Assembly (NCBI RefSeq): GCF_028421645.1
Contig: NZ_CP116887.1
Coordinates: forward strand, 2,978,001 to 3,042,000
DNA from: Aneurinibacillus sp. Ricciae_BoGa-3
Lineage (GTDB): Bacteria > Bacillota > Bacilli > Aneurinibacillales > Aneurinibacillaceae
DNA: 64,000 bases
Direction: 5' to 3'
Shown here one piece after another: positions 1-64,000 of this stretch; within the stretch, counting starts at the first letter, position 1, and each line of letters opens with the position of its first letter. The notes under the pieces are model-generated. The model made no database searches and was not told the DNA's origin. It was given only the letters and a program-made list of their open reading frames with translations. The position numbers and the translations under genes were made by a program.

Positions 1-431
1 TCGACCGTGTCTTTCTCAATATCCGTCAGCATCTCGGTTGCGATTGGCATAAGCCTTGCTTCAGTGTACCGCATCGCTGCGGCATTGTCCCCGTCAACCG
101 TTCCCCAGTGGCCGTGACCATCAATTAACGGCTCACGCATTTTAAACGCTTGTGCCAGATTAACCATCGTCTCGTAAATCGATGAATCACCATGCGGGTG
201 GTAATTCCCCATAACATCCCCGACTGTTTTAGCCGATTTCCGGTATGGGCGATCAGGGGTATTCTTCTCCTTATACATCGAATACAGAACCCTGCGCTGA
301 ACCGGTTTAAGACCATCCCGAACGTCCGGGATGGCCCTAGATAGGATGATATATCGCGCATAATCGGTAAAGCGTGAACGATAAACATCACGCACACTCA
401 TCTGCAAAAACTCTTCGTGTGACAGCGACAT
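1..431 (-). CDS. parC: DNA topoisomerase IV subunit A, N-terminal part (window edge)
   Basis: ParC pairs with ParE to decatenate replicated chromosomes; this subunit carries the DNA-cleaving tyrosine. Only about 143 N-terminal residues are inside the window. Reading leftward from the ATG at 431 gives [13 protein letters not shown], the family block [19 protein letters not shown], then [13 protein letters not shown] and finally [10 protein letters not shown], whose Tyr (about residue 122) is the expected active-site residue. The ribosome binding site GGAGGAATAG overlaps the last codons of parE, and the gap between the genes is 6 bases, so the two are cotranscribed with parE first. GyrA is the alternative; the pairing with the parE-type subunit upstream favours ParC. 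Confidence 0.93.
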
Positions 432-437
432 ACCTGT

Positions 438-2417
438 CTATTCCTCCTCCATTACAAATTTTACATTCGTTTCTATCCAATCACGCCGTGGGGGAACTTT
501 ATCGCCCATCAGAATTGTCACGATACGTTCGGCTTCCGCTGCTTCTTCCAGGTCAACCTGAATAAGCTTGCGCGTCTGTGGATTCATTGTGGTATCCCAC
601 AGCTGTTCCGCATTCATCTCGCCAAGTCCTTTGTAACGCTGGATTTCTGCTGACTTACCAAATTCCTTCTGTGCCGCGTCCTTTTCTTCCTCGGTCCAGG
701 CATAGACGATATCCTGTCCTTTCTTTAATTGCCGATACACTTTGTACAGCGGAGGCTGGGCAATAAATACCTTGCCCCTTTTAATCAGTTCAGGGAAATA
801 CCTGTAGAAGAGAGTAAGCAAGAGGATTTGAATGTGGGCTCCATCATAGTCAGCATCTGTCATGATAATGATTTTATTAAACGTACAGTTGTTGGCGTTA
901 AACTCATCGCCTATTCCTGTTCCGATAACTTCCACAATCGTATTGATTTCTTCATTGCCATTCGGCCCAATGATTTCATAGATTTTCTTCTTTTCTACGT
1001 TGATAGGCTTGCCCCTAAGGCTCAACACAGCCTGAAAATTGCGGTTGCGGCCGTTGATCGCCGACCCGCCGGCGCTGTCCCCCTCCACGATAAACAGCTC
1101 ATTATTTTCCGGATCCTTTTTGCTCGGCGGCGTGTATTTATCGCTAATTGAGCGTTTGCCCTTCTTTTTCCCCTTCTTATTCGGGTTGCGCAGCGCTTCT
1201 GCCGCTTTTCGAATCTCTTCCTTAATGCGGCGGGCTTCAATCGCACGCTCAATGAGCAGCCGGGCAAAATCCGGATTTTCCTCTAAATAGTAGCTCATCC
1301 GCTCACTGATATAGCCTTCCACAGCAGAACGGGCTTCTTCACTTCCCAGTTTATCTTTCGTCTGGCTTTCAAACTGCGGATCGTCCATTCTTATGCTTAA
1401 GACGGCCATTAGTCCTTCCCGATAATCGTTGCCGCTTAGATTCTTATCGTTCTTCTTGAGCATGGTATTGCGGCGCGCATAATCGTTGAGCACTTTGGTA
1501 AAGGCATTGCGAAAACCAGAGACATGCGTGCCTTCATCAATCGTTGGAATCGTATTAACATAAGACAGAAGATTCTCAGAGGAATTATCATTGAACTGGA
1601 AGGCCAGTTCAACATCGATACCGTCTTTCTCCCCTTCAAAGTAAACAATATCATGCAGGGTGTTCTTGCCGTCATTCAAATACTGAATAAACGCCTTGAT
1701 GCCTTCCTCAAAATGGAATGTTTCCTCTACCTTCGTTCCCGGGCGGTTATCTTCGAGCACGATGGTTACGCCTTTCAGCAAAAAGGCGTTGTCACGCAGC
1801 CGTTCGCGCAGCACATTGTACATAACTGTAGTATCTGCAAATACCCTGCTGTCGGGTTTAAACGTTACGCGCGTTCCGCGTTTGCGTGTTTCTCCCACGT
1901 TCTCCAGACTTGTTACCGGATAGCCAACTTGCGCGCTGTTGACATCACCATCCGGTCCCGGAATATATTCAAACCGCTGCTTGTACGTATGTCCATCGCG
2001 GTAAATTTCAACCTCAAGCCATTCGGACAGCGCATTTACTACGCTCGCCCCCACCCCATGCAGCCCGCCGGATTTCTTATAGCCCTCTCCGCCGCCGAAC
2101 TTGCCGCCGGCATGGAGCACAGTAAAAACCACCGTGGGTGTGGGTATGCCTTCATCTTTATTTAGCCCTACCGGTATCCCGCGCCCATTATCTTCAACCG
2201 TGATGCTTCCATTAGCATTCAAGGTTACTTTAATGGTGTCACAGAACCCAGCCAGCACTTCATCCTTACAGTTGTCAATAATTTCCCAAATCAAATGGTG
2301 CAGTCCGCGGCTCCCTGTTGAACCTATATACATCCCAGGCCGTACCCGCACCGCGGTTAACCCTTTTAATACCCGAATATCTTCATCGGTATATGCAGGT
2401 ATGGTGTTTTGACTCAT
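438..2417 (-). CDS. parE: DNA topoisomerase IV subunit B
   Basis: ATPase subunit of topoisomerase IV, 659 residues, close to the usual length of Gram-positive ParE. A GHKL ATP-binding domain is seen at the N-terminus: EIIDNCKDEV (Mg/ATP-binding Asn), VEDNGRGIP and KKSGGLHGVGASVVNALS. The TOPRIM domain follows near residue 430 with LFIVEGDSAGGSA, then RGKPINVEKKK and the metal-binding MTDADYDGAHI. The C-terminus has the conserved IQRYKGLGEMNAEQLW and ends at RDWIETN followed by a short acidic tail. GyrB is the close relative; the adjacent parC supports ParE. It is the first gene of the parE-parC pair, with parC 6 bases downstream. Confidence 0.95.
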   Translation of the reverse strand: MSQNTIPAYTDEDIRVLKGLTAVRVRPGMYIGSTGSRGLHHLIWEIIDNCKDEVLAGFCDTIKVTLNANGSITVEDNGRGIPVGLNKDEGIPTPTVVFTVLHAGGKFGGGEGYKKSGGLHGVGASVVNALSEWLEVEIYRDGHTYKQRFEYIPGPDGDVNSAQVGYPVTSLENVGETRKRGTRVTFKPDSRVFADTTVMYNVLRERLRDNAFLLKGVTIVLEDNRPGTKVEETFHFEEGIKAFIQYLNDGKNTLHDIVYFEGEKDGIDVELAFQFNDNSSENLLSYVNTIPTIDEGTHVSGFRNAFTKVLNDYARRNTMLKKNDKNLSGNDYREGLMAVLSIRMDDPQFESQTKDKLGSEEARSAVEGYISERMSYYLEENPDFARLLIERAIEARRIKEEIRKAAEALRNPNKKGKKKGKRSISDKYTPPSKKDPENNELFIVEGDSAGGSAINGRNRNFQAVLSLRGKPINVEKKKIYEIIGPNGNEEINTIVEVIGTGIGDEFNANNCTFNKIIIMTDADYDGAHIQILLLTLFYRYFPELIKRGKVFIAQPPLYKVYRQLKKGQDIVYAWTEEEKDAAQKEFGKSAEIQRYKGLGEMNAEQLWDTTMNPQTRKLIQVDLEEAAEAERIVTILMGDKVPPRRDWIETNVKFVMEEE

Positions 2418-2529
2418 TCACTTTCCCCCCTGTATCTTTCTCACTCTAAATGTTTTTTTTAGGAAAAGCAATACCGCTCCCTCTTATCCTTTTCTATTAT
2501 ACAGCAAAACAGGAATATTTGTTCGTATT

Positions 2530-3082
2530 TTATATAAAAAACAGCACGATCCCAAAAATGAAGTAGGAGGCCATCATTAAAAACCCTTCATACCAGTTGG
2601 ATTGGCCGTCATAAGAGACAAGATTAACTATGAGTGTTGTAAGCAGAATAATAATCACCTCATAACCTGTAAACATCAGCGTCAGCGGATGTCCGCTAAA
2701 GAAACCGACAAATACGAGAATGGGCACAATGAACATCGCAATTTGCAGGCTAGCCCCTGGCGTTATCTCCAGGCTTGCATCCATCCTGTTGCGCAGCGCC
2801 ATTTTAACCGCGCTGAACAGCTCGGATGCCATTCCGACTGCCCCCGACTGCCAGTACCGCAATGATCAGCTCCACGGCATTTCCGAAAGTGGCCGATAAA
2901 AAAGCTCCGGTTGTTTCGCCGTAATGCAGCGAAAGCTCTTCCGTTGCGCGCGAAATCAGCCGTGCCAGGAAAACAATAGCGGCCGCTGCAAGGATAAAGA
3001 CAGGGATTGGGGAAAGACCCATATATTCTGCAGCAAATGTTAGTGGAATGGATAAAGAAAATATCCAGAAGAGAATTTTCAT
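2530..3082 (-). pseudogene. Calcium/proton (CaCA-type) exchanger with internal deletion and frameshift
   Basis: Relic of a cation/proton antiporter of the CaCA family (YfkE/ChaA-like), normally about 350 residues with two homologous alpha repeats. The N-terminal piece starts at the ATG at 3082, behind a G-rich ribosome binding site, and runs through the first alpha repeat (FGNAVELIIAVLAV). The reading then jumps near position 2845 to another frame and continues in the second alpha repeat (GMASELFSAVKMALRNRMD) and the last transmembrane segments, ending at 2530. About 165 central residues are missing. The join holds a repeated 8-mer (CCGACTGC at 2834 and 2844). A working exchanger is not expected. 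Confidence 0.8.
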
Positions 3083-3290
3083 TGGTTGTTTTCCCCCTGT
3101 ATCGCTTTTCCCTTCCTTACCCATGTTGTATCCTGGCCTAACCCTTCTGCGCATGCTGCATTGAGTGTGAATGTACACCTCCTTGTGGAAAAATCCCCGA
3201 ATTCTTTCCCGGGAAACGTTTACAAAAACAAGGCGTATCCCCGGGCGATAATTAGCTTTAAGCCTATTCGTAAACTTTGTGCCCTTTTGG

Positions 3291-3506
3291 TCAAAACAGG
3301 TAATCATCCGCATCAAACCGTAACATCTGTGTGTGCGGATCGTATGTAAACGAAGGCGTGATCTCCTCCATCTCATTAAGCTTGAGCAGTTCATCTCTTC
3401 GGCAGGCGAGATGCAATGCCAGATAACAGATACCTCCGATTCCCACTATCCCCACTGAGCAGCCGCACATAAACAGAAAGACAGATTCTAACATTCCTGA
3501 CGACAT
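3291..3506 (-). CDS. Small membrane protein of unknown function
   Basis: Predicted 71-residue protein starting MSSGMLESVFLFMCGCSVG, with one hydrophobic segment (about residues 5-27) and a polar, acidic C-terminal half ending DPHTQMLRFDADDYLF. The start at 3506 was preferred over the in-frame ATG at 3527 because an AAAGGAG sequence sits about 9 bases upstream. I do not recognise the family. It lies alone between the exchanger relic and the proline genes, in the same orientation as both. Confidence 0.5.
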   Translation of the reverse strand: MSSGMLESVFLFMCGCSVGIVGIGGICYLALHLACRRDELLKLNEMEEITPSFTYDPHTQMLRFDADDYLF

Positions 3507-3600
3507 TTGCCTCCACTCCTTTCGCATTCTTAATGTGGCTTACGAAGCGGGGACTTAGTCGGCCTACGTCATGGAATAAAACGGGAAAAGGCATGGCGTC

Positions 3601-4515
3601 CTATTTGGACACCATGCCTTTTAATACGAAAGCTACATTAGCTGGTCGCTCGGCCAGGCGGCGCATAAAATACCCATACCAATCATTGCCGTATGGCACA
3701 TATACACGCATCTTGTAACCTTCCTTTGCGATATCAATTTGCGATTGGGTGCGGATTCCGTACAGCATCTGGAATTCAAATTGGTCCCGCGGAATGTTGT
3801 TCACCTTTACAAACTGTTTTGTCCAGGCAATAATCTCATTGTCGTGGGAAGCAACCGCTGTATAGTTCCCCCCCGAGAGATGTTTAGCAATTAATTTTTT
3901 AAAGTTCTCATCCACATCTTTTTTATCAGGATAAGCCACTTCTGCCGGTTCCTTATAAGCACCTTTAACGAGCCGCAGCGGAATACCTTTCAAGTTATCG
4001 AGATCCTGCTCAGATCGGTAGAGGTAGGCCTGGATAACCGTGCCAACATTATCGTATTCCTTACGGAGCTCTGCGAGAATATCAAGTGTGATCTGGCAGT
4101 GTCCGTAATCCTCCATATCTATGCGCACGAAATTGCCGTATTTGCGGGCCGTATCAAGAATGCGGCGCATATTGTCCATACACAGGCTGCGGTCGATATC
4201 CAACCCAAGCTGCGTCATTTTCAGAGAAAGATGACTCGCAACTCCTGATTCATGGATGGCATCCAGTGTTCGGATACAGTAGTCCGCGCTTTCCTTCGCC
4301 TCTTCCGCGCTGAAAACAAATTCGCCCAGGTGATCAAGCGTGCATACCAGACCCTGCTGGTTGAGCTCCCTCACCTTTCGGATAGCGTCTTTAATGGTTT
4401 CACCCGCTACAAACCGGTTCGCCCCAAAACGGAGTCCCCATTTTTTAGCCGCCTGGTTCATCGCCTTATTCTGGGAGAGAAATAGGAAGAAGTTCTTCAT
4501 CGCCGGTTCAATCAT
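3601..4515 (-). CDS. putB: Proline dehydrogenase
   Basis: FAD enzyme that oxidises L-proline to delta-1-pyrroline-5-carboxylate, the first step of proline catabolism. The 304-residue length matches the short monofunctional PutB/FadM type of Bacillus. Recognised blocks: NRFVAGETI near the N-terminus, VRIDMEDYGHC, GTVIQAYLYRSE, LRLVKGAYKEP, FEFQMLYGIR and the C-terminal VYVPYGNDWYGYFMRRLAER that contributes to substrate binding. The start at 4515 follows AAGGGG by about 9 bases. It begins 13 bases after the end of rocA and is in the same orientation, so the two genes that convert proline to glutamate form one transcript under the sigma-54 promoter upstream of rocA. Confidence 0.95.
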   Translation of the reverse strand: MIEPAMKNFFLFLSQNKAMNQAAKKWGLRFGANRFVAGETIKDAIRKVRELNQQGLVCTLDHLGEFVFSAEEAKESADYCIRTLDAIHESGVASHLSLKMTQLGLDIDRSLCMDNMRRILDTARKYGNFVRIDMEDYGHCQITLDILAELRKEYDNVGTVIQAYLYRSEQDLDNLKGIPLRLVKGAYKEPAEVAYPDKKDVDENFKKLIAKHLSGGNYTAVASHDNEIIAWTKQFVKVNNIPRDQFEFQMLYGIRTQSQIDIAKEGYKMRVYVPYGNDWYGYFMRRLAERPANVAFVLKGMVSK

Positions 4516-4528
4516 TGTTCACATCCCC

Positions 4529-6079
4529 TTACAAAACTTCAGACGAAAGTTTTTGCTGCGTGAAGAGCATCAGGTAATCCGGACCGCCTGCCTTAGAGTC
4601 GGTCCCCGACATATTAAACCCTCCAAACGGATGAACACCTACAAGAGCACCTGTGCATTTCCGGTTAAAGTAAAGGTTGCCTACGTGAAATTGTTCGCGA
4701 GCTTTCTCGATAACAGCGCGGTCTTTGGCGAAGACGGATCCTGTTAAGCCGTACTCCGTATTATTCGCAATTTCAAGCGCGTGGCCAAAGTCACTCGCTT
4801 TCGTTATCCCCACGACCGGCCCAAAAATTTCTTCCTGCATAATGCGTGCATCTGGAGCCACATCAACAAATACAGTTGGCTGGATAAAATATCCGTTGCC
4901 AGGGGCCTTTTCACCGCCTGCAGCCAATTTTCCTTCCTGTTTGCCGATTTCGATGTACTCGAGAATTTTGTTGTACGCATTCTCATCGATTACAGGACCC
5001 GTGTAATTGCCCGGGTCGGTGACGTTGCCGACTGTTAACTTACTGGTCAGTTTAACTACGCGGTTTACGACTTCATCATAGACGTCCTGATGAATAATGG
5101 CACGAGAGCAAGCCGAACATTTCTGGCCGGAGAAGCCGAAGGCCGAGTTCACAATGTTTAAAGCCGCTAGTTCCAGGTCTGCGTCTTTATGCACGATGAT
5201 GGAGTCTTTCCCGCCCATTTCGGCTACAAGCCGCTTCATCCAGATTTGGCCTTTATTTGTGCGGGATGAACGTTCAAAAATGCGTAGGCCAATATCCCGC
5301 GAACCCGTAAAGGAAATAAACCGCGTTTTGGGGTGGTCAACAAGGTAATCGCCGACTTCAGCCCCGCTTCCAGGAAGGAAGTTTACCACGCCTGCTGGCA
5401 GGCCAGCGTCCTCTAGAAGCTCGACAAATTTAGCGGCGATAACCGGCGTGGTGCTGGCCGGTTTCAGAACCACGGTATTGCCTGAAACGATGGCGGCTGT
5501 CGTCATACCAGCCATGATCGCCAGAGGAAAATTCCACGGCGGTATCACAATGCCCACCCCAAGCGGAATGTAGTCCAGGCGATTGTCTTCTCCCGTTAAA
5601 GAAATCAAGGTTTTCTTTCCACGCTCCGCAAGCTCAAGCGCCTGTCTGCCGTAATATTCCATGAAATCAATCGCTTCCGCTGTATCTGCATCGGCTTCTG
5701 CCCGCGTTTTGCCCGCTTCATACGACAGCCATGCGCTGAATTCGAATTTGCGGCGGCGCAAGAGAGCGGCTGCCTTAAATAAAAGCCTTGCCCTTACTTC
5801 CGGCGTCTCTTTCTTCCATGTTTCAAAAGCCGCCAGAGCCGCCTGCATGGCTTCTTCTGCAAGTGCTTGACTCGCTTTGCCGGTTGTTCCTACAATCTGG
5901 CTCTTTTCGGATGGGTTGATGGACGTAATTTTTTGTTCCGTTTCAATTTTTTCCCCCCCGATAATAAGCGGATAATGCCGTCCCAGCTCTTTGTTCACCT
6001 TATGCCACGCATCCTGCATAGCCTGCGCATTCTCTGCAACTGAAAAATCAACAAACGGTTCATTTTTAAATGGAATCAT
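4529..6079 (-). CDS. rocA: 1-pyrroline-5-carboxylate dehydrogenase
   Basis: NAD-dependent aldehyde dehydrogenase that converts pyrroline-5-carboxylate (glutamate semialdehyde) to glutamate. From the ATG at 6079 the protein has 516 residues, the usual RocA size; the start follows AAGGAGG by 9 bases, and the longer open frame to 6172 was rejected because it lacks such a site. The N-terminus [20 protein letters not shown] is typical of RocA. Catalytic Glu is in [10 protein letters not shown] and the nucleophilic Cys in [14 protein letters not shown]. The NAD-binding FTGSRDIG and the C-terminal [15 protein letters not shown] are present. It is the first gene of the rocA-putB pair. PutC of proline operons is the same enzyme, so the symbol could be either. 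Confidence 0.95.
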
Positions 6080-6120
6080 TTCCTTGTTCCTCCTTGGCAT
6101 TCTGTTTGCCCCATTACAGT

Positions 6121-6137
6121 TGCAAGTTATGTGCCAA
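6121..6137 (-). promoter_or_regulatory. Sigma-54 (-24/-12) promoter of rocA-putB
   Basis: On the minus strand this stretch reads TTGGCACATAACTTGCA, a full match to the sigma-54 consensus (TGGCAC, five bases, TTGC). It lies about 40 bases upstream of the rocA start and points toward it. Sigma-54 promoters need an enhancer-binding activator, and one is encoded divergently from 6272. Confidence 0.93.
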
Positions 6138-6207
6138 CTTTCAAAAAAATTGAACATCTTGTTGTATTGCAAGAAAATGGATTTGCCCGTATAATTAAAG
6201 CGATTTC

Positions 6208-6270
6208 AATTATACAAAAGTGTATTAAATAATTAGACAGTATACACTTCTGTTCAAAACCGTTATACAA
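6208..6270. promoter_or_regulatory. Candidate upstream activating sequences for the sigma-54 activator
   Basis: Between the sigma-54 promoter and the activator gene the octamer TTATACAA occurs twice (6210-6217 and 6263-6270). An AGTGTATT segment at 6219 faces an inverted TATACACTT at 6241. Such repeats about 80-130 bases upstream of a -24/-12 promoter are where enhancer-binding proteins bind. The assignment to this activator is inference. Confidence 0.45.
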
Positions 6271-6271
6271 G

Positions 6272-7885
6272 TTGGTGACCGATTTGATTCCCTATCCTTT
6301 TTATAATCCGGCGTTAAAAAAACTGGCCATCCCGCTTGATTCGAAAAAAATGAGCGATCAAACCATACGCGCGGATGCTTCCGTTCACCTGGTGGACCTG
6401 TTTGCTGCAGGAGACTTGCTTTTCGACCAGGTTCTCGTAACAGAGGGCGGGCAGGTCACAGGTTATGTTACCCGCGAAGTAGTTATGCGTGCGCTATTTC
6501 AGTCACTGCGCGAATCTCATGCCTTTTATGAATGCCTGCTTGATACCGTTGACGATTCGATCACCATTGTAAATGAATCCGGGGAAGTAATCGGCTGGAA
6601 CAGGCAGGCTGTCAAAATGTATGATATTGCACCCGGTGATATTATAGGTGGGCACATTACACGGCATTTTAAACAGGAAGCCGTTATGCTGCTGCGAAGC
6701 ATTGAAGATTGCTCATCCGTGTCCGGATACTACAATCAGCCCCGGGAAAGCAGCCATGTGCTGGTGAATACCTCTCCTGTCGTGCTGGATGGGAGAATCA
6801 TCGGCAGTATGTCAGCAGAAAAAGATATCAGCGATGTGGTCAGGCTCAACGAGAAATTGACGACAACCCATGCCTATTTGCAGGATCTCGAAAAGGAATT
6901 TTATTCAGACCAGCTGACGCAGCCATTCCATAAGATTAAGGGGCACAGCCCAGCAATAATGAAGGCGGTACATTTGTCACAAAAGGTGGCAGCGACAGAG
7001 GCCACTGTCCTTATTCAAGGGGAGAGCGGTGTTGGAAAAGAACTGTTTGCAGAAGCTATTCACAAAGCGAGCCATCGAGGAGATCAGCCGTTTGTCGCAT
7101 TAAATTGTGGCGCTATTCCCGCTCCGCTTTTTGAAAGTGAACTGTTCGGATACAAAAAAGGCGCCTTTACAGGTGCCATTAATGAAGGAAAAAAAGGCAA
7201 AATTGATATGGCAGAAGGGGGAACGCTGTTTCTGGATGAGATCGGCGAGCTGCCGCTGGACCAGCAAGTAAAGCTGCTGCGCGTCCTGCAGGAACGGCAA
7301 TTCTACCGCGTGGGCGGCAACGATGCGATACCGGCAAATGTCCGCTTTATCGCGGCGACCAACCGGGATCTGGAGGAAATGGTCAATGCGGGGACTTTTC
7401 GCCAGGATTTATTCTACAGGCTGAACGTCGTCTCGATTGCGATTCCTCCCCTTCGCGAGCGCACCGAGGATATCGCAGAACTTGTTCATATGTTCATGAA
7501 GGATTTTTCCATAAAGTATGGAAAACCGGTACCCGAAATTTCACCGGATGTTGTGGCGCTGTTTAACCGCCACCCGTGGCCAGGAAATATCAGGCAGCTT
7601 CGGAATATGGTTGAAAGGCTCGTGATTCTAAATGACCAGGAATTAATCGAGCCTCATCACCTGCCTGACGGCTTTATGCCCGCTGAGCCAGCTAGCAAAC
7701 GTACAGCCCATTTCGAACAAAAATGGACAGAGGCGCCCCCCGTTCATGCTTCAAGCAGCGAATGCGACCGATTAGTCCACGCCCTGCGTACTACGTACGG
7801 CAACAAGTCAGCAGCAGCCCAGTTGCTGGGCATATCCAGGGCTACACTTTACAATAGAATGAAAAAATATCAGTTAGAACCTTAG
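6272..7885 (+). CDS. Sigma-54-dependent transcriptional activator (RocR-like) of proline/arginine catabolism
   Basis: Enhancer-binding protein that opens sigma-54 promoters, 537 residues if the TTG at 6272 is the start; no strong ribosome binding site is visible, so an internal start (ATG at 6350) is possible. Domains in order: about 80 N-terminal residues resembling half of a CBS domain ([20 protein letters not shown]), a PAS domain (about 85-190: [20 protein letters not shown]), the AAA+ motor with Walker A GESGVGKE (about 250), the sigma-54 contact loop GAFTGA (about 297) and Walker [13 protein letters not shown], and a Fis-type helix-turn-helix at the end ([19 protein letters not shown]). 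It is divergent from rocA and likely activates it, probably sensing an amino acid through the N-terminal part. Its stop codon overlaps that of the convergent methyltransferase by 4 bases. Confidence 0.9.
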
Positions 7886-9024
7886 CTCCTATCTTTTGGC
7901 GGGCGGGGACCGTAATACTGGTAGAAATAGCTTTTAATGTTTCCGTTGTATAGTTTGCGGTTCTTGTCCGCTTTCTTCCCGAAAAACTGCTCGAATTGTT
8001 CATAAGAGGTCAAAATATAATAGGACCATTTATCCAGGTTGGTAAAGACCTCTCCCATGGTTTGGTATAGCTTCTCTACTTCCTTTCTCTCCAGCAGCCG
8101 CTCACCGTACGGGGGATTGCAAACGAGCGTGCCATAACTTTTGTCTGATTTCAGAGCGGCTACCGGAAGCCTTTTAAATGAAACAGCATCCTCGACCATC
8201 GCTTCCTCTGCATTCTCCCGGGCGATGGCAATCATATCGCCGTCAATGTCCGTCCCGATTATATCAAGCGGCCGGCCGTAATCCGCTAAATCATGGGTTT
8301 CGCGCCTGGCTTCCTGCCACAGCTTCTTAGGAATGGTCGGCCAAACCTCCGCAACGAACTCCCGATTCATACCCGGCGCAATATTTCGTCCAATTAAGAC
8401 GGCTTCAATAGGAATCGTTCCTGAACCGCAGAAAGGGTCGTGCAGCGGGATGTCGGGCCGCCACCGCGCCAGCTGGATCATGGCAGCTGCCATTGTTTCT
8501 TTTAACGGTGCACCGCTAATCAAGCGGCGGTACCCCCTTTTATGCAAACCTGGTCCGGTTGTATCAATTGTCAGGGTGGCGACGTCTTTTAACAGCGCCA
8601 CCTCGATCTTAAAGAGCGGGCCATTTTCGTCGAACCACGATTTTTTGTACGTTTGCTTAAGGCTTTCCACCACAGCTTTTTTTACAATAGCCTGGCAGTC
8701 AGACACGCTGAATAAGGTCGATTTAACGGATTTTCCTTCCACAGGAAATTCCGCATTTTCCGGAATCCAATCCGCCCATGGCAAAGCCTTTGTTTTCTCA
8801 AATAATTCATCGAACGTAACCGCTTTGAACTCGCCGATCTTCAACCGGACGCGGTCAGCGGAACGAAGCCATAAGTTGGCCCGGCAAATGGCCAGCTTAT
8901 CCCCCTTAAACATCACTTTACCGTTTTCAACCGTTGTATTTGGATATCCCAGTTGCTTAACTTCCTGCGCCACAACGGATTCAAGCCCGAACGTTGATGT
9001 CGCAATCAACTCAATTTCCTGCAT
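7882..9024 (-). CDS. 23S rRNA (guanine-N2)-type methyltransferase, THUMP-containing (YpsC/RlmL-like)
   Basis: SAM-dependent RNA methyltransferase of the YpsC/RlmL group, 380 residues. The N-terminal half holds a THUMP RNA-binding region (LIATSTFGLESVVAQEVKQL, then the strand-rich part to about residue 155). The C-terminal Rossmann fold begins at LHKRGYRR and DPFCGSGTIPIEA (SAM-binding), has an acidic DIIGTDIDGDMIAIA strand, and the catalytic NPPYGERL near residue 305. Older annotation calls these proteins N6-adenine-specific DNA methylase; the THUMP domain argues for RNA. It starts just before the divergent hydrolase gene at 9118. Confidence 0.88.
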   Translation of the reverse strand: MQEIELIATSTFGLESVVAQEVKQLGYPNTTVENGKVMFKGDKLAICRANLWLRSADRVRLKIGEFKAVTFDELFEKTKALPWADWIPENAEFPVEGKSVKSTLFSVSDCQAIVKKAVVESLKQTYKKSWFDENGPLFKIEVALLKDVATLTIDTTGPGLHKRGYRRLISGAPLKETMAAAMIQLARWRPDIPLHDPFCGSGTIPIEAVLIGRNIAPGMNREFVAEVWPTIPKKLWQEARRETHDLADYGRPLDIIGTDIDGDMIAIARENAEEAMVEDAVSFKRLPVAALKSDKSYGTLVCNPPYGERLLERKEVEKLYQTMGEVFTNLDKWSYYILTSYEQFEQFFGKKADKNRKLYNGNIKSYFYQYYGPRPPKDRS

Positions 9025-9117
9025 ATTTGCTCTCCTTGCATGTGTTATAGTTAATGTTAGAAAACCTGGCTGGCACAGCCATTCTTGTACTTATGTAAAT
9101 GGGAGGAGTTGAAATCG

Positions 9118-9954
9118 ATGGAACAAAAAATTAAACCGTTAGGCCACGACATTTACCAAGTGGAGCTGGTCAGTGCCGTCTCTGCTGACCGTTCTACGGG
9201 CTACATTATCGACGCTGACACCAAAGTCATCATTGAAACGGGGGCCAGCCGTTCCGTCTCCCGCATTCTCTCTGCATTGAACAAGCTTGGAATTGCCTGC
9301 CACGAAATTACATATGTCATTGTAACACATATCCACCTGGACCATTCAGGCGGGGCAGGCTATTTGCTTGAAAAATTGCCAAACGCTAAAATTATTGTAC
9401 ACCCTAATGGTGCCAGGCATTTGATTGATCCGTCAACATTAATCAGCAGCGCCCGCCAGGTATATGGAGAGGCTTTTGAAACCCTTTTTGCCCCCGTTAC
9501 CCCCATTCCGGAAAATCGCGTGATCATCGGGTATGATGGTATGGAACTGTCTATTGGCGAGGACCGAATCCTCACCTTCTACAACAGCCCGGGCCATGCC
9601 TACCATCATTTTGCTGTGCACGATGCACAAAGCAACGGAATATTCACAGGGGATGCTTGCGGGATCACTTTTCCGCTTATAGAAGAACAATTGGGTGTGA
9701 CATATAGTGTGCCCACTTCCTCACCAACACAGTTTGATCCGCAAGCGATGTCCGATACGCTGGCTCTTTTCGCTTCTCTCCACCCTGAGCAGCTGTATGT
9801 CACCCACTATGGCCAGCACCCCAATGCCATGGGAATCATTGAAGCCAATCAACAACTGGTGGACGAATACTGCAGGCTGGCGGAACAAGCCTACAGGAAG
9901 AATCCAACATGGGAACATCTGACAGAGAAATTGGGGTTATCACGAGCAGCTTAG
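9118..9954 (+). CDS. Metallo-beta-lactamase-fold hydrolase
   Basis: Zinc hydrolase of the MBL fold, 278 residues from the ATG at 9118, which follows GGGAGGAG by 9 bases. The metal-binding signature THIHLDHSGG is near residue 71; further ligands are seen in YNSPGHAYHH (about residue 160), FTGDACG (about 180) and VTHYGQHP (about 228). No signal peptide, so the protein is cytoplasmic. The family includes glyoxalase II-like and lactonase-like enzymes, and the substrate cannot be told from sequence. It is a single gene followed by a strong hairpin terminator. Confidence 0.85.
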   Translation: MEQKIKPLGHDIYQVELVSAVSADRSTGYIIDADTKVIIETGASRSVSRILSALNKLGIACHEITYVIVTHIHLDHSGGAGYLLEKLPNAKIIVHPNGARHLIDPSTLISSARQVYGEAFETLFAPVTPIPENRVIIGYDGMELSIGEDRILTFYNSPGHAYHHFAVHDAQSNGIFTGDACGITFPLIEEQLGVTYSVPTSSPTQFDPQAMSDTLALFASLHPEQLYVTHYGQHPNAMGIIEANQQLVDEYCRLAEQAYRKNPTWEHLTEKLGLSRAA

Positions 9955-10019
9955 GGCAAAGCAACTTAAACACGTGATATTTGAACATTGTGAAATGCTT
10001 TTTTTCCTTTCCACTAAAA

Positions 10020-10048
10020 AAGGAGAGGTTTCAACTAAACCTCTCCTT
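10020..10048. terminator. Rho-independent terminator (bidirectional)
   Basis: Perfect 12-base stem AAGGAGAGGTTT with its complement around a short loop, followed by T-rich sequence. It ends the hydrolase gene on the plus strand and the small gene at 10123 on the minus strand. Confidence 0.8.
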
Positions 10049-10122
10049 CTAATACCGGCAGGACTCCCACCGGTCAACCTCACGCCTGTATTTAGCAAGA
10101 TAGGCATGCCGCGTTAATGCCC

Positions 10123-10335
10123 TTAATTCACTCGATACGCATCAAATGCGCGCCGTTTTAGAATTTCTCTGTTCATTTTATTTAACAGTTCCTGCGAAAA
10201 TAGAGGACGTGATGGTTCATGTTCCTTGAGCAATTCCCATTCCTCTTCAAGCAGAAGAGTGTCATGAGCAACCTGCAGATCTTCATCAAGTTTATGCAAG
10301 CGTTCCCACTTTTTGAGGCGTTCTCCTTCGGCCAT
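10123..10335 (-). CDS. Small charged protein of unknown function
   Basis: 70-residue, highly charged, probably helical protein (MAEGERLKKWERLHKLDEDL at the start, ending KRRAFDAYRVN). The ATG at 10335 follows GGGAGG by 8 bases, which makes it a convincing small gene. No cysteine, signal peptide or membrane segment. I do not recognise the family. Confidence 0.6.
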   Translation of the reverse strand: MAEGERLKKWERLHKLDEDLQVAHDTLLLEEEWELLKEHEPSRPLFSQELLNKMNREILKRRAFDAYRVN

Positions 10336-10506
10336 CTTATTCGCCCTCCCGTTGGTAGTATGTACATTTATGATTTCCCGAAATCTTGATTTTTCAATCT
10401 GTCCATAACTATCTATATGCCATAATTTATATCATTGCCACTATGCTTGTGCTATTTTTATTGTATCCGATCTTTCCCTGAAATACATCTTGCTTCCTTC
10501 CTACAT

Positions 10507-10553
10507 AAAAAAACCGTATGGCCTTGTTATGTCGACCAAACGGCTTTTTTCGT
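10507..10553 (-). terminator. Probable terminator of the GlsB-like gene
   Basis: Downstream of the gene ending at 10583, the minus strand reads GCCGTTTGG, a long loop, then CCATACGG and a run of seven T. The stem is imperfect. Confidence 0.45.
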
Positions 10554-10582
10554 AGAACTTTTTTCTCGGTAATGAAGGACAC

Positions 10583-10840
10583 TTAATGGCGCCCTCGTCC
10601 CATACTTCTTAGAATAAAGCTTGCAATGAATACCAGAACGACAGCACCGATAATGGCCGGAATAATGGCAAATCCACCAATTACAGGTCCCCAGGTGCCA
10701 AGTAACGCAGTTCCTATCCATGCGCCGATAAAACCGGCAATTATATTACCAATTATTCCACCTGGAATGTCTCTTCCCATTATCGCACCGGCAATCCAAC
10801 CGATAATTCCGCCAACAATTAAAGACCATAAAAAACTCAT
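10583..10840 (-). CDS. GlsB/YeaQ/YmgE family membrane protein
   Basis: 85-residue, glycine-rich membrane protein of the transglycosylase-associated (YeaQ/YmgE) family. Three hydrophobic segments with the family's glycine patterns are seen: WSLIVGGIIGWIAGAIMGR, IIGNIIAGFIGAWIGTALLG and a final segment ending VFIASFILRS. The ATG at 10840 follows GAGGAGG by 9 bases. The family is often linked to general stress, but its molecular role is not known. Confidence 0.88.
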   Translation of the reverse strand: MSFLWSLIVGGIIGWIAGAIMGRDIPGGIIGNIIAGFIGAWIGTALLGTWGPVIGGFAIIPAIIGAVVLVFIASFILRSMGRGRH

Positions 10841-10922
10841 TTAGATATGCCTCCTCTTCTGCTGTGGTATGCTTAGTATTTACCTCATACAGAGAAAAAT
10901 TACACATTAAAAATGAAATCCG

Positions 10923-11708
10923 CTAAAATGCCTGTCCAATCCAGCGGGCGGCCAGAGAAAGACAGCTGTAATGCGCAGCATGAGGAAAATGGTGGTCATA
11001 GCGCGGGTATAGCCAGTATTCAAACGGCTTTCCCAGGCTTTCCAGCCGTTGTGCCAGTTTTTCTGCTTGGATTACCCCCACTTGATGGTCCAGTTTACCG
11101 TGAATGATGAGAACGGGGCCATGAAAAGATCCGGCATAGTGCAGAGGCGAACGGTACAAATAATCGCCGGCATTTTTTGCCGGATGGCCTACTACACGTT
11201 TGAGCATGCGCCGCAAGTCATCCCGTTCGAGATACGTCTGATGCAAATCGGCAACACCCCCCCAGGAAACTGCCGCCTTAATTTCTGTCCGTTCAGCAAG
11301 TGCAAGCAGCGCCCCAATTCCTCCGCGAGAAAAACCAATGGTAGCCATTCTCTTCTCATCTGTAAATGGAAGAGAGGACATGAGATCAATCGCCGCATAT
11401 ACGTCCTGCCTGTCTTCGCCGCCAAAATCATCCCGTCCCTCGCCCCCCTCATTCCCTCTATAGGAAGGCGCAAAGACAGCAAACCCCTGCAAAGCCAAAT
11501 GTTCGATCCAAGAAATTTGAACCATCCCGACCCTGTGAATGCCCCCTCGGCAGTAGATGATGGAGGGAAGGCGTTTTTGGATTGCGGCAGGGAAGGCCAG
11601 ATAGCCCATCACCGGCATTTCCTGCGATACATACGTAACATGGAATAAATGAACATTCGGCCGCGAAGAAGGGAGCGGCCGGCTCGATAGAACAGTGCCA
11701 TTTTTCAT
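10923..11708 (-). CDS. Alpha/beta hydrolase, prolyl-oligopeptidase-like (S9 family)
   Basis: Soluble serine hydrolase of 261 residues. The nucleophile elbow GFSRGGIGALLAL lies near residue 130, an Asp in VLIIHGKLDHQVG near 210 and the His in YPRYDHHFPH near 238, giving the usual Ser-Asp-His order. The oxyanion region is the IIYCRGGIHR stretch near residue 50. It resembles the short DLH/acyl-peptidase-like hydrolases, and the substrate is unknown. It is transcribed away from the yaaH-type gene. Confidence 0.85.
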   Translation of the reverse strand: MKNGTVLSSRPLPSSRPNVHLFHVTYVSQEMPVMGYLAFPAAIQKRLPSIIYCRGGIHRVGMVQISWIEHLALQGFAVFAPSYRGNEGGEGRDDFGGEDRQDVYAAIDLMSSLPFTDEKRMATIGFSRGGIGALLALAERTEIKAAVSWGGVADLHQTYLERDDLRRMLKRVVGHPAKNAGDYLYRSPLHYAGSFHGPVLIIHGKLDHQVGVIQAEKLAQRLESLGKPFEYWLYPRYDHHFPHAAHYSCLSLAARWIGQAF

Positions 11709-11787
11709 GAGCTGCCTCCTGTTGTGGTGTAGCCATTAGGCGTCTGCTGAATAGTATACTATGTAAAAAAATTAGGAGGGATGACTT

Positions 11788-12653
11788 CTGGAAATCTACA
11801 CGGTTAAAAAAGGAGATACGCTGTGGAAAATCGGCCAGCGGTTTGGGGTGCCGCCAGCCTTAATCGCCAACTTGAACGGCTGGAGCACACCGGAGCGCCT
11901 CGTTGTTGGGCAGACTTTTGTCATTCCAACGGGGGTAAGGCGCCATATTGTAAGGCCAGGGGATACGCTGGCCGGCATCGCCCAGCAGTATAGACTTAGC
12001 ATAGATGAAATTTTACAGATCAATCCTATGCTGCGGCCCCCGTACATGCTCAGAGTGGGACAGGAAATCCTCATACCCGAACAAAAAAGCAAATACGGGC
12101 CCATCGAGACCAACGCGTATCTTGAGCCCCAAAACCCCGGGCGTGATACTCCCATTATTGAAAGCACCGCGCCCTATCTTACGTATATCTCTATGTTTAG
12201 CTACCGGGTCAACACGAGCGGCGGGCTGGAACCGCTAAATGATACAGCTGCTGTGAATATCACGAGATCCAACCGCGTTGCCCCCATGATGTGTATCACC
12301 AACTTTGCCGAGGGCAATTTCAGTTCATCGCTGGCAAGCACAATTTTTCATAATAGAGATGTGGAAAATCGGCTGTTCAACAACATCGCAACCGTTGCCA
12401 GAGAAAAAGGTTACCGCGCGATCAACATAGATTTCGAGCGCATAGACCCAAGTGAACGGGAGTTGTACAACCAGTTTTTAACCCGCATCACAGCTTTTAT
12501 GCACAACCAGAACATCCTTGTATCAACCGCTGTTGCCCCGAAGAACTATGACATCAAGACAGGTGCATGGCATGGCGCCCATGATTACGCCGCCCACGGA
12601 AGAATCGTCGACTTTGTCGTGGTGATGACCTATGAGTGGGGCTGGAGTGGAGG
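11788..12653 (+). CDS. yaaH: Spore peptidoglycan hydrolase YaaH/SleL-type, 5' part of an interrupted gene
   Basis: N-terminal 288 codons and two bases of a cortex-lytic N-acetylglucosaminidase-like protein. Two LysM domains come first (IYTVKKGDTLWKIGQ; IVRPGDTLAGIAQQY) and bind peptidoglycan; then a glycoside hydrolase family 18 domain with its acid INIDFERI. The reading breaks at WGWSGG, inside the catalytic domain, where an intervening element begins; the rest of the gene is at 20005-20428. The start is a rare CTG at 11788, placed 8 bases after GGAGG: the codon two before it is TGA, and the usual family start (MEIYVVKPGDTLW-like) aligns exactly there. Without excision, the frame reads foreign codons to a stop at 12828, yielding a truncated enzyme. 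In Bacillus subtilis yaaH is a mother-cell (SigE) spore-coat gene. Confidence 0.9.
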
Positions 12654-12680
12654 ACCACTCCTTTCCACAGGCATACTTTT
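12628..12680. other. attL of the yaaH intervening element
   Basis: Left junction. Host half: the yaaH codons up to the GG at 12652-12653. Element half: from 12654, containing at 12665-12677 a 13-base arm (CCACAGGCATACT) whose inverted copy lies the same distance from the GG in attR (12 of 13 bases match). The shared core of the two junctions is GGAGG followed by A or T and CC. Confidence 0.85.
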
Positions 12681-12794
12681 ATCACAAGCCTGCCCCTGCA
12701 TGACCCGTTCGGTGAGCCCTGTATGCATAAGGAATTCTGCGTATCTTTTTAAAGCATCAGTTGAAAGCATGCTTCCTTCTTTTTTATTCCCCAT
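12630..12794 (-). CDS. Small 54-residue protein reading through attL; candidate excision factor
   Basis: ATG at 12794 follows GGAGGGG by about 5 bases. The product begins MGNKKEGSMLSTDALKRYAE and ends RSGPPLQPHS. The last 22 bases lie in yaaH DNA beyond the junction. On the excised circle the same frame would end RSGPPPLTIGILSNV instead. Small basic proteins encoded next to the att site are the usual form of recombination directionality factors for large serine recombinases (SprB of SP-beta is of similar size), so that is a reasonable guess. I see no sequence homology to confirm it. Confidence 0.5.
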   Translation of the reverse strand: MGNKKEGSMLSTDALKRYAEFLMHTGLTERVMQGQACDKSMPVERSGPPLQPHS

Positions 12795-12942
12795 TTTATC
12801 CCCTCCTCTTATTCCAGCCTATGAATAAGACGAAGGTGGACCGCCCTATTTTTTCCTCCTTGCATCCGAAGAAAGAGATGGCATCAAAAAGGCAGAAGTG
12901 ATTAAATAAAAGGATATACAAAAACAACAGGAGTGAAACCGG

Positions 12943-13173
12943 ATGGAAATGATTCGATGCAAACGCGACGTTTATGCCAAAATTATGCATGACTACATAG
13001 AAAAAAGCCCGGGCATTCTCTTATTTAAGAGCGGGCATTTCTACACGGCTTATAAAGATTCCGAAAGCGATTGGGTTACCCTCGATGAAGAAGGGGCCGA
13101 GCACGTAATTGCGAGCGGTGTTTATCAGCTTACCGATGATCCATGGTTCGTCTACCACTTTGACCAGCTGTGA
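12943..13173 (+). CDS. 76-residue protein of unknown function (element cargo)
   Basis: Soluble acidic protein of 76 residues (MEMIRCKRDVYAKIMHDYIE at the start, ending DDPWFVYHFDQL). The ATG at 12943 follows AGGAG by about 9 bases. No signal peptide or membrane segment. I do not recognise the family. It converges on the transglutaminase-like gene with only 3 bases between stops, and lies within the intervening element. Confidence 0.55.
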   Translation: MEMIRCKRDVYAKIMHDYIEKSPGILLFKSGHFYTAYKDSESDWVTLDEEGAEHVIASGVYQLTDDPWFVYHFDQL

Positions 13174-13176
13174 AAG

Positions 13177-14454
13177 CTAAGATTTCTGAGCAGGCAGATT
13201 CGCTACAACTTCTCCGGCTGCAGCATTCCATGTTACATCTATCCCCATAGCGTTACAAATGTAGCGGTAAGGCAGCATCAGCCGGTTGTTCGTTTCGCGC
13301 TGGTTGCGCAGAACCGGAACAGGAATGGGAATAGTTATACCGTTAACCAGCATGCTCTTGGCCCCCGCGACCGCCTGAATCATCCTTCCATTGAATTGAA
13401 TGGTTACGGTCTGCGATTTATCGTCCCACATGATATCCTGGTCTCGCACCCCAAAAGCGGAGGCAATAAATCGGATCGGAATGTAAACCCGGTCATTCTT
13501 AAGAAGCGGCGCCGTATCCATCATCTGCTTCAAGCCGTTTACCTGGTACGAGTTGCTTCCCAGTTTAAACATAACGGTCTTCCCTGTACCTACAGGTGCC
13601 GTCGATGTACCCGCAGCAGCAGGTGCCGCCGGTGCACTCGTTGCGATCTGGCTTTCCTGGAAAGCTGACGGCGCGGCCGGTGCGTTCGTTGTCCACGTAT
13701 GCTTGGCCTGTTTCATTTGTGCATCTGACAGCAGATAATATTTATAGCTCACCCGGCCCGGTACGTCAGGAACCGGATCATCCCACGTCGTATCCATGTG
13801 ATACCAATTCCCATTGATTTTTACAAGATTCCAGCCATGCGGCTCACCGTCGGCATCCCCTGTCATAATCAAATTCTCAATCCCAGCTTCACTGAGCATT
13901 TTATAGGCGAGCATGGCATATCCCTGGCAAACCGCTGTACCCTCGGCCAACGCGTTGTACGGTGAATATTTTGTATAGGTCTGATCGTACGCAACATGTT
14001 TAACAATGTAGTCATGAATCGCTTTTACCTTTTGTTCCTCAGTCATCTGCGGGTTAATGAGACTCGCCACGATCTCGCGGACTTTGCTGGCCACATAATT
14101 TTCTTGATCTTTAGTGTCCCAATATTTTGCAGAAAAGGTCAAGTAGGCCTGACCGCTGTAACCGACTGCCTTTACCTGCCAGCTCTGCATCGAGTAAGCT
14201 AAATACGGATCGGAAGTTTCTATATCTTTCGTTATATCATTTATTTTATTGATAACGTAAGCAGGATTTCCGGCATACATAAGGGTAAAGTCTGCGTCTC
14301 TTTGTGTGAAGTGAGCCAGCAGACTGTTTTCTAGTTCCTGAAGGCTGGAAGCTGTGCCTGGAGTGGCGGCCTGTGCAACAGTCGCGATGGATCCAGTGAA
14401 CACGGTGGACACAGCCAGCATACCGGCTGCATATCTCTTGAGTTTATCTATCAT
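13177..14454 (-). CDS. Secreted transglutaminase-like protein with copper-amine-oxidase N-like domain (element cargo)
   Basis: 425 residues. A signal peptide (about residues 1-29, ending VAQAATPG) sends it out of the cell. A transglutaminase-like (cysteine protease fold) domain follows, with Cys in GTAVCQGYAMLAYK (about 173), His in EPHGWNLVKI (about 205) and Asp in WYHMDTTWDDP (about 219), so the triad is intact. A linker rich in Ala and Pro leads to a copper-amine-oxidase N-terminal-like domain (about 295-420; VYIPIRFIASAFG, MLPYRYICNAMGI), common in secreted Bacillales proteins. The family includes proteases and cross-linking enzymes, and the reaction cannot be assigned. It sits inside the yaaH element, which is unusual cargo; base use looks like the surrounding chromosome. 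Confidence 0.82.
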   Translation of the reverse strand: MIDKLKRYAAGMLAVSTVFTGSIATVAQAATPGTASSLQELENSLLAHFTQRDADFTLMYAGNPAYVINKINDITKDIETSDPYLAYSMQSWQVKAVGYSGQAYLTFSAKYWDTKDQENYVASKVREIVASLINPQMTEEQKVKAIHDYIVKHVAYDQTYTKYSPYNALAEGTAVCQGYAMLAYKMLSEAGIENLIMTGDADGEPHGWNLVKINGNWYHMDTTWDDPVPDVPGRVSYKYYLLSDAQMKQAKHTWTTNAPAAPSAFQESQIATSAPAAPAAAGTSTAPVGTGKTVMFKLGSNSYQVNGLKQMMDTAPLLKNDRVYIPIRFIASAFGVRDQDIMWDDKSQTVTIQFNGRMIQAVAGAKSMLVNGITIPIPVPVLRNQRETNNRLMLPYRYICNAMGIDVTWNAAAGEVVANLPAQKS

Positions 14455-14646
14455 TCAATCTATTTCCCCTTCTTAGTGGTATCTCTGTTGAGGCTAACGA
14501 CAAACGCGGAAATAGCAAGAACTGTAAATCTTATGTTAACTCATCCTCTTTTTTATTTTTACTCTATTCCCACAGAAATGTAAAGCATTCTAGGTGTCTT
14601 ATTTTCTTTTGATGTTATAATAAAGTTTGGCGGTGGGGTTCATGGT

Positions 14647-14823
14647 CAATCAAGTATTGAATATTGCTTAGAGCAAGTTAGGGCTTGTGATATTTATTTT
14701 CTTATAATAGAATCCAGTTCCGGCTCTATGGTTTCTGGTGTGAATCGAACAATAACACACCTTTGGTTCGAATCACATAGTAACGGCGGCAAGAAGAATA
14801 CTAATAGATATTTTGTAACATAG
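14647..14823 (+). pseudogene. Fragment of a DUF4062-type protein
   Basis: A 58-codon open frame without a proper start reads IEYCLEQVRACDIYFLIIES and, further on, MVSGVNRTITHLWFE, then stops at TAG 14821. This resembles the start of DUF4062 domains (pattern YCL-EVR-CDIY-LIIG-RYGS then SIT-LE), which head large effector proteins in bacteria. The rest of the protein is absent, so this is a relic inside the element. Recognition is by eye from a short motif. Confidence 0.4.
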
Positions 14824-15119
14824 ACCATATAACTGCTCTTTAGAAATTTAACCCCAGGACGTCTTCATTCAATTTGGATAACCCCTTTAATAGGAATTTA
14901 GATTTGAGTGGCTGTCATTCCTAAAACGACTTTTATAAAACTACGGTTTTTGTAATTTTAAAATTTCCCTTTAATTATATCATTATAACGTTCCATGCTT
15001 TCACTCTTAATACTCATAAGCAGACTCGATTGATCCCTTTGTATTTGGGTTAACCGCTTAGATCGTAGCGATATGTTAAAATGGTGAAGACTATTATAAG
15101 CAACTAATAGTCTATCAAA

Positions 15120-15360
15120 GTGAGGAGGAAATGGTATCTGGATATTAATGATATTGCCATAATTGAAAAATATAGAAATTATGCAGAACAAATAGGCTAC
15201 AAAACAATTCATACTGGTATTTTAGATATCATGATGACAGTAAAGGTCATATCATACCACCTCTGAAATTAAAGAGCTTAGGTGCAAGCAAAGCCACGCT
15301 ATACCGTTTTAACATCTTTTTTTATATTGGAAGAGTGCTATGGCTTGACCATCGAACAAG
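15120..15360 (+). pseudogene. Frameshifted open frame of unknown origin
   Basis: GTG at 15120 opens KWYLDINDIAIIEKYRNYAE and continues to a stop at 15264. From about 15234 the next frame carries on plausibly as DDSKGHIIPPLKLKSLGASK followed by ATLYRFN. Together they look like one coding sequence with a shift, missing its ends. I do not recognise it. Confidence 0.22.
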
Positions 15361-15385
15361 GCCGAGTATTTACCCGGCAATAGAT

Positions 15386-15520
15386 TCACCTTTTAGGTTG
15401 CTTTTTTTCTTTCTGTTCTTCTGCAATACGTTCCGGAATTCCAGCGTTAACGATGAATTGGAAGTACTCCTTTAACTTCTCAACGCTGGGCATTTTTGTC
15501 ACAACCGATTCCTGTTGCAT
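15386..15520 (-). CDS. 44-residue protein of unknown function
   Basis: ATG at 15520 lies 6 bases after GGGAGGGG, a strong ribosome binding site. The product begins MQQESVVTKMPSVEKLKEYF and ends EEQKEKKQPKR: an amphipathic helix-like core with a basic tail. No known family. It is inside the yaaH element, with nothing obviously cotranscribed. The frame extends further upstream (to 15592), but that start lacks a ribosome binding site. Confidence 0.5.
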   Translation of the reverse strand: MQQESVVTKMPSVEKLKEYFQFIVNAGIPERIAEEQKEKKQPKR

Positions 15521-15731
15521 GGCGCCCCCTCCCTTGCATGTTACTATATGTCGTTCGGACGGTCGGACTACCCTAAAAACTTTTGAGCCCATTAAAAATG
15601 ATGAGGTGTTCAGAAAGGTAAAAGTTAACCGGAGTTTTGGAAATCATTGCCCGGCCAAATGAGGTAGGGTCCCAATGTATTATATGAGAGCAACTTGCCA
15701 TTGGACCCCCCTCTATTGTCTGAATGCATAT

Positions 15732-15773
15732 AAAAAAGGCTGCCACCCTCATTTAAGGGACGCAGCCTTTTTA
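15732..15773. terminator. Rho-independent terminator
   Basis: Stem AAAAAGGCTGC with complementary GCAGCCTTTTT around a partly paired loop, placed 10 bases past the stop of the XRE regulator; T-tracts on both strands. Confidence 0.75.
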
Positions 15774-15783
15774 TAAATAACTT

Positions 15784-16071
15784 TTACATCTTCTCCTCAA
15801 TTTTAAATACCTGATTGATTTGCAATTCGAGATAGGGTCCCGTATTTTCTAAATAAATCTGTTTAAGTGACTCAGTAATTAGAAATGCCATTTTGAAAGG
15901 TGGATCCACTTTTCCATTTTCAATCTTACTTATATAAGACTTAGTTTTGTGTAGGGATTGAGCTAACTCCTCTTGTGATATTTTTAGTTTTTTTCTAATG
16001 TCACGCAGATTATTTAATAAGCTTCCTCGCTGTCTAGCGTGAAACATATATGTTAATGATAGAGCTATCAT
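15784..16071 (-). CDS. XRE-family helix-turn-helix regulator
   Basis: DNA-binding protein of up to 95 residues. The HTH_XRE domain is clear: NLRDIRKKLKISQEELAQSL, KTKSYISKIENGKVDPPF. A short C-terminal helix region follows. The first 18 or so residues of the long frame (MIALSLTYMFHARQRGSLL) do not belong to the family pattern, and the true start may lie near the GGAAGC at 16025, so the 5' end is uncertain. It is divergent from the transposase, with 24 bases between. It may control the element or be part of the inserted IS; neither can be shown here. Confidence 0.7.
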   Translation of the reverse strand: MIALSLTYMFHARQRGSLLNNLRDIRKKLKISQEELAQSLHKTKSYISKIENGKVDPPFKMAFLITESLKQIYLENTGPYLELQINQVFKIEEKM

Positions 16072-16095
16072 ACTTTTTACAAGGGGAATAGCTCA

Positions 16096-17322
16096 ATGAA
16101 AACTAATGAACAAGACTTAGAAATGTATCAAGCAGCTTTACAACTTGAATATCCTTGGTATGTCATCCGCAAGGAATTTGATTTGAACAATGGTCGTTTG
16201 GATATTTATTTAGATTTTGATCGTAAGGGCAACTTTCCCTGTGCCACTTGTGGTACAAAGAACCAGCCCTTCTATGACATCGTGGTAAAGGAACGTGTCT
16301 GGCGACACTTGGATTTCTGGCAGTATACCTCTTTTCTGCATGCTCCTCTTCCGCGTGTACGTTGCGAGCAATGCGATAAAGTGAAAGCTGCTTCTGTTTC
16401 TTGGTCTCGCCCAGGCAGCGGCTTTACGGAACTCTTCGAGTTTCGGGTATTAGAACTTGTAAAAGAAATGCCGGTGAATGCGGCTGCTCGTATTATGCGC
16501 GAACATGACACCCGTTTATGGCGTACTCTTCGCTTCTATGTCGATAAGGAACTCGAAAAGCAAGATTTGTCAAAGGTAACGAAAGTGGCCATTGATGAAA
16601 CATCCTCTAAAAGAGGACATCAATATGTGAGTTTAGTTGTTGACATACAACAGCGAAAAGTCATCTTTGCTACAGAAGGAAAAGACGCTTCTACACTGAA
16701 GCGATTTAAAGCTGAATTAGAGACGAAAAATGGAGCAGCAGAACAAATAGAAGAATTCTGCAGTGATCTATCTCCCGCTTTTATTCAAGGAGTGAAAACC
16801 CACTTTCCTAATGCAAATCATACCTTTGATAAGTTTCATATTTTGAAGCTGATTAATGAAGCGGTCGATGAGGTGCGTCGACAGGAACAAAGAGAAATAC
16901 CGGAACTAAAAAGAAGCCGGTATGTTTGGCTTAAAAATGAAAAGAATCTCAATGTAAAACAGAAAGAGCAGCTCATTCGCTTAAAAGAAATGAATCTGAA
17001 AACGACGAAAGCGTATCATCTAAAGCTGGCTTTTCAAGATTTCTGGACAAGGCCCGCCTTACTAGCCGATCTTTATTTGCAAGAATGGTACAACTGGGCT
17101 GTTCGCTCCCGGCTTGAACCGATGGTTCAAGTAGCGAAAACCATTAAGCATCACAAACAAGGCATTTTACAATGGTTTCAGTCGAAAATAACCAATGGTC
17201 TCTTGGAAGGCATCAATAGCCTTGTTCAAGCAGCAAAACGTAAAGCACGAGGCTATCGAACGATACAAAATCTTATGACGATGATTTACCTAATCGCTGG
17301 AAAGTTAGAAATAGCCAAGTAA
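16096..17322 (+). CDS. ISL3-family transposase
   Basis: 408-residue DDE transposase of the ISL3 type. The N-terminal zinc-binding region has CATCGTKNQ and VRCEQCDKV, a helix-turn-helix-like stretch follows (PVNAAARIMREHD), and the catalytic domain begins with VAIDETSSKRGHQYVSLVVD (first Asp) and continues with the second Asp region ending FCSDLSPAFIQG and FPNANHTFDKFHI. The last acidic residue lies in SKITNGLLEGINS. The length is normal and no frameshift is seen, so it may be active. I could not define the inverted repeats of the insertion sequence. It is inserted in the yaaH element. Confidence 0.88.
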   Translation: MKTNEQDLEMYQAALQLEYPWYVIRKEFDLNNGRLDIYLDFDRKGNFPCATCGTKNQPFYDIVVKERVWRHLDFWQYTSFLHAPLPRVRCEQCDKVKAASVSWSRPGSGFTELFEFRVLELVKEMPVNAAARIMREHDTRLWRTLRFYVDKELEKQDLSKVTKVAIDETSSKRGHQYVSLVVDIQQRKVIFATEGKDASTLKRFKAELETKNGAAEQIEEFCSDLSPAFIQGVKTHFPNANHTFDKFHILKLINEAVDEVRRQEQREIPELKRSRYVWLKNEKNLNVKQKEQLIRLKEMNLKTTKAYHLKLAFQDFWTRPALLADLYLQEWYNWAVRSRLEPMVQVAKTIKHHKQGILQWFQSKITNGLLEGINSLVQAAKRKARGYRTIQNLMTMIYLIAGKLEIAK

Positions 17323-17371
17323 AGAAAAAAGGACAATTACCGGTATGAAAACAAGCATCATTCGCTCGTCC

Positions 17372-17482
17372 AACCAATAACAGTCCCTGTCCTACTCCAA
17401 GTATGAACAGGATAAGAAAAACATATACCGGGTGGATTCAAGCGGATTTCGTGAGTTTAACCAATAACAGTTCCCTGTCCTA
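17372..17482. repeat. Pair of 22-24 base direct repeats after the transposase
   Basis: AACCAATAACAGTCCCTGTC (17372 on) recurs with one added base at 17459-17482. The two copies are 87 bases apart. They may mark a duplicated end of the insertion sequence or a small tandem event. Nothing coding is seen from 17323 to 17568. Confidence 0.55.
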
Positions 17483-17568
17483 TTAATCTTTTAAATTATC
17501 TCTAAATCATGGTAATTAGCGAAGAGCCTTTAATAAGATAATTTGGTCTTCGGTCATATGATATCAAC

Positions 17569-17847
17569 TCAATTTGTTGTTCCTGCATACTGTTCTAAAT
17601 TGTTATAGAAATCCTCACTTCGGGAAAAATCAAATGTTTTATTTAAATCAATTTTGTCTTCTCTGGCTTTATTAATAATCTTTTTCATTTCTTTAACTAT
17701 TGAACCATGTAAAATAATTTGCCCACACAAATCATTTGAACATACTTCCCCAGGTACATTTATGAAATATACATCTTTTCCATTAACCACTCGTTTAACT
17801 GTGACGGCCGCCTCCTTCAATACAGACCCGCAAAGCGGACAATTCAT
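17569..17847 (-). CDS. YgiT-type zinc finger protein
   Basis: 92-residue protein with the YgiT/MqsA N-terminal zinc-binding pattern: MNCPLCGSVLK, then VNVPGEVC-like INVPGEVCSNDLCGQI, giving four cysteines as two CxxC-type pairs. The region after it is helical (EMKKIINKAREDKIDLNKTF). Such proteins are often antitoxins with a DUF4258/MqsR-like toxin partner upstream, but no partner gene is visible here, so this copy looks orphaned. The ATG at 17847 lies behind AGGAGGTAATT. It is inside the yaaH element. Confidence 0.75.
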   Translation of the reverse strand: MNCPLCGSVLKEAAVTVKRVVNGKDVYFINVPGEVCSNDLCGQIILHGSIVKEMKKIINKAREDKIDLNKTFDFSRSEDFYNNLEQYAGTTN

Positions 17848-18068
17848 GATAATTACCTCCTAGTATTAATATACAAAGTTTAGACTTTGCTACTTATTTT
17901 AATATTTGTTTAAATTATTTATTATAAATTTGACTTTCCATGGGGCTGAAAAGCCCCTGGAATCAAATAATTATCACTATTAGAACTACTTTCGTTTTCT
18001 TCTTCGATTATTGTCAAATAAGTTTTGATTAACAATATATGCCGTTTTTATTGTTACCCTTTGCCCAA

Positions 18069-18341
18069 CTAGACATACAACATGAAAAGGAGGAAAATCA
18101 ATGGTTCACAAAGAAAAATCACTTTTGTAGATTTAAAAGGATACTCCCAGTGCAAACTGATCAGTTCTCCCTCTGTCATGCAAAATTCTAATAAATCAGA
18201 CCCACTATCGTCATTATCCATTTCTTCGAGGGAATGCGACGTATAATTTATTGCATATTCGTCTTTTCCACTTACATATTGTTTAAAACAGGAATGTACA
18301 TACGATGTAATCTTGTCCCTAAGCTCGCTCGTTATATCCAT
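18069..18341 (-). CDS. 90-residue protein of unknown function
   Basis: Acidic N-terminal part (MDITSELRDKITSYVHSCFK, then SLEEMDNDDSGSDLLEFCM) followed by a hydrophobic tail from about residue 73 (KVIFLCEPLIFLLFMLYV). The tail does not look like the rest and may result from a truncation or shift, so the gene may be broken at its 3' end. The ATG at 18341 follows GGGGAGAGA. Family unknown. It is divergent from the recombinase. Confidence 0.4.
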   Translation of the reverse strand: MDITSELRDKITSYVHSCFKQYVSGKDEYAINYTSHSLEEMDNDDSGSDLLEFCMTEGELISLHWEYPFKSTKVIFLCEPLIFLLFMLYV

Positions 18342-18502
18342 TCTCTCCCCCCGTTCCTCTTTTAACGAACCTTTACCAGTAAATACCCAAAAGTTGAACT
18401 ATTATGCAACAAAAAGTTGAATTTAGGTCATCCCTTTTAGCAAACAAAAGCATTGTTCTGAACAAGGCAAAAATATTTTCTCTTATCTATGGGAGGTCTC
18501 AC

Positions 18503-19969
18503 ATGAGAGTTGCTCTATACATACGCGTTTCGACCGATGAACAGGCCAAGGAAGGCTTTTCCATCCCTGCTCAAAAAGAACGGCTTACCCAGTATGCACA
18601 ATCCCAAGATTGGGACTTACACGACTTTTATATTGAGGAAGGCTTCTCAGCCAAAGACACAAACAGACCTGAACTCCAACGAATGATGGACCATATACGG
18701 AAGAAAGAAATTGATATTGTTCTTGTTTATCGCCTGGACCGGCTGACCCGATCGGTCCTTGATTTATACCGGTTGTTGCAGGAATTTGAAAAGTATGAGG
18801 TGAAGTTCAAAAGCGCAACCGAAGTATACGACACCACAAGCGCTATAGGGCGCCTGTTTTTGACACTTGTAGCCGCCCTGGCGCAATGGGAAAGAGAAAA
18901 CCTTGCCGAGCGTGTACGATTTGGTATGGAGCAAATGGTGCTTCAGGAAAAACGACCGGGTGGGCCTCCCCCCTACGGATATAATCTTGTTGATCGAAAA
19001 CTGGTCATTAACGAGGATGAAGCCGCCGTTGTACGGTACATTTTTAACCGATATCTTAGTGGTGTGGGCATGAACAACATTGCAATCGAATGCAATCAGC
19101 TCGGTTACCGAACAAAATCAGGAAAAGATTTTAGCCGAATCGCAATTTATAATATCTTACAGAACCATGCGTATTTTGGAACGCTCCGGTGGAATTATCG
19201 CGAAGGAAAGCATACGGTAAACAACCCTGATGATTGGATTCTCTTCGAAGGTACCCACCCGGCCATAATCGATAAAGAAATGTTTAAGGCCGCTAAAAGG
19301 ATTCATGAAAATAACAAACCTAAACACCCTCGCCAAATCGGTTCTAATTATATATTTTCTAGCGTAGCCTACTGTGCCAGGTGCAACGCTAAAATGGTTG
19401 GCCACACTATGACAAAAAAGAACTCGGATTATATTATCCGTCGTTACATCTGTCAAAATGCCCGGATTAAAAAATGTGACTCCCCGGCTCTGACGGATTA
19501 TTTTGTGGAGGAGTCTTTCGTGGACAAATTAGATTCCATCATTGAATCCTATTCGAGCATTGCAGAAACAACGGAGTTGAAGAAACATAAGAAGTCTCCA
19601 ACGAATAAAAAGCACCTGGAATCCGAGCTGAAAAAGATAGGTGATCAGCGCAAAAGGTTTCAGATTTTGTTTTCCGAGGGATTAATAGACATTGAGGATT
19701 TACGTGAACGTGTGAACGAGCTTAGGGAGAAGGAAGAACGCATTAAAACTGAGCTCACATTGTATGAAGCCTATCAGGCTACTCTTTCGGAAAATGAAGT
19801 CATTGAGATAATCACAAATACCAAAAAAGTGTGGGAGAAGGCCAGTACCAAAGAGAAAAAACAAATGGTCTACATTCTCGTCAAGAAGATCGTTCTGGAC
19901 CTTCCAGATGAACAAAGGAAAAAGCGTAAAAATAAAAAAGTGATCATTAAAGAGATTGAGTTTAATTAA
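18503..19969 (+). CDS. Large serine recombinase (SpoIVCA/SprA type) of the yaaH element
   Basis: 488 residues, the size of SpoIVCA, the recombinase that excises skin from sigK. The start at 18503 follows GGGAGG by 6 bases; a longer frame to 18404 lacks such a site. The resolvase catalytic domain begins MRVALYIRVSTDEQAKEGFS with nucleophile Ser10, and has IDIVLVYRLDRLTRS and ALAQWERENLAERVR. The recombinase domain (about 160-270) contains PPPYGYNL and FEGTHPAIID. A zinc ribbon has CARCNAKMVG and a second Cys pair (YICQNARIKKCDSPAL). A long coiled coil lies in the C-terminal third (ELKKIGDQRKRFQ, LRERVNELREKEERI). The gene ends 10 bases before the attP arm and 35 bases before the crossover, typical for such elements. 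Confidence 0.93.
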   Translation: MRVALYIRVSTDEQAKEGFSIPAQKERLTQYAQSQDWDLHDFYIEEGFSAKDTNRPELQRMMDHIRKKEIDIVLVYRLDRLTRSVLDLYRLLQEFEKYEVKFKSATEVYDTTSAIGRLFLTLVAALAQWERENLAERVRFGMEQMVLQEKRPGGPPPYGYNLVDRKLVINEDEAAVVRYIFNRYLSGVGMNNIAIECNQLGYRTKSGKDFSRIAIYNILQNHAYFGTLRWNYREGKHTVNNPDDWILFEGTHPAIIDKEMFKAAKRIHENNKPKHPRQIGSNYIFSSVAYCARCNAKMVGHTMTKKNSDYIIRRYICQNARIKKCDSPALTDYFVEESFVDKLDSIIESYSSIAETTELKKHKKSPTNKKHLESELKKIGDQRKRFQILFSEGLIDIEDLRERVNELREKEERIKTELTLYEAYQATLSENEVIEIITNTKKVWEKASTKEKKQMVYILVKKIVLDLPDEQRKKRKNKKVIIKEIEFN

Positions 19970-19974
19970 ACATT

Positions 19975-20030
19975 GCTTAGTATGCCTATGGTCAAGGGAG
20001 GAGGTCCTCCACTGCCTGTTTCCCCGATTA
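19975..20030. other. attR of the yaaH intervening element
   Basis: Right junction with crossover GG at 20003-20004. The element-side arm AGTATGCCTATGG (19979-19991) begins 11 bases from the GG, exactly mirroring the arm at 12665-12677 on the left side. The host side from 20005 resumes yaaH in frame. The deduced attB also shows weak symmetry around the same GG. Confidence 0.85.
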
Positions 20031-20428
20031 AAAACGTGGAGGATGTTATCCGCTTTGCCGCTTCCCAAATACCGCCGCAGAAAGTCATGATGGGCATGAA
20101 TTTATACGGGTATGACTGGACGCTGCCTTATGTTGCAGGCGGCAAATTTGCCCGCAGCATCAGCCCGCAGCGTGCTATCCAGATTGCCTTGGAGAATAAT
20201 GCGGAGATTGAGTATGACAATGAGCAGCAGGCTCCGCACTTCTCTTATTACGACAAGCTGGGAAGACAGCATATCGTATGGTTTGAGGACGCGCGCAGCG
20301 TCAGCGCCCGCTACCAGCTTATCCAGAAGTATGGGCTGCGGGGTCCCAGCTACTGGGTGCTTGGCAACGAATTTCCTCAGAATTGGCTTGTGCTCTCAGA
20401 CATGTTTAGAATTCGAAAGCTTGTTTAG
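20005..20428 (+). CDS. yaaH: Spore peptidoglycan hydrolase YaaH/SleL-type, 3' part of an interrupted gene
   Basis: C-terminal 140 or so residues of the family-18 hydrolase begun at 11788. After excision of the element the seam reads WGWSGGPPLPVSP. Recognised family blocks: KVMMGMNLYGYDWTLPY, HFSYYDKLGRQHIVWFEDAR and the end GPSYWVLGNEFPQNWLVLSD, which match YaaH-type proteins up to their natural C-terminus. The combined protein would have 429 residues against 427 in Bacillus subtilis YaaH. In the unexcised chromosome this piece has no ribosome binding site or start of its own; the in-frame ATG at 19982 is inside the element. Confidence 0.9.
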
Positions 20429-20429
20429 G

Positions 20430-20770
20430 GATGAGAAAAACATCGCGGGCCATGCTGCTCTCTCCTTTCCCCTCATAGAAGTATTACGGCCGCTTTGTGG
20501 AACGACGGACGGACCGGCAAATCATCTGGGTATCTCATTGATGGAGACAGTTGCCGGTCTTTTTCGCCCTCTGTTCCACACGCTCCACAAGGGGAAAGAA
20601 AGGTGCGCACATGCGCCTCACGATGTTTTTCTTCGCTGTTTTGGGACCGGAGTTCCCTTTCAAAAATCTCAAGGGAAACTGTCAAGCCTATAAACTTCCC
20701 TAAAAGAGAAAGGGACCTATTGGTCCCCATCCAAAACAACTTTAACGAATTAAAGCAATATATGGTTTCT
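20430..20770 (+). repeat. Long-hairpin intergenic repeat, copy 1
   Basis: The 5' end GATGAGAAAAACATCG pairs with CGATGTTTTTCTTC near 20621-20634; inner segments also pair (CTCCTTTCCCC with GGGGAAAGAAAG; GTGGAAC with GTTCCAC; ACCGGCAA with TTGCCGGT), so about 205 bases can fold into one long hairpin. A GGGACC/GGTCCC mini-hairpin and an AT-rich tail follow. Related copies lie at 34920, 36858 and 43527. It is directly downstream of yaaH. No convincing coding sequence. Confidence 0.75.
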
Positions 20771-20787
20771 TATACGATAAACAAACG

Positions 20788-20832
20788 CCCGCAGACCGAT
20801 TCCCCTAGGGAAATCAAGGTGTGCGGGTTTTT
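20788..20832 (+). terminator. Rho-independent terminator
   Basis: Stem CCCGCAGACCGATT paired with AATCAAGGTGTGCGGG with small mismatches, then TTTTT. It ends transcription from the yaaH side; the other strand also has an A/T-rich flank toward the yitT gene. Confidence 0.7.
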
Positions 20833-20853
20833 ATGTTTTGTTGTTCGCTTATA

Positions 20854-21723
20854 CTATTGGCTTTCAAGGTGCTTTCGAACAGCCGAAGGAATGCTGAACC
20901 CTTCACCTAATACTTCTTTGGCGTCAAAAATGACAATAAAGGCCCGTTCGTCCACTTCTTTGATAATGCGTCTGAGCTTATCCAGTTCATGCACGGCGAC
21001 CACAACAAACAGCATATTGCCTTCCTGTTTCGAGTAACCGCCCATCGAATGGAGCATTGTAACACCGCGAATCAACCGTGTTTGAATACTTTGTGCGATA
21101 TCGTCTGATTTACTAGAAATAATCATCGCACCCCGCTGTTTCGTCTGGCCTGACAGCAGCATATCCACTACTCGCGCGCTGACAAATACAGCAACAATGG
21201 TAAGCATCGCTTTTTCCAGGCCGATAATGGCCGAGGAAAGCGAGATAATGATAAAATCGATCAAGAAAAGAAACTTCCCCAGTTCGATATTGCGGTATTT
21301 ATGCTGGAGCACCCGGGCAATAATATCCCCCCCGCCTGTAGTGCCGCCAACCCGGAATATGAGGCCAATGCCAGCTCCCGCGATTATCCCCCCATAGATA
21401 GGCGCAAGAATCACATTGTGCAACGGCGGAACGTGCCAGGACGACGTGGCATCGATGAGTATGGATGTCATAAGCATCCCGTACGCGCTTAGAATGAGGA
21501 ATCCTCTTCCGAGCACCAGATAACCAAGAATAAATATTGGGATGTTCATCACGATTATAAGCAGGCCCACCGGGGTATTGAACATGTAATGCAGCAGCAG
21601 TGAAATCCCGGTTACACCGCCTTGAGCCAGGCGGTTGTTAACAAAAAACGCATTGACTGCAATGGAGTACAAAAAGCAGCCGATCGTAATAAACAAATAA
21701 GGCCGAACGTTTTTCCAAGCCAT
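20854..21723 (-). CDS. YitT family membrane protein (DUF2179)
   Basis: 289-residue membrane protein. The N-terminal 190 residues hold about five to six transmembrane segments with the family pattern FFVNNRLAQGGVTGISLLLH and GLIFRVGGTTGGGDIIARVL. The soluble C-terminal DUF2179 domain begins near residue 205 (GAMIISSKSDDIAQSIQTRL, then GVTMLHSMGGYSKQEGNML). The family is widespread in Bacillales with several paralogues per genome and no firm function; a DUF2179 domain is thought to bind small molecules. It is a single gene between terminators. Confidence 0.9.
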   Translation of the reverse strand: MAWKNVRPYLFITIGCFLYSIAVNAFFVNNRLAQGGVTGISLLLHYMFNTPVGLLIIVMNIPIFILGYLVLGRGFLILSAYGMLMTSILIDATSSWHVPPLHNVILAPIYGGIIAGAGIGLIFRVGGTTGGGDIIARVLQHKYRNIELGKFLFLIDFIIISLSSAIIGLEKAMLTIVAVFVSARVVDMLLSGQTKQRGAMIISSKSDDIAQSIQTRLIRGVTMLHSMGGYSKQEGNMLFVVVAVHELDKLRRIIKEVDERAFIVIFDAKEVLGEGFSIPSAVRKHLESQ

Positions 21724-21787
21724 TCTTGACTAGGCTCCCTTCCACTTATAAGTACTTACACCATATTATTGCATTCTATAAAAAAAA

Positions 21788-21815
21788 GAAAGGTTCACCG
21801 TTTCATGAACCTTTC
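21788..21815. terminator. Rho-independent terminator (bidirectional)
   Basis: Perfect 10-base stem GAAAGGTTCA / TGAACCTTTC around an 8-base loop, with an A-run on one side that gives a T-run for minus-strand transcripts ending at 21825. Confidence 0.8.
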
Positions 21816-21824
21816 CTCATGCGA

Positions 21825-23473
21825 TTAATGGTATTTATTGTAGTACTCTGTAATGCCCGCTGCTAATGCATCGGCGACACGCTGCTGGAATTGAGGGGTT
21901 AACATGGTTTGGTTTTCAGCTGAATTCGTAAGGAACCCTAATTCCACGAGCGTCGACGGCATACTGGTATTTTTAATGACATAGTAGTTGGCCGTTTTCA
22001 CACCGCGGTCGAAAAATCCCGTTGCCGAAATCAGGTGTTTATGGATGATCGCAGCGAACGTACTGCTCTGGCTCGTGCGATAATACGTCTCCGTTCCGTG
22101 CGCACTTGGCACAGCGGAATTCGCGTGAATGGACAGGAACACATCAGCCTTCGCTCCATTGGCGATATCGACGCGGTCCTGAAGACTCGGCAGTGTATCT
22201 CCCGTTCTCGTCATGATCACATTGAAATTGGGATTATTGCGGAGGTCAGCTGCCACTTTAGACGCAACGGAAAGCGTTAGTGTCTTTTCGTAATTGCCCG
22301 CTGCACCAACGGCCCCTGAATCTGATCCCCCATGGCCCGCATCGATAACAATCTTATACTTTCCCTGTCCTGACGGAGCAGGCTTCGGCGCAGGAGCAGG
22401 TGCTGGCGTTGGAACTGGTGCCGGCGTTGCGGTTGTTAAATCAACTTTAACTTCACCATCCAGTGTCGTTACATGATAAGCTGCAGGTGAAAACAAGTCC
22501 AGTACAACTCGCGCTTTGTACGTCGCGATTCAGATGTCTGGCTGTAACGAATCGCCTCGATTAAGGAAGAAGTTACATTGTTGTTTTGGATGTTTAGTTT
22601 TGTGTTGTTGAAATCCAGCACAATTCGATAAGGATTCGCCATCGTAGAGCTGGCAGGCTCCATCATTTTCCCATCGGTCTTAATGCTGATGCCTGTGTCT
22701 GTCTTAACAATATCTGTGATGTTATGCAGGTTGTCCAATGTACATACCGTATTGGTGTGGTCCCATGTGGCCTTGGCGTTAATGAGCTGGGAAAGGTATT
22801 CTGGTGAAACGACAAACTGTCCGTCCACAGTGCGAAAACCTGTTGATTCATACGAACCCTGACACGGACTTAGCGTGTATTTTTCTGTACCTTGCTGGAG
22901 AATAACTTTCCCATTCCACGTCTTCACATCATAACCAAGTACCTTTGCAAGTGGATTTAGACTGGCGAAGTTGCCTGCCGGCAGGTGATAAACATTCACC
23001 CCGCTCGGCTTGGATCCATTGACCTGCATTTGAACAGGCTTGTTGACCACAACGGTATGGGTACTGTTCTCATAGCCAACCGTTGCCCCTAAAAAATCAC
23101 CCATTTGTCTAAAAGGAAGAAACATCCGGTTATTAATAATAGTTGGAGCTACATCCATCCAGAGGGCTTGTCCGTTGACATTAGCTGTATGCTGAGCATT
23201 CTGCAGCTTAATCTCTTTTCCGTTGCTGCCTGTTACGGTAACAATGCCTGTATTTTGATCCCAGGCGACTGTGACGCCATATGCATTTCCTAGTGCGGAA
23301 AGCGGAACCATGGTGCGGCTGTTGATGATTTGCGGCGGAACATCTGAAACCAGATCGGATCCATTCACTACTACCTTCAAAGTAGTGGATGCAGCCTGGG
23401 CGGTTTGGACACCGCCGCCTATCCATGCCAGCACAAATAATAGCGGCCACAGCAGTAAAACTATTCTTTTCAT
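21825..23473 (-). pseudogene. N-acetylmuramoyl-L-alanine amidase with copper-amine-oxidase-like and AMIN domains, frameshifted
   Basis: Secreted cell-wall amidase, about 550 residues if the frame were whole. Start ATG at 23473 with signal peptide (VLAWIGGGVQTAQA). Two copper-amine-oxidase N-like repeats follow (SRTMVPLSALGNAYGV; NRMFLPFRQMGDFLGATV), then an AMIN region. The frame breaks near 22524-22530 (TCGCGACG): the first frame ends at 22469 as a nonsense tail, and the second frame resumes as TYKARVVLDLFSPAAYH. A proline-rich linker leads to an intact Amidase_3 domain with DAGHGGSDSG, NYEKTLTL, LSIHANS (zinc ligands) and LVELGFLTN (catalytic Glu). Loss of one base explains it; a sequencing error is the main alternative. 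The frameshift separates cell-wall targeting from catalysis. Confidence 0.82.
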
Positions 23474-23682
23474 TATCTCGCCCCCTTTTGCTTTTCTAAG
23501 TTGCCAGAAACCACTGCTCCCTTCTGAAACCAACTTCCGTATGTACACGGACGACAAGCACACTATTAATTAGACGCTATGAGTGCTGGAATTGTTACCC
23601 GACATATGTACTATTTTTCTGGAATGGATAAAAAAACTCATTGACGGCAAGATAATGACGCATTCATGTAGATCTAAAACAA

Positions 23683-23712
23683 TAAACAAAAAAATTGCCG
23701 GATTTACCGGCA
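23683..23712 (-). terminator. Rho-independent terminator of pepF
   Basis: Minus strand reads TGCCGG TAAAT CCGGCA followed by a run of T; it lies about 30 bases past the pepF stop. Confidence 0.75.
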
Positions 23713-23740
23713 GTTTGTCATCGTATTAAATTGATGCTGT

Positions 23741-25582
23741 TTACAGTTGTTCCGCCAGTTTCTCCATTTCATCGAGTACGCCAGCGAACACCTGGAGCGC
23801 CTGCACAACGGGTTCAGGCTTCGCCATATCGACTCCAGCTTTGCGCAATAGCTCGATCGGATAATCGGATCCGCCGCTTTTCAGGAATGACAAGTACCGC
23901 TCAACAGCAGGCTGGCCTTCCTTTAGTATTTGCTGGGAAAGGGCAGTTGCAGCTGAGAACCCTGTTGCATACTGGTAGACATAGAATTCATTATAGAAAT
24001 GGGGTATGCGGGACCATTCCATGTCAATATCCGGATCAATGACCATATCTGGCCCATAGTAATCCACATTTAATCCGCGGTAGATGCTGCAGAGAGTTTC
24101 CGGTGTTAAAGCTTCCCCGGCTTCCACTTTTTCATGAATGATCTTCTCGAATTCAGCAAACATCGTCTGCCTGTAGATGGTTCCCCTGAACTGCTCAAGA
24201 TAGTAGTTCAGCAGATACATTTTTTTACGGGGATCCTCTGTCACTTTAAGCATGTAATCCATAAGCAGCGATTCGTTGCAGGTAGACGCTACTTCCGCCA
24301 CAAAAATTTTATACTGGGCGTACAAGTAAGGCTGGTTTTTATCGCTGTAATAGCTGTGCATCGCATGGCCCATCTCATGCGCCAGGGTAAACAGGTTGTT
24401 TACGTTGTTATGATAGTTCAACAGAACGTACGGGTGTGTTCCATAAGCGCCCCAGGAGTACGCCCCGCTTGTTTTGCCCTCATTTTCATGCACATCGATC
24501 CAGCCGGAGGCAAAAGCTTCCTTTAAAACATCAATATATTCTTCGCCGAGGGGAGCGAGGCCTTTCTGTACAAGCTCCATCGCTTTGCTGTATTCAACGG
24601 TAAAATCAACTTCTTTCACCATTGGCACATACAGATCATACATATGGAGTTCATCCACACCGAGAAGTTTCTTGCGCAGCGCGACATATCGGTGCATAGC
24701 CGGTAGATTATCCCTGACGGCTTTAATTAAGTTGGTATACACGTCTACAGGTATATTGTCGTTGTCCAGAGCCGCAGCCAGAGCTGAAGGATACTTGCGG
24801 ACACGCGCATAGAAAACATCCTTTTTAACGCTGGCATTAAGGGTGGCAGCAAGCGTATTTTTCTGCTTTTTATACGTGTCGTACAGCCCTTCGAATGCAG
24901 CTTTGCGAACATCCCGGTCCTGATTTTCCATCAACTGAAGATAACGGCCGTGTGAAATCTGGACTTCCTCGCCCTTCTCATCCTTAATAACTGGAAATGA
25001 GATATCCGCATTATTAATCATGCCAAATATATTTTGCGGCGCCTGGGCAAGCTCGCCTGCCTGCGCGATAATCCGCTCCTCTTCAGCGCTTAAGACGTGC
25101 TCCTTCTGGCGCTTAATTTCTTCCAGGAAAAATGTGTAATCTTTAAGTTCCTCGCTTTTAATGAAAATGTTAAGCTTGTCCGCCGGCATGCCAAGAATCT
25201 CAGGCACGAGAAACGATATGGCACTTGATAAGGCTACGCTGAGCGAAGCTGCACGGTCGGTTAACGCCTGATAGGTCGTGTTGGCGTTATCTTCATCCCT
25301 GCGCATTCTGGCATACACATACACGCGTTCCATCGCAAGCCCAAGCTTTTCATATATTTTTAGAGCGGACGCGAGTTCTTCCGGGGACTGCGCCAACCGG
25401 CCCTGAAACTCCTTCATCTCATCAACTAGCTTATTTACCTGCTGGAATTGTTCCTCCCAGGCCTGATCGGTTGAAAACAATTCCTCAAGCTTCCACTTCA
25501 TTTCTGCAGGAATTTCACTTCTTTTCGGGAGTGTTTTCTGCTTTGTATGTTCCATGTTTTTATGTGCGGTTTGATGTTGCAC
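23741..25582 (-). CDS. pepF: Oligoendopeptidase F
   Basis: Cytoplasmic zinc metallopeptidase of family M3B that degrades short peptides, 613 residues as usual for PepF. The HExxH zinc motif is in FTLAHEMGHAMHSYY (about residue 405), and the third ligand Glu lies in VAEVASTCNESLL. The N-terminal lobe has the family start LPKRSEIPAEMKWKLEELF. The frame opens with GTG at 25582, placed 5 bases after GGAGGAA; the internal ATG (at MEHTKQK) lacks such a site. It is a single gene, with a terminator just downstream. Confidence 0.93.
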   Translation of the reverse strand: MQHQTAHKNMEHTKQKTLPKRSEIPAEMKWKLEELFSTDQAWEEQFQQVNKLVDEMKEFQGRLAQSPEELASALKIYEKLGLAMERVYVYARMRRDEDNANTTYQALTDRAASLSVALSSAISFLVPEILGMPADKLNIFIKSEELKDYTFFLEEIKRQKEHVLSAEEERIIAQAGELAQAPQNIFGMINNADISFPVIKDEKGEEVQISHGRYLQLMENQDRDVRKAAFEGLYDTYKKQKNTLAATLNASVKKDVFYARVRKYPSALAAALDNDNIPVDVYTNLIKAVRDNLPAMHRYVALRKKLLGVDELHMYDLYVPMVKEVDFTVEYSKAMELVQKGLAPLGEEYIDVLKEAFASGWIDVHENEGKTSGAYSWGAYGTHPYVLLNYHNNVNNLFTLAHEMGHAMHSYYSDKNQPYLYAQYKIFVAEVASTCNESLLMDYMLKVTEDPRKKMYLLNYYLEQFRGTIYRQTMFAEFEKIIHEKVEAGEALTPETLCSIYRGLNVDYYGPDMVIDPDIDMEWSRIPHFYNEFYVYQYATGFSAATALSQQILKEGQPAVERYLSFLKSGGSDYPIELLRKAGVDMAKPEPVVQALQVFAGVLDEMEKLAEQL

Positions 25583-25708
25583 CGCTTCCTCCTTCCAGCC
25601 ATAGGGTTCTATTCCATACCCTTACTATGTGACAGCGTAACTGTTTTCATTAGAAAAATTCGCCTTGGTGAGGTTTTATTCCTCTTTTAAGCTGCAGTTG
25701 CTGCAACG

Positions 25709-26401
25709 CTACTGTGCAAAAGTATGATCGCCTATCACCGTTATAACGGGGCGAGTGCGTATCCAGGCATCATCCGTCAATTTGGGATCATAAAAATACA
25801 AAGCCCCATTGGTGGGATCCTGTCCAAAAAATGCTTCCCGCGCTGCGCTTCTGGAGGACGCCGATACGCTGACATTGTATATTCGGCCGTTTGCAACGGG
25901 TTCAAACTGATAAAAACCACCGCGATGCTGAAAAATAACCGCTTTTATGTTCTTGGGAAATTCATGATGCTTGACCCGGTTCATCACAACACTGCCAACA
26001 GCGATACGCCCCTTGTATGATTGATCGCCCGCTTCGGCTTCAATAATTCGTGCCAGCAGATTAATTTGCTCGTTCTGCCAGGCCGCCTTTCGTTTTTGTT
26101 TTTGCTGCTCAGCCAGATATGCCATCTGCTTTTCCTGTTTTTGCTGCTCAGCTAACAAGGCTAAATGTTTGATAATCATTCTTTTCTCGCTGTCTCTGTC
26201 GTCCATTGCTTCTAATTTGTCCTTACGTACGACAGGTTGTCCATTTATTTGGAACAGCATTTTTCCAGCGCCTTTTTCCACCTTAATAGGTGCTTTCATC
26301 ACAGGGCTTGTAGAATGACCAGCCGAAAGGCCGAAGCGGATTGCCGAAGCACATAGGACGGCTGTCAACAGGTACCAGACTACTTTGTTTACCAGCGGCA
26401 T
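25709..26401 (-). CDS. Spore cortex-lytic enzyme-like cell wall hydrolase (SleB/CwlJ domain)
   Basis: 230-residue exported protein. An N-terminal hydrophobic segment (about 5-26) acts as signal or anchor. A coiled region with a repeated LAEQQKQ motif occupies about residues 85-110. The C-terminal Hydrolase_2 domain (about 112-230) has LLARIIEAEAGDQSYKGRIA with the catalytic Glu, VGSVVMNRVKHHEFP and the closing GALYFYDPK. The domain is that of SleB/CwlJ lytic transglycosylases of spore germination. The peptidoglycan-binding domain of true SleB is absent, so it may be a vegetative or YkvT-like relative. It lies downstream of nth on the same strand, separated by a terminator. Confidence 0.85.
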   Translation of the reverse strand: MPLVNKVVWYLLTAVLCASAIRFGLSAGHSTSPVMKAPIKVEKGAGKMLFQINGQPVVRKDKLEAMDDRDSEKRMIIKHLALLAEQQKQEKQMAYLAEQQKQKRKAAWQNEQINLLARIIEAEAGDQSYKGRIAVGSVVMNRVKHHEFPKNIKAVIFQHRGGFYQFEPVANGRIYNVSVSASSRSAAREAFFGQDPTNGALYFYDPKLTDDAWIRTRPVITVIGDHTFAQ

Positions 26402-26479
26402 GATATCGTTCCCCTCTGTGTAATTTCGCTCCCTGGCGATATTACACTCTATTCGCTTGTCCTCCGCTTTATGAATACA

Positions 26480-26515
26480 AAAAGCCCTGCCTCCTATCTC
26501 AGGTTGGCAGGGCTA
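26480..26515 (-). terminator. Rho-independent terminator of nth
   Basis: Minus strand AGCCCTGCC pairs with GGCAGGGCT and ends in TTTTT, just past the nth stop. Confidence 0.8.
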
Positions 26516-26535
26516 ATCTATTTGGCTGTTGTGCG

Positions 26536-27180
26536 TTATTGTTTCATCCGCTTTTTTCCTTCGCGGCACATATCCAGCAGCGGGCATACAGGACACTGGG
26601 GGTTTTGTGCTTTGCAGTGGTAGCGACCAAAGAAAATCATGCGGTGGTGAGTAATAGACCATTCATCACGCGGCACTTTCTTCATCAGCGTTTCCTCTAC
26701 CTGGATGGGTGTATCCTTCCAGCGGGCAATGGCGAGCCTTTTGGAAACACGCTCCACATGCGTATCGACCGCGATGGCCGGCACGCCAAAAGCGGTGGAC
26801 ACCACAACGTTTGCGGTTTTTCGGCCCACTCCGGGCAGCTTAACCAGTTCGCTGTGCTCCTCAGGGATGTTTCCGTGATATTCATCGATTAACAATCTGC
26901 AGAGCTTTTGAATGTTTTTCGCTTTATTCCGGAACAGGCCGATGCTGCGGATATCCTGCTCCAGCTCCTCCAGCGGAACGGAGAGATAGTCCTCAGGCGT
27001 TTTATATTTAGCAAAAAGAGCGGGTGTAACTTTGTTTACGAGGGCGTCCGTACACTGTGCGGACAACAGTACGGCGATCGTTAGTTCAAACGGATTGCTA
27101 TGGTTAAGCTCACAATGCGCATCCGGAAACATTTCGGCCATTGTATCCAGCACCCGGCGGATTTGATCTTTGGTCAGCAA
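26536..27180 (-). CDS. nth: Endonuclease III
   Basis: Base-excision DNA glycosylase/AP lyase for oxidised pyrimidines, 214 residues as in Bacillus. The helix-hairpin-helix LVKLPGVGRKTANVV contains the catalytic Lys (about 120); the catalytic Asp is in VDTHVERVSKRL (about 138). The four-cysteine iron-sulfur cluster loop is complete at the C-terminus: CKAQNPQCPVCPLLDMC. In Bacillus nth follows dnaD; here dnaD is not adjacent. Single gene. Confidence 0.95.
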   Translation of the reverse strand: MLTKDQIRRVLDTMAEMFPDAHCELNHSNPFELTIAVLLSAQCTDALVNKVTPALFAKYKTPEDYLSVPLEELEQDIRSIGLFRNKAKNIQKLCRLLIDEYHGNIPEEHSELVKLPGVGRKTANVVVSTAFGVPAIAVDTHVERVSKRLAIARWKDTPIQVEETLMKKVPRDEWSITHHRMIFFGRYHCKAQNPQCPVCPLLDMCREGKKRMKQ

Positions 27181-27300
27181 TGGAATTCACCTGTTATCTT
27201 CATTTTTTTGGTTATACTATCGACTGTAACAGTTGCGATTTTAGCCGTCAATGGCTACACTAATAGGAAACAAGGTAAATATAACACCTAGAGGAAAGGT

Positions 27301-27549
27301 TTGAATATCACCACTATGGCAAAAAAGCACATTATTTATAAACGGGATAACTGGAATATGATGACAGCGGAAGCGGACGGGGCACGCGTGATTATCCGTG
27401 AAATCTCATCTGAATGGGGCGAGGATACGTATATATTCAACAGCCGCCACGAAATGATGAACTGGGCGGGGCAGCATTTCGCGGCCCAGGACTATATTGG
27501 GCGCGATGAGGAATACAATCAGATTATGGAGACTTTTAGGTCCATATAA
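27301..27549 (+). CDS. 82-residue protein of unknown function
   Basis: Soluble protein with KKHIIYKRDNWNMMTAEADG near the start and an aromatic, acidic C-terminal half (MMNWAGQHFAAQDYIG). The frame can start at TTG 27301, just after GAGGAAAGG, or at ATG 27316. No known family. It is a single gene divergent from nth and followed by a hairpin. Confidence 0.6.
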   Translation: MNITTMAKKHIIYKRDNWNMMTAEADGARVIIREISSEWGEDTYIFNSRHEMMNWAGQHFAAQDYIGRDEEYNQIMETFRSI

Positions 27550-27574
27550 CCTCTAACTTTCCTTATATAAACAG

Positions 27575-27619
27575 AAAAAGCCTAGGACATTGCTGCCACT
27601 GAGAATGTTCTGGGCTTTA
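27575..27619 (+). terminator. Rho-independent terminator
   Basis: AAAGCCTAGGACATT pairs with AATGTTCTGGGCTTT, with two mismatches, between the small gene and the AhpD-like gene. Confidence 0.6.
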
Positions 27620-27676
27620 CATTGTTATCACTGCCAGCACGCTGCGTTAATTTTATTAAAGAAAGGAAGATGAATC

Positions 27677-28329
27677 ATGGAAAACAGCCTTTATCAACGG
27701 GAAAATTTACGGCATCTTTCTAAATTGGGACAATTGGCTCCAGAACAACTTCAAGCTTTTCAATCATTTAGTGAGACCGCAATGGCAGCAGGTACGCTTA
27801 CGAATAAAGAGAAAGAAATCATTGCAGTCGCCGTAGCGCACGCAACAGAATGTCCCTATTGCATCGATGTACATACCCGCAAAGCTAAAGCAGCGGGGGC
27901 ATCCCTTGAAGAGCTGGTAGAAGCGGCTTTTGTAACAGCTGCTATTGAAGCTGGGGGGCAGTTGCGCACAGCACGCATATGCAGAACGCTTTGAATGAAG
28001 AAGCAGATGACACCCTGTATCGGCGTTCCAACCTTAAAACAGTAGCCAATTTGAAAGAATGGGCCCCTACTGGCTATAGTGCCTATACCCGTTTTAGCGC
28101 TTCAGCAACCAAAGAAGGAAAATTGAGTGCCAAACTAAAAGAGTTAATCGCTGTTGCTGTTGCCCATACCACAGAATGTCCATACTGCATTGACGTTCAT
28201 ACCAAATCCGCTCAAAGAGCAGGATCTACGAAAGAAGAACTTTCAGAGGCGATTCTAGTTGCAGCTGCGCTGCGGGCAGGTGGAGCTTATACCCATATCG
28301 CGAACATGATTCAAAGCTATGGAGATTGA
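27677..28329 (+). pseudogene. Double AhpD-like carboxymuconolactone-decarboxylase protein, frameshifted in a G run
   Basis: Two CMD/AhpD domains lie in neighbouring frames. Each has the redox pair and proton-relay pattern ATECPYCIDVHTRKA (first) and TTECPYCIDVHTKSA (second). The first frame ends as AGGQLRTARICRTL, which does not fit the family, while a one-base shift in the run of six G (27953-27958) gives AGGAVAHSTHMQNALNEEAD leading straight into the second domain. The ancestral gene was therefore one 217-codon double-domain protein with seven G. The ribosome binding site AAAGGAAG precedes the ATG at 27677. As it stands, translation yields one domain, and the second could restart at ATG 27979. 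Alkyl hydroperoxidase-like (thiol peroxidase) activity is the family's usual role. Confidence 0.8.
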
Positions 28330-28388
28330 ATCAGAAAAAAAACAGCGAAAGATTAAAATTGGAATTGGTTTATTTTCTCTGTAGTTAT

Positions 28389-28426
28389 TAAAAAACGAGC
28401 CTGGTCCTTGACCAGACTCGTTTTTT
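28389..28426. terminator. Rho-independent terminator (bidirectional)
   Basis: AAAAAACGAG plus CTGGT pair with ACCAG plus CTCGTTTTTT between convergent genes. Confidence 0.85.
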
Positions 28427-28452
28427 CTTGCCGCCAACCATGGTGTGGTTGT

Positions 28453-29499
28453 TTAAAGCGTGACAACAACCCTGATAGGGTTATCGACCTTTTCATGCAG
28501 TACATGAAGAGCTGTATTGACTTCCTCCAGGCTAAATCGGTGCGTGATGGATTCTTCTAGTTGAAGGCGACCCGCTGAAACCAATTCAATCAGTTGCTCT
28601 ACATTTCTTTTTGTTCCACCATAGGAACCCAGCAACGATAGCTGTTTGCGAACAAAAATGGTTGGAGGAAGCGTGTTGATCACTTCTGGCCCTAGACCAA
28701 CAACCACAGCCCGGCCTCCTATTCTTAAGCACTCCACAGCTTGAGAGATGGTGGAAGCTAATCCGATAAATTCAGCCGCAGCATCGACACCGGCTCCGTT
28801 CGTGTAGCGCATGATCGCTTCAACCGGAGACTCTTGTGCTGGGTTTATCGTAATATCTGCGCCAAGTTTTTTCGCGCGGGCCAATTGGTCATCGCGTGTG
28901 TCCACGACAAAAATTTGTTTAGCCCCAGCTATTCTGGCAATTTGGACCGCATGTAATCCGAGTCCGCCTGCACCATAAATCGCAATCGATTCACCCGGTT
29001 TTAGGGCTGCCCGGTCCACTAACGCGTGAAAGGGGGTAGTGACAGCATCCGTAAGAATGGCACCGACCGTAAAGGGAACATTTTTCGGTAAACGCACTAA
29101 ATTTTTCGCCGGCATTGCTATGTATTCCGCTAAACCCCCGTTTTCTTGAATGCCTACTACTTTGCGATTCACACACACTTCCATATGTCCGGTGATACAG
29201 TTTGGGCAGCTACCACAGAACAAAAACGGCACAACCGAAACTCTGGACCCTATCTCCCACCCTTGTACCCCTTTGCCAACTTTCGCAATGACCCCGGCCG
29301 GTTCATGACCCAAAATAATGGGCTTGAAAGCGGTTGGTGTCACGCCTTCATAAACAATATGAATGTCTGAGCCGCATAGCCCAACCGCCTTTACTTGCAC
29401 GAGAACCTCATCATCCCGTAAAGATGGAATAGGCACATTGTCAATTCGTAATGGTTGTCCAACTCCATAAAAACGAGCTGCTTTCATAGTTTCAGCCAT
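28453..29499 (-). CDS. Zinc-dependent medium-chain alcohol dehydrogenase
   Basis: 348-residue NAD(P) enzyme of the MDR family. Catalytic zinc ligands: Cys in VGLCGSDIHIV (about 42) and His in ILGHEPAGVIAKVG (about 65). Four structural-zinc cysteines are in FCGSCPNCITGHMEVC. The Rossmann fold has IYGAGGLGLHAVQIARIAG. It resembles 2,3-butanediol/sorbitol-type dehydrogenases, and the substrate is not predictable. The ATG at 29499 follows GGGGGAG. It is a single gene. Confidence 0.88.
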   Translation of the reverse strand: MAETMKAARFYGVGQPLRIDNVPIPSLRDDEVLVQVKAVGLCGSDIHIVYEGVTPTAFKPIILGHEPAGVIAKVGKGVQGWEIGSRVSVVPFLFCGSCPNCITGHMEVCVNRKVVGIQENGGLAEYIAMPAKNLVRLPKNVPFTVGAILTDAVTTPFHALVDRAALKPGESIAIYGAGGLGLHAVQIARIAGAKQIFVVDTRDDQLARAKKLGADITINPAQESPVEAIMRYTNGAGVDAAAEFIGLASTISQAVECLRIGGRAVVVGLGPEVINTLPPTIFVRKQLSLLGSYGGTKRNVEQLIELVSAGRLQLEESITHRFSLEEVNTALHVLHEKVDNPIRVVVTL

Positions 29500-30160
29500 A
29501 CTCTTGCTCCCCCTTTGTGAGTGTATGCTAACTAAAAACCAAATATTTTATATTTTAACACAATTGTGATAATAAATCTCGCTATCTTTGATCCCCTTAT
29601 GCATCCCGCATCTCTCAGCCACAGTCTTTATATGGGCCCGCCACCTTCTTGACTTTAAAAGAATTCCCACCTATTATAATGGAACAAAAAAAGGACACAG
29701 ATGATTTTCTGTGCCAAGTAGTTGAAGGTGTGTAGCTGACGGTAATCTATTTTAATATAACCAATTTGTGTTAAATCCATGTTATGCAGATGTTAAAATG
29801 TGGTCAAAATATGATCAACATCCTAAATTCATCATTTGGCTTTCCCTTAAAAAAAGAAAAACCCTATATCAAGGGTTTCCACCAGCTGGCGTTCGAATAA
29901 CCTCTGCTGTCCTCTTCGTTCTCCAAATTGAAACTTACCGGTTTGTTCTTCCTAACCGCCATTCCGACGCCTCCCCGCTTGAAATAAGATGCTGTGTCAT
30001 CTCATGTAATGTTAAAAGATATGGCTACGCCTCAAAAAGAAATGCATGTCCATAAAGAAAAAATTCCGTTGGCGGCGGAATCATTCATTATCCTCTATGT
30101 TTTTAATTTCGATTGCCTTAAGATGGCATATCCTTTTACGAAATCCCTCTATTTTTGCCG
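29500..30160. other. Intergenic region with one copy of a terminator-like direct repeat
   Basis: About 660 bases with no credible gene; the open frames at 29768 and 29994 lack ribosome binding sites and family features. At 29795-29883 it contains the first copy of a sequence that recurs at 31558-31638 (AAAATGTGGTCAAAA, then an A-rich tract and a CCCT...AGGG hairpin). Confidence 0.6.
29795..29883 (+). repeat. Direct repeat copy A (with hairpin)
   Basis: AAAATGTGGTCAAAA, about 40 diverged bases, then AAAAAAAGAAAAACCCT, a short loop and AAGGGTTT. The same order recurs at 31558. The hairpin itself looks like a terminator. Origin unknown; the opening 15-mer resembles 3' ends of some phage-type integrase genes, which is only an impression. 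Confidence 0.5.
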
Positions 30161-30192
30161 AAAAAAAGCCTCCTACTAATAAGGTAAGAGGC
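30161..30192 (-). terminator. Rho-independent terminator of the Gly-rich gene
   Basis: Minus strand GCCTC, loop, GAGGC followed by seven T. Confidence 0.75.
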
Positions 30193-30207
30193 CAAACTGG
30201 GATGCGA

Positions 30208-30630
30208 TTACTCTTCCCTACTTGCGCCGGACCAACCCATCCCTGGACCACCTGCTCCTGGCGAACCCATTCCGGACCAACCAGTTCCAGCTGATCCCAT
30301 ACCCGGCCAACCGCCGCCCGATCCACTCATACCTGGCCAACCGCCACCTGGTGTACCCATTCCGGACCAACCGCTGCCTGGCCATGATGTGCCGGAAGAT
30401 CCAGGGGTTCCTACACCTGACCAACCTGAACCGCTTCCTGAGCTTTCCCAGGCTGGATCCTTACCGGGTCCTCCATGTTTTGATTGCATATATAAGCGAT
30501 CTACACATTGTGTGTGATAATAATGTTTTCTATAAAAATGATCATGCAATTGTGGATTCTCGTATTTGTATTTTTTCATTAATAACCCGTATAACTCAGC
30601 TTTTTTCAGGTGATATCTTAATTTATCCAT
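30208..30630 (-). CDS. Gly/Ser/Trp/Met-rich repeat protein, possible spore-surface protein
   Basis: 140 residues. The first 52 are a charged helix-like domain rich in Tyr, Lys and His (MDKLRYHLKKAELYGLLMKK, then HDHFYRKHYYHTQCV). The rest is low-complexity and built from imperfect units such as GSGWSGMGTPG and GGGWPGM, with Trp, Gly, Pro, Ser and Met at regular spacing. No signal peptide. The ATG at 30630 follows GGGGAGGCAAGAG. Repeat-rich Tyr/His/Gly proteins in spore formers are often coat or exosporium proteins, but I do not recognise a named family. A good terminator follows. Confidence 0.7.
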   Translation of the reverse strand: MDKLRYHLKKAELYGLLMKKYKYENPQLHDHFYRKHYYHTQCVDRLYMQSKHGGPGKDPAWESSGSGSGWSGVGTPGSSGTSWPGSGWSGMGTPGGGWPGMSGSGGGWPGMGSAGTGWSGMGSPGAGGPGMGWSGASREE

Positions 30631-30686
30631 TCTCTTGCCTCCCCAATGTTTTTCTTACCTACGAAAATATACATATGCGGAGGCCT

Positions 30687-30719
30687 ATGAAGGTGTATGG
30701 GCGTTTGTCCATAAAATGA
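30687..30719 (+). CDS. Possible 10-residue leader peptide
   Basis: ATG at 30687 lies 2-3 bases after CGGAGG and encodes MKVYGRLSIK; its TGA overlaps the ATG of the next small gene (ATGA). Too short to be sure. Confidence 0.3.
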   Translation: MKVYGRLSIK

Positions 30720-30841
30720 ATAAATTTTTATTTGTGTATGTAAAGCAAAGAATGCTTCGCATTTTGAACGAGTCGGGGTTAAGCAAGGAAGAACAGTTAG
30801 AGATTTTACATAAATTAATGAAAAACACTGATACTATCTAA
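30716..30841 (+). CDS. 41-residue protein of unknown function
   Basis: Encodes MNKFLFVYVKQRMLRILNES followed by GLSKEEQLEILHKLMKNTDTI: two predicted helices, the second charged. It has no ribosome binding site of its own except through the overlapping 10-codon frame. A longer frame without ATG runs from 30635. It is followed by a strong terminator. Function not known. Confidence 0.4.
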   Translation: MNKFLFVYVKQRMLRILNESGLSKEEQLEILHKLMKNTDTI

Positions 30842-30854
30842 AAGATAAAAGGTC

Positions 30855-30883
30855 AAAAGGCCGAGAGTAACTCCCGGCCTTTT
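30855..30883. terminator. Rho-independent terminator (bidirectional)
   Basis: AAAAGGCCG and GAG pair with CTC and CGGCCTTTT around a 3-base loop, between convergent small genes. Confidence 0.85.
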
Positions 30884-30885
30884 CG

Positions 30886-31146
30886 TTATGTCACTATCCA
30901 CTTATGTCCATCATTCAAACTGTTGGTTAGTGCATTCCGTACATCGCCAGCATTTGTTGCTTCATTACTTACATCGATCACTGCAACCGTCTGTTTTGTT
31001 CCGGCTTTATACTGAATCTCTACTTTGTAATTCTGACCTATACCCACAGCATCCAAGTGAAATTTATCTGAGGTATAGATACTGTTTCTAGTTCTCATAA
31101 TTGTACTAATGTCAGTGATATCGGCAATGATATCATTCTGAATCAT
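30886..31146 (-). CDS. 86-residue protein of unknown function
   Basis: Starts MIQNDIIADITDISTIMRTR and has an alternating strand pattern (YKVEIQYKAGTKQTVAVIDV). The ATG at 31146 has only a weak GTAGG upstream. No signal peptide or membrane segment. No known family. It ends just before the bidirectional terminator. Confidence 0.55.
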   Translation of the reverse strand: MIQNDIIADITDISTIMRTRNSIYTSDKFHLDAVGIGQNYKVEIQYKAGTKQTVAVIDVSNEATNAGDVRNALTNSLNDGHKWIVT

Positions 31147-31610
31147 TCAAATTAACCTACTTTTCCGAAATCGTTTGGCATAAACCTGCCCCTTCCTAAT
31201 AGTTAATTTTGGCACAAGACTATACTATTAGTTAAATTAAGGGGAAAGAACTAATTTGTTGTTAATTTACAAAAAAAGATAGCTACTGAAGGGCACTGCA
31301 AAAGTATACTTTTTTTGAAAACGCAATTAATTAAAGAAAAAACGAGCCTTCTAGAATCGCTTCTAAGGCCCGTTTAGCGAATAGGGAGTGATTTTTATCC
31401 CCTTTGTTATAATTGGAGTTGCAATTACATAGTGTTCCTTACCAATCGGGCTTAACATGTGCAAAAATGGCATTAAAAACATGCCGGAGACAATCAAACT
31501 GATTTCAAGAGGCTATGAAAAACGTGAAAAAGTCACTTTAGTATCCTAAAGGTGGTCAAAATGTGGTCAAAAGCTCATTTCCAACATTCGATCACCCCTT
31601 CAAAAAAGAA
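31147..31610. other. Intergenic region with a hairpin and a direct-repeat copy
   Basis: About 460 bases without a credible gene. It holds an imperfect hairpin at 31340-31378 (AACGAGCCTT / AAGGCCCGTTT) and most of direct repeat copy B from 31558. Confidence 0.55.
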
Positions 31611-31638
31611 AAAACCCTTATATAACAAGGGTTTTCAC
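31558..31638 (+). repeat. Direct repeat copy B (with hairpin)
   Basis: Second copy of the 29795 sequence: identical 15-mer AAAATGTGGTCAAAA, then CAAAAAAGAAAAAACCCTT, loop and AAGGGTTTTCAC. Its hairpin overlaps the stop of zur and serves as its terminator. Confidence 0.5.
31611..31636. terminator. Rho-independent terminator of the zinc operon
   Basis: AAAACCCTT / AAGGGTTTT stem with an 8-base loop; minus-strand transcripts leave it with a T-rich tract. Confidence 0.75.
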
Positions 31639-32057
31639 ACGCCCGCTTCCATGCAGTCTGAACAGTAACCATAAATTTCGAATTTATGACCCGTAATCAT
31701 AAAGTCTTTTGGCGATCCGAATATCACATTCATAGGGCACATTTCAAAGGAAATCGTTTTTCTACATTTCGTACAGATGAGATGGTGATGATGGTGGGTG
31801 CTGCCGCAACTGAAACGGTATTGCTTTTCACCTTTAAATTCGGTTGTTTCTAATAGACCGAGCTCTTCAAATAAAGTCAAATTTCGGTATATCGTATCAA
31901 AACTGAGGTTTGGATATTCTTCCTGCATGTCGAGCAATACTTCCTTGGCCGACAGGTATCGCCTCTTTTCCGAAAACAAGCGAACCATCTTTTCTCTTTT
32001 ACCTGTGTATTTGTATCCCTTCTCTTTTAACAAATCCAATGCATCCGTTATTTCCAT
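31635..32057 (-). CDS. zur: Zinc-responsive Fur-family repressor
   Basis: 140-residue Fur-family regulator. An N-terminal winged helix is followed by the metal-binding part with STHHHHHLICTKCRKTISFE and the C-terminal CSDC, giving two CxxC zinc sites and a His cluster. Fur, PerR and Zur share this plan; Zur is chosen because the gene lies at the end of znuC-znuB-znuA and two Zur-type boxes precede znuC. It starts behind AAAGGAGATG, 80 bases after znuA. Zur with zinc bound would repress the operon, including its own gene. Confidence 0.88.
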   Translation of the reverse strand: MEITDALDLLKEKGYKYTGKREKMVRLFSEKRRYLSAKEVLLDMQEEYPNLSFDTIYRNLTLFEELGLLETTEFKGEKQYRFSCGSTHHHHHLICTKCRKTISFEMCPMNVIFGSPKDFMITGHKFEIYGYCSDCMEAGV

Positions 32058-32137
32058 TTCTTCATCTCCTTTAGAAAAGGTTTAAAAATAAGGAATTCAA
32101 ACGAACCATTGAACCTTTCATGGTAATGTTCGTCACC

Positions 32138-33058
32138 CTATTTTGAACCTAATGCCTTACCTACCTGATCTAATTGGTCGGTCATCCATTGAAGATAATT
32201 TTTACCCTTTGGCTCTGTTTCCGTTACCTGCACGATAGGAACACCGCTTGAGCGCGCAAGTTTAACCATATTTTCGACGGTCGGGCTAGAATTTTGTACG
32301 TTGTGTACAAAAAGTTTTACTTTTTTCCCTTTTAGATCGTTTTGTAGGGTGCCCACATCTACTGGAGAAGGATCCGTTCCTTCATCGATCGCTTTAGCAA
32401 ATTTCGTATCATCGATCGTTAAATTTAACGGCTGTACCATATAGTCAAAAATAGGTTCGGATACAGCGATCGGCGTTGGTGAACTTTGTTTTAATTTCTG
32501 CACTTTCTCTGTTAAAGGAGCCAGGGAAGCAATATATTGTTTCGCTCTCTGATGATAGGCATCAGTCTGCTTAGCATCAATCTTGGATAATTGATCCGCA
32601 AGGGAATTTGCCAGTTTCGTCATCGTAGTGGGGTCATACCACACGTGCTCATTGTCTCCTTCTTTCTTTCCTTGTAAATCTTCGGCTACCTTAATGACAG
32701 ATTTTTGTTCATTGGAAGAACCGGCATTGATCATCTTTTCCATCCAGGAATCATAGCCTGCGCCATTGTATACCACAACATTTGCGCTGTACACAGATTT
32801 CGAATTATCAGGAGTCGATTCATAACCATGCGGATCCGTATCCGGATTAGTGAGAATGGATGTAACCTCAACGCGATCTCCACCGACAGCTTGAGCTACT
32901 TCACCATAGAAATTTTCGGCTGCTACAATTTTTATCTTTTCGTCCTTTGCGGATGAAGCTGAAGTGGACGGCGCATTTTGTGAACTTGAGCATCCTGCAA
33001 GTACAAATACAGAAGCGAGGGTTAAAGCGAAAGTTGTTGTCCATACACCCTTTTTCAT
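32138..33058 (-). CDS. znuA: Zinc ABC transporter substrate-binding lipoprotein
   Basis: 306-residue extracellular solute-binding protein of the metal (cluster A-I) type. Lipoprotein signal with lipobox VLAGC (Cys23). Metal ligands fit DPHGYESTPD, NEHVWYDP and the later DDTKFAKAIDEGTDPSP. The long His-rich loop of many ZnuA proteins is missing (only KKEGDNEHVW), so zinc is assigned from context. The protein delivers metal to ZnuBC. The gene is 42 bases after znuB. Confidence 0.9.
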   Translation of the reverse strand: MKKGVWTTTFALTLASVFVLAGCSSSQNAPSTSASSAKDEKIKIVAAENFYGEVAQAVGGDRVEVTSILTNPDTDPHGYESTPDNSKSVYSANVVVYNGAGYDSWMEKMINAGSSNEQKSVIKVAEDLQGKKEGDNEHVWYDPTTMTKLANSLADQLSKIDAKQTDAYHQRAKQYIASLAPLTEKVQKLKQSSPTPIAVSEPIFDYMVQPLNLTIDDTKFAKAIDEGTDPSPVDVGTLQNDLKGKKVKLFVHNVQNSSPTVENMVKLARSSGVPIVQVTETEPKGKNYLQWMTDQLDQVGKALGSK

Positions 33059-33100
33059 TTTTGTTTGCTCTCCTTTTATATTTTGGTATTGGCTGCGATT

Positions 33101-33940
33101 CTAGGAGCGTTTTGCCAGGGATAAACGATTTTCTGTCTGTGGCTGAATTCTTTCTCTGAAATTTCGCCAACCGAGGGCTGCGAAATAAAAAATGCCTTCA
33201 GTCGCTGTAATAAAGAAGCTAACAGGGGCATTGGTATAGTATCCAAGCACCAACCCTGCCCACACACCAAGCATAGCTATGATCGCGGAAAACAGAATCA
33301 TTCGCGAGATAGATTTCGTTAAATGACGGGCCGTGGCCGCCGGTGTGGTCATCAGGGTAAAGACGAGTAAGGAGCCTACGATTTGCACGGCACCGACCAC
33401 AGCAATAGAAAGTAATAATAAAAATGCCATAGAAATGAATTTCACAGGTAACCCGGCAGCTTCTGCTCCTACCGGATCATAAGAATCAAAGGTTAGCATT
33501 CTATAACCAAGTAATAGAAGGACTAATACGCCAATAGACAAACCTGTAATCTGCCAAACTTGTTCAGCGCTGATTCCTACCACACTGCCGAAGAGAAGAG
33601 AAAACGCTGCGGACGATTGACGAGAAGACAAGGATAAAAACAATAATCCCAATCCAAGAAAAATACTTAGTATGACATTTATGGAAAGATCTCTGCGAAA
33701 CACTTTTACGCCTAATTGGCCGATGGCGAGGGAACTTATAGTCGTGAAGCAAAGCAAGCCATATAGCGGATTCCAGCCCATGAATACCGCAAAAGTAGCG
33801 CCTGAGAAACCGATTTCCGAGAACATGTGGGCAATAAACGATAACCCGCGGGTAATCACGTAAACACCAATAACACCACACATGATCGCAACCATGGTCC
33901 CTGCCAGGAAGGCATGTTGCATAAAATCAAATTCAAACAT
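33101..33940 (-). CDS. znuB: Zinc ABC transporter permease
   Basis: 279-residue integral membrane permease with about eight hydrophobic segments, of the ABC-3 family. The start at 33940 (MFEFDFMQHAFLAG) follows AGGAGG by 6 bases; the longer frame to 33973 overlaps znuC and is less likely. Typical segments: FIAHMFSEIGFSGATFAVFM and AVGAVQIVGSLLVFTLMTTP. It works with ZnuC and ZnuA to import zinc. Confidence 0.92.
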   Translation of the reverse strand: MFEFDFMQHAFLAGTMVAIMCGVIGVYVITRGLSFIAHMFSEIGFSGATFAVFMGWNPLYGLLCFTTISSLAIGQLGVKVFRRDLSINVILSIFLGLGLLFLSLSSRQSSAAFSLLFGSVVGISAEQVWQITGLSIGVLVLLLLGYRMLTFDSYDPVGAEAAGLPVKFISMAFLLLLSIAVVGAVQIVGSLLVFTLMTTPAATARHLTKSISRMILFSAIIAMLGVWAGLVLGYYTNAPVSFFITATEGIFYFAALGWRNFRERIQPQTENRLSLAKRS

Positions 33941-33950
33941 CTTAAACCTC

Positions 33951-34751
33951 CTACTGTACCCCTGGGTGTACACAAATTGGGGTGGCTGGCTCGATTAAAT
34001 TAGGCGACGTTACCAGCATCTTCGAACCGGATTTGGTAATTTGCACGGGAGCCCCATATAATTGGGAAAGTACTTCCGGCTGCATCACTTCCTCTACTGT
34101 CCCCTTCACATAATTTCCACGGGTTAAATACAAGATTTCATGTGCGTACCTGGCAATCAAATCGATATCATGACTGACAAAAACCACACTGATTCCACGC
34201 TCACGATTCACTTTTTGAACGACCGCGGCCATCTTTTCCTGCGCACCGGGGTCAAGGTTGGACGTCGGTTCATCCAGAAATAATATCTTTGGATTGCGAA
34301 GTAGCGCCTGAGCTAAAAAAAGCCTTTGTCTTTCCCCACCTGATAGTTTTCCAATGGGTTTATCCGCATATTTTTCAGAATCAGTTAAAGACAGCGCTTC
34401 AGACACTAACGAACGATCTTTTTTCGTTAACCACGGTCTAAACCTGTGAGGCAGTCCAAAACTAACAAAATCTCGTGCGATGAGCGGCGTTTCCGGATCG
34501 ATTTGGCGTGACTGCGGAACGTATCCTATGGCCGGAGAGCCAGTAGAAGTAATCGTTTTGCCCATCACCTTCACAAACCCCTGTTGAGGTTGCATGATTC
34601 CTAATAAAATTCGTAATAATGTGGTTTTACCGGCGCCATTTGGACCAATAATGCCCATAAATTCCCCTGGTTTCACAGAAAAGGATAAGTTTCTTATAAT
34701 CCATTCCCCGCCGAACGAAATACCAATATCTTCAACCTCAATGGCCCCCAT
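33951..34751 (-). CDS. znuC: Zinc ABC transporter ATP-binding protein
   Basis: 266-residue ABC ATPase. Walker A GPNGAGKTTLL (about 36-46), Q-loop IGYVPQSRQ, signature LSGGERQRL (about 138), Walker B ILFLDEPTS and the H-loop VFVSHDID are all present. It is the first gene of znuC-znuB-znuA-zur, begins behind AAAGGAG, and lies downstream of two Zur boxes. Confidence 0.93.
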   Translation of the reverse strand: MGAIEVEDIGISFGGEWIIRNLSFSVKPGEFMGIIGPNGAGKTTLLRILLGIMQPQQGFVKVMGKTITSTGSPAIGYVPQSRQIDPETPLIARDFVSFGLPHRFRPWLTKKDRSLVSEALSLTDSEKYADKPIGKLSGGERQRLFLAQALLRNPKILFLDEPTSNLDPGAQEKMAAVVQKVNRERGISVVFVSHDIDLIARYAHEILYLTRGNYVKGTVEEVMQPEVLSQLYGAPVQITKSGSKMLVTSPNLIEPATPICVHPGVQ

Positions 34752-34852
34752 GGCAATAACTCCTTTCTGCTAAATAAGTAAAAAATTTCGAATAATGCAC
34801 TTTTTTCATCCTGTTTAAATTGTCATCTCGCATGTAAATATATGCCGCACTT

Positions 34853-34866
34853 TCGTAATCATTACG
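34853..34866. promoter_or_regulatory. Zur box 1
   Basis: TCGTAATCATTACG: a near-perfect inverted repeat around one base, matching the Bacillus Zur box core (CGTAATNATTACG). It lies about 100 bases upstream of znuC. Confidence 0.88.
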
Positions 34867-34878
34867 TTTTCTATCTAA

Positions 34879-34893
34879 TCATAATGATTACGA
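34879..34893. promoter_or_regulatory. Zur box 2
   Basis: TCATAATGATTACGA: the same core with one mismatch, 12 bases upstream of box 1 on the znu side. Two boxes suggest tight repression of the operon. Confidence 0.75.
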
Positions 34894-34919
34894 ATTAGAA
34901 TGTCAACATGAGAGAATAA

Positions 34920-35200
34920 GATGAGAAAAACATCGCAGGCCATGCCGCTCTCTCCTTTCCCCTCATAGAAGTTTTTACGGCCGCTTTGTGGAACGACGGA
35001 CGGACCGGCAAAACATCTGGGTATCTCAATGATGGAGACAATTGCCTGTCTTTTTCGTCCTCTGTTCCACACGCTCCACAAGGGTAAAGAAAGGTGCGGA
35101 CATGCGCCTCACGATGTTTTTCTTCGGTGTTTCGGGACCGGAGGTCCCGTTTAAAAAATCGCTCAAGGCACTTCAAAACCGTGGAGCCCATAAACTTTCC
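34920..35200 (+). repeat. Long-hairpin intergenic repeat, copy 2
   Basis: Same order of segments as copy 1: GATGAGAAAAACATCG at the 5' end, inner CTCCTTTCCCC, and CGATGTTTTTCTTC about 190 bases on, then GGGACCGGAGGTCCC. Base identity with copy 1 is high by eye over about 230 bases. It sits between the Zur boxes and the ligase terminator. Confidence 0.75.
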
Positions 35201-35217
35201 ATATCGACAATAAAAAT

Positions 35218-35247
35218 AAACAGCCTACCCAAAGGATTGGCTGTTTT
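35218..35247 (-). terminator. Rho-independent terminator of the acyl-CoA ligase gene
   Basis: AAACAGCC / GGCTGTTT stem with T-rich flank on the minus strand. Confidence 0.7.
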
Positions 35248-35281
35248 ACATTTGTTGTATGAAAATTACCCCGAAATTATC

Positions 35282-36805
35282 TTATCCTTTCATGACAAAA
35301 TTCTTGAGCGAGCGGCGGAGAATTTTGCCTGTCGTATTCTTTGGCAACTCCTCCAGGAAAACGATTTTGTGCGGAACTTTGTACTTGGCTAATTCGGTAC
35401 GGCAATATTCAATGAGTGCCTCCTCTGTTACCGATTTGTTGCAGCGCACTACATAAGCATGCACGGCCTCACCGAAGTTTTCATCCGGCACACCGATAAC
35501 TGCCGCCTCAATAATCTCAGGATGCTGGTATAGCACTTCCTCTACCTCTCTCGGATAGACATTGTAACCGCCGACAATAATGACATCTTTTTTGCGGTCG
35601 ACAATATAAATATAGCCGTCTTCATCCATTGTCGCCATATCACCGGTATGTAGCCATCCGTTGCGCAGCGTAATTGCGGTATCTTCGAGCATATTCAGAT
35701 ACCCTTTCATAACATTCGGGCCGCGGACGACGAGCTCGCCTACTTCTCCCCGTGGAAGTTCATTATCATTCTCATCTACTACCCGGTTCTCCACGCCAGG
35801 AATGCTGCAGCCGATCGATCCTGGCTTGCGAACGCCGTCAACCGGATTGAAGGCGGTAACAGGCGAAGCTTCTGAGAGCCCGTACCCCTCTGAAATGGTT
35901 TTATGGAATTTTGCTTCAAAACTGTGCAAAAGTGCGACCGGGAGAGCCGATCCCCCTGAAATACAAATGCGCAGCGTTTCGAGGTCTTCTGGCTTTGCCT
36001 CAGGATAGAGCATCATAAAGTTATACATCGTGGGTACACCGGCAAAGATCGTTGCCTTTGTCTGCTGGATCGTTCGTATCACGTCCCCCAGGCTAAACCG
36101 CGGAATAATGACAATGCAGGAGGCCAGAGCTATCGGAGCATTCATGCAGACTGTCATACAGAATACATGGAACATGGGAAGCACAGCAACCGTCTTATCC
36201 TGCTGCCCCATCTCCAAATACTCTGCAATGCTGTTGGCGTTGGACGTCAAATTCCTGTGGGTCAGCATCGCCCCTTTTGGCGCTCCTGTTGTACCGGACG
36301 TATATAAAATGATCGCGACATCATCCTCTGTAACTTCCACGTTGCCCCCTTCGATTCCATCTGTTGGTGTGAGAAGCTTAGAAAAAGGCCGAATCCACTC
36401 CGTTTCTTGCGTTTCGCCCAAAACAAAAACCTGCTGTAAATCCGGCAGCCCTGCTTTTAGGGCTTGAAAAGCAGGCAGCAGCGGAGCAACTATAATGGCT
36501 GACTTTGCCTGGCTGTTTTGCAGAATAAATTGGATTTCATGCGGGGTATAAATCGGATTGATCGGCACAACCTCAGCTCCGGCTAGAAGAATTCCATAAT
36601 ACGAAATGATGAATTCCGGTGAATTTCCTGATAGCAACGCCACTCGGTCACCCTTCTGAATGCACATTTTAATCAGATTGCCAGCCACATTTTGTGCGGC
36701 CTGCAAGAACTCACGGTACGTTGTACGCTTATTTAAAAATTCAAACGCAACCGCCTCAGGATGAGAGGCAGCTGAACGCTTGAGATTTGCATTTAATGTC
36801 GCCAT
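35282..36805 (-). CDS. Long-chain acyl-CoA ligase (AMP-forming)
   Basis: 507 residues from the ATG at 36805, which follows GAGGTG. The frame continues to 37105, but that extension lies in a hairpin repeat and was rejected. Adenylation motifs: ILYTSGTTGAPKGAMLTH (A3), SEGYGLSEASPVT, WLHTGDMATMDEDGYI and the C-terminal TGKILRRSLK with the acyl-transfer Lys. It activates carboxylic acids to acyl-CoA, consistent with the fadN-fadA-fadE genes upstream on the same strand. Separate promoter likely, since a terminator and a repeat lie between. Confidence 0.92.
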   Translation of the reverse strand: MATLNANLKRSAASHPEAVAFEFLNKRTTYREFLQAAQNVAGNLIKMCIQKGDRVALLSGNSPEFIISYYGILLAGAEVVPINPIYTPHEIQFILQNSQAKSAIIVAPLLPAFQALKAGLPDLQQVFVLGETQETEWIRPFSKLLTPTDGIEGGNVEVTEDDVAIILYTSGTTGAPKGAMLTHRNLTSNANSIAEYLEMGQQDKTVAVLPMFHVFCMTVCMNAPIALASCIVIIPRFSLGDVIRTIQQTKATIFAGVPTMYNFMMLYPEAKPEDLETLRICISGGSALPVALLHSFEAKFHKTISEGYGLSEASPVTAFNPVDGVRKPGSIGCSIPGVENRVVDENDNELPRGEVGELVVRGPNVMKGYLNMLEDTAITLRNGWLHTGDMATMDEDGYIYIVDRKKDVIIVGGYNVYPREVEEVLYQHPEIIEAAVIGVPDENFGEAVHAYVVRCNKSVTEEALIEYCRTELAKYKVPHKIVFLEELPKNTTGKILRRSLKNFVMKG

Positions 36806-36857
36806 ATCATTCACCTCAACTTTAATTATGAAAGCCTTCGTGCCAGAGAAGCAAGTG

Positions 36858-37142
36858 AAAAAGAATAAACACCGCGGACATGCCGCTCTCTCCTTTCCCC
36901 CCGCGGAAGTTTTTCGGCCGCTTTCTGTGACGACGGGCGGACCGGCAAAATATTTGAGTATCTCAATGATGGAGACGGTTGAAGGTCTTTTTCGCCTTCT
37001 GTTCCAGACGCTCCTCAAGGGGAAAGAAAGGAGCCGGCATTGCCTCGCGATGTGTTTTTCTTTAGCGTTTTGGGGACCATACGGTCCCCATTTAAGAAAT
37101 AACAATTACTTTTAACACTTTAAAGTAACATATAATTTCTTT
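36858..37142 (+). repeat. Long-hairpin intergenic repeat, copy 3
   Basis: More diverged copy: GCCGCTCTCTCCTTTCCCC near the 5' end, GGGGAAAGAAAGGAGCCGGC opposite, CGATGTGTTTTTCTTT, then GGGGACCATACGGTCCCC and an AT-rich tail ending TAACATATAATTTC. It lies upstream of the acyl-CoA ligase gene. Confidence 0.7.
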
Positions 37143-37152
37143 ATGGATGGAA

Positions 37153-37178
37153 AAGTAGGCAGGTTACCCTGCCCACTT
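37153..37178 (-). terminator. Rho-independent terminator of the fad operon
   Basis: AAGTAGGCAGG / CCTGCCCACTT stem with a 4-base loop, just past the fadE stop. Confidence 0.8.
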
Positions 37179-37182
37179 CTTA

Positions 37183-38979
37183 TTATTTCGCCGAGGTAAC
37201 GTATTGTTCTGCTTCGATAACAGCAGCTGCAATGCTGCGCTTAAGCGAGATGGTATCAATGGGCTGAACACGAAGAAGCTTTTTCAGAATAGAAAGCTGG
37301 GTACGCTGCATATCGCCTTCACTTGCGGCAACCAGGACTTCTTTCGACCATTTTTCGATATTGCCCCATACATCGTGGAAATACGCACGGGTCATTTCAA
37401 TTTGGAGGCGGGCTGCTTCTTCACCTTTAGCTGTAGCTGTTTTCTTAGCCCGCAGAAGTGCGGACTCTGCTGCATAAATGGTGATGACAAGGTCAGCCAG
37501 GTTGCTAAGAATTTCCTGCTGCTGCTCGATGTTTTGCATATATTTCTGAACGGCTACGCCGCCTGCCATCAAAAATACTTTCTTGGCTAATTCAAGCATT
37601 TTCGTTTCCGCTGAGAGTACTTCTCCTGTTTCCTCAAGTGTAACAGGTGGCACATAGCTTGTTAACTCTTTTTGCAGCGACTCCAGTGCGGGCATGAGAG
37701 CAAGGCGGCCTTTCAGCGCGCGTTTTAGAATGGTGCCCGGGATCAGCAGGCGATTAATTTCATTTGTTCCTTCAAAGATACGGTTAATACGGGAATCGCG
37801 GTACATTTGTTCCACTGCGTATTCCTGAATGAAGCCGTAACCACCATGGATTTGTACGGCTTCGTCCGCCACAAAATCAAGCGCCTCCGATCCAAATACT
37901 TTACAAATGGAATATTCCACTGCATGCTCTTCAATCGCTTTTGCCGCCTCGTTGCCGGCGTATTCGTCAAGATTAAGATCTTTTACTGCCTCATCCAGAT
38001 AGGCTCCGGTACGATACGTTAAGCTTTCGTTTACGTAAGTGCGAATCGCCATGTTTGCAAGCTTATTCTGAATAAGCGGAAAGCTTGCGATAGGTGTATT
38101 GAACTGCTTGCGCTCCTTCGCGTATTTAACTGCCAGCTCTACGCCAAGTTTAGTGGAACCAACGCCGCCAACGCCTAGTTTATAACGCCCAATATTTAGG
38201 ATGTTAAAGGCAATCTGATGGCCTTTACCAATTTCTCCAAGCAAATTCTCTACAGGCACTGCCACGTCTTCAAGGATGAGCGGGCGAGTGGACGATCCTT
38301 TAATGCCCATTTTCTTTTCTTCCGGTCCTGTGCTTACCCCATTGAATCCACGCTCAACAATGAAGGCTGTAAATTTCTCTCCATCGACTTTAGCATAGAC
38401 AATAAATACATCAGCAAATCCAGCATTTGTAATAAACTGCTTGGAACCGTTGAGAATGTAATGCGTTCCCTCCGCGTTTAGAACAGCGGTTGTTTTCGCG
38501 CCCAGTGCGTCTGAACCAGACGAAGGCTCAGTTAAGCAGTAAGCCGCGATTTTTTCACCGGTTGCTAGTGCCGGCAGATAATTCTCTTTCTGTTCTTTTG
38601 TACCGAAGAAGACAATCGGCAAGGTACCAATTCCGATGTGGGCACCATGGCTTAGCGCGAAAGACCCGCCGCGCGTCATATTTTCTCCGATAAGGCTGGA
38701 ACTAATCTTATCCAATGCAAGCCCGCCAAAAGCTTCTGGAATATCGGCGCTTAACAGGCCAAGATCGCCTGCCTGGCGAAGCAGTTTCACGGTCAGTTCA
38801 TAATCAAGCTTTTCAATCTCTTCGTGTTTCGGCTCCACTTCTCCAGCAACAAAGTCGCGGGTTGTGCGGGCAATCATCTTTTGTTCTTCCGTAAAATCCT
38901 CCGGTGTAAATACATTTTGAAAATCGATTTCTTCCAGCAGGAATTGTCCGCCTTTGGGGAAAGTTTTTTGTTCGCTCAT
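37183..38979 (-). CDS. fadE: Acyl-CoA dehydrogenase
   Basis: 598-residue flavoprotein that introduces the first double bond in beta-oxidation; the length and order match Bacillus FadE (long form with an extra C-terminal domain). Typical blocks: YCLTEPSSGSDALGAKTTA, NGSKQFITNAGFADVFIVYA, GIKGSSTRPLILEDV, IHGGYGFIQEYAVEQMYRDS with the catalytic Glu position in FEGTNEINRLLI. It is the last gene of fadN-fadA-fadE, 31 bases after fadA. Confidence 0.94.
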   Translation of the reverse strand: MSEQKTFPKGGQFLLEEIDFQNVFTPEDFTEEQKMIARTTRDFVAGEVEPKHEEIEKLDYELTVKLLRQAGDLGLLSADIPEAFGGLALDKISSSLIGENMTRGGSFALSHGAHIGIGTLPIVFFGTKEQKENYLPALATGEKIAAYCLTEPSSGSDALGAKTTAVLNAEGTHYILNGSKQFITNAGFADVFIVYAKVDGEKFTAFIVERGFNGVSTGPEEKKMGIKGSSTRPLILEDVAVPVENLLGEIGKGHQIAFNILNIGRYKLGVGGVGSTKLGVELAVKYAKERKQFNTPIASFPLIQNKLANMAIRTYVNESLTYRTGAYLDEAVKDLNLDEYAGNEAAKAIEEHAVEYSICKVFGSEALDFVADEAVQIHGGYGFIQEYAVEQMYRDSRINRIFEGTNEINRLLIPGTILKRALKGRLALMPALESLQKELTSYVPPVTLEETGEVLSAETKMLELAKKVFLMAGGVAVQKYMQNIEQQQEILSNLADLVITIYAAESALLRAKKTATAKGEEAARLQIEMTRAYFHDVWGNIEKWSKEVLVAASEGDMQRTQLSILKKLLRVQPIDTISLKRSIAAAVIEAEQYVTSAK

Positions 38980-39010
38980 TTGAATTCCTCCTTGTATGTT
39001 AACAAAATGC

Positions 39011-40192
39011 TCAATTTACAAATTCAAAGACGCCTGCAGCCCCCATACCGCCGCCGATACACATGGACACAACTCCATACTTGGCGCCGCGGCGGGCTGC
39101 CTCATAAGAAAGGGAAACGGTTAACTTCGTGCCCGTGCAGCCGAGCGGATGGCCGAGCGCGATTGCGCCGCCGTTCACATTCACTTTATGCGGATCAATC
39201 TCCAGATGGCGTACAACATGCAGCGCCTGCGAAGCAAAAGCTTCATTAATTTCAAACAGGTCAACCTGATCCTGGGTAATGCCAGCGAGTTTCAACGCCT
39301 TTGGGATGGCGACAACAGGGCCTACACCCATAATTACAGGATCAACACCACCTACCGCGAACGACCGGAATATGGCAAGCGGCTTAAGGCCAAGTTCATC
39401 TGCTTTTTCCCGGGACATGAGGAGCACTGCAGCTGCGCCGTCACTCATCTGCGACGCGTTGCCTGCTGTTACGTTTCCGCCGCCGCGGAACGGTGATTTT
39501 AAATTCGCCAGCGATTCCACACTAGTTCCAGGGCGTACCCCTTCATCCGTATCGAAAACCATTTTGCTTATTTGCAGGCGCCCCTGGCTGTCGAAATACC
39601 TCTCTTTCAGCGTAAGCGGCACAATTTCGTCTTTAAATTTCCCATCGCGAATCGCGCGCTCTGCCTTTGCATGGCTCCGGGTAGCGAAATCATCCATATC
39701 TGCACGCGAAACATGGAAGCGTTCAGCAACATTCTCTGCCGTGTGGCCCATGCTGATATAAATTTCAGGATATTGCTCCACAATGTCCGGGTGTGGCGCC
39801 ATTTTATAGCCGGTCATAGGCACATGGCTCATGCTTTCTACACCGCCGGCGACAACGACATCCGCAAAGCCGCACATGATTTTTTCCGCAGCAATGGCAA
39901 TGGACTGCAGCCCGGAAGAACAGAACCGGTTAATCGTAAAAGCAGGCACTGTGGTCGGATACCCGGCATACACAGAGATAATCCGGGCCATGTTTAACCC
40001 CTGTTCCCCCTCAGGCATCGCACAGCCGATTACAACATCATCTATCATGCCTGGATCCACACCCGGAGCACGCTTAATCACATCCTTTAATACAGCTGCG
40101 CCAAGGTCTTCCGGCCGGGTGTTTCGCAGAGCACCCTTAGGCGCTTTTCCAACGGCGGTTCGCACCGCCGATACAATGACAGCTTCCCTCAT
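39011..40192 (-). CDS. fadA: 3-ketoacyl-CoA thiolase
   Basis: 393-residue acetyl-CoA acyltransferase that cleaves 3-ketoacyl-CoA, the last step of beta-oxidation. The nucleophilic Cys lies in NRFCSSGLQSIAIAAEKI (about residue 88), the His in GGAIALGHPLGCTGTKL and the second Cys in MCIGGGMGAAGVFE. Full length, 13 bases after fadN. Confidence 0.95.
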   Translation of the reverse strand: MREAVIVSAVRTAVGKAPKGALRNTRPEDLGAAVLKDVIKRAPGVDPGMIDDVVIGCAMPEGEQGLNMARIISVYAGYPTTVPAFTINRFCSSGLQSIAIAAEKIMCGFADVVVAGGVESMSHVPMTGYKMAPHPDIVEQYPEIYISMGHTAENVAERFHVSRADMDDFATRSHAKAERAIRDGKFKDEIVPLTLKERYFDSQGRLQISKMVFDTDEGVRPGTSVESLANLKSPFRGGGNVTAGNASQMSDGAAAVLLMSREKADELGLKPLAIFRSFAVGGVDPVIMGVGPVVAIPKALKLAGITQDQVDLFEINEAFASQALHVVRHLEIDPHKVNVNGGAIALGHPLGCTGTKLTVSLSYEAARRGAKYGVVSMCIGGGMGAAGVFEFVN

Positions 40193-40205
40193 GATCGATC
40201 CCCTC

Positions 40206-42608
40206 CTAATTGCGCAGTGGTTTGCCTTTCGTTAACATATACTGCATTCTTTGCTGGCTTTTTGGCTCGCCGCAAAGGCTTAAGAACGCTTCGCGCTCCA
40301 GATCAAGCAGGTATTCCTCTGTAACATACATATTCCGGTTCACATCGCCACCTGCAAGAACATGCGCCAGTTTATTGGCAATTTTCAAGTCATGTTCACT
40401 GATATACCCACTCTCGCGCATCGTATAAGCGCCGATTTGCAGAACGGCCTTCCCGTCACGCCCCACCACACGCACACGCTCTTTGCGAGGGGGCTGGTAA
40501 CCAGTGGCATCAAGTGCGAGCACCGACTGCTTGGCGTCGTATAACAAGTGATCGCGATTCATCGTCACCTGGTCTCCTCTGCGTAAAAAGCCAAGCTCAC
40601 GCGCCTCCTCTGCACTTGTCGATACTTTCGCCATCGCAATCTTCTCAAATGCTTTAATCACAAATGGCGTTAAATCTGCTTTATTATCGATGCGATCCAC
40701 TTCCTGTGTAGTGCGTAAAAGAACCTCTTTCGTGCCCGCACCACCTGGTATCACGCCTACCCCAACTTCAACAAGACCCATGTAAGTCTCCGCATTCGCC
40801 TGAATCTTTGCCGCCGGCAGGCAAATCTCCGCGCCTCCGCCAAGCGTCATGCCAAATGGAGCAGCAACTACAGGCTTTTTCGAATATTTAATAGCCAGTG
40901 AGGCATGCTGGAAACGCTTCACAAGGTGATTGATATCATCCCAGTTATCATCTTGGGCTTCCATGAGTATCATCATTAAATTCGCGCCAACGCAGAAATT
41001 TTTTGCTTCATTCGTGATAACAAGCCCACGGTAGTTTCGTTCCACTTCATCCAGTGACTTGTAGAGCATCTCAATAATATCGAATCCGATCGCATTGTTC
41101 GGTGAATGAAATTCCAGACACGCTACCCCGTCTCCGATGTCAATCAAGCTCGCACCTGAATTCGATAAGACGGTCCCGCTCTTCTTGAAGGCTTTCAGGC
41201 TCATAACCTGGCGTGAAGCCTCTTCTTCGGCTCGCTCCCCTGTAAGGGCGTGGAAATATTTCTTTCCGCCTTCTTCCTCGTAAAAGGACTCCATGCCGGA
41301 AGCCAGCATTTCCTCGACCCACTGCGGGATTGTTTCGCCTTCCTGCTTCATCCGCTCAACGGATTTGCGTACGCCAAGTGCGTCCCATGTTTCAAACGGA
41401 CCAAGTTCCCAGTTAAAGCCCCACTTCATCGCACGGTCGACATTGACGATATCATCTGCGATCTCCGGTACCTTACTGGCAGAATACAGAAGCACCTTCT
41501 TCAAAACGTTCCAGGTAAACTCACCTTCCCTTGAATGGCTGTAAGCAAGGGCAGCGATTCTCTTTCTTAGCCCCCCGGCCTGTTTCGCCTGTTCAACTGC
41601 AGCAAGCTTTTCTTTCTTAACCGGTACATATTCAAACGTATGGTAATCTAAAACGTTAAGTTCTCTGCCTTTCGCGGTTTTCTTCTTCTGGTAGAAGCCT
41701 TGCCCGCGTTTATCACCAAGCCAGCCATTCTCCACAAGCTTGGTAAGCATTTCAGGTACGACAAAAATTTGTTTTTCCGCCTGGTCTTGAACAAGGTTGT
41801 GTACATTGTTGGCCACGTGGACAAACGTATCCAGTCCAACCATATCAAGTGTTCGGAAGGTAGCGCTTTTGGGATGCCCAACAGCCGCACCCGTCATTGC
41901 ATCTACCTGTTCAATCGTCCAGCCTCCCCGCACCATTTCAGCGACTGTAACCATGAGGCCGTAAACGCCAATCCGGTTGCCGATGAAATTAGGGGTATCC
42001 TTGGCTAGTACAACACCCTTGCCAAGCGTGCGTTCACCAAACTTTTTCATGTAAGCGATAACATTTTTAGCGGTATCGCTCCCGGGGATAATCTCCAGCA
42101 GTTTCATGTAGCGTGGCGGGTTGAAGAAGTGGGTTCCAAGAAAGTGCTTGCGGAAGGCTTCACCTCGTCCTTCTACCATGCTGTTGATCGAAACACCGGA
42201 CGTGTTGGAACTAACAATCGTCCCTTCACTCCAATTCTGCTCAACCCGCGCAAACAGCTGTTGTTTTATTCCAAGATTTTCAACGATAGCTTCAATAATC
42301 CAATCGACTTCTTTAAGCTGAGATAAATCATCTTCCAGATTACCGGGTGCGATTAGTTCGGCGTACTTCTGTACGAAAAGCGGTGCCGGCTTTACTTTAA
42401 GCAAACGTTCCTTTGCTTCTGCTGCAATCCGGTTTCGAACAACGGAATGTTCTAGGGTTAATCCCTTCGCCTCTTCCTTTTCAGTTAGCTTGTTAGGAAC
42501 GATGTCCAACAGCAGTGTTTGAATGCCAGCGTTGGCCAGATGGGCTGCAATGGCAGCTCCCATAACACCCGAGCCGAGTACGGCGGCTTTTTGTATACGC
42601 CTCTCCAT
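40206..42608 (-). CDS. fadN: 3-hydroxyacyl-CoA dehydrogenase/enoyl-CoA hydratase
   Basis: 800-residue bifunctional beta-oxidation enzyme. The N-terminal dehydrogenase has an NAD-binding VLGSGVMGAAIAAHLANAG and the catalytic ETPGRF-like region around THFFNPPRYMKLLEI. The C-terminal crotonase domain has VVAAPFGMTLGGGAEICLPA and VGVIPGGAGTKEVLLRT. First gene of fadN-fadA-fadE, the order of the Bacillus operon. Two FadR-type boxes precede it. Confidence 0.95.
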   Translation of the reverse strand: MERRIQKAAVLGSGVMGAAIAAHLANAGIQTLLLDIVPNKLTEKEEAKGLTLEHSVVRNRIAAEAKERLLKVKPAPLFVQKYAELIAPGNLEDDLSQLKEVDWIIEAIVENLGIKQQLFARVEQNWSEGTIVSSNTSGVSINSMVEGRGEAFRKHFLGTHFFNPPRYMKLLEIIPGSDTAKNVIAYMKKFGERTLGKGVVLAKDTPNFIGNRIGVYGLMVTVAEMVRGGWTIEQVDAMTGAAVGHPKSATFRTLDMVGLDTFVHVANNVHNLVQDQAEKQIFVVPEMLTKLVENGWLGDKRGQGFYQKKKTAKGRELNVLDYHTFEYVPVKKEKLAAVEQAKQAGGLRKRIAALAYSHSREGEFTWNVLKKVLLYSASKVPEIADDIVNVDRAMKWGFNWELGPFETWDALGVRKSVERMKQEGETIPQWVEEMLASGMESFYEEEGGKKYFHALTGERAEEEASRQVMSLKAFKKSGTVLSNSGASLIDIGDGVACLEFHSPNNAIGFDIIEMLYKSLDEVERNYRGLVITNEAKNFCVGANLMMILMEAQDDNWDDINHLVKRFQHASLAIKYSKKPVVAAPFGMTLGGGAEICLPAAKIQANAETYMGLVEVGVGVIPGGAGTKEVLLRTTQEVDRIDNKADLTPFVIKAFEKIAMAKVSTSAEEARELGFLRRGDQVTMNRDHLLYDAKQSVLALDATGYQPPRKERVRVVGRDGKAVLQIGAYTMRESGYISEHDLKIANKLAHVLAGGDVNRNMYVTEEYLLDLEREAFLSLCGEPKSQQRMQYMLTKGKPLRN

Positions 42609-42638
42609 CTTACTACCTCCTCAGAGACAAGTATGTAA

Positions 42639-42654
42639 TGAATGAACATTCAAT
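42639..42654. promoter_or_regulatory. FadR-type box 1
   Basis: TGAATGAACATTCAAT, a palindrome of the Bacillus FadR (YsiA) type, 30 bases upstream of fadN. Confidence 0.8.
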
Positions 42655-42703
42655 CAATTGTTGTCGAATGAAAAACCCCTGATTAAACAGCGGCATATTA
42701 GTT

Positions 42704-42721
42704 TGAATGAATACTCATTCA
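42704..42721. promoter_or_regulatory. FadR-type box 2
   Basis: TGAATGAATACTCATTCA matches the FadR consensus TGAATGANTANTCATTCA in full. FadR is a TetR-type repressor released by long-chain acyl-CoA. Confidence 0.92.
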
Positions 42722-42885
42722 TAAATTCATTAAATAAAGTTAAGCGGTAATCTTCTGATTATTATTGTAATATATTTGTGCAAGATTTTCCAGCCCTTTT
42801 TTTATATCCTTTTTAATAGGTCATGTGCTGAGCTGACATTCATATGCTTAAAAGACAACCATTAAATTTAAAGGGAGGCACACCG

Positions 42886-43080
42886 TTGGCCGGATTCCTG
42901 CTAGATTTATTACTGGCTGTTTCAGCCCTGTTTTCGATTCTTTTACTTGTTTACGGTTCGACCCCCTTGTCAGGTGCTCACCCGAAGTTGCATTCACGAC
43001 TGGTTAAATGGAGCGCGGTACTGACTACCGCAACAATTGTTGCCTTTTATCTCCGCTCTCTTTTATTTCCGCCTACGTAA
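42886..43080 (+). CDS. 64-residue membrane protein of unknown function
   Basis: TTG at 42886 follows GGGAGG by 7 bases. The product MAGFLLDLLLAVSALFSILL has two hydrophobic segments (about 3-22 and 42-60) separated by a polar loop (STPLSGAHPKLHSRLVKW). The longer frame from 42844 has no ribosome binding site. Family unknown. Confidence 0.55.
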   Translation: MAGFLLDLLLAVSALFSILLLVYGSTPLSGAHPKLHSRLVKWSAVLTTATIVAFYLRSLLFPPT

Positions 43081-43177
43081 CTTCAGACTCAGCTCCAATA
43101 CCTTGAGACAGTTTTAGTGTTACATCTCCACACATTGTAGGGTATTATAATAAACAGAAAAAGGAGATGACACAGTA

Positions 43178-43462
43178 ATGAGAATTAGCGAACCGGCAAA
43201 AGCTGAAGTTTTGCGCCTCTTTGAAGAGGAGAACATCAGCTGCCTGCGCATATTTTTTGGCGGATATGGCTGAGGAGGCCCGAAAGTAACGATGGCTCTG
43301 GAAGAGCCATATGACCAGGATATAATAGAAGAAATTGATGGTATCCGGATTGCAATCGATCCGATGGTCCATTCAACCGTTCAGGATGCTGAACTCGATT
43401 ATACCTCCTCACATTTCGGAGGCGGTTTTCAATTAAACGGTGGAAATACATCGGCCTGTTAG
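43178..43462 (+). CDS. HesB/IscA-like protein, probable selenoprotein (UGA at codon 32)
   Basis: A-type iron-sulfur protein of 94 residues if UGA 43271-43273 is read as selenocysteine (U). The frame opens at ATG 43178 behind AAGGAG: MRISEPAKAEVLRLFEEENI, then CLRIFFGGYG-U-GGPKVTMALEEP, and ends HFGGGFQLNGGNTSAC before TAG. In the family the U position is the first conserved metal-binding Cys (GYGCGGP). A selenoprotein branch of HesB-like proteins is known (TIGR01911). A perfect 8-base hairpin lies 19-37 bases past the UGA, where bacterial SECIS elements occur. The open frame after the UGA is fully conserved in pattern, so it is not a decayed pseudogene. selA/selB/selC are not in this window, so the machinery is unproven here; a point mutation or error in TGC/TGT is the alternative. 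Confidence 0.75.
43292..43310 (+). promoter_or_regulatory. Candidate SECIS hairpin
   Basis: ATGGCTCT, loop GGA, AGAGCCAT: eight perfect pairs with a G-containing 3-base loop. The loop starts 27 bases after the UGA. The stem lies in coding sequence (MALEEP), as bacterial SECIS elements do. Confidence 0.6.
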
Positions 43463-43467
43463 CTGAT

Positions 43468-43516
43468 AAAAGCCGGCAGTTGTTGCTTCCAGGGAAGCGA
43501 CCAGCTGCCGGCTTTC
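43468..43516 (+). terminator. Rho-independent terminator
   Basis: AAAGCCGGCAG plus CTTCC pair with GGAAG plus CTGCCGGCTTT, right after the selenoprotein stop. Confidence 0.8.
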
Positions 43517-43526
43517 TTATCGTATA

Positions 43527-43661
43527 GGAAAGTATATTTTGCTTTAACGTATTGAAGTGCGTTGAGCAATTTTTTAAATGGGACCTCGTTCCACAAAGCG
43601 GCCGTAAAAGCTTCTACGTGGGGAAAGGAGAGAGCGGCATGGCCCGCGATGTTTTTCTCAC
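43527..43661 (-). repeat. Long-hairpin intergenic repeat, copy 4 (internally deleted)
   Basis: Inverted orientation. On the minus strand it reads GAGAAAAACATCGCGGGCCA, the CTCCTTTCCCC segment, GTGGAACGA, then jumps directly to GGTCCCATTT and the AT-rich tail. The whole central and right arm of the long hairpin (about 130-150 bases) is missing. It ends 7 bases from the cvfB stop. Confidence 0.7.
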
Positions 43662-43667
43662 TGCCTT

Positions 43668-44537
43668 CTACTCCTTTTTTTCTTCGCTGAGAATGGTCCA
43701 CCCATTCTCCTGGTATACGCGCCGCTCTTTCATAAGCTTGCCAATCGCTCTCTTAAACGCGGCCTTGCTGATATCGAACTTTTCTTTAATAATTTCCGGG
43801 TCCGTTTTATCCGTGTATGGCATGCGCGTGCCACGATTCTTGATGTACTGATAAATCTTTTCCGCATCCTGGCTGTAACTTACTTCCTTACGCTCGCGCA
43901 TCGTCAGGTTTAGGCGGCCATCTTCGTCCCGCACGCGGGAAACTCTGGCGGTGATCTTCTGTCCGACCCGCAGCGGTTCATTCGTTTCATCCCTGTGAAG
44001 GAACGCGAGGTGTTGGCCCTCGGTCATGAGGAAAGCCCCGATTTTGATAATTTTATAAATGTAACCGGAGACATCTTTATTAAACAGGCTCTGGTCAGCC
44101 GGCTCGCTAATTTCAACAAAATCTTCCTCTTTGCCGAGTACAGCGAGCAGCCGGCCCTGGCGATCATGCTCCAACTGTACATACACCCGGTCACCTGCCT
44201 GGGGCCACTTATCTTTCATTTCAGGCAGCTGGTCGGCCGGTAAAAGCACGTCTTTTTTAAATCCAATATTTAAAAAAGCTCCCATTCTCGGATGAATGTC
44301 TACAACCTCAAGCCAACCAAATTCACCAAGCTCAATAAAAGGGGTAAGCTGCGTTGCTGCCAGGCGGTCCTGATTATCATAATAAAGGTAGACTTCGACT
44401 TCATCACCAATCGCAATATCCTCTTCCTTTATTTCACTTTCATGCAGGAGTACATCTGTCTTTCCGTCAGACAGGAAATACCCGAATGGCGCTTCACGTT
44501 CAACTTTTAATGTTACTTTGGTTCCTGCTTCTAACAT
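43668..44537 (-). CDS. cvfB: S1-domain RNA-binding protein CvfB
   Basis: 289 residues from the ATG at 44537 behind AAGGAGG. The plan matches CvfB: S1-like modules in the first two thirds (FGYFLSDGKTDVLLHESEIK; GAFLNIGFKKDVLLPADQLP; GAFLMTEGQHLAFLHRDETN) and a winged helix at the end (KFDISKAAFKRAIGKLMKER). In Staphylococcus it is a conserved virulence-gene regulator; the RNA target is unknown. It lies 22 bases downstream of the helicase gene. Confidence 0.9.
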   Translation of the reverse strand: MLEAGTKVTLKVEREAPFGYFLSDGKTDVLLHESEIKEEDIAIGDEVEVYLYYDNQDRLAATQLTPFIELGEFGWLEVVDIHPRMGAFLNIGFKKDVLLPADQLPEMKDKWPQAGDRVYVQLEHDRQGRLLAVLGKEEDFVEISEPADQSLFNKDVSGYIYKIIKIGAFLMTEGQHLAFLHRDETNEPLRVGQKITARVSRVRDEDGRLNLTMRERKEVSYSQDAEKIYQYIKNRGTRMPYTDKTDPEIIKEKFDISKAAFKRAIGKLMKERRVYQENGWTILSEEKKE

Positions 44538-44559
44538 ATTTCTTGCATCCTCCTTATGA

Positions 44560-46674
44560 TCAGCGTGATGTCCCGGCAATTGCTGATTTTCCCGCCTGAA
44601 ATGCTTCTTTTATAAAAGGAGATACAGCGGACGGCTTGCCCCGAAAATAAGCAGGCGTGCTTATATAGAGCATTTTCTTCGCCCTTGTAACCGCAACATA
44701 CGCCAGCCGCCGCTCTTCTTCCATTGCTTCCAGCAGCAGTTCCCCCTCTTTAGCTTGAAGCCAGATATCTGGTTTATCCTCAGGGCTTACCGCAATACTG
44801 TGGGGCAGCACGCCGTCGATCATGCCAATGAGAATGACAACCGGGTACTCCAATCCTTTTGCGCTGTGAATCGTCTGGAGCGTGATTCCCTGCCGGGTAT
44901 CCGTATCCTTCTGTTGTTTTCGAGATTCCCTCTCGCGAATAACACGGTCCACATACGACAGAAATTCAGGCACCGTTTGAAATCCCTTCACAGCATCTTC
45001 GAGCTCTGAGAGATCATCGCGCATGATTTCTTTATGATACGTAACCGCCCCGTCTTCCTGGCTGCCGAGGAACTTATCGTAACCCCCGCCTGGTTCATTG
45101 CGAATCTCCTTTACTGCCTGCAGGGGTGTAACGCGGCTAATGCTTTTGATCCATGGAACTCTCTCTTCCCGTAGCCTGCGTTTCTGGTATGCGGGCAAGT
45201 CCAGTTCGCCGAGTGCATCTATGTAAGAGATGCCCCTCTGAATAGAAAGAATCTGCAGTTCTTTCATAAATTTAGCCTTACTTATATACAGGCACGGGAG
45301 GACTCCTTCGAGCGCTTTCTCATTGTATGGGTCCAGAGAAAGCCGCAGAAAATCAAGCACCGGCCTAATGGTGGACAATTCATAGAAAGTCGGTTCGTCC
45401 CGGTGTGTGGTAAAAGGAAGACCGCTCATCAGGAGCCGTTCATATAATGTGCGCGCCGTACTGTGGGTCCGATACAACACCGCGATGTCATGGTAGCGAT
45501 ACCCATCCGCTTTCACCAGCTGTTGAATAAGCTGCAAAACATCATCGGCTTCTCTCTCCACTGATTTTGGCTGCCAGTACATCGGCATACTGGAATCCCT
45601 TTGTGTAACCTTTAACTTCTTATCAAATCGCCGTGTATTGTGGCGAATTATCTCATTCCCTAACCCGACTACCCCACCGGGTGAGCGGTAATTAATATCA
45701 AGTGTGACGCGACTGCAGTCTGGATATACCTCGGGGAACTTTAGAATAATGGAAGGATCGGCCCCCCTCCACCCATAAATCGCCTGGTCCGGGTCTCCAA
45801 CCACACAGAGATTGGATTCTTCCGCCAACAGCCTAATCATTTCATATTGTGCATAGTTTGTATCTTGGTATTCATCTACCATGATATATTCCATCCGCTT
45901 GCGCAGGCTTTGCAGGTATGATTGGTGCTGCTCAAGCACATCAATACACCCGGTGATTAAGTCCTCAAAATCGAGGAGTTCATTTTCCAGCTTGTACGAT
46001 TCGTAACTGCGGAAGACGTCCCGTACATCCTGCTTCACCAACTCCTGGGCCTGCTCATTCAGTTCCCTATTTCTCCAGTACATCCCGTTTTTTATATGGG
46101 CAAACAAAGCAAGCAGCGTTTCTGATTCATACTGCTCTCCCACCGCAAGCTCGCGGGTGATCTGCCCAACCAGAAATTCTTTCTGCTTCTCACTCATAAT
46201 GCGCGGTTTATTGGTTAGCTTATGAAAATAAATGGTACGCGCCAAAGAATGAAAAGTGCCAATGATAATTTTGTTTACCATGCCGGGGGTTATGCCTGGA
46301 ATACTCTTCAGCCTGTCCTTCATTTGGCCTGCTGCTTGTCTCGTAAAAGTAACTAACACAATATTCTGCGGGGGGACTTTTCGTACAAGCATGAGGTAGG
46401 CCGTCCTGCATGTAAGCACGGTTGTTTTTCCACTGCCGGCGCCCGCATTAATGAGTACAGATCCATCGCAAGCCCTGACAGCTTCTACTTGCGCCTTATT
46501 TAACCGAATATTGCTTGCTTCCAGTGAACGAAAGAAAAAAGCATCGGCCTCATGATTCCCTACAAGTTCTTCCGACGTAAGTGAACTTGACAGTTCTGCC
46601 AGCGGAATAGCGCCTTGCGCAATCCCTGGCGGCATGCGGTCCATGCTTTGCAGTAATTGTGTAGTCTCTATCAT
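44560..46674 (-). CDS. UvrD/Rep-type ATP-dependent DNA helicase
   Basis: 704-residue superfamily 1 helicase. Motif Ia/Walker A NAGAGSGKTTVLTCRTAYL (about 75), Q-rich LVTFTRQAAGQMKDRL, motif II VDEYQDTNYAQYEMI (about 265), VGDPDQAIYGWRGAD, LDINYRS, IHSAKGLEYPVVILIGMID and VAVTRAKKMLYIS are all present. It is related to PcrA/UvrD but diverged (shorter than typical Rep), so the exact repair role is open. Cotranscribed with cvfB. Confidence 0.9.
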   Translation of the reverse strand: MIETTQLLQSMDRMPPGIAQGAIPLAELSSSLTSEELVGNHEADAFFFRSLEASNIRLNKAQVEAVRACDGSVLINAGAGSGKTTVLTCRTAYLMLVRKVPPQNIVLVTFTRQAAGQMKDRLKSIPGITPGMVNKIIIGTFHSLARTIYFHKLTNKPRIMSEKQKEFLVGQITRELAVGEQYESETLLALFAHIKNGMYWRNRELNEQAQELVKQDVRDVFRSYESYKLENELLDFEDLITGCIDVLEQHQSYLQSLRKRMEYIMVDEYQDTNYAQYEMIRLLAEESNLCVVGDPDQAIYGWRGADPSIILKFPEVYPDCSRVTLDINYRSPGGVVGLGNEIIRHNTRRFDKKLKVTQRDSSMPMYWQPKSVEREADDVLQLIQQLVKADGYRYHDIAVLYRTHSTARTLYERLLMSGLPFTTHRDEPTFYELSTIRPVLDFLRLSLDPYNEKALEGVLPCLYISKAKFMKELQILSIQRGISYIDALGELDLPAYQKRRLREERVPWIKSISRVTPLQAVKEIRNEPGGGYDKFLGSQEDGAVTYHKEIMRDDLSELEDAVKGFQTVPEFLSYVDRVIRERESRKQQKDTDTRQGITLQTIHSAKGLEYPVVILIGMIDGVLPHSIAVSPEDKPDIWLQAKEGELLLEAMEEERRLAYVAVTRAKKMLYISTPAYFRGKPSAVSPFIKEAFQAGKSAIAGTSR

Positions 46675-46800
46675 GTAAAAAAACTCCCATATACAGTGCT
46701 ATCTTCCACTATACAGGAAATGATCCAAAAGAGAAAGAAGTAGAAAAAAACTTTCATTCTTATCAAATAAAATATACCTTTTGTTGAATCACATGGAATA

Positions 46801-46846
46801 GGCCCGCCAATGCCACCCAGGGTAAAGGGTGATATATAGCGGGCCA
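46801..46846. terminator. Hairpin terminator candidate
   Basis: AGGCCCGC pairs with GCGGGCC around a long loop, between the helicase and the CoA transferase genes. Confidence 0.4.
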
Positions 46847-46932
46847 TTCTAATCTATCCGAAGTTTCTCCACTCTGTTTATATTTTCTATCTATCTGTTT
46901 TTTTGTTTATCTCTATTTGTCTAGCTTTCTGT

Positions 46933-48471
46933 CTATATATTTACCGGGTCATTCTTATCCGCTTCAAAGTGGCTGCTCTCCAACATCGAACCGGTCTCAG
47001 CATAGCGGATATGCCAGGACAGTGCCTTCTCAAGCACATGCGGCGTTTGTCCGCCCCGCTTGCACGCCTCTTCAAAGTACGCCATAAGCATGGGGCGGTA
47101 AGTTGGGTGTGCACAATTTTCGATGATGCGCACCGCTCGTTCTCTTGGAGCCAGCCCGCGCAGGTCTGCAATCCCCTGCTCTGTCACAATCACATCTACG
47201 TCGTGTTCCGTGTGGTCAACGTGAGAGGCAAACGGCACAATGCTCGAAATCAACCCATTTTTCGCTGTTGATTTGGTTACAAAAATGCCTAGCCGAGAAT
47301 TGCGGGCAAAGTCTCCCGAACCTCCGATGCCGTTCATCATTTTTGACCCGTTGACATGCGTAGAGTTAACATTTCCATAGATATCGGCTTCAAGGGCTGT
47401 ATTAATGGCGATAAGTCCTAGACGGCGGACAATTTCCGGATGGTTCGAGATTTCCTGGGGCCTTAGCATAAGTCGATCGCTGTAATGGCCGAAATTATTC
47501 AGTACTTTATCAATTTTCTCCGGCGACAGTGTAATCGAGCAGCAGGAAGCAAACCTCACTTTCCCTGCATCCAATAAGTCAAACACCGCATCTTGCAGAA
47601 CTTCTGAGTAGACCTCTAGATCCGTAAACTCTGAGTTTAGAAAGCCATGGAACACCGCATTTGCAACCGAGCCGACGCCTGACTGCATGGGTGCCAGGTT
47701 CGGACCCAGCCGGCCCGCTTTTACTTCCTCGCGCAGGAACCCAATAAGATAGTCGGCGATAACAGCCGTTTCTTCATCCGGCTTTACAATTTTGGATGTT
47801 ATATCGCGCTGGTCCGTAAATACAATCCCTTTTATTTTCTCCGGCGGGACAGGCAGGTAAGGAATGCCGATTCGCTGGTCCACATTGATGAGGGGGATTG
47901 GCTGGCGCTCGCCTTGCTTACCTGGTTCGTATAAGTCATGCACACCTTCCAGCTCAGCAGGCTGTGATAAGTTCAACTCCACAATAATTTCTTTTGCTTT
48001 TTGCACGAAGCTGTACGAATTGCCTACCGAAGTGCTCGGTACAATATACCCCTCCTCCGTTATTGCAACCGCTTCCACAATTGCGATATCAATAGGCAGA
48101 AAATCCGACCGGATTAGTTCTGCGGTATGGGACAGATGCTGGTCAACAAAAAGAACCTCACCTTCATTTATCTTAGCTCGCATTCTTTTTTCAGATTGGA
48201 AAGGAAGCCTTTTATGGATAATCCCGGCTTCCGCCATAATGCCGTCTACTTCCGAATTTATTGATGCGCCTGTATACACATTAATTTTAAAAGGGTGCAA
48301 GTTTTCCTTCTTAACGCGGTCCACAAGCGCCCGCGGCACAACCTTTGCGTCACCAGCCTGGGTAAACCCACTGAGGCCGACCGTCATGCCGTGATGAATC
48401 CATGTTGCAGCTTCTTCTGCTGTGACGATTCTATTCATTAATTCACTACTACGCAAACGACTTTCTATCAT
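46933..48471 (-). CDS. Acetyl-CoA hydrolase/CoA transferase (Cat1-like)
   Basis: 512-residue class I CoA transferase of the acetyl-CoA hydrolase / succinyl-CoA:acetate transferase group. N-terminal MTVGLSGFTQAGDAKVVPRA and the C-terminal catalytic part with GIGGSGDFARNSRLGIFVTK and DVDVIVTEQGIADLRGLAPR (ends YAETGSMLESS). The catalytic Glu lies in the middle of the chain and was not pinned. The start at 48471 follows GGAGG. The LytTR regulator upstream on the same strand may control it. Confidence 0.88.
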   Translation of the reverse strand: MIESRLRSSELMNRIVTAEEAATWIHHGMTVGLSGFTQAGDAKVVPRALVDRVKKENLHPFKINVYTGASINSEVDGIMAEAGIIHKRLPFQSEKRMRAKINEGEVLFVDQHLSHTAELIRSDFLPIDIAIVEAVAITEEGYIVPSTSVGNSYSFVQKAKEIIVELNLSQPAELEGVHDLYEPGKQGERQPIPLINVDQRIGIPYLPVPPEKIKGIVFTDQRDITSKIVKPDEETAVIADYLIGFLREEVKAGRLGPNLAPMQSGVGSVANAVFHGFLNSEFTDLEVYSEVLQDAVFDLLDAGKVRFASCCSITLSPEKIDKVLNNFGHYSDRLMLRPQEISNHPEIVRRLGLIAINTALEADIYGNVNSTHVNGSKMMNGIGGSGDFARNSRLGIFVTKSTAKNGLISSIVPFASHVDHTEHDVDVIVTEQGIADLRGLAPRERAVRIIENCAHPTYRPMLMAYFEEACKRGGQTPHVLEKALSWHIRYAETGSMLESSHFEADKNDPVNI

Positions 48472-48662
48472 CCTTAAACCGCCTCCTGTCCTAACCGGCT
48501 AATCGTGTATAATATTCTTAATATATACAGTAGCACGCCTAATGCTGACTTGCCTTGAAAATAGGACAAAGCAGCGAAAATGGCGATAAAATAGAAAAAA
48601 ATAAAGGTAAGCCTTTACATTCGAATTTAATAATAGCCGTCAGAGCATGCACCGAGCGGCTT

Positions 48663-49334
48663 TTAGAATCCCATCATCCTGCGAAATACGCTGGCGTACT
48701 TCTGGCTGACAGGCACTTTGCTTTTTTTTCCATCCCTTATAACAAGCAGGAAGGTGGAGTGAAAATCGGGATGAATTTCACGGATGGCATTCACATTTAC
48801 AATGTAGGCGCGATGAATGCGGATAAATTTATCTCGCGGGAGTATCCTTTCGAGCTCAACCAGGGTATATTTATTCACGTATACGCCATCCTCGGTATAC
48901 AGCAGCGTTTTTCCTTTGTCTGATTCAATAAAGTTGATTCTAGCAAGCTGTATTGGAATCCACTTGTCCTCGGTTCTCCCGATTAAGAAATTGTGTTTGG
49001 GAAGCTTCTCCACGTCTGGGCCGCCAAACGGAGGGAATATGGCTGTTATGCACCCTTCTGCGTCTGTACCGTTAAAAATAGGCATTCCCATTCCATAATA
49101 GGGCATGCCGAACAGCTTCTCGTCTACCAATTGCGCGACCTTTGCCCTGTTTAGAACAGCCCTCAGGCTAACGGTGCCTTCTTTGAGAGAATCACCGGGC
49201 TTAATTTTTAGGTCGATACTTTTACTTGGCTGATAATAAATAAACCGGGATGTGTCCGCTATCGCTATCGAAGCCTCCTGCGGAAAAACCTGACTGATCG
49301 CCTCAACAATCTCACGAACGGATGATTTGTCCAC
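48663..49334 (-). CDS. LytTR-family regulator with N-terminal sensor domain
   Basis: 223 residues from GTG 49334 (behind GGGAGAGGG); a TTG start at 49358 is the alternative. The C-terminal LytTR DNA-binding domain is clear (IQLARINFIESDKGKTLLYT, then RIHRAYIVNVNAIREIHPDF). The N-terminal half contains a PAS-like region (SIAIADTSRFIYYQPSKSID) and TAIFPPFGG. There is no receiver domain, so it is not a classical response regulator; it may sense a ligand. It stands alone between the CoA transferase and the gerM-like gene. Confidence 0.82.
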   Translation of the reverse strand: MDKSSVREIVEAISQVFPQEASIAIADTSRFIYYQPSKSIDLKIKPGDSLKEGTVSLRAVLNRAKVAQLVDEKLFGMPYYGMGMPIFNGTDAEGCITAIFPPFGGPDVEKLPKHNFLIGRTEDKWIPIQLARINFIESDKGKTLLYTEDGVYVNKYTLVELERILPRDKFIRIHRAYIVNVNAIREIHPDFHSTFLLVIRDGKKSKVPVSQKYASVFRRMMGF

Positions 49335-49543
49335 TTCTCCCTCTCCCCTTTTCGACAAAATCTCCTATACTTACTATAATACCATGTACATGCCGGGTAA
49401 GAAAAATTATTTTACTCTTACTAAACAAAAGGACTTTCGTTTTCGTCTAATTTATTAAGAGGGAGATTAGGTCTTCCGAAGGTTTATAATGGAAACGTAA
49501 TGTGCAAGAATAGGAAATGATTATGTGAAGGGGAGGACAACTT

Positions 49544-50161
49544 ATGCGTGTACCGAGGATACTATTTTTGATGCTTCTGACTATACTGGTGGCCGCAGGC
49601 TGCTCGAGTGCTCCAACCGGCTCGCAGGCAAATGGCGGTCAGACCCAACAGAATAATACTCCTGAAAAACCTGCAACTGAACAAGCAACACCTGCACAAC
49701 ATAACCAGACCGCTATCAAAAAACCTGATGCGCTAAAGCAAAAGCAAGTGGCATTTATTTATACGGACGATAATTTAATGGACCAATATAAAGAAATGCA
49801 CACCATTCAGTACAAGACAGTTGATGAACTGCCGCTGCTTGCTCTGAAAGAATGGCAAAAAGGCCCACAAAACAAAAAACTAATCTGCTTGCTTCCACCG
49901 AGCGTTGAAATTCAGTCTGTAAAAAGAGACGGAGACAACGCAGTCGTTAGCTTTTCTTCCAACATTAAAAAAGCAGCCAATATGGGTTCAACTGGAGAGG
50001 ATTTGCTTGTTAAACAAGTAGCAACGATTATGAACCAGCTTGGATTTAAGGACACCATGTTTGAAATTGATGGCAAAAAAATTGAATCGCTGCTGGGCCA
50101 CGTGGACACCACTACACCTGCACAGCCGCTTGATTTAACACAGGTAAAACAGATGAAATAA
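49544..50161 (+). CDS. GerMN-domain lipoprotein
   Basis: 205-residue lipoprotein: lipobox LVAAGC (Cys20), a Gln/Thr/Asn-rich linker (about 25-65), then a GerMN domain (about 70-180; VDELPLLALKEWQKGPQNKK, VVSFSSNI, VKQVATIMNQLGF). GerM of Bacillus is needed for cortex assembly and germination and has two such domains; this protein has one, so function may differ. The ATG at 49544 follows AGGGGAGGAC. Strong terminator downstream. Confidence 0.85.
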   Translation: MRVPRILFLMLLTILVAAGCSSAPTGSQANGGQTQQNNTPEKPATEQATPAQHNQTAIKKPDALKQKQVAFIYTDDNLMDQYKEMHTIQYKTVDELPLLALKEWQKGPQNKKLICLLPPSVEIQSVKRDGDNAVVSFSSNIKKAANMGSTGEDLLVKQVATIMNQLGFKDTMFEIDGKKIESLLGHVDTTTPAQPLDLTQVKQMK

Positions 50162-50172
50162 CCCTAATTGGC

Positions 50173-50208
50173 AAAAGGCCGCCCTTTTTAAGAAGGACGG
50201 CCTTTTTT
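50173..50208 (+). terminator. Rho-independent terminator
   Basis: AAAAGGCCG and CCTT pair with AAGG and CGGCCTTTTTT. Confidence 0.85.
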
Positions 50209-50252
50209 GTTTTTTTACCAGAAATAGGAAGTTTACATGCGCAAGGCTGGCT

Positions 50253-51344
50253 TCATAACCTGCCTTGTATCTCCATAAGATATCGTGCATACCCCATCGG
50301 ATTTGAATACGTATTCTTCCACTCCTTTAGCAGTGCGCCGTTACGAAAACTATACCGCTGGTCTCGTCCGTTGCATTCAATGAAGAATGGAAAGCCTTCA
50401 TTAGAAATACCAATATCGAGTCCGACATCAGCCAGATCAGGCAAAACCATGCTCAGGCGCTCGACAATGGCCAGCGAAAGCTGTGTGATGGACTGGACAA
50501 CTTCACGTTCCTTTAAATTTGGATACTCCTGCAGGAGCTGTTGAATGGTGTAGACCTTTCCACCCTGACCTACATTGCTCAAGTAGTGGCCCGCTTTTGC
50601 TACCTTGCCGACAATCCCGGTAATTGACCATTCGCCGGTGAAGTTCCTCTGAACGGAAACCCGGAAATCAAATGGCCGCTTCTTATACTCGGCAAGCGGC
50701 AGGGCCTCCTGGATAAGATAAGCACGTTTTTCAAAAGCCTGTTGAATCCGCAAGGGTATTTGCTGCTGGAATTCTTTGCGCAGCCACACGCGCTTATTAT
50801 TGATCATTTCACGATATGGAAGCACCCATTTGTTTTTCTTTTTCTCAATCCGCATAATCCCCGCGCCAATGCTTCCACTATCCGGCTTCAGAAAAAGCGC
50901 CCGGTGTTTGCCCATCATATAACGCAAATTGTCCAGAGAACCACTGACCGTTTCAGGAAGATGATCAGCAATCGCAGGATCTTCAACGAGCAGGGAGTGA
51001 ATATACAGCTTTCCATAGCGGTTCCAGCGGTTAAAAATGATAATGCCCCGTTCCGCCAGCTGAGTGATTTTGTTCTTTGCAATGCGGGAGAAATAAAGAG
51101 CACGATTATGGATAATAGGAGGAAGCGGTATTTCAATTAGTTGGTAGCTTTGTGCAGTTTTAACATAAGCTTTAACCCTGTCACGCTTGGGAGAGACATC
51201 CTCAAGGCAAAAGTAACAGGGCTTCACTCCATACTTCTTCGCTCCTTCATCGTAAAAGGCGAGCTTCTCTGTTTGGGTTTTTCCGGTCGGTATTCCTTTG
51301 AACATTGATCTATTTAACAACACTCCCACGTAAGGAACATTCAT
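50253..51344 (-). CDS. YheC/YheD-type ATP-grasp protein, spore-coat associated
   Basis: 363 residues from ATG 51344, which follows a G run. Recognised as the YheC/YheD family: MNVPYVGVLLNRSMFKGIPT, FLKPDSGSIGAGIMRIE, FDFRVSVQRNFTGEW and LADVGLDIGISNEGFPFFIE with the ATP-grasp metal residues near the end. In Bacillus these proteins are coat-associated and mother-cell expressed. The substrate is unknown. Confidence 0.85.
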   Translation of the reverse strand: MNVPYVGVLLNRSMFKGIPTGKTQTEKLAFYDEGAKKYGVKPCYFCLEDVSPKRDRVKAYVKTAQSYQLIEIPLPPIIHNRALYFSRIAKNKITQLAERGIIIFNRWNRYGKLYIHSLLVEDPAIADHLPETVSGSLDNLRYMMGKHRALFLKPDSGSIGAGIMRIEKKKNKWVLPYREMINNKRVWLRKEFQQQIPLRIQQAFEKRAYLIQEALPLAEYKKRPFDFRVSVQRNFTGEWSITGIVGKVAKAGHYLSNVGQGGKVYTIQQLLQEYPNLKEREVVQSITQLSLAIVERLSMVLPDLADVGLDIGISNEGFPFFIECNGRDQRYSFRNGALLKEWKNTYSNPMGYARYLMEIQGRL

Positions 51345-51533
51345 TGTACGCCCCCCAGCCTGACAAATATCCATGTAAGGCGTACGTCTTGCTAAAGCAG
51401 GGTGCGCCTTATCCAGTTATACGATATGTGATTATTGGCAGGATTGTTCCTGCAACATTGACCCAGCTTCATTGCACTACAGGCGTGCGCCTGATAATAT
51501 GCTAATTAGCAAAAAGGGAAGGAGAATGCATGT

Positions 51534-52532
51534 ATGAAGTTAAGTGTATTAGACCAGTCTCCCGTTCTCACGGGTTTCACACCGGGACAAGCACTCGAAG
51601 AAACGGCCAAGCTTGTGCAAAGCGTGGAAGAGCTGGGCTATTCTCGCTTCTGGGTGTCCGAACACCATCAACTGGATGCGCTGGCCGGTTCATCCCCTGA
51701 AGTTTTGCTTGCCCACCTCGGTGCACGCACCACCAGCATCCGGATTGGTGCCGGCGCCGTCCTTCTTCCCTACTATAGTCCTCTTAAAGTGGCTGAGAAT
51801 TTCAATCTGCTTGCCACGCTCTATCCAGGGAGGATTGATTTGGGCATAGGCCGCGCACCAGGCGGTTCCGCACACACATCGCTTGCGCTGCGGGAGAATT
51901 ATCTGCAGAACGTTTTCCGTATGCCTGAATTGGTTAAAGAGCTGCAGGACTTTCTACTCCATACTGCGGCTGTAGACCACGCAGGCGAGTCGCCAGCGGC
52001 TTACCCTATTCCACCGGTTCAACCCGAGCTGTGGATGCTTGGCACGAGCAGTAAAAGTGCCGGGTACGCTTCAGAATTAGGCGCTGCGTTTGCTTTTGGA
52101 CATTTTATGAGTGATGGCGACGGACCTGAAATAATAAAGCAATATCGGCAATCTTTTACACCCTCATCCGCCCTGCGCAGCCCTAAATCGCTGATTGCCG
52201 TGTCAGTCATCTGCGCGCAGACATCCGAGCAAGCGGAACAGCTGGCGGTGAGCCAGGATGTCTGGTCGATTCGGATGGATGCCGGCCAGGGGAGGGGCAC
52301 AATCCCTACAATAGAGGAAGCTGCAAATTACCCTTTTACCGCGGCTGAGAAGACGATGGTCCGCCAAAGAAGAGAACGTATGATCATCGGCAATCCCCGG
52401 CAGGTAAGAGAAAAGCTTTTAGTGTTGGAAGAACGATATCAGACGGAAGAATTTATGATTGTAACGATCACCCCCAGCTATGAGGCAAGGCAGCGCTCTT
52501 ATGAACTCCTGGCGGAAGCGATTCTAAAGTAG
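51534..52532 (+). CDS. LLM-class flavin-dependent oxidoreductase
   Basis: 332-residue luciferase-like (FMN/F420-type) monooxygenase of the YceB/YwcH group, with no partner subunit gene nearby. Typical start LDQSPVLTGFTPGQALEETA, SEHHQLDALAGSSPEVLLAH, RIGAGAVLLPYYSPLKVAEN and LGIGRAPGGSA. Substrate unknown. The ATG at 51534 follows AAGGGAAGGAG. Confidence 0.87.
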   Translation: MKLSVLDQSPVLTGFTPGQALEETAKLVQSVEELGYSRFWVSEHHQLDALAGSSPEVLLAHLGARTTSIRIGAGAVLLPYYSPLKVAENFNLLATLYPGRIDLGIGRAPGGSAHTSLALRENYLQNVFRMPELVKELQDFLLHTAAVDHAGESPAAYPIPPVQPELWMLGTSSKSAGYASELGAAFAFGHFMSDGDGPEIIKQYRQSFTPSSALRSPKSLIAVSVICAQTSEQAEQLAVSQDVWSIRMDAGQGRGTIPTIEEAANYPFTAAEKTMVRQRRERMIIGNPRQVREKLLVLEERYQTEEFMIVTITPSYEARQRSYELLAEAILK

Positions 52533-52696
52533 CCTGGGATAAATCTTCTCCACCTGCGGATGGCAGACAAGAGCTTCACCTGTCTCTGAACCCGAACAGG
52601 TAACCTAACCGCGTAGGGGAGAAAATTGGAAAACATGCCGCGGATGGAAGATGGCAATACTTCTCATATAGAATCGACTGTGAAAGGAGTGTACAG

Positions 52697-53080
52697 ATGA
52701 AACACATAAAAGCCTTTATTATAAAATTTCTCCGGTTTCTATTCGATATTTACATTTTTATCGGGCTTGTTTACGACCAGCCATTTTCCATCGTTTTTGA
52801 ACTAAGCCTTGTCCTTTCGCTCATTTCTTATATACTCGGGGATCTTATTCTCCTTCCCACGCTTGGCATTAATAGCGCAACTGCCGCCGATTTTGTTATT
52901 ATCGCCCTAGGAATATGGCTTGGTATGCTTGCTTATGGCGTAAATGTCCATATTTTTGTTTATGTTCTACTTGCCCTCTTCCTCACTGTAGAAGAATTTG
53001 TGTACCATGTATACGTACAAAATAAAATATTCAATAAGAAGTCCACAGTAAAAGGCAAGCTAGATAAGCTGTACGATTAA
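52697..53080 (+). CDS. DUF2512 (YndM-like) membrane protein
   Basis: 127 residues with four predicted transmembrane segments (about 10-25, 30-52, 60-80, 84-105). Pattern SYILGDLILLPTLGINSATA is typical of DUF2512/YndM. The role is unknown. The ATG at 52697 follows GAAAGGAG. Single gene. Confidence 0.8.
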   Translation: MKHIKAFIIKFLRFLFDIYIFIGLVYDQPFSIVFELSLVLSLISYILGDLILLPTLGINSATAADFVIIALGIWLGMLAYGVNVHIFVYVLLALFLTVEEFVYHVYVQNKIFNKKSTVKGKLDKLYD

Positions 53081-53126
53081 GCCAGCTGCGACAAGCCCTC
53101 TTGGGCAGGCAGTAGAGGCATAGCCC

Positions 53127-54170
53127 TTAAATAAGCGAGACTGCGTGCCGGATTAAGCTTACTGCAACCTGCCCAAGCGGGGCGAATCGCTCATCCTGCG
53201 TCTGGCCTTTTTTCCATCGATAGTAAATTTGCTGGCAGATTACAGCCAGTTTAAAATAAGCAAAAATTTGGTAATACCTAATTTCTGACAAATCGCGCCC
53301 GCTTTTTTCCGCATAACGCTCGATGAACTCGCCCTTTGTTATGAAACCAGGGTACTCTGTTACGGATTTAAAACCATTTCGCAGCGCGGGCGGGTCTTCC
53401 TTGCCAGACCAGTAGCTTAAGGCTACTCCAACGTCAAGCAGCGGGTCCCCGATGGTTGACATTTCCCAATCGAAAACGCCGGCTACTTTTACCGGGTCTT
53501 CTTCGGCAAGCATCATGTTATTAAGTTTAAAATCATTGTGGACAATCGTTGTGCCCTGCGATTGTGGCAATCTTTGCATTAACCATTTTTGCAGGGTCTC
53601 AACCTGCGGTACATCCTCTGTTTTCGCCTTTTCATACCGTTGTATCCAGCCCTGAACCTGCCTTTGCATAAAACCATCCGGCCGCCCTATATCTTCAAGG
53701 CCGGCTTCTTTATAATTGATGGCATGCAAATCGACCAGCGTATCGACTACCGCATAGGAAATGTCCCGCAGCGTATCCACCAAGTTGTCAAAACCTGGGG
53801 GGAAACTGCTGTCGAGCACGATCCCTTTCCTCCGCTCCATAATGTAAAAGGGTGCGCCAATTATCGAGGCATCGTCAGTAAAGATATACGGCCGCGGTGC
53901 AAGCGGAAATACAGGGTGGATTTTCTGTAAAATGCGGCATTCCCGCTCCATATCATGAGCTTTAGGGGCAACCGGCCCGAACGGCGGGCGGCGCAGCACT
54001 CCTTCCCAGTTGCCGCATCGCAAGAGATAAGTCAAATTTGATTTTCCCGCGGAAAATTGTTCGATTTCCAGCTGGCCATTCCCGGCCTCCGGTATATGCT
54101 GCTTGACAAAAAACTCTACGCTTGTTGCATCCAGTTCTTCACCTGTTCGAACAGCGATGGTATCCTTCAT
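53127..54170 (-). CDS. Aminoglycoside-phosphotransferase-fold protein (acyl-CoA dehydrogenase-associated type)
   Basis: 347-residue APH-fold kinase of the group found with fatty-acid genes (ACAD10/11-like N-domain). Kinase motifs: FSAGKSNLTYLLRCG, the catalytic loop TTIVHNDFKLNNMML (His-Asn-Asp) and the metal loop VFDWEMSTIGDPLLDVG. It probably phosphorylates a hydroxylated acyl-CoA or alcohol rather than an antibiotic. Third gene of the ligase-SDR-APH operon; starts 26 bases after the SDR stop. Confidence 0.87.
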   Translation of the reverse strand: MKDTIAVRTGEELDATSVEFFVKQHIPEAGNGQLEIEQFSAGKSNLTYLLRCGNWEGVLRRPPFGPVAPKAHDMERECRILQKIHPVFPLAPRPYIFTDDASIIGAPFYIMERRKGIVLDSSFPPGFDNLVDTLRDISYAVVDTLVDLHAINYKEAGLEDIGRPDGFMQRQVQGWIQRYEKAKTEDVPQVETLQKWLMQRLPQSQGTTIVHNDFKLNNMMLAEEDPVKVAGVFDWEMSTIGDPLLDVGVALSYWSGKEDPPALRNGFKSVTEYPGFITKGEFIERYAEKSGRDLSEIRYYQIFAYFKLAVICQQIYYRWKKGQTQDERFAPLGQVAVSLIRHAVSLI

Positions 54171-54196
54171 AAAATCCTCCCCTAATTATAAGGCCT

Positions 54197-54973
54197 TTAC
54201 ATGGCGTTTGTTCCGCCATCTACCACCAGCACATGGCCGACTACGAAATTTGAAGCAGGAGAAGCAAGGAAAAGCGCTGCCCCTTTCAATTCGGAATCGG
54301 AACCGTATCGGCCGATTGGGATTTGGTCCAGGATATGATTTTGGCCCATTGCCAGTACGCCCTTGGTCATCTTTGTCGGGAAAAACCCCGGAGCAATGGC
54401 GTTTACATGGATATTGTGTTTCGCCCACTTTACCGCGAGATCTTTGGTAAGGGCGATTACCGCGCCTTTGCTGGCATGATAGCCCACCGCATCCATCACA
54501 CGTTCATCCACACCGCCAAGTCCGGCTACTGAAGCGATATTGATAATTTTACCCCCGCCCTGTTCTTTCATAATGCGCCCGACCGCCTGGCACATCAGAA
54601 AGGTCCCTGTGGCGTTAACATTCATTACCATGTTCCATTTATCAAGCGGCATTTCAAAGGAAGGCGTTCCCCAAGAAGTACCGCTGTTGTTAAACAGAAT
54701 GTCAATTCGGCCGAATTCATTCATGGTGGTGTCCACTACCCGCTGTATATCATCCGGGTTGGATACATCCAGTGATAGCGCCATCGTTCGCACACCGTTT
54801 TCTTTCAACCGTTCACTAACTTCCACACAAGCGTCAATTTTTCTTGAACAAACCACAACGTTTGCGCCCGCTTCTGATAAGGCGGAGGCGATTTGCTCAC
54901 CAAGCCCTCTGCCCCCTCCTGTAACGATGGCTGTTTTCCCTTTTAAATCAAATAGCTGGTTTATATGCATCAT
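54197..54973 (-). CDS. Short-chain dehydrogenase/reductase
   Basis: 258 residues from the ATG at 54973 (GGGGAG upstream); a longer frame to 55039 lacks this. Classical SDR: nucleotide-binding TGGGRGLGEQIA, NNSGTSWGTP, catalytic Ser in INIASVAGLGGV and Tyr-Lys in VGYHASKGAVIALTK, end FVVGHVLVVDGGTNAM. Substrate likely an acyl or alcohol metabolite given the operon. Confidence 0.9.
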   Translation of the reverse strand: MMHINQLFDLKGKTAIVTGGGRGLGEQIASALSEAGANVVVCSRKIDACVEVSERLKENGVRTMALSLDVSNPDDIQRVVDTTMNEFGRIDILFNNSGTSWGTPSFEMPLDKWNMVMNVNATGTFLMCQAVGRIMKEQGGGKIINIASVAGLGGVDERVMDAVGYHASKGAVIALTKDLAVKWAKHNIHVNAIAPGFFPTKMTKGVLAMGQNHILDQIPIGRYGSDSELKGAALFLASPASNFVVGHVLVVDGGTNAM

Positions 54974-55048
54974 ACCTGGCTCTCCCCAATCTTTTGATAT
55001 TCTGCTTTTTTCCAACAGGCCATTTGCTTGCGCATTCATAACCTGCCG

Positions 55049-56692
55049 TTAAGGCGTCTTCTTTAACTTCTGTATTTCTTGGTCACGAAGCGTGCGCTTT
55101 AGCAATTTACCGACAGCCGACTTAGGCAGTTCATCCCGAAACTCAATCTGTTTTGGTACCTTATACGGTGCCAGCTGGGCCTTGCAGTAGGCAATAATTT
55201 CTTCTGCCGTTATCTCACCACCTTCGCGCCTCCGTAAAAAGGCTTTTACGGTTTCGCCGCGGTATTCATCCGGCACGCCAAGAACCATAGCTTCCTGTAT
55301 ATCTGGATGCTGGTACAGCACCTCTTCTATCTCCCGCGGATATACGTTGTAACCGCTTGCGATAATCATATCCTTTTTGCGGTCTACAATATAAAAGTAA
55401 CCATCTGCTTCCATTCGGGCGATATCTCCCGTGAAAAGCCACCCGTCCTTTAAAACGGCGGCCGTCTCCTCAGGCAATCCCCAGTAGCCCTTCATCACCT
55501 GCGGGCCTTTTATGATCAGTTCGCCTGCTTCTCCTATCGGGGCCTCTTCAAAACCCTTATCCGTTACCCATACAACCTTTGCATCGGTGGATGGCAGAGG
55601 AATCCCAATACTGCCTGGTCTGCGCTCGTGGAAAGGCGGATTCATATGGGTAACGGGGGACGCTTCTGACAGCCCGTATCCTTCATAGAGGTGGGCTCTG
55701 TTTCCTGTCCGTTTTTCAAACATATGCAGAGCTTCCACCGGCATAGCAGCACCGCCGCTGTTAAAATACTTAACGTTCTCAAGTCCAAAATCCTCCAGAT
55801 CCGGCTGGCTGTTCATGGCAATAAACATGGTTGGAACAGCAGAGAACATATGCGGCTGCTCGCTCTTAATGGTCTCCAGCGCTTCCCGGGCGTCAAAACG
55901 GGGGAGGATAATTTGTTGATTGCCTGCGTAAATGCACAGCAGTGTTAAACACGTAAGACCATAAATATGAAACATAGGCAGCACGTTAATCGCTTTTGCA
56001 TGCTCGGGAAAATCCCCCCGACTAAATATAAAGTCGTAATTCTGCTTAAGATTTGCCATGATATTTCGGTGGGTCAGCATTACCCCTTTGGAAACACCTG
56101 TTGTCCCACCTGTATACTGGAGAACAGCGACATCCTCATGCGGCTCAATGGGTACCTGAGGAGCAGGTGCTGTATGCGCTCGCATAAATTCTTCGAAATC
56201 TATATCTCCATCCTGCAGCGGGATTCCCTGTCCGGTTAATTGGACAACGATGACTTTCTCAAGCGGGGTCTTAGGCTGAACTTGTTTGACCCGCCCGTAC
56301 ATCATGTCAAGCACAACCATATACCGGGCACCGGAATCCGTTAAGATATGTTCGATTTCCCGCTCCACATACATCGGATTTACTTGCGTCACAATGCCCC
56401 CCAGCCGCAATGCAGCAAAGAATGAAAAGATGTAGTGGGGAGAATTGGGCAGCATAAGTGCGACTCTGTCACCCTTCTGGAAACCTGCTGCATGCAGCGA
56501 AGCTGCCAGAAGCTCGGCAGCCCCCGCCAGTTCCCTATAGGACCAGCTTTTCCAGTAGAAGGTTAACGCTTTTTTATCGCCATATTTGCCAACTGCTTGT
56601 TCGAGCATCTCGGGAAGCGATGCGTCGTCTACATCTGTAAACTCACCAATATTGTCTGGATACAGGGATAACCATGGTTTCACTGGCCTCAT
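55049..56692 (-). CDS. Long-chain acyl-CoA ligase (LcfA-like)
   Basis: 547 residues from the ATG at 56692, which follows AAAGGAG by 7 bases; the frame to 56764 lacks a ribosome binding site. Motifs: LQYTGGTTGVSKGVMLTH, YEGYGLSEASPVTHM, GWLFTGDIARMEADGYFY, and the C-terminal KSAVGKLLKRTLRD with the acyl-transfer Lys. First gene of an operon with an SDR and an APH-like kinase, in the order typical of a fatty-acid or branched-acid degradation cluster. An inverted repeat lies 51 bases upstream. Confidence 0.92.
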   Translation of the reverse strand: MRPVKPWLSLYPDNIGEFTDVDDASLPEMLEQAVGKYGDKKALTFYWKSWSYRELAGAAELLAASLHAAGFQKGDRVALMLPNSPHYIFSFFAALRLGGIVTQVNPMYVEREIEHILTDSGARYMVVLDMMYGRVKQVQPKTPLEKVIVVQLTGQGIPLQDGDIDFEEFMRAHTAPAPQVPIEPHEDVAVLQYTGGTTGVSKGVMLTHRNIMANLKQNYDFIFSRGDFPEHAKAINVLPMFHIYGLTCLTLLCIYAGNQQIILPRFDAREALETIKSEQPHMFSAVPTMFIAMNSQPDLEDFGLENVKYFNSGGAAMPVEALHMFEKRTGNRAHLYEGYGLSEASPVTHMNPPFHERRPGSIGIPLPSTDAKVVWVTDKGFEEAPIGEAGELIIKGPQVMKGYWGLPEETAAVLKDGWLFTGDIARMEADGYFYIVDRKKDMIIASGYNVYPREIEEVLYQHPDIQEAMVLGVPDEYRGETVKAFLRRREGGEITAEEIIAYCKAQLAPYKVPKQIEFRDELPKSAVGKLLKRTLRDQEIQKLKKTP

Positions 56693-56742
56693 ACGGTATC
56701 TCCTTTGCATTATAATTGGTTGATACGATACTTTATTTAAAA

Positions 56743-56758
56743 GTGACAAACTCGTCAC
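56743..56758. promoter_or_regulatory. Candidate operator of the ligase-SDR-APH operon
   Basis: GTGACAAACTCGTCAC: perfect 5-base arms around 6 bases, in the promoter region. Differs from the FadR box, so a separate TetR-type regulator may act here. No regulator gene is adjacent. Confidence 0.6.
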
Positions 56759-56881
56759 ATTCATTATATTATAACTTTTCTGAAATTGGAATGTGCATGG
56801 GTGCTTTTCCCGTGTTCGGTGAAATGAAGGTTAGCAGCCATAGTTGAGTGGTAACACACAGGAAAGGAGGCTGGTATAAAA

Positions 56882-57109
56882 ATGTCACAGGAAGAAAGCA
56901 ACAACATGAATCACGAAAAAGAGAATAAAACGAAGGGGCGCGGCATGCAGCCAAATCGTGAAGGAAGTGGGAACACTCAGCAGCCGCGTATCAACCAGGT
57001 TCCTTTCTATGGAGAAGATGAAACCGATTTTGAGAAGAATAAGCATCTGATGGTTGTGCGGCAGGAAGCTATAGAAGCTAGGCAGTCGAAGGAGGATAAG
57101 AATAAGTAA
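56882..57109 (+). CDS. Small hydrophilic protein of unknown function
   Basis: 75 residues, rich in Asn, Glu, Lys and Gln, without a hydrophobic segment (MSQEESNNMNHEKENKTKGR; ends QSKEDKNK). The ATG follows AAAGGAGG by about 9 bases, an excellent site. It has the look of a small spore or disordered stress protein, but no family is recognised. A terminator follows. Confidence 0.55.
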   Translation: MSQEESNNMNHEKENKTKGRGMQPNREGSGNTQQPRINQVPFYGEDETDFEKNKHLMVVRQEAIEARQSKEDKNK

Positions 57110-57150
57110 AAAAAACCAGGATGGGCAAACAGGCGCCTTTCCCGGTTTTT
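57110..57150. terminator. Terminator (bidirectional)
   Basis: AAAAACC and GG pair with CC and GGTTTTT around a long loop, between convergent genes. Confidence 0.55.
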
Positions 57151-57160
57151 CGTGTAAGGT

Positions 57161-57595
57161 CTACTCCGTTTGAAACCGGTCTACTAGCCGCCTTAATTCC
57201 CCGTGCTTCGCCCAATAAGCTTCAGGCTCGAATGAAACGCTTCTGACACGCACAATCACGATATCGTTTCTATATGGCCGGAGGGAAATTTCCTCCCCAT
57301 CTTTAAGATAAATTTCCGCTGCCACGGGGCCGCCAGAAACCGCATGAACAGGCAGTTTCTCAACAAGCTTACACTGGTTTAACCACAGCACCAGCTGGCC
57401 CGCCTGCGTTTCTGCAGCCTGTTCCCCGAATATCACTGCCCGCATTACGTTTTCGGGCAGGATATGCATCCCCGGCAAATCACGATGATAGAATTTTAGC
57501 AGCTTCTTTATATAACGGCGAAAAAAAAGAAGTATTATGATAAAAAGTATAATGGCAAAGCCAAACCACCACTGTTTATGTATAAAAAACTGCAA
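57161..57595 (-). CDS. Membrane-anchored protein of unknown function
   Basis: About 144 residues if TTG 57595 is the start (8 bases after AAGGAG); the frame extends to 57613. One N-terminal membrane segment (WWFGFAIILFIIILLFF), then a basic stretch and a soluble domain of mixed strands and helices (VMRAVIFGEQAAETQAGQLV; EISLRPYRNDIVIVRVRSV). Family unknown. Confidence 0.55.
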   Translation of the reverse strand: MQFFIHKQWWFGFAIILFIIILLFFRRYIKKLLKFYHRDLPGMHILPENVMRAVIFGEQAAETQAGQLVLWLNQCKLVEKLPVHAVSGGPVAAEIYLKDGEEISLRPYRNDIVIVRVRSVSFEPEAYWAKHGELRRLVDRFQTE

Positions 57596-57718
57596 CAGGT
57601 TCACTCCTTGCAAGATGGCTTTCCTACTGATTATATACTATTTCCTCATAATATATTGACGTACTTTATTTTTCATGGCATATTTCTAATAGGATTGTGA
57701 AACAAATTTCATATTGAA

Positions 57719-57856
57719 TCCTTCGGGGCAGGGTGAAATTCCCTACCGGCGGTGATGGATCATTGGATCCTCAGTCCGTGACCCGCGAGCAAAAGCAAGC
57801 GGTGGACCTGGTGCAAGTCCGGGACCGACAGTATAGTCTGGATGGGAGAAGGGAGA
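57719..57856 (+). ncRNA. FMN riboswitch (RFN element)
   Basis: Contains the RFN signature: GGGGCAGGGTGAAATTCCCT, ACCGGCGGTGAT, CAGTCCGTGACCCGCGAGC, GGTGCAAGTCCGGGACCGACAG-type segments and GATGGGAGAAG. It lies directly upstream of ribU, and its 3' end runs into the ribosome binding site, so FMN probably blocks translation of the riboflavin transporter. Confidence 0.95.
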
Positions 57857-57862
57857 ATGTAA

Positions 57863-58456
57863 GTGATGCAAGGCAACGTCAGAAAGACAGCCTTTATTTC
57901 GCTGCTGTCTACAATTGGTTTTTTACTCATGTTTGTTGAATTTCCGCTGCCCATGATTCCGCCTTTTCTGCAAATTGGTGTCAGTGAAATTCCGGCTCTT
58001 ATTGGAGCCATTATGTTCGGACCGGCTGCAGGCGTAGCCGTAGAACTCATTAAGAATCTGTTGCATTTCCTCATTACGAATCGCGGCGGCATGGGTGTGG
58101 GCGAGCTGTCCAACTTGATTGCCGGGAGCACTTTTGTGATTTGCTCCGCTTACTTTATCCGCAAATCTGCAGGTAAAAAAGCCGGTTATTGGGTCGGGCT
58201 TACGTTCGGCACCATTGCGATGGCTGTTGTGATGATGGTTGCCAACTATTACATCTTTATTCCGGCTTTCGCCTATGTAATGGGACAATCTGTCGGAGAT
58301 ATTATAAGCTGGTCTCACACAGCAAATGCAAGCATCAACAGTCTTTGGACGCTTGTACTATATGCGGTTTTGCCGTTTAATATTATTAAGGGAATTGTGG
58401 AGGCGTTCATAGCTTATCCCATTTATAATCGGCTTAAGCCGACTGTTCAATCTTAG
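57863..58456 (+). CDS. ribU: Riboflavin ECF transporter S component
   Basis: 197 residues with five to six membrane segments: the substrate-binding subunit of an energy-coupling factor transporter for riboflavin. Family blocks: FVEFPLPMIPPFLQIGVSEI, the MFGPAAGVAVELIKNLLHFL segment and GELSNLIAGSTFV. Start GTG 57863 or ATG 57866, 7-10 bases after GGGAG. Controlled by the FMN riboswitch just upstream. The ECF ATPases are not in the window. Confidence 0.93.
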   Translation: MMQGNVRKTAFISLLSTIGFLLMFVEFPLPMIPPFLQIGVSEIPALIGAIMFGPAAGVAVELIKNLLHFLITNRGGMGVGELSNLIAGSTFVICSAYFIRKSAGKKAGYWVGLTFGTIAMAVVMMVANYYIFIPAFAYVMGQSVGDIISWSHTANASINSLWTLVLYAVLPFNIIKGIVEAFIAYPIYNRLKPTVQS

Positions 58457-58471
58457 ATTTTCAGGTTTATG

Positions 58472-58517
58472 TCAATTCCAGCCACAGCCCTGTTTTATGA
58501 GCTGGAATTCATTTTTA
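58472..58517 (+). terminator. Rho-independent terminator of ribU
   Basis: AATTCCAGC / GCTGGAATT stem with a long loop, then a T-rich tract. A second hairpin (GGCTGC / GCAGCC) lies at 58529-58552. No gene is seen from 58457 to 58700. Confidence 0.6.
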
Positions 58518-58700
58518 AAAACAACACGGCTGCTATCCTCGGATGGCAGCCTTTATTTGGGTGTTTAACTGCGGGCGAAAGGTGGTAATAAGAACCATCG
58601 TCTTCGGTCTTACATCCTGATTCACTTCCACAGACCCCCATAAAACGAACGGCTTGTACGAATCCATGTAATAAATACGTGCTGGAGGTGACTTATTACA

Positions 58701-58886
58701 TTGAACAACACGATGTTAAATGAAGATGCAAAGAAGGTAGAAATTGTAGTAAGCAATGCTGATGAGATGGTGAATACCATGAAAAATATTGGCAGACATT
58801 ATCCGCAGGCTATTTTTAACAAGCTTGAGTACCTCGGCTTACAAAACGGCCAGTTATCCGTTAAATTATGCTATGTGACGAATTAA
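58701..58886 (+). CDS. 61-residue protein of unknown function
   Basis: TTG at 58701 follows GGAGGTGA by 9 bases. Product MNNTMLNEDAKKVEIVVSNA, then NIGRHYPQAIFNKLEYLGLQ and ends LSVKLCYVTN. Small soluble protein, no known family. Strong terminator immediately downstream. Confidence 0.55.
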   Translation: MNNTMLNEDAKKVEIVVSNADEMVNTMKNIGRHYPQAIFNKLEYLGLQNGQLSVKLCYVTN

Positions 58887-58912
58887 ACAGGGCACACGCC
58901 CTGTTTTTTTGT
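58886..58912 (+). terminator. Rho-independent terminator
   Basis: ACAGGGC / GCCCTGT stem followed by seven T. Confidence 0.85.
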
Positions 58913-58913
58913 G

Positions 58914-59348
58914 TCAATGTTTTAGATGCCTGTGAATAATAGCCAAAATGGATTTGCGTGTCAAAATTCCTGTAAAAACTCCCTCTTCGTTAACGACGCA
59001 AAGAAAAGGATGGTTGATGGAGAGCTCTAGGGCTTTAAAAAAGATGCCATTCTCCATAATGCGGGCGACCTTCGTATCCATCACTTCTTCCACTTTGTGT
59101 GCGGATAAATTATCGTATTCTATTTTCTCGAGGCCAAGGATGCTGTCCAGAATCAGTGTCGTGCTCACTAGTCCCTTAAGTTTGTAATCCCGGTCCAAAA
59201 CGGGAATCGCTGAGTAGCCAGATTTAATAAGGACAAGCAGAGCATGCTCCAGCGTGTTGCCCTCCTGCACGATCGCGACTTTTTGGGATGGGATGATTAA
59301 CTCACTAATTTCATGATCCAGAATCTCTTCCTTCTCCAGTTTCGTCAT
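58914..59348 (-). CDS. darB: CBS-domain c-di-AMP receptor (DarB/CbpB-like)
   Basis: 144-residue protein of two CBS domains (about 15-70 and 83-140), matching YkuL/DarB of Bacillus: ELIIPSQKVAIVQEGNTLEH, LLVLIKSGYSAIPVLDRDYK, VMDTKVARIMENG and CVVNEEGVFTGILTRKSIL. DarB binds cyclic di-AMP and, without it, stimulates RelA. It overlaps mscL by 4 bases (ATGA), so the two are translated together. Confidence 0.85.
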   Translation of the reverse strand: MTKLEKEEILDHEISELIIPSQKVAIVQEGNTLEHALLVLIKSGYSAIPVLDRDYKLKGLVSTTLILDSILGLEKIEYDNLSAHKVEEVMDTKVARIMENGIFFKALELSINHPFLCVVNEEGVFTGILTRKSILAIIHRHLKH

Positions 59349-59848
59349 AATCGATCACTTTCCCCTTCATGAAAAGATTCATATTTCTTCTGTTCCGCTA
59401 GTTCAAAGAATGAGGTACAAGACTGACAACGTACAGCCAGATACGGCACTTGCGACAGGCAGTACGGGCATTCTTTGTCAGCAGGTTCCTTTATCCCTTC
59501 TTTTAATGCTCTCAGTTTTATTATACGCGAGTACGTTCGAACGACAACAAATAGTGTAATCGCAATAATTAGAAAATGCAACACGTTGTTGAGAAACAAC
59601 CCGTAATTAATCGTGGGGGCGCCAGCACTTTGTGCTGCGGCAAGCGAAGGGTAAGCATGCCTGGAAAGGTTAATATACAGGCTGGAAAAATCAGCCCCGT
59701 TTAACAACTTTCCTATCGGGGGCATGATAATGTCTTTAACAAGCGAATTAACAATCGCATTAAATGCCGTACCCATTGCAACCCCGACTGCAAGCTCAAT
59801 AATATTGCCTTTGCTAATAAATTTTTTAAAATCACTTACAACTCTCAT
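59345..59848 (-). CDS. mscL: Large-conductance mechanosensitive channel
   Basis: 167 residues. Two membrane helices with the family signature: KFISKGNIIELAVGVAMGTA (first), VLHFLIIAITLFVVVRTYSR (second). The C-terminus adds a zinc-ribbon-like pair CPYCLSQV and CQSC, unusual compared with the plain E. coli protein but found in some Bacillales. The start at 59848 has weak spacing to GGGAGG; an upstream GTG is possible. Releases solutes at osmotic downshock. Last base pair overlaps darB. Confidence 0.92.
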   Translation of the reverse strand: MRVVSDFKKFISKGNIIELAVGVAMGTAFNAIVNSLVKDIIMPPIGKLLNGADFSSLYINLSRHAYPSLAAAQSAGAPTINYGLFLNNVLHFLIIAITLFVVVRTYSRIIKLRALKEGIKEPADKECPYCLSQVPYLAVRCQSCTSFFELAEQKKYESFHEGESDRL

Positions 59849-59929
59849 ATGGCCCTTGGCCACCTCCCTTAGGGTCCCATTATCTTTTATCTATTCTTAC
59901 CCCCCCGGACACTTCCTGAATGCATAAAA

Positions 59930-59952
59930 GGAAGCCGGGGGTAGCGGCTTCC
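59930..59952. terminator. Rho-independent terminator of spoIIIE
   Basis: GGAAGCCG / CGGCTTCC stem with a 7-base loop, T-rich on the minus strand. Confidence 0.75.
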
Positions 59953-59968
59953 TCTGTGTAAAACTGTA

Positions 59969-62497
59969 TTATGAAATATGGGTATCCGTGCGCGGACTTA
60001 AAACTTCGCGAGGTTTGCTTCCCTCATAAGGGCCAACGATGCCTCTTGCTTCCATCATATCGATCAGCCGGGCGGCTCGCGTGTAACCTACCCGCAGCCT
60101 CCGCTGAACAAGGGAAACAGAAGCAGTCTGTGCCTCACGAACGAGCTGCACAGCCTGGTCATACAATTCGTCGTCCGGGTGATCCGGTTCGGCTGCAGCC
60201 TCTTCGTCCGGTATCATTTCCGGATGATATCGCGCTTCGAGCTGGCTTTTTACATAGGAAACGATGTTTTCTACTTCCTGATCACTAATGAACGCACCCT
60301 GCACGCGCGTTGGTTTGGAAGCGCCAACTGGAAGGTATAACATATCGCCCCGGCCTAATAATTTTTCAGCGCCGCCCATATCCAGAATGGTGCGCGAATC
60401 TGCCATAGAAGAAACGCCAAACGCTATTCGTGAAGGGATATTGGCCTTAATGACGCCGGTAATGACGTCTACCGACGGCCTCTGCGTGGCAATAATTAAA
60501 TGGATGCCGGCCGCACGGGCCATCTGGGCCAGGCGGCAAATCGCATCTTCCACATCACCCGGGGCTACCATCATGAGATCGGCAAGCTCGTCCACAATGA
60601 CTACAATCAAAGGCAGAGCAGGCTGCCCCTGCAAGGCCATGATATGGTTATAGCGTTCCAGGTCTCTTGTTCCCGATTTGGCAAACAATTCGTAGCGACG
60701 CTCCATCTCCTGCAGCACTTTTTTCAAAGCGATAGAAGCCCGGCGAGGATCAGTCACCACTGGCGATAACAAGTGTGGAATACCATTGTACACATTCAAC
60801 TCTACCATTTTGGGGTCAATCATCATTAATTTAACTTCACTTGGCTTCGCCTTGAACAAAATGCTCATGATGATGCCGTTTATACAAACAGATTTTCCGC
60901 TTCCGGTCGCACCTGCAACCAGAAGGTGAGGCATTTTAGCCAGGTTGCCGATAATGGGCTGGCCGGAGATGTCACGGCCCAGCGCAATGCTCAGGCGGTT
61001 ATCGTCGTGCTGATATTCTTCGCTCTCCAATACCTCACGAAGCGTTACCAGGGAAATTTCATCGTTTGGCACCTCAATCCCTATGGCGGATTTACCGGGA
61101 ATTGGAGCTTCAATCCTGATACCGCGTGCTGCCAGTGCCAGCGCTATATCATCTGTCAAATTGACAATTTTGCTTACCTTAACTCCTACGGCCGGTTGCA
61201 CTTCATAACGGGTTACAGTTGGACCGCGCTGTACGCGAAGCACCCGGGCCTGTACACCGAAACTTTCCAGCGTTGCCTCTAGTTTATGCGCGTTATTTTG
61301 TGCGCTTCTGTTCGAGGCATTTTGTTTATTCATTTTTGGACGGTCCAGAAGCGCTAATCTCGGCAGCAAATAATTGGACTCTTCCTGTTCCTCAAATTGC
61401 AGTGATACTTCCGGAACCGGTGCTGGCGGTTCCTTCAATTCCGTATGCTTGCGTTCCTGCAGCGTGACCTTAATGCGCGGGCCATCGCTTGTCATTTGCA
61501 TGGGCAACGGTTCCTCCGTATGTTCCTCTATCGCCGGATCATTATCTGTAAAGTCATCAATAATAAGTTCTGTGCCATGGCCTGCCTCATCATGCGGGTG
61601 ATACATGTCTTGTTGGCTTGCCTGTATCTTTTCTTCGCTATGTATAGGTTTCTCAACTTTCTCTCTTTTGCCGTTTTTCGCGAAACGTTTCAGAAATCCG
61701 GCCTTTTCACTGTTTGTATCATTTGCAGAGTCTAGCGCAGCCGATGGAGCATCTGATTCGGTATCCGCTTCTGCTTCCTGTTGACTCTGTTCTTCACGCG
61801 CCCGCAGCCGTTCTTCCCGTTTCTCGCTCAGAAGGGCGAGTGCGTCCTGGGACATTCCCGCTATTCCAGCACCGATTTTGGACAGGCCGACCCGCATCGA
61901 AGAGAGCATGCGTACATAAGAAAGTTGGAAGGCCAGCATAATGCCTATGAGCACCATGAAAATCACTATTAGCATAGCTCCAGCGTTTCCGGCAAGATAC
62001 GAAAAGAAACCGTACCCGATTGCCCCGATCATCCCTCCGCCCACGTCTGTCGTGGAAGGCTTGCCGGCATTGATCTGCATTTTCTCTTTTAAAAGCAAAT
62101 CCCAGGAAACAGATACAACCGAACGGGCAGCGAACTTTCCATTGACTGTAAGCTGTTCAAACAAAAGGCGATGGTCCCATACAAGTATGGAGAACAACAA
62201 TAGACCAAGACCAACCCACCTGGCGGACAGCAGAGCAGGCCACTTACGCTGTACCATAACATAAAGGCCAATTGCCACGCCAAAAAGCGGAATCAGAAAA
62301 TCCCATGATCCTGCAGCAATGCGAAACACCCAGGAAAAGTAACGGCCGAACCACGTTGCATTTGAAAAAGTCAGCAGGACGAGCAGCGAGATCGCGATCA
62401 TAACAAGCCCGTATAGCTCATAACGCAGCGTATCCCGCAAGTTTGTATTTGGTTTCCCTTTTTGTTTTCCCTTTTTAACTTTTCTAACATTTGCCAC
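59969..62497 (-). CDS. spoIIIE: FtsK/SpoIIIE family DNA translocase
   Basis: 842 residues. Four N-terminal membrane segments (about 30-180), a charged linker (about 200-420) and the motor with Walker [14 protein letters not shown] (about 534) and Walker [14 protein letters not shown] winged-helix gamma domain ends the protein ([38 protein letters not shown]), which reads SRS/KOPS sites. Such translocases clear DNA from the septum and, in sporulation, pump the chromosome into the forespore. SftA lacks the membrane segments, so SpoIIIE is preferred. Confidence 0.94.
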
Positions 62498-62655
62498 CGA
62501 TAATCACCACCGGGCATCATTATAACACAGAACATACGAGCGGTCATGGAATGGATTGTGTATTCATAAGTACTCTACAAAATAAAGCATGACTCATCCT
62601 CGTAATGCAAACAATAAACCTATCGGGAATTTTTAGTGAGAGGAGGTTCTTTTCA

Positions 62656-62781
62656 ATGAACAGATTTGCTTTCAGCATCGGAGTGGAGGTTCTTATTTTC
62701 GTAATTGGCACGGCGCTCTTGGTCGGATTTATGATATGGGCATGGAAAACAAGGAAAGCAAGAAGAGCAAAGGAAAGGTAA
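62656..62781 (+). CDS. 41-residue single-span membrane protein
   Basis: ATG 62656 follows GAGGAGGTTC. Product MNRFAFSIGVEVLIFVIGTA, then LLVGFMIWAWKTRKARRAKER: one membrane helix and a strongly basic tail. No known family. Too short for usual gene finders. Confidence 0.55.
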   Translation: MNRFAFSIGVEVLIFVIGTALLVGFMIWAWKTRKARRAKER

Positions 62782-62805
62782 AGCATGTGCGGAAGCCTCA
62801 AGGTA

Positions 62806-63246
62806 TCACCGGCTCTGTTCGTATGCATCAATGATGTTCCGGAGGTGCTGGATTTTGATTCGATCGCTTCCGCTGCCCTTTACAATCCTTGCAATAGACG
62901 CGGTGTATATTTCATCCCGCTCTTCTCCTGCCTGAAATTGGCTAAGATATTCATAAAAATATTTCCGGCTTCCAAATTCGGCGGCTATCTTCTTATACCG
63001 GGCTTCCATACCTGTAAACAACGACCAGCCGTCCCCGGTTTTTCGTTTAAGAACAGCGGAAATAGGATAAGACTCGTATTGACCATTGTGGTAAATCTCG
63101 ATGCTTTCGTCGCTGTCCAGTTGAATTTGTTCATCCTTAGTTTGCAGGTAAGCCGTCTCTCCTTCCACCCAGATGGTGCCAGTGGCGTATCCATAATATA
63201 GATTTGCCCTGTTGCGAAGTTCGCTAAGCATCCACGCATCCCTCAT
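62806..63246 (-). CDS. 146-residue protein of unknown function
   Basis: Soluble protein with strand-rich N-terminal half (ANLYYGYATGTIWVEGETAY, LDSDESIEIYHNGQYESYPI) and a helical C-terminal half ending LRNIIDAYEQSR. Family not recognised. Convergent with the small membrane gene at 62656 and divergent from the lipoprotein gene at 63448. Confidence 0.55.
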   Translation of the reverse strand: MRDAWMLSELRNRANLYYGYATGTIWVEGETAYLQTKDEQIQLDSDESIEIYHNGQYESYPISAVLKRKTGDGWSLFTGMEARYKKIAAEFGSRKYFYEYLSQFQAGEERDEIYTASIARIVKGSGSDRIKIQHLRNIIDAYEQSR

Positions 63247-63447
63247 TTACTGCTTTTATCAAAATCATACCGATATTATTAGGTTTTAATCAATGAATTA
63301 TTGCCGACAAATTCCTGCACCACTCAACAATCCCAGTAAAAATCTCCATTTTTGCCGAAATTCAATGGGTGCAGAGGAAGCATGATACAAGCCTATTTAG
63401 GGATTACTACATATGTAGCAAAGGATTCTTCTCAGGAGCTGATACAC

Positions 63448-63948
63448 ATGAAGAACAATTTATTCTTCTATTTATTCTCAATCGCTGCGTCAACTGTTTT
63501 AGCTTTAACGGCTTGTTCCAGCTATAGCAATCATGCAGGCAGGATCGATACACGGCAGACACAGATACAGAACGCGAACAATACGAATGTACACACAGAA
63601 GCCCGTTTTCGAGGAGGTTCCATTGCCAGGCCCGGAAGCCCGTCCGGAGCGATCGGCGGCACCTATCATTCAGGTTACCGCACACCCTCTCCCAACGTTA
63701 CAAATCCACCCGCCGGTGCGCCTTATCGGGCGCCTGCAGCAGGCGGTATAGGTGGAGGATTATGGTCTCACCTTGGAACGTTTGGCGCAGGTATGCTGCT
63801 TGGAAGTATTTTACACCCTTTTGGCGGGGGGTACGGGGGGTATGGCTATGGCGGTGGTTTTTCTCTTTTCGGCACGATCTTTTGGATTGTTATCCTGTTT
63901 CTTGGATACAAGGCCCTTCGGCGCCTGTTTTCCCGCAATCGGATATAG
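63448..63948 (+). CDS. Gly-rich lipoprotein with C-terminal membrane segment
   Basis: 166 residues from ATG 63448 (AGGAG 9 bases upstream). Lipobox LALTAC (Cys23), a Thr/Asn/Arg-rich spacer, a GIGGG region, then a Gly/Tyr-rich stretch (GGGYGGYGYGGG) and a hydrophobic segment (FGTIFWIVILFLGYKAL) near the end with a basic tail. Family not recognised. Likely on the outer face of the membrane. The longer frame from 63352 lacks a signal peptide at its start and was rejected. Confidence 0.65.
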   Translation: MKNNLFFYLFSIAASTVLALTACSSYSNHAGRIDTRQTQIQNANNTNVHTEARFRGGSIARPGSPSGAIGGTYHSGYRTPSPNVTNPPAGAPYRAPAAGGIGGGLWSHLGTFGAGMLLGSILHPFGGGYGGYGYGGGFSLFGTIFWIVILFLGYKALRRLFSRNRI

Positions 63949-64000
63949 CTGTCGCATAGGCTGTTAACAAAATGTTAGCGGCTTTTCTTCTATATATAGA

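Follow-up and report, generated by a model that had tools for sequence, protein, structure and literature searches.

The question raised by this locus is what is encoded by a short gene of Aneurinibacillus sp. Ricciae_BoGa-3 whose product ends in a regular Gly/Ser/Trp/Met repeat. The gene lies in a window of 64,000 nucleotides (the whole stretch of DNA that was analysed), where the following coding features were recognized.

30208 to 30630, minus strand: whole open reading frame, 140 amino acids, with start codon ATG at 30630 and ribosome-binding site GGGGAGG
30638 to 30644, minus strand: ribosome-binding site GGGGAGG, seven bases upstream of the ATG
30475 to 30630, minus strand: N-terminal Tyr/His/Lys-rich helical-hairpin domain, residues 1–52 (AlphaFold2 model and homologous domains)
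30211 to 30471, minus strand: Gly/Ser/Trp/Met low-complexity tail, residues 54–140 (composition and shuffles; predicted disordered, block pLDDT 43–66)
30234 to 30381, minus strand: 30-bp tandem repeat encoding the decapeptide GW(S/P)GMG(S/T)xGx (TRF, 4.9 copies, 71% matches)

The open reading frame is real, and its decapeptide repeat is far beyond chance. The 87-residue tail (Gly 33, Ser 17, Pro 9, Trp 8, Met 5) carries the motif GW(S/P)G six times, compared with a mean of 0.34 in composition shuffles, and GW(S/P)GM four times, compared with a mean of 0.02; none of 10,000 shuffles reached six copies of the former or four of the latter. All five Met residues of the tail are spaced by exactly 10 residues. 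Residues 1–53 contain 8 Tyr, 6 His, 8 Lys, and 3 Arg. A preliminary description of this DNA had named both a frame with GWSGMG and GWPGM units and a Tyr/His-rich N-terminal domain, and the reading frame with its ribosome-binding site, the motif counts, and the 8 Tyr and 6 His bear out these two points.

Searches of family catalogues with the window protein yielded no Pfam family at E values up to 10, DUF4397 (PF14344) included, and no NCBIfam match. The N-terminal domain, hereafter the head, was examined in 38 members of the family identified below. None of them matched Pfam or NCBIfam above the curated cut-offs within the head (best E 0.015 for Pfam and 0.037 for NCBIfam), and no family was common to more than four of the 38 members. 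Two candidates were attributed to chance: FAINT (PF04385) on the paralog L003 (E 0.039, below cut-off) and DUF2989, which came up for 4 of the 38 members (best E 0.016). A PDB sequence search with the head gave nothing usable. Nevertheless, the head follows the pattern KAxxYxLLAxYYKYxDPxxHxxYYQKH and finds relatives in other genomes by single-sequence matches with E values down to 4e-19; the A5 head profile matches the window protein at 6e-19, partly by construction, as that protein is a row of the alignment. The head domain is apparently undescribed. Hence the earlier label of an unknown family holds for the Pfam and NCBIfam catalogues, but the head itself defines a family across Bacilli. Likewise the Trp-Gly-Met tail singled out at that stage is a real repeat, but it is only one of several different tails carried by the same head.

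An AlphaFold2 model of the window protein, built on 29 alignment rows, places helices at residues 2–21 and 26–52, with pLDDT values of 94–98 over residues 1–50 and a disordered tail. A second member, the Rossellomorea-type DUF4397 protein L067, was modeled with a mean pLDDT of 92 as a hairpin from residue 3 followed by beta-strands. Two helices with a short turn are thus present in the predicted models of both members. Compared with PDB folds, the window model had no match at E below 2, a helical hairpin by itself being too generic a shape. The beta part of the DUF4397 model resembles the PepT2 ectodomain (5a9i, TMt 0.72) and AlgF domains. No signal peptide is seen in either modeled protein, since the predicted helix begins at residue 2 or 3 in both and leaves no room for one.

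The distribution of the head was established in a sample of 398 Bacilli genomes. The first head profile matched 32 of these, and an enlarged profile matched 34, which belong to 24 of the 145 genera sampled; two of the 34 are weak matches (G265 and G391), and that in G391 holds stops. The one other genome of the window's genus in the sample (G001) is without the head domain, and G002, listed in the same taxonomic family under another genus, yielded matched proteins that are the same as those of Aneurinibacillus tyrosinisolvens. Almost nothing was found outside the class: 3 of the 299 genomes of a phylum-wide sample were matched, two of them already known, and the third match, with an internal stop, was taken as chance. 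No family member was found on a plasmid. A first profile search of contigs confirmed no relative, and a wider alignment then gave 45 loci. The closest relative is that of Aneurinibacillus tyrosinisolvens, and others come from Domibacillus, Brevibacillus, Virgibacillus, Rossellomorea, Priestia, Sporosarcina, Melghirimyces, Kroppenstedtia, and further genera.

Three architectures recur among these proteins. The head stands alone or with a short tail in proteins of about 60–80 amino acids (Brevibacillus, Sporosarcina, Kroppenstedtia), is followed by a repeat tail (the window protein, its paralog L005, and Domibacillus proteins with NNAPHMMPEGY-like units), or precedes two DUF4397 domains. Of 10 relatives that were scanned, 9 match PF14344 outside the head; the remaining one, from Domibacillus, has no match. 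The tails differ between members, and several are of low complexity. At one locus (L040:820-1953, minus strand) two head genes adjoin, encoding 58 amino acids and 276 amino acids, the latter with DUF4397. On a head tree, poorly resolved over its 59 columns, the tail would have switched four times between DUF4397 and another type, and a tree that holds all DUF4397 members as one clade is disfavored (p-AU 0.01, although long branches are involved). These comparisons suggest that tails have been exchanged on the head repeatedly.

A search of the organism's own genome with the head located five places, the window copy and four paralogs. The head of L002 is 69% identical to that of the window protein and is followed by GWPGMG-type repeats; at this copy (L002:1491-1842, plus strand) the promoter block described below and the repeat tail are intact, and a frameshift lies a few codons past the start. 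L003 and L004 encode 87 amino acids each, with head and tail shortened, the tails much so. L005 (L005:877-1647, minus strand) encodes 256 amino acids with GQYPGQSQTGGWS repeats, comprising about nine near-identical GQYPxQSQTGxWx units, and then TGGTPS-type repeats. Genes of this family appear to arise and disappear rapidly.

Evidence on the timing of expression comes from the upstream regions. A pattern scan of the genome delimited the following elements.

30668 to 30702, minus strand: promoter block GCCNATACANNNTCNNNNNCCTCCGCATATGTATA, common to the window gene and three paralogs
30669 to 30678, minus strand: putative mother-cell −10 element GCATATGTAT, within the block
30694 to 30698, minus strand: putative mother-cell −35 element ATACA, within the block

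With up to three mismatches allowed, the genome contains the 35-base block exactly four times, each time upstream of a family member, and does not contain the reversed control pattern. Note that this confinement is due in part to recent duplication, as the 90-base upstream regions of the block-bearing copies are identical pairwise at 70–76 of about 90 positions. We therefore turn to the family at large, for which 85 located rows were reduced to 37 by removal of near-duplicates, 36 of them usable for a count of CATA. Of the 36 non-redundant members, 30 have this tetranucleotide between −55 and −31 relative to the start, compared with 7 of 98 control ORFs taken from these loci; many of the controls may sit inside operons without a promoter of their own, which favors the contrast. 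Other 25-base segments of the same upstream regions contain CATA in only 4 to 8 of 37 members. The aligned −10 element reads gCATAtgcTa, with a G before CATA in 25 of 30 members and, taking the C of CATA as position 1, a T at position 8, also in 25 of 30; AC stands 16 or 17 bases upstream of it in 16 occurrences among the 30 members.

For comparison with sigma-K we used the B. subtilis consensus letters KCACM and GCATANNNTA as tabulated in PMC3416734 and the 14- to 16-base gap stated in PMC517825. At least 9 of 12 positions of KCACM-N14-16-GCATANNNTA are matched upstream of 28 of 37 members versus 8 of 98 controls, and a perfect 12 of 12 is found for 6 members versus no control. The sigma-E consensus separates the groups far less, with at least 11 of 15 positions matched by 11 of 37 members versus 9 of 98 controls. 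An exact scan for AC-N15-18-CATANNNTA recovers only 8 of 37 members, the window copy not among them, and consensus scoring is the fairer test. For sigma-K, the window promoter and those of the three block-bearing paralogs all score only 8 of 12 (L003 read by eye from the block); the sigma-E score of the window promoter is 9 of 15. Because 54 of 98 controls score at least 8 for sigma-K, the putative assignment of the window promoter leans on conservation in the family and the paralogs. Judged from these sequence patterns, late mother-cell expression is a well supported prediction for the family and a moderately supported one for the window copy.

A role in the spore had been implied in the preliminary description, and two lines of evidence lend it strong if indirect support: the sigma-K-type promoters of the family and the company that the head keeps in genomes. 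SpoIVA (PF09547) is present in 268 of the 398 Bacilli genomes and absent from 130, and all 34 head-positive genomes carry it, the two lists having been compared by reading. The overlap has a hypergeometric probability of 7e-7 with phylogeny ignored. A family that serves spores should show such co-occurrence, but phylogeny alone could help to produce it. The head is present in just 34 of the 268 SpoIVA-bearing genomes and is missing from the other genome of the genus, and we therefore do not regard the family as a core part of the coat. A literature search found no report of any family member in a spore and no paper joining DUF4397 with spores, the papers that name DUF4397 concerning other matters as far as their titles tell. 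A place in the coat itself is putative.

On this evidence the product of the gene is probably a mother-cell protein that depends on sigma-K, appears late, and belongs to the outer layers of the spore (coat, crust, or exosporium); it is probably a repeat-tailed coat protein variant on an apparently undescribed head. We infer its placement in the spore, the docking of the hairpin, and the role of the tail as follows. The protein would be synthesized late in the mother-cell cytoplasm under sigma-K control. Its N-terminal hairpin would dock on, or self-associate within, the growing spore envelope, and the Gly/Ser/Trp/Met tail, extended, flexible, and sticky, would fill or coat the layer. Hydrophobic packing or oxidative cross-linking may be what the Trp and Met residues of the tail and the Tyr-rich head contribute.

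Known systems offer several partial parallels. The DUF4397 proteins of Bacilli share a homologous head (profile E down to about 1e-22) and the same promoter type, but carry two beta-sandwich domains in the position taken by the repeat in the window protein. Exosporium proteins of the BclA type carry a short N-terminal targeting motif before a collagen-like region with a variable repeat. They resemble the head family in joining a common N-terminal module to different C-terminal parts, whereas the head of the window protein is a 50-residue helical hairpin in place of a short motif and its tail is not collagen-like. The coat proteins CotB and CotG combine mother-cell timing with a repeat-rich composition, and the repeats of CotB are serine-rich and phosphorylated by CotH. 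The window protein is like them in predicted timing and repeat-rich make-up, a likeness by description, but its repeat is of Gly/Trp/Met in contrast to the serine-rich repeat of CotB. Both B. subtilis proteins are low-complexity, repeat-bearing coat proteins (PMC7821199). Brevibacillus laterosporus has the spore-envelope proteins CpbA and CpbB, uncharacterized according to PMC5335551, and its genus also has the head family (L063, L084).

The most durable alternative, which we nonetheless consider unlikely, is a mother-cell protein under sigma-E or sigma-K that is not structural but soluble or parasporal, for example a small coat-assembly chaperone or scaffold to which the tail is incidental. 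Members of about 60–80 amino acids lack a real tail, and therefore the hairpin alone must do something; moreover, 2 of 37 member promoters reach 12 of 15 for sigma-E. However, several members bear long repeat tails or extracellular-like DUF4397 pairs, as expected of proteins that are displayed or packed. A vegetative cell-surface or secreted structural protein would fit with the Gly-rich repeats common in extracellular proteins and with the DUF4397 pairs, which model as beta-sandwiches like extracellular domains, but we judge it very improbable given hairpins that start at residue 2 or 3 and leave no room for a signal peptide, promoters of mother-cell type, and no member in class-sample genomes without SpoIVA. 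Least probable of all is a decaying family without present function, the window copy being a relic open by chance, as the frameshift in L002, the much shorter tails of L003 and L004, and the absence of the family from G001 are set against a window frame that is open, with ribosome-binding site and promoter block kept and a regular repeat, and against a head kept by relatives in distant genera.

Returning to the reading as an outer spore-layer protein, the same head carries Gly-Trp-Met silk-like repeats, Gln/Gly/Trp repeats, Met/Asn/Tyr repeats, or paired DUF4397 sandwiches. The hairpin could be a portable module that targets unrelated cargos to the spore envelope across Bacilli, a proposal that we advance tentatively and hold at somewhat below even chances. 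If true, the hairpin would mark out a new class of spore-surface proteins, and DUF4397 in spore formers would acquire a location. The outer layers of spores are very different from one genus to another, and only for a few species is it understood how proteins are directed to them. A head that recurs with unrelated tails, occurs among the sampled genomes only in spore formers, and is preceded by putative late mother-cell promoters is a candidate addressing or assembly module. With such a module, some DUF4397 proteins would be assigned to the spore, and spore display might gain an anchor. The decapeptide tail with its Trp and Met is of unusual composition, and its physical role is open to study.

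The genomic surroundings were said at the outset to give no clue, which holds for the nearest genes, encoding a Zn-dependent (alcohol) dehydrogenase, Fur, and ZnuA (zinc uptake). A cell-wall hydrolase gene of Hydrolase_2 (PF07486), which we take to be the Pfam family of SleB/CwlJ, lies 3.8 kb from the repeat gene (25709–26401, minus strand) and is weak evidence at most for a spore connection. No sporulation operon was seen around 16 named loci, whose varied surroundings were read by eye, and coat protein genes are often scattered single genes. Four to six DUF4397 loci have neighbor types in common, an RsgA-like and a YpmS-like gene by eye. An 86-amino-acid open reading frame (30886–31146, minus strand) adjoins the repeat gene and has no Pfam match at E values up to 0.01. 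Elsewhere in the window, the sole Rfam match is an FMN riboswitch aptamer (RFN element, RF00050, 112 bits) at 57715–57857 on the plus strand.

Follow-up and report, generated by a model that had tools for sequence, protein, structure and literature searches.

The window analysed here is a 64,000-nucleotide stretch of the genome of Aneurinibacillus sp. Ricciae_BoGa-3. On its forward strand lies a short gene, in a frame (43178-43462) that holds a single TGA only, with the following features in and around it.

43160-43166, + strand: Shine-Dalgarno sequence AAAGGAG, strong, 11 nt before the ATG (from sequence)
43178-43462, + strand: predicted hesB-like selenoprotein gene, 94 aa with selenocysteine (Sec) as residue 32 and stop codon TAG at 43460-43462 (from translation, family matches and same-codon TGA in relatives)
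43271-43273, + strand: in-frame TGA, read as selenocysteine; codon 32, in the place of the first conserved Cys of IscA/HesB (from sequence and alignments)
43292-43310, + strand: putative SECIS hairpin AUGGCUCU-GGA-AGAGCCAU, with an 8 bp stem and a 3-nt loop that has G in its first two positions
43467-43517, + strand: GC-rich inverted repeat AAAGCCGGCAG ... CTGCCGGCTTT directly 3' of the stop, a possible terminator of low weight (from sequence)

Translation of 43178-43462 with the TGA as U gives MRISEPAKAEVLRLFEEENISCLRIFFGGYGUGGPKVTMALEEPYDQDIIEEIDGIRIAIDPMVHSTVQDAELDYTSSHFGGGFQLNGGNTSAC*. A promoter scan gave no more than a weak site (9/12), close to chance level. The inverted repeat at 43467-43517 was not listed by a terminator scan with a loop limit of 8, and the Rfam matches, which fall on this repeat, are all sub-threshold. 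The gene adjoins fadB/fadA, as does its relative L056. Elsewhere in the window, a transposase-like ORF (16096-17322) is followed by a large serine-recombinase-like ORF (18404-19969), both judged by eye from their translations.

The product gives full-length matches to three family models, each below its cut-off: TIGR00049 (5.8e-12, 45.7 bits vs. 58.8), NF038090 (7.6e-12, 45.4 bits vs. 85), and TIGR01911 (1.1e-11, 45.1 bits vs. 66.35). Matches to Pfam PF01521 (20.7 bits vs. 26.3) and to the ErpA, IscA, and SufA equivalog models (26-36 bits vs. 117-151) are likewise sub-threshold. Both curated models of Sec-containing HesB proteins, TIGR01911 and NF038090, also miss seven of the eight relatives scanned, and are therefore narrow. 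We class the window gene with the broad HesB-like selenoprotein kind, as a divergent member, and not with the curated TIGR01911 or NF038090 families. In a profile alignment with IscA-family proteins of solved structure (Aquifex AQ_1857, HI1723, and E. coli IscA), residue 32 falls on the first conserved Cys. A preliminary description of this DNA had proposed a HesB/IscA-like gene with an in-frame UGA at exactly this Cys, and translation, full-length family matches, and profile alignment bear this out. Its statement that the frame continues with the full family pattern to a natural stop stands for the frame, which reaches TAG, but not for the pattern, as the C-terminal C-G-C is reduced to a single Cys (SAC*).

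An AlphaFold2 model built from a 14-row alignment reaches a pLDDT of 88.7; its C-terminal tail is poorly ordered. A model from the single sequence (pLDDT 41) was discarded. The best PDB matches found by Foldseek for the predicted model are IscA entries 1x0g, 1r94, and 1s98 (query TM 0.77-0.81), and SufA is also matched. Of the C..C-G-C ligand set of A-type carriers, the protein presents Sec32 and the single terminal Cys94, separated by 62 residues. The predicted IscA fold and the match of residue 32 to the first ligand Cys would suit an A-type Fe-S carrier of the regular kind, with Sec simply in place of the first Cys ligand, and Sec proteins with a full CGC motif in a different clade of the same class (L053, L054, and L076) make a Sec-containing carrier possible. 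Against this, a single terminal Cys is all that is left of the CGC motif in the window protein, its equivalog scores lie far below the ErpA, IscA, and SufA cut-offs, and the genome encodes a separate canonical A-type protein with C..CGCG, at C1:4145933. Loss of the CGC motif and the presence of this paralogue argue against an ordinary, housekeeping Fe-S carrier role, which is improbable, and the identification of the window protein as a regular carrier is considered doubtful.

The three proteins L053, L054, and L076 (genomes G026, G077, and G063) have Sec at the first ligand position and retain the C-terminal CGC motif in full. L053 passes the TIGR00049 and NF010147 (ErpA) cut-offs, and the hairpin of all three genes is in a shifted register. 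It is possible that these are Sec-containing true A-type Fe-S carriers.

Homologues were sought in 121 genomes, mostly of the same class (the window's genome and 120 related ones), and, with a four-row alignment as query, in a collection of genome contigs. At least one HesB homologue bearing an in-frame TGA is present in 27 of the 121 genomes. The TGA aligns with residue 32 in all 39 Sec rows (the window gene and 38 other genes, from many genera), and the remaining 24 homologue rows have TGC or TGT (Cys) at this codon. Oceanobacillus, Virgibacillus, Sediminibacillus, Robertmurraya, and other genera have homologues of this Cys type. Beyond the TGA, the window frame runs to the normal C-terminus of the family, with 50-51% identity to its closest relatives. 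In several genomes (G026, G063, G077, G103, and G104), Sec-type HesB paralogues number two or three and fall in different tree clades.

A selA match over cut-off accompanies the TGA form in 26 of 27 genomes, compared to 16 of the 94 others (Fisher p 2e-14, a value that overstates independence, the genomes being related). The sole TGA-form genome without a selA match, G008, belongs to the same family as the window's genome. Its copy (L072 / L103) has the TGA, but the reading frame breaks near codon 60; it is probably a relic of a selenoprotein that decayed once the Sec trait had been lost.

The bacterial SECIS element is a stem-loop that closely follows the UGA on its 3' side; the loop lies 16-37 nt downstream and has G at its first two positions. 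The window hairpin agrees with these constraints, its 8 bp stem and its GGA loop starting 18 nt and 26 nt after the UGA, respectively. Alone the hairpin is modest, being matched by 1.6% of synonymous-codon draws and 1.1% of window coding positions. A longer segment starting upstream of the UGA folds alternatively, and the hairpin was therefore judged by comparison and not by energy alone. The hairpin segment has a median of -8.8 kcal/mol in the 39 Sec rows and -1.05 kcal/mol in the 24 Cys rows (Mann-Whitney p 1e-9). In an alignment of 33 Sec genes, which omits six Sec rows in another register or with alignment problems, 82% of cells pair and double-sided changes occur at four pairs; sliding the partner by one column reduces pairing to 44-52%. 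The covariation score is 0.176 vs. 0.124 for shuffled alignments, with none of 500 shuffles reaching the observed score; relatedness inflates this test, so more weight is given to the contrast of Sec with Cys rows and to the control with the slid partner. A SECIS covariance model searched against the genome gave its only good score at the window gene (1.9e-10), although this gene is in the training set. The second and third matches (E 0.19 and 0.33) were taken as chance. The hairpin is conserved and covarying in Sec genes, and weak in their Cys homologues.

The 5.70 Mb genome comprises two contigs, and selA, selB, selD, and tRNA-Sec are all located on contig 1 with the window.

226045-226977, contig 1: selD, 403 bits, with an in-frame TGA of its own
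227140-228510, contig 1: selA, 572 bits, directly after selD
323194-325080, contig 1: selB, 353 bits
just before selB, on the opposite strand, contig 1: tRNA-Sec, anticodon tca (UCA)

The preliminary description had named selA, selB, selC, and selD as the genes to look for; all are found on the same contig (with the tRNA-Sec anticodon tca), so the absence it held to be contrary evidence does not occur. A selA gene has also been reported for Aneurinibacillus terranovensis and A. tyrosinisolvens (PMC7996765). In the genome, three genes for the formate dehydrogenase alpha subunit score over cut-off, none with an in-frame TGA, and a search of the genome for a SelW-like match found none. The preliminary description calls selenoproteins uncommon in Bacillales, in line with a survey from 2006 that gives 3 selenoproteins (PMC1794560), but of the 121 genomes, which largely belong to the same class, 42 have a selA match over cut-off. 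The tRNA-Sec/selB pair sits just before rpsJ/rplC, and a tyrosine-recombinase-like ORF (L004:169-1278) lies directly upstream of it; tRNA-Sec may serve as an integration site. A cluster of tRNA-like matches is located on the 0.72 Mb second contig (G000:C2:206804-211738; L023 and L025).

A lone in-frame TGA in an otherwise intact ORF would also fit a fresh nonsense mutation, or a mis-called TGC or TGT, in an ordinary Cys-type hesB, and the G008 copy is a precedent for relics in this family. Such a pseudogene or sequencing error is very improbable here, given that 38 further genes, spread over many genera, carry the homologous TGA, and given a complete Sec machinery, a frame intact past the TGA to the normal C-terminus, and the conserved, covarying hairpin. 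A mis-read codon in particular is unlikely because independent genomes show the homologous TGA together with this hairpin. Machinery, homologous TGA codons, and SECIS uphold the selenoprotein reading first put forward in the preliminary description, and no evidence contradicting Sec decoding was found in the analysis. From the sequence data, we estimate at about 95% the probability that the UGA is decoded as selenocysteine in a member of the HesB-like family. SelB would decode the UGA at 43271-43273 with Sec-tRNA-Sec, the hairpin at 43292-43310 would direct this decoding, and SelA would make Sec from Ser-tRNA-Sec and selenophosphate supplied by SelD. Gene content, conservation, and covariation speak for these proposed steps.

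In a tree of 62 rows, built on a short alignment and with many open forks, the window protein clusters with L027 and L028 (98/90), all three being Sec proteins, in a small separate clade. The sister clade of this group contains 21 rows (13 Cys and 8 Sec), and ars genes lie beside 12 of the 13 Cys rows and three of the Sec rows. The latter are in genomes from three different families:

L097:7881-8153, - strand: Sec-type hesB by an arsRBCDA operon (G022), at the operon end, its ATG overlapping the arsA stop
L094:128-400, - strand: Sec-type hesB at the end of or beside an arsRBCDA operon (G104)
L099:7928-8200, - strand: Sec-type hesB at the end of or beside an arsRBCDA operon (G103)

In L097, the order is arsR-arsB-arsC-arsD-arsA followed by the Sec gene, and ArsB, ArsC, ArsD, and ArsA pass curated cut-offs. 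The ars-linked Sec genes suggest a selenoprotein in arsenic handling; no published account of Sec-form hesB in ars operons was found in a literature coverage that is incomplete.

These neighborhoods, Sec and Cys alike, hint at a role in metalloid (arsenite-type) binding or detoxification, with Sec and the C-terminal Cys forming a soft-metal site, and two reports place HesB-like genes in the ars operons of Bacillus CDB3 (PMC4562236) and Exiguobacterium (PMC8779447). For the window protein itself such a role is unlikely: the window gene and its closest relatives, L027 and L028, are all outside ars operons, no ars motif is found within the window, the genome yields no ArsD match, and the CC C-terminus of the ars-linked proteins is missing. 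With the gene beside fadB/fadA and no ArsD in the genome, an arsenic role for this protein can only be inferred.

The product would adopt the predicted IscA fold, with Sec32 replacing the first ligand Cys and C94 as the one C-terminal Cys. We infer, at roughly even odds, a selenolate/thiol pair that binds a soft metal, a metalloid, or a labile Fe-S species, or acts in thiol redox, rather than general Fe-S cluster delivery. A wider and distinctly speculative proposal is that HesB-like selenoproteins in this branch bind soft metals or metalloids through their selenolate, that the Sec form was recruited in some genomes as the terminal arsRBCDA gene, and that the window protein, a relative standing alone, shares this chemistry. 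The ars-operon link of Sec and Cys homologues offers a testable idea of HesB-like family function.

HesB-like selenoproteins are, as the preliminary description stated, a known class (TIGR01911), treated as an established family in the literature (PMC1794560, PMC5029168, and PMC11097638). The 2006 survey counted eleven (PMC1794560). By 2016 the number stood at 90 genes, from 86 organisms (PMC5029168), and they rank with the more common selenoproteins of bacteria. The family itself is thus already established, and what is new is the window gene as a member. It adds a divergent HesB-type selenoprotein, missed by both curated Sec-HesB models, from a Bacillales-type genome whose Sec machinery is complete; automatic annotation would be likely to shorten the gene or leave it out.

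The window protein shares with the HesB-like selenoproteins of TIGR01911 (HesB_rel_seleno) and NF038090 (IscA_HesB_Se) the small IscA fold and Sec as the first ligand in G-U-G-G-P, within the UxGP motif of such proteins (PMC13188914). As in the window gene, their SECIS lies just downstream and the CGC motif is absent; the window protein differs in scoring below both cut-offs and in forming its small clade with two relatives. With the A-type carriers IscA, SufA, and ErpA (PF01521, TIGR00049) it has in common the fold, the overall alignment, and the position of the first Cys, but it has Sec for this Cys, a single Cys in place of CGC, and sub-cut-off scores throughout. The HesB-like selenoprotein of Methanococcus maripaludis, likened here by description, also contains Sec, but is archaeal; it has been labelled with 75Se, its disruption mutant is viable and fixes nitrogen, and its function, like that of HesB-like selenoproteins at large, is described as unclear (PMC11097638). 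The HesB proteins of ars operons (orf7 of Bacillus CDB3 ars1, PMC4562236; Exiguobacterium hesB, PMC8779447) belong to the same fold family, a likeness drawn from their published descriptions. The homologues linked to ars genes in this analysis make up the sister clade, the Bacillaceae ones being Cys-type (CCGP..CC) and encoded in ars operons, whereas the window gene is Sec-type and stands beside fadB/fadA.
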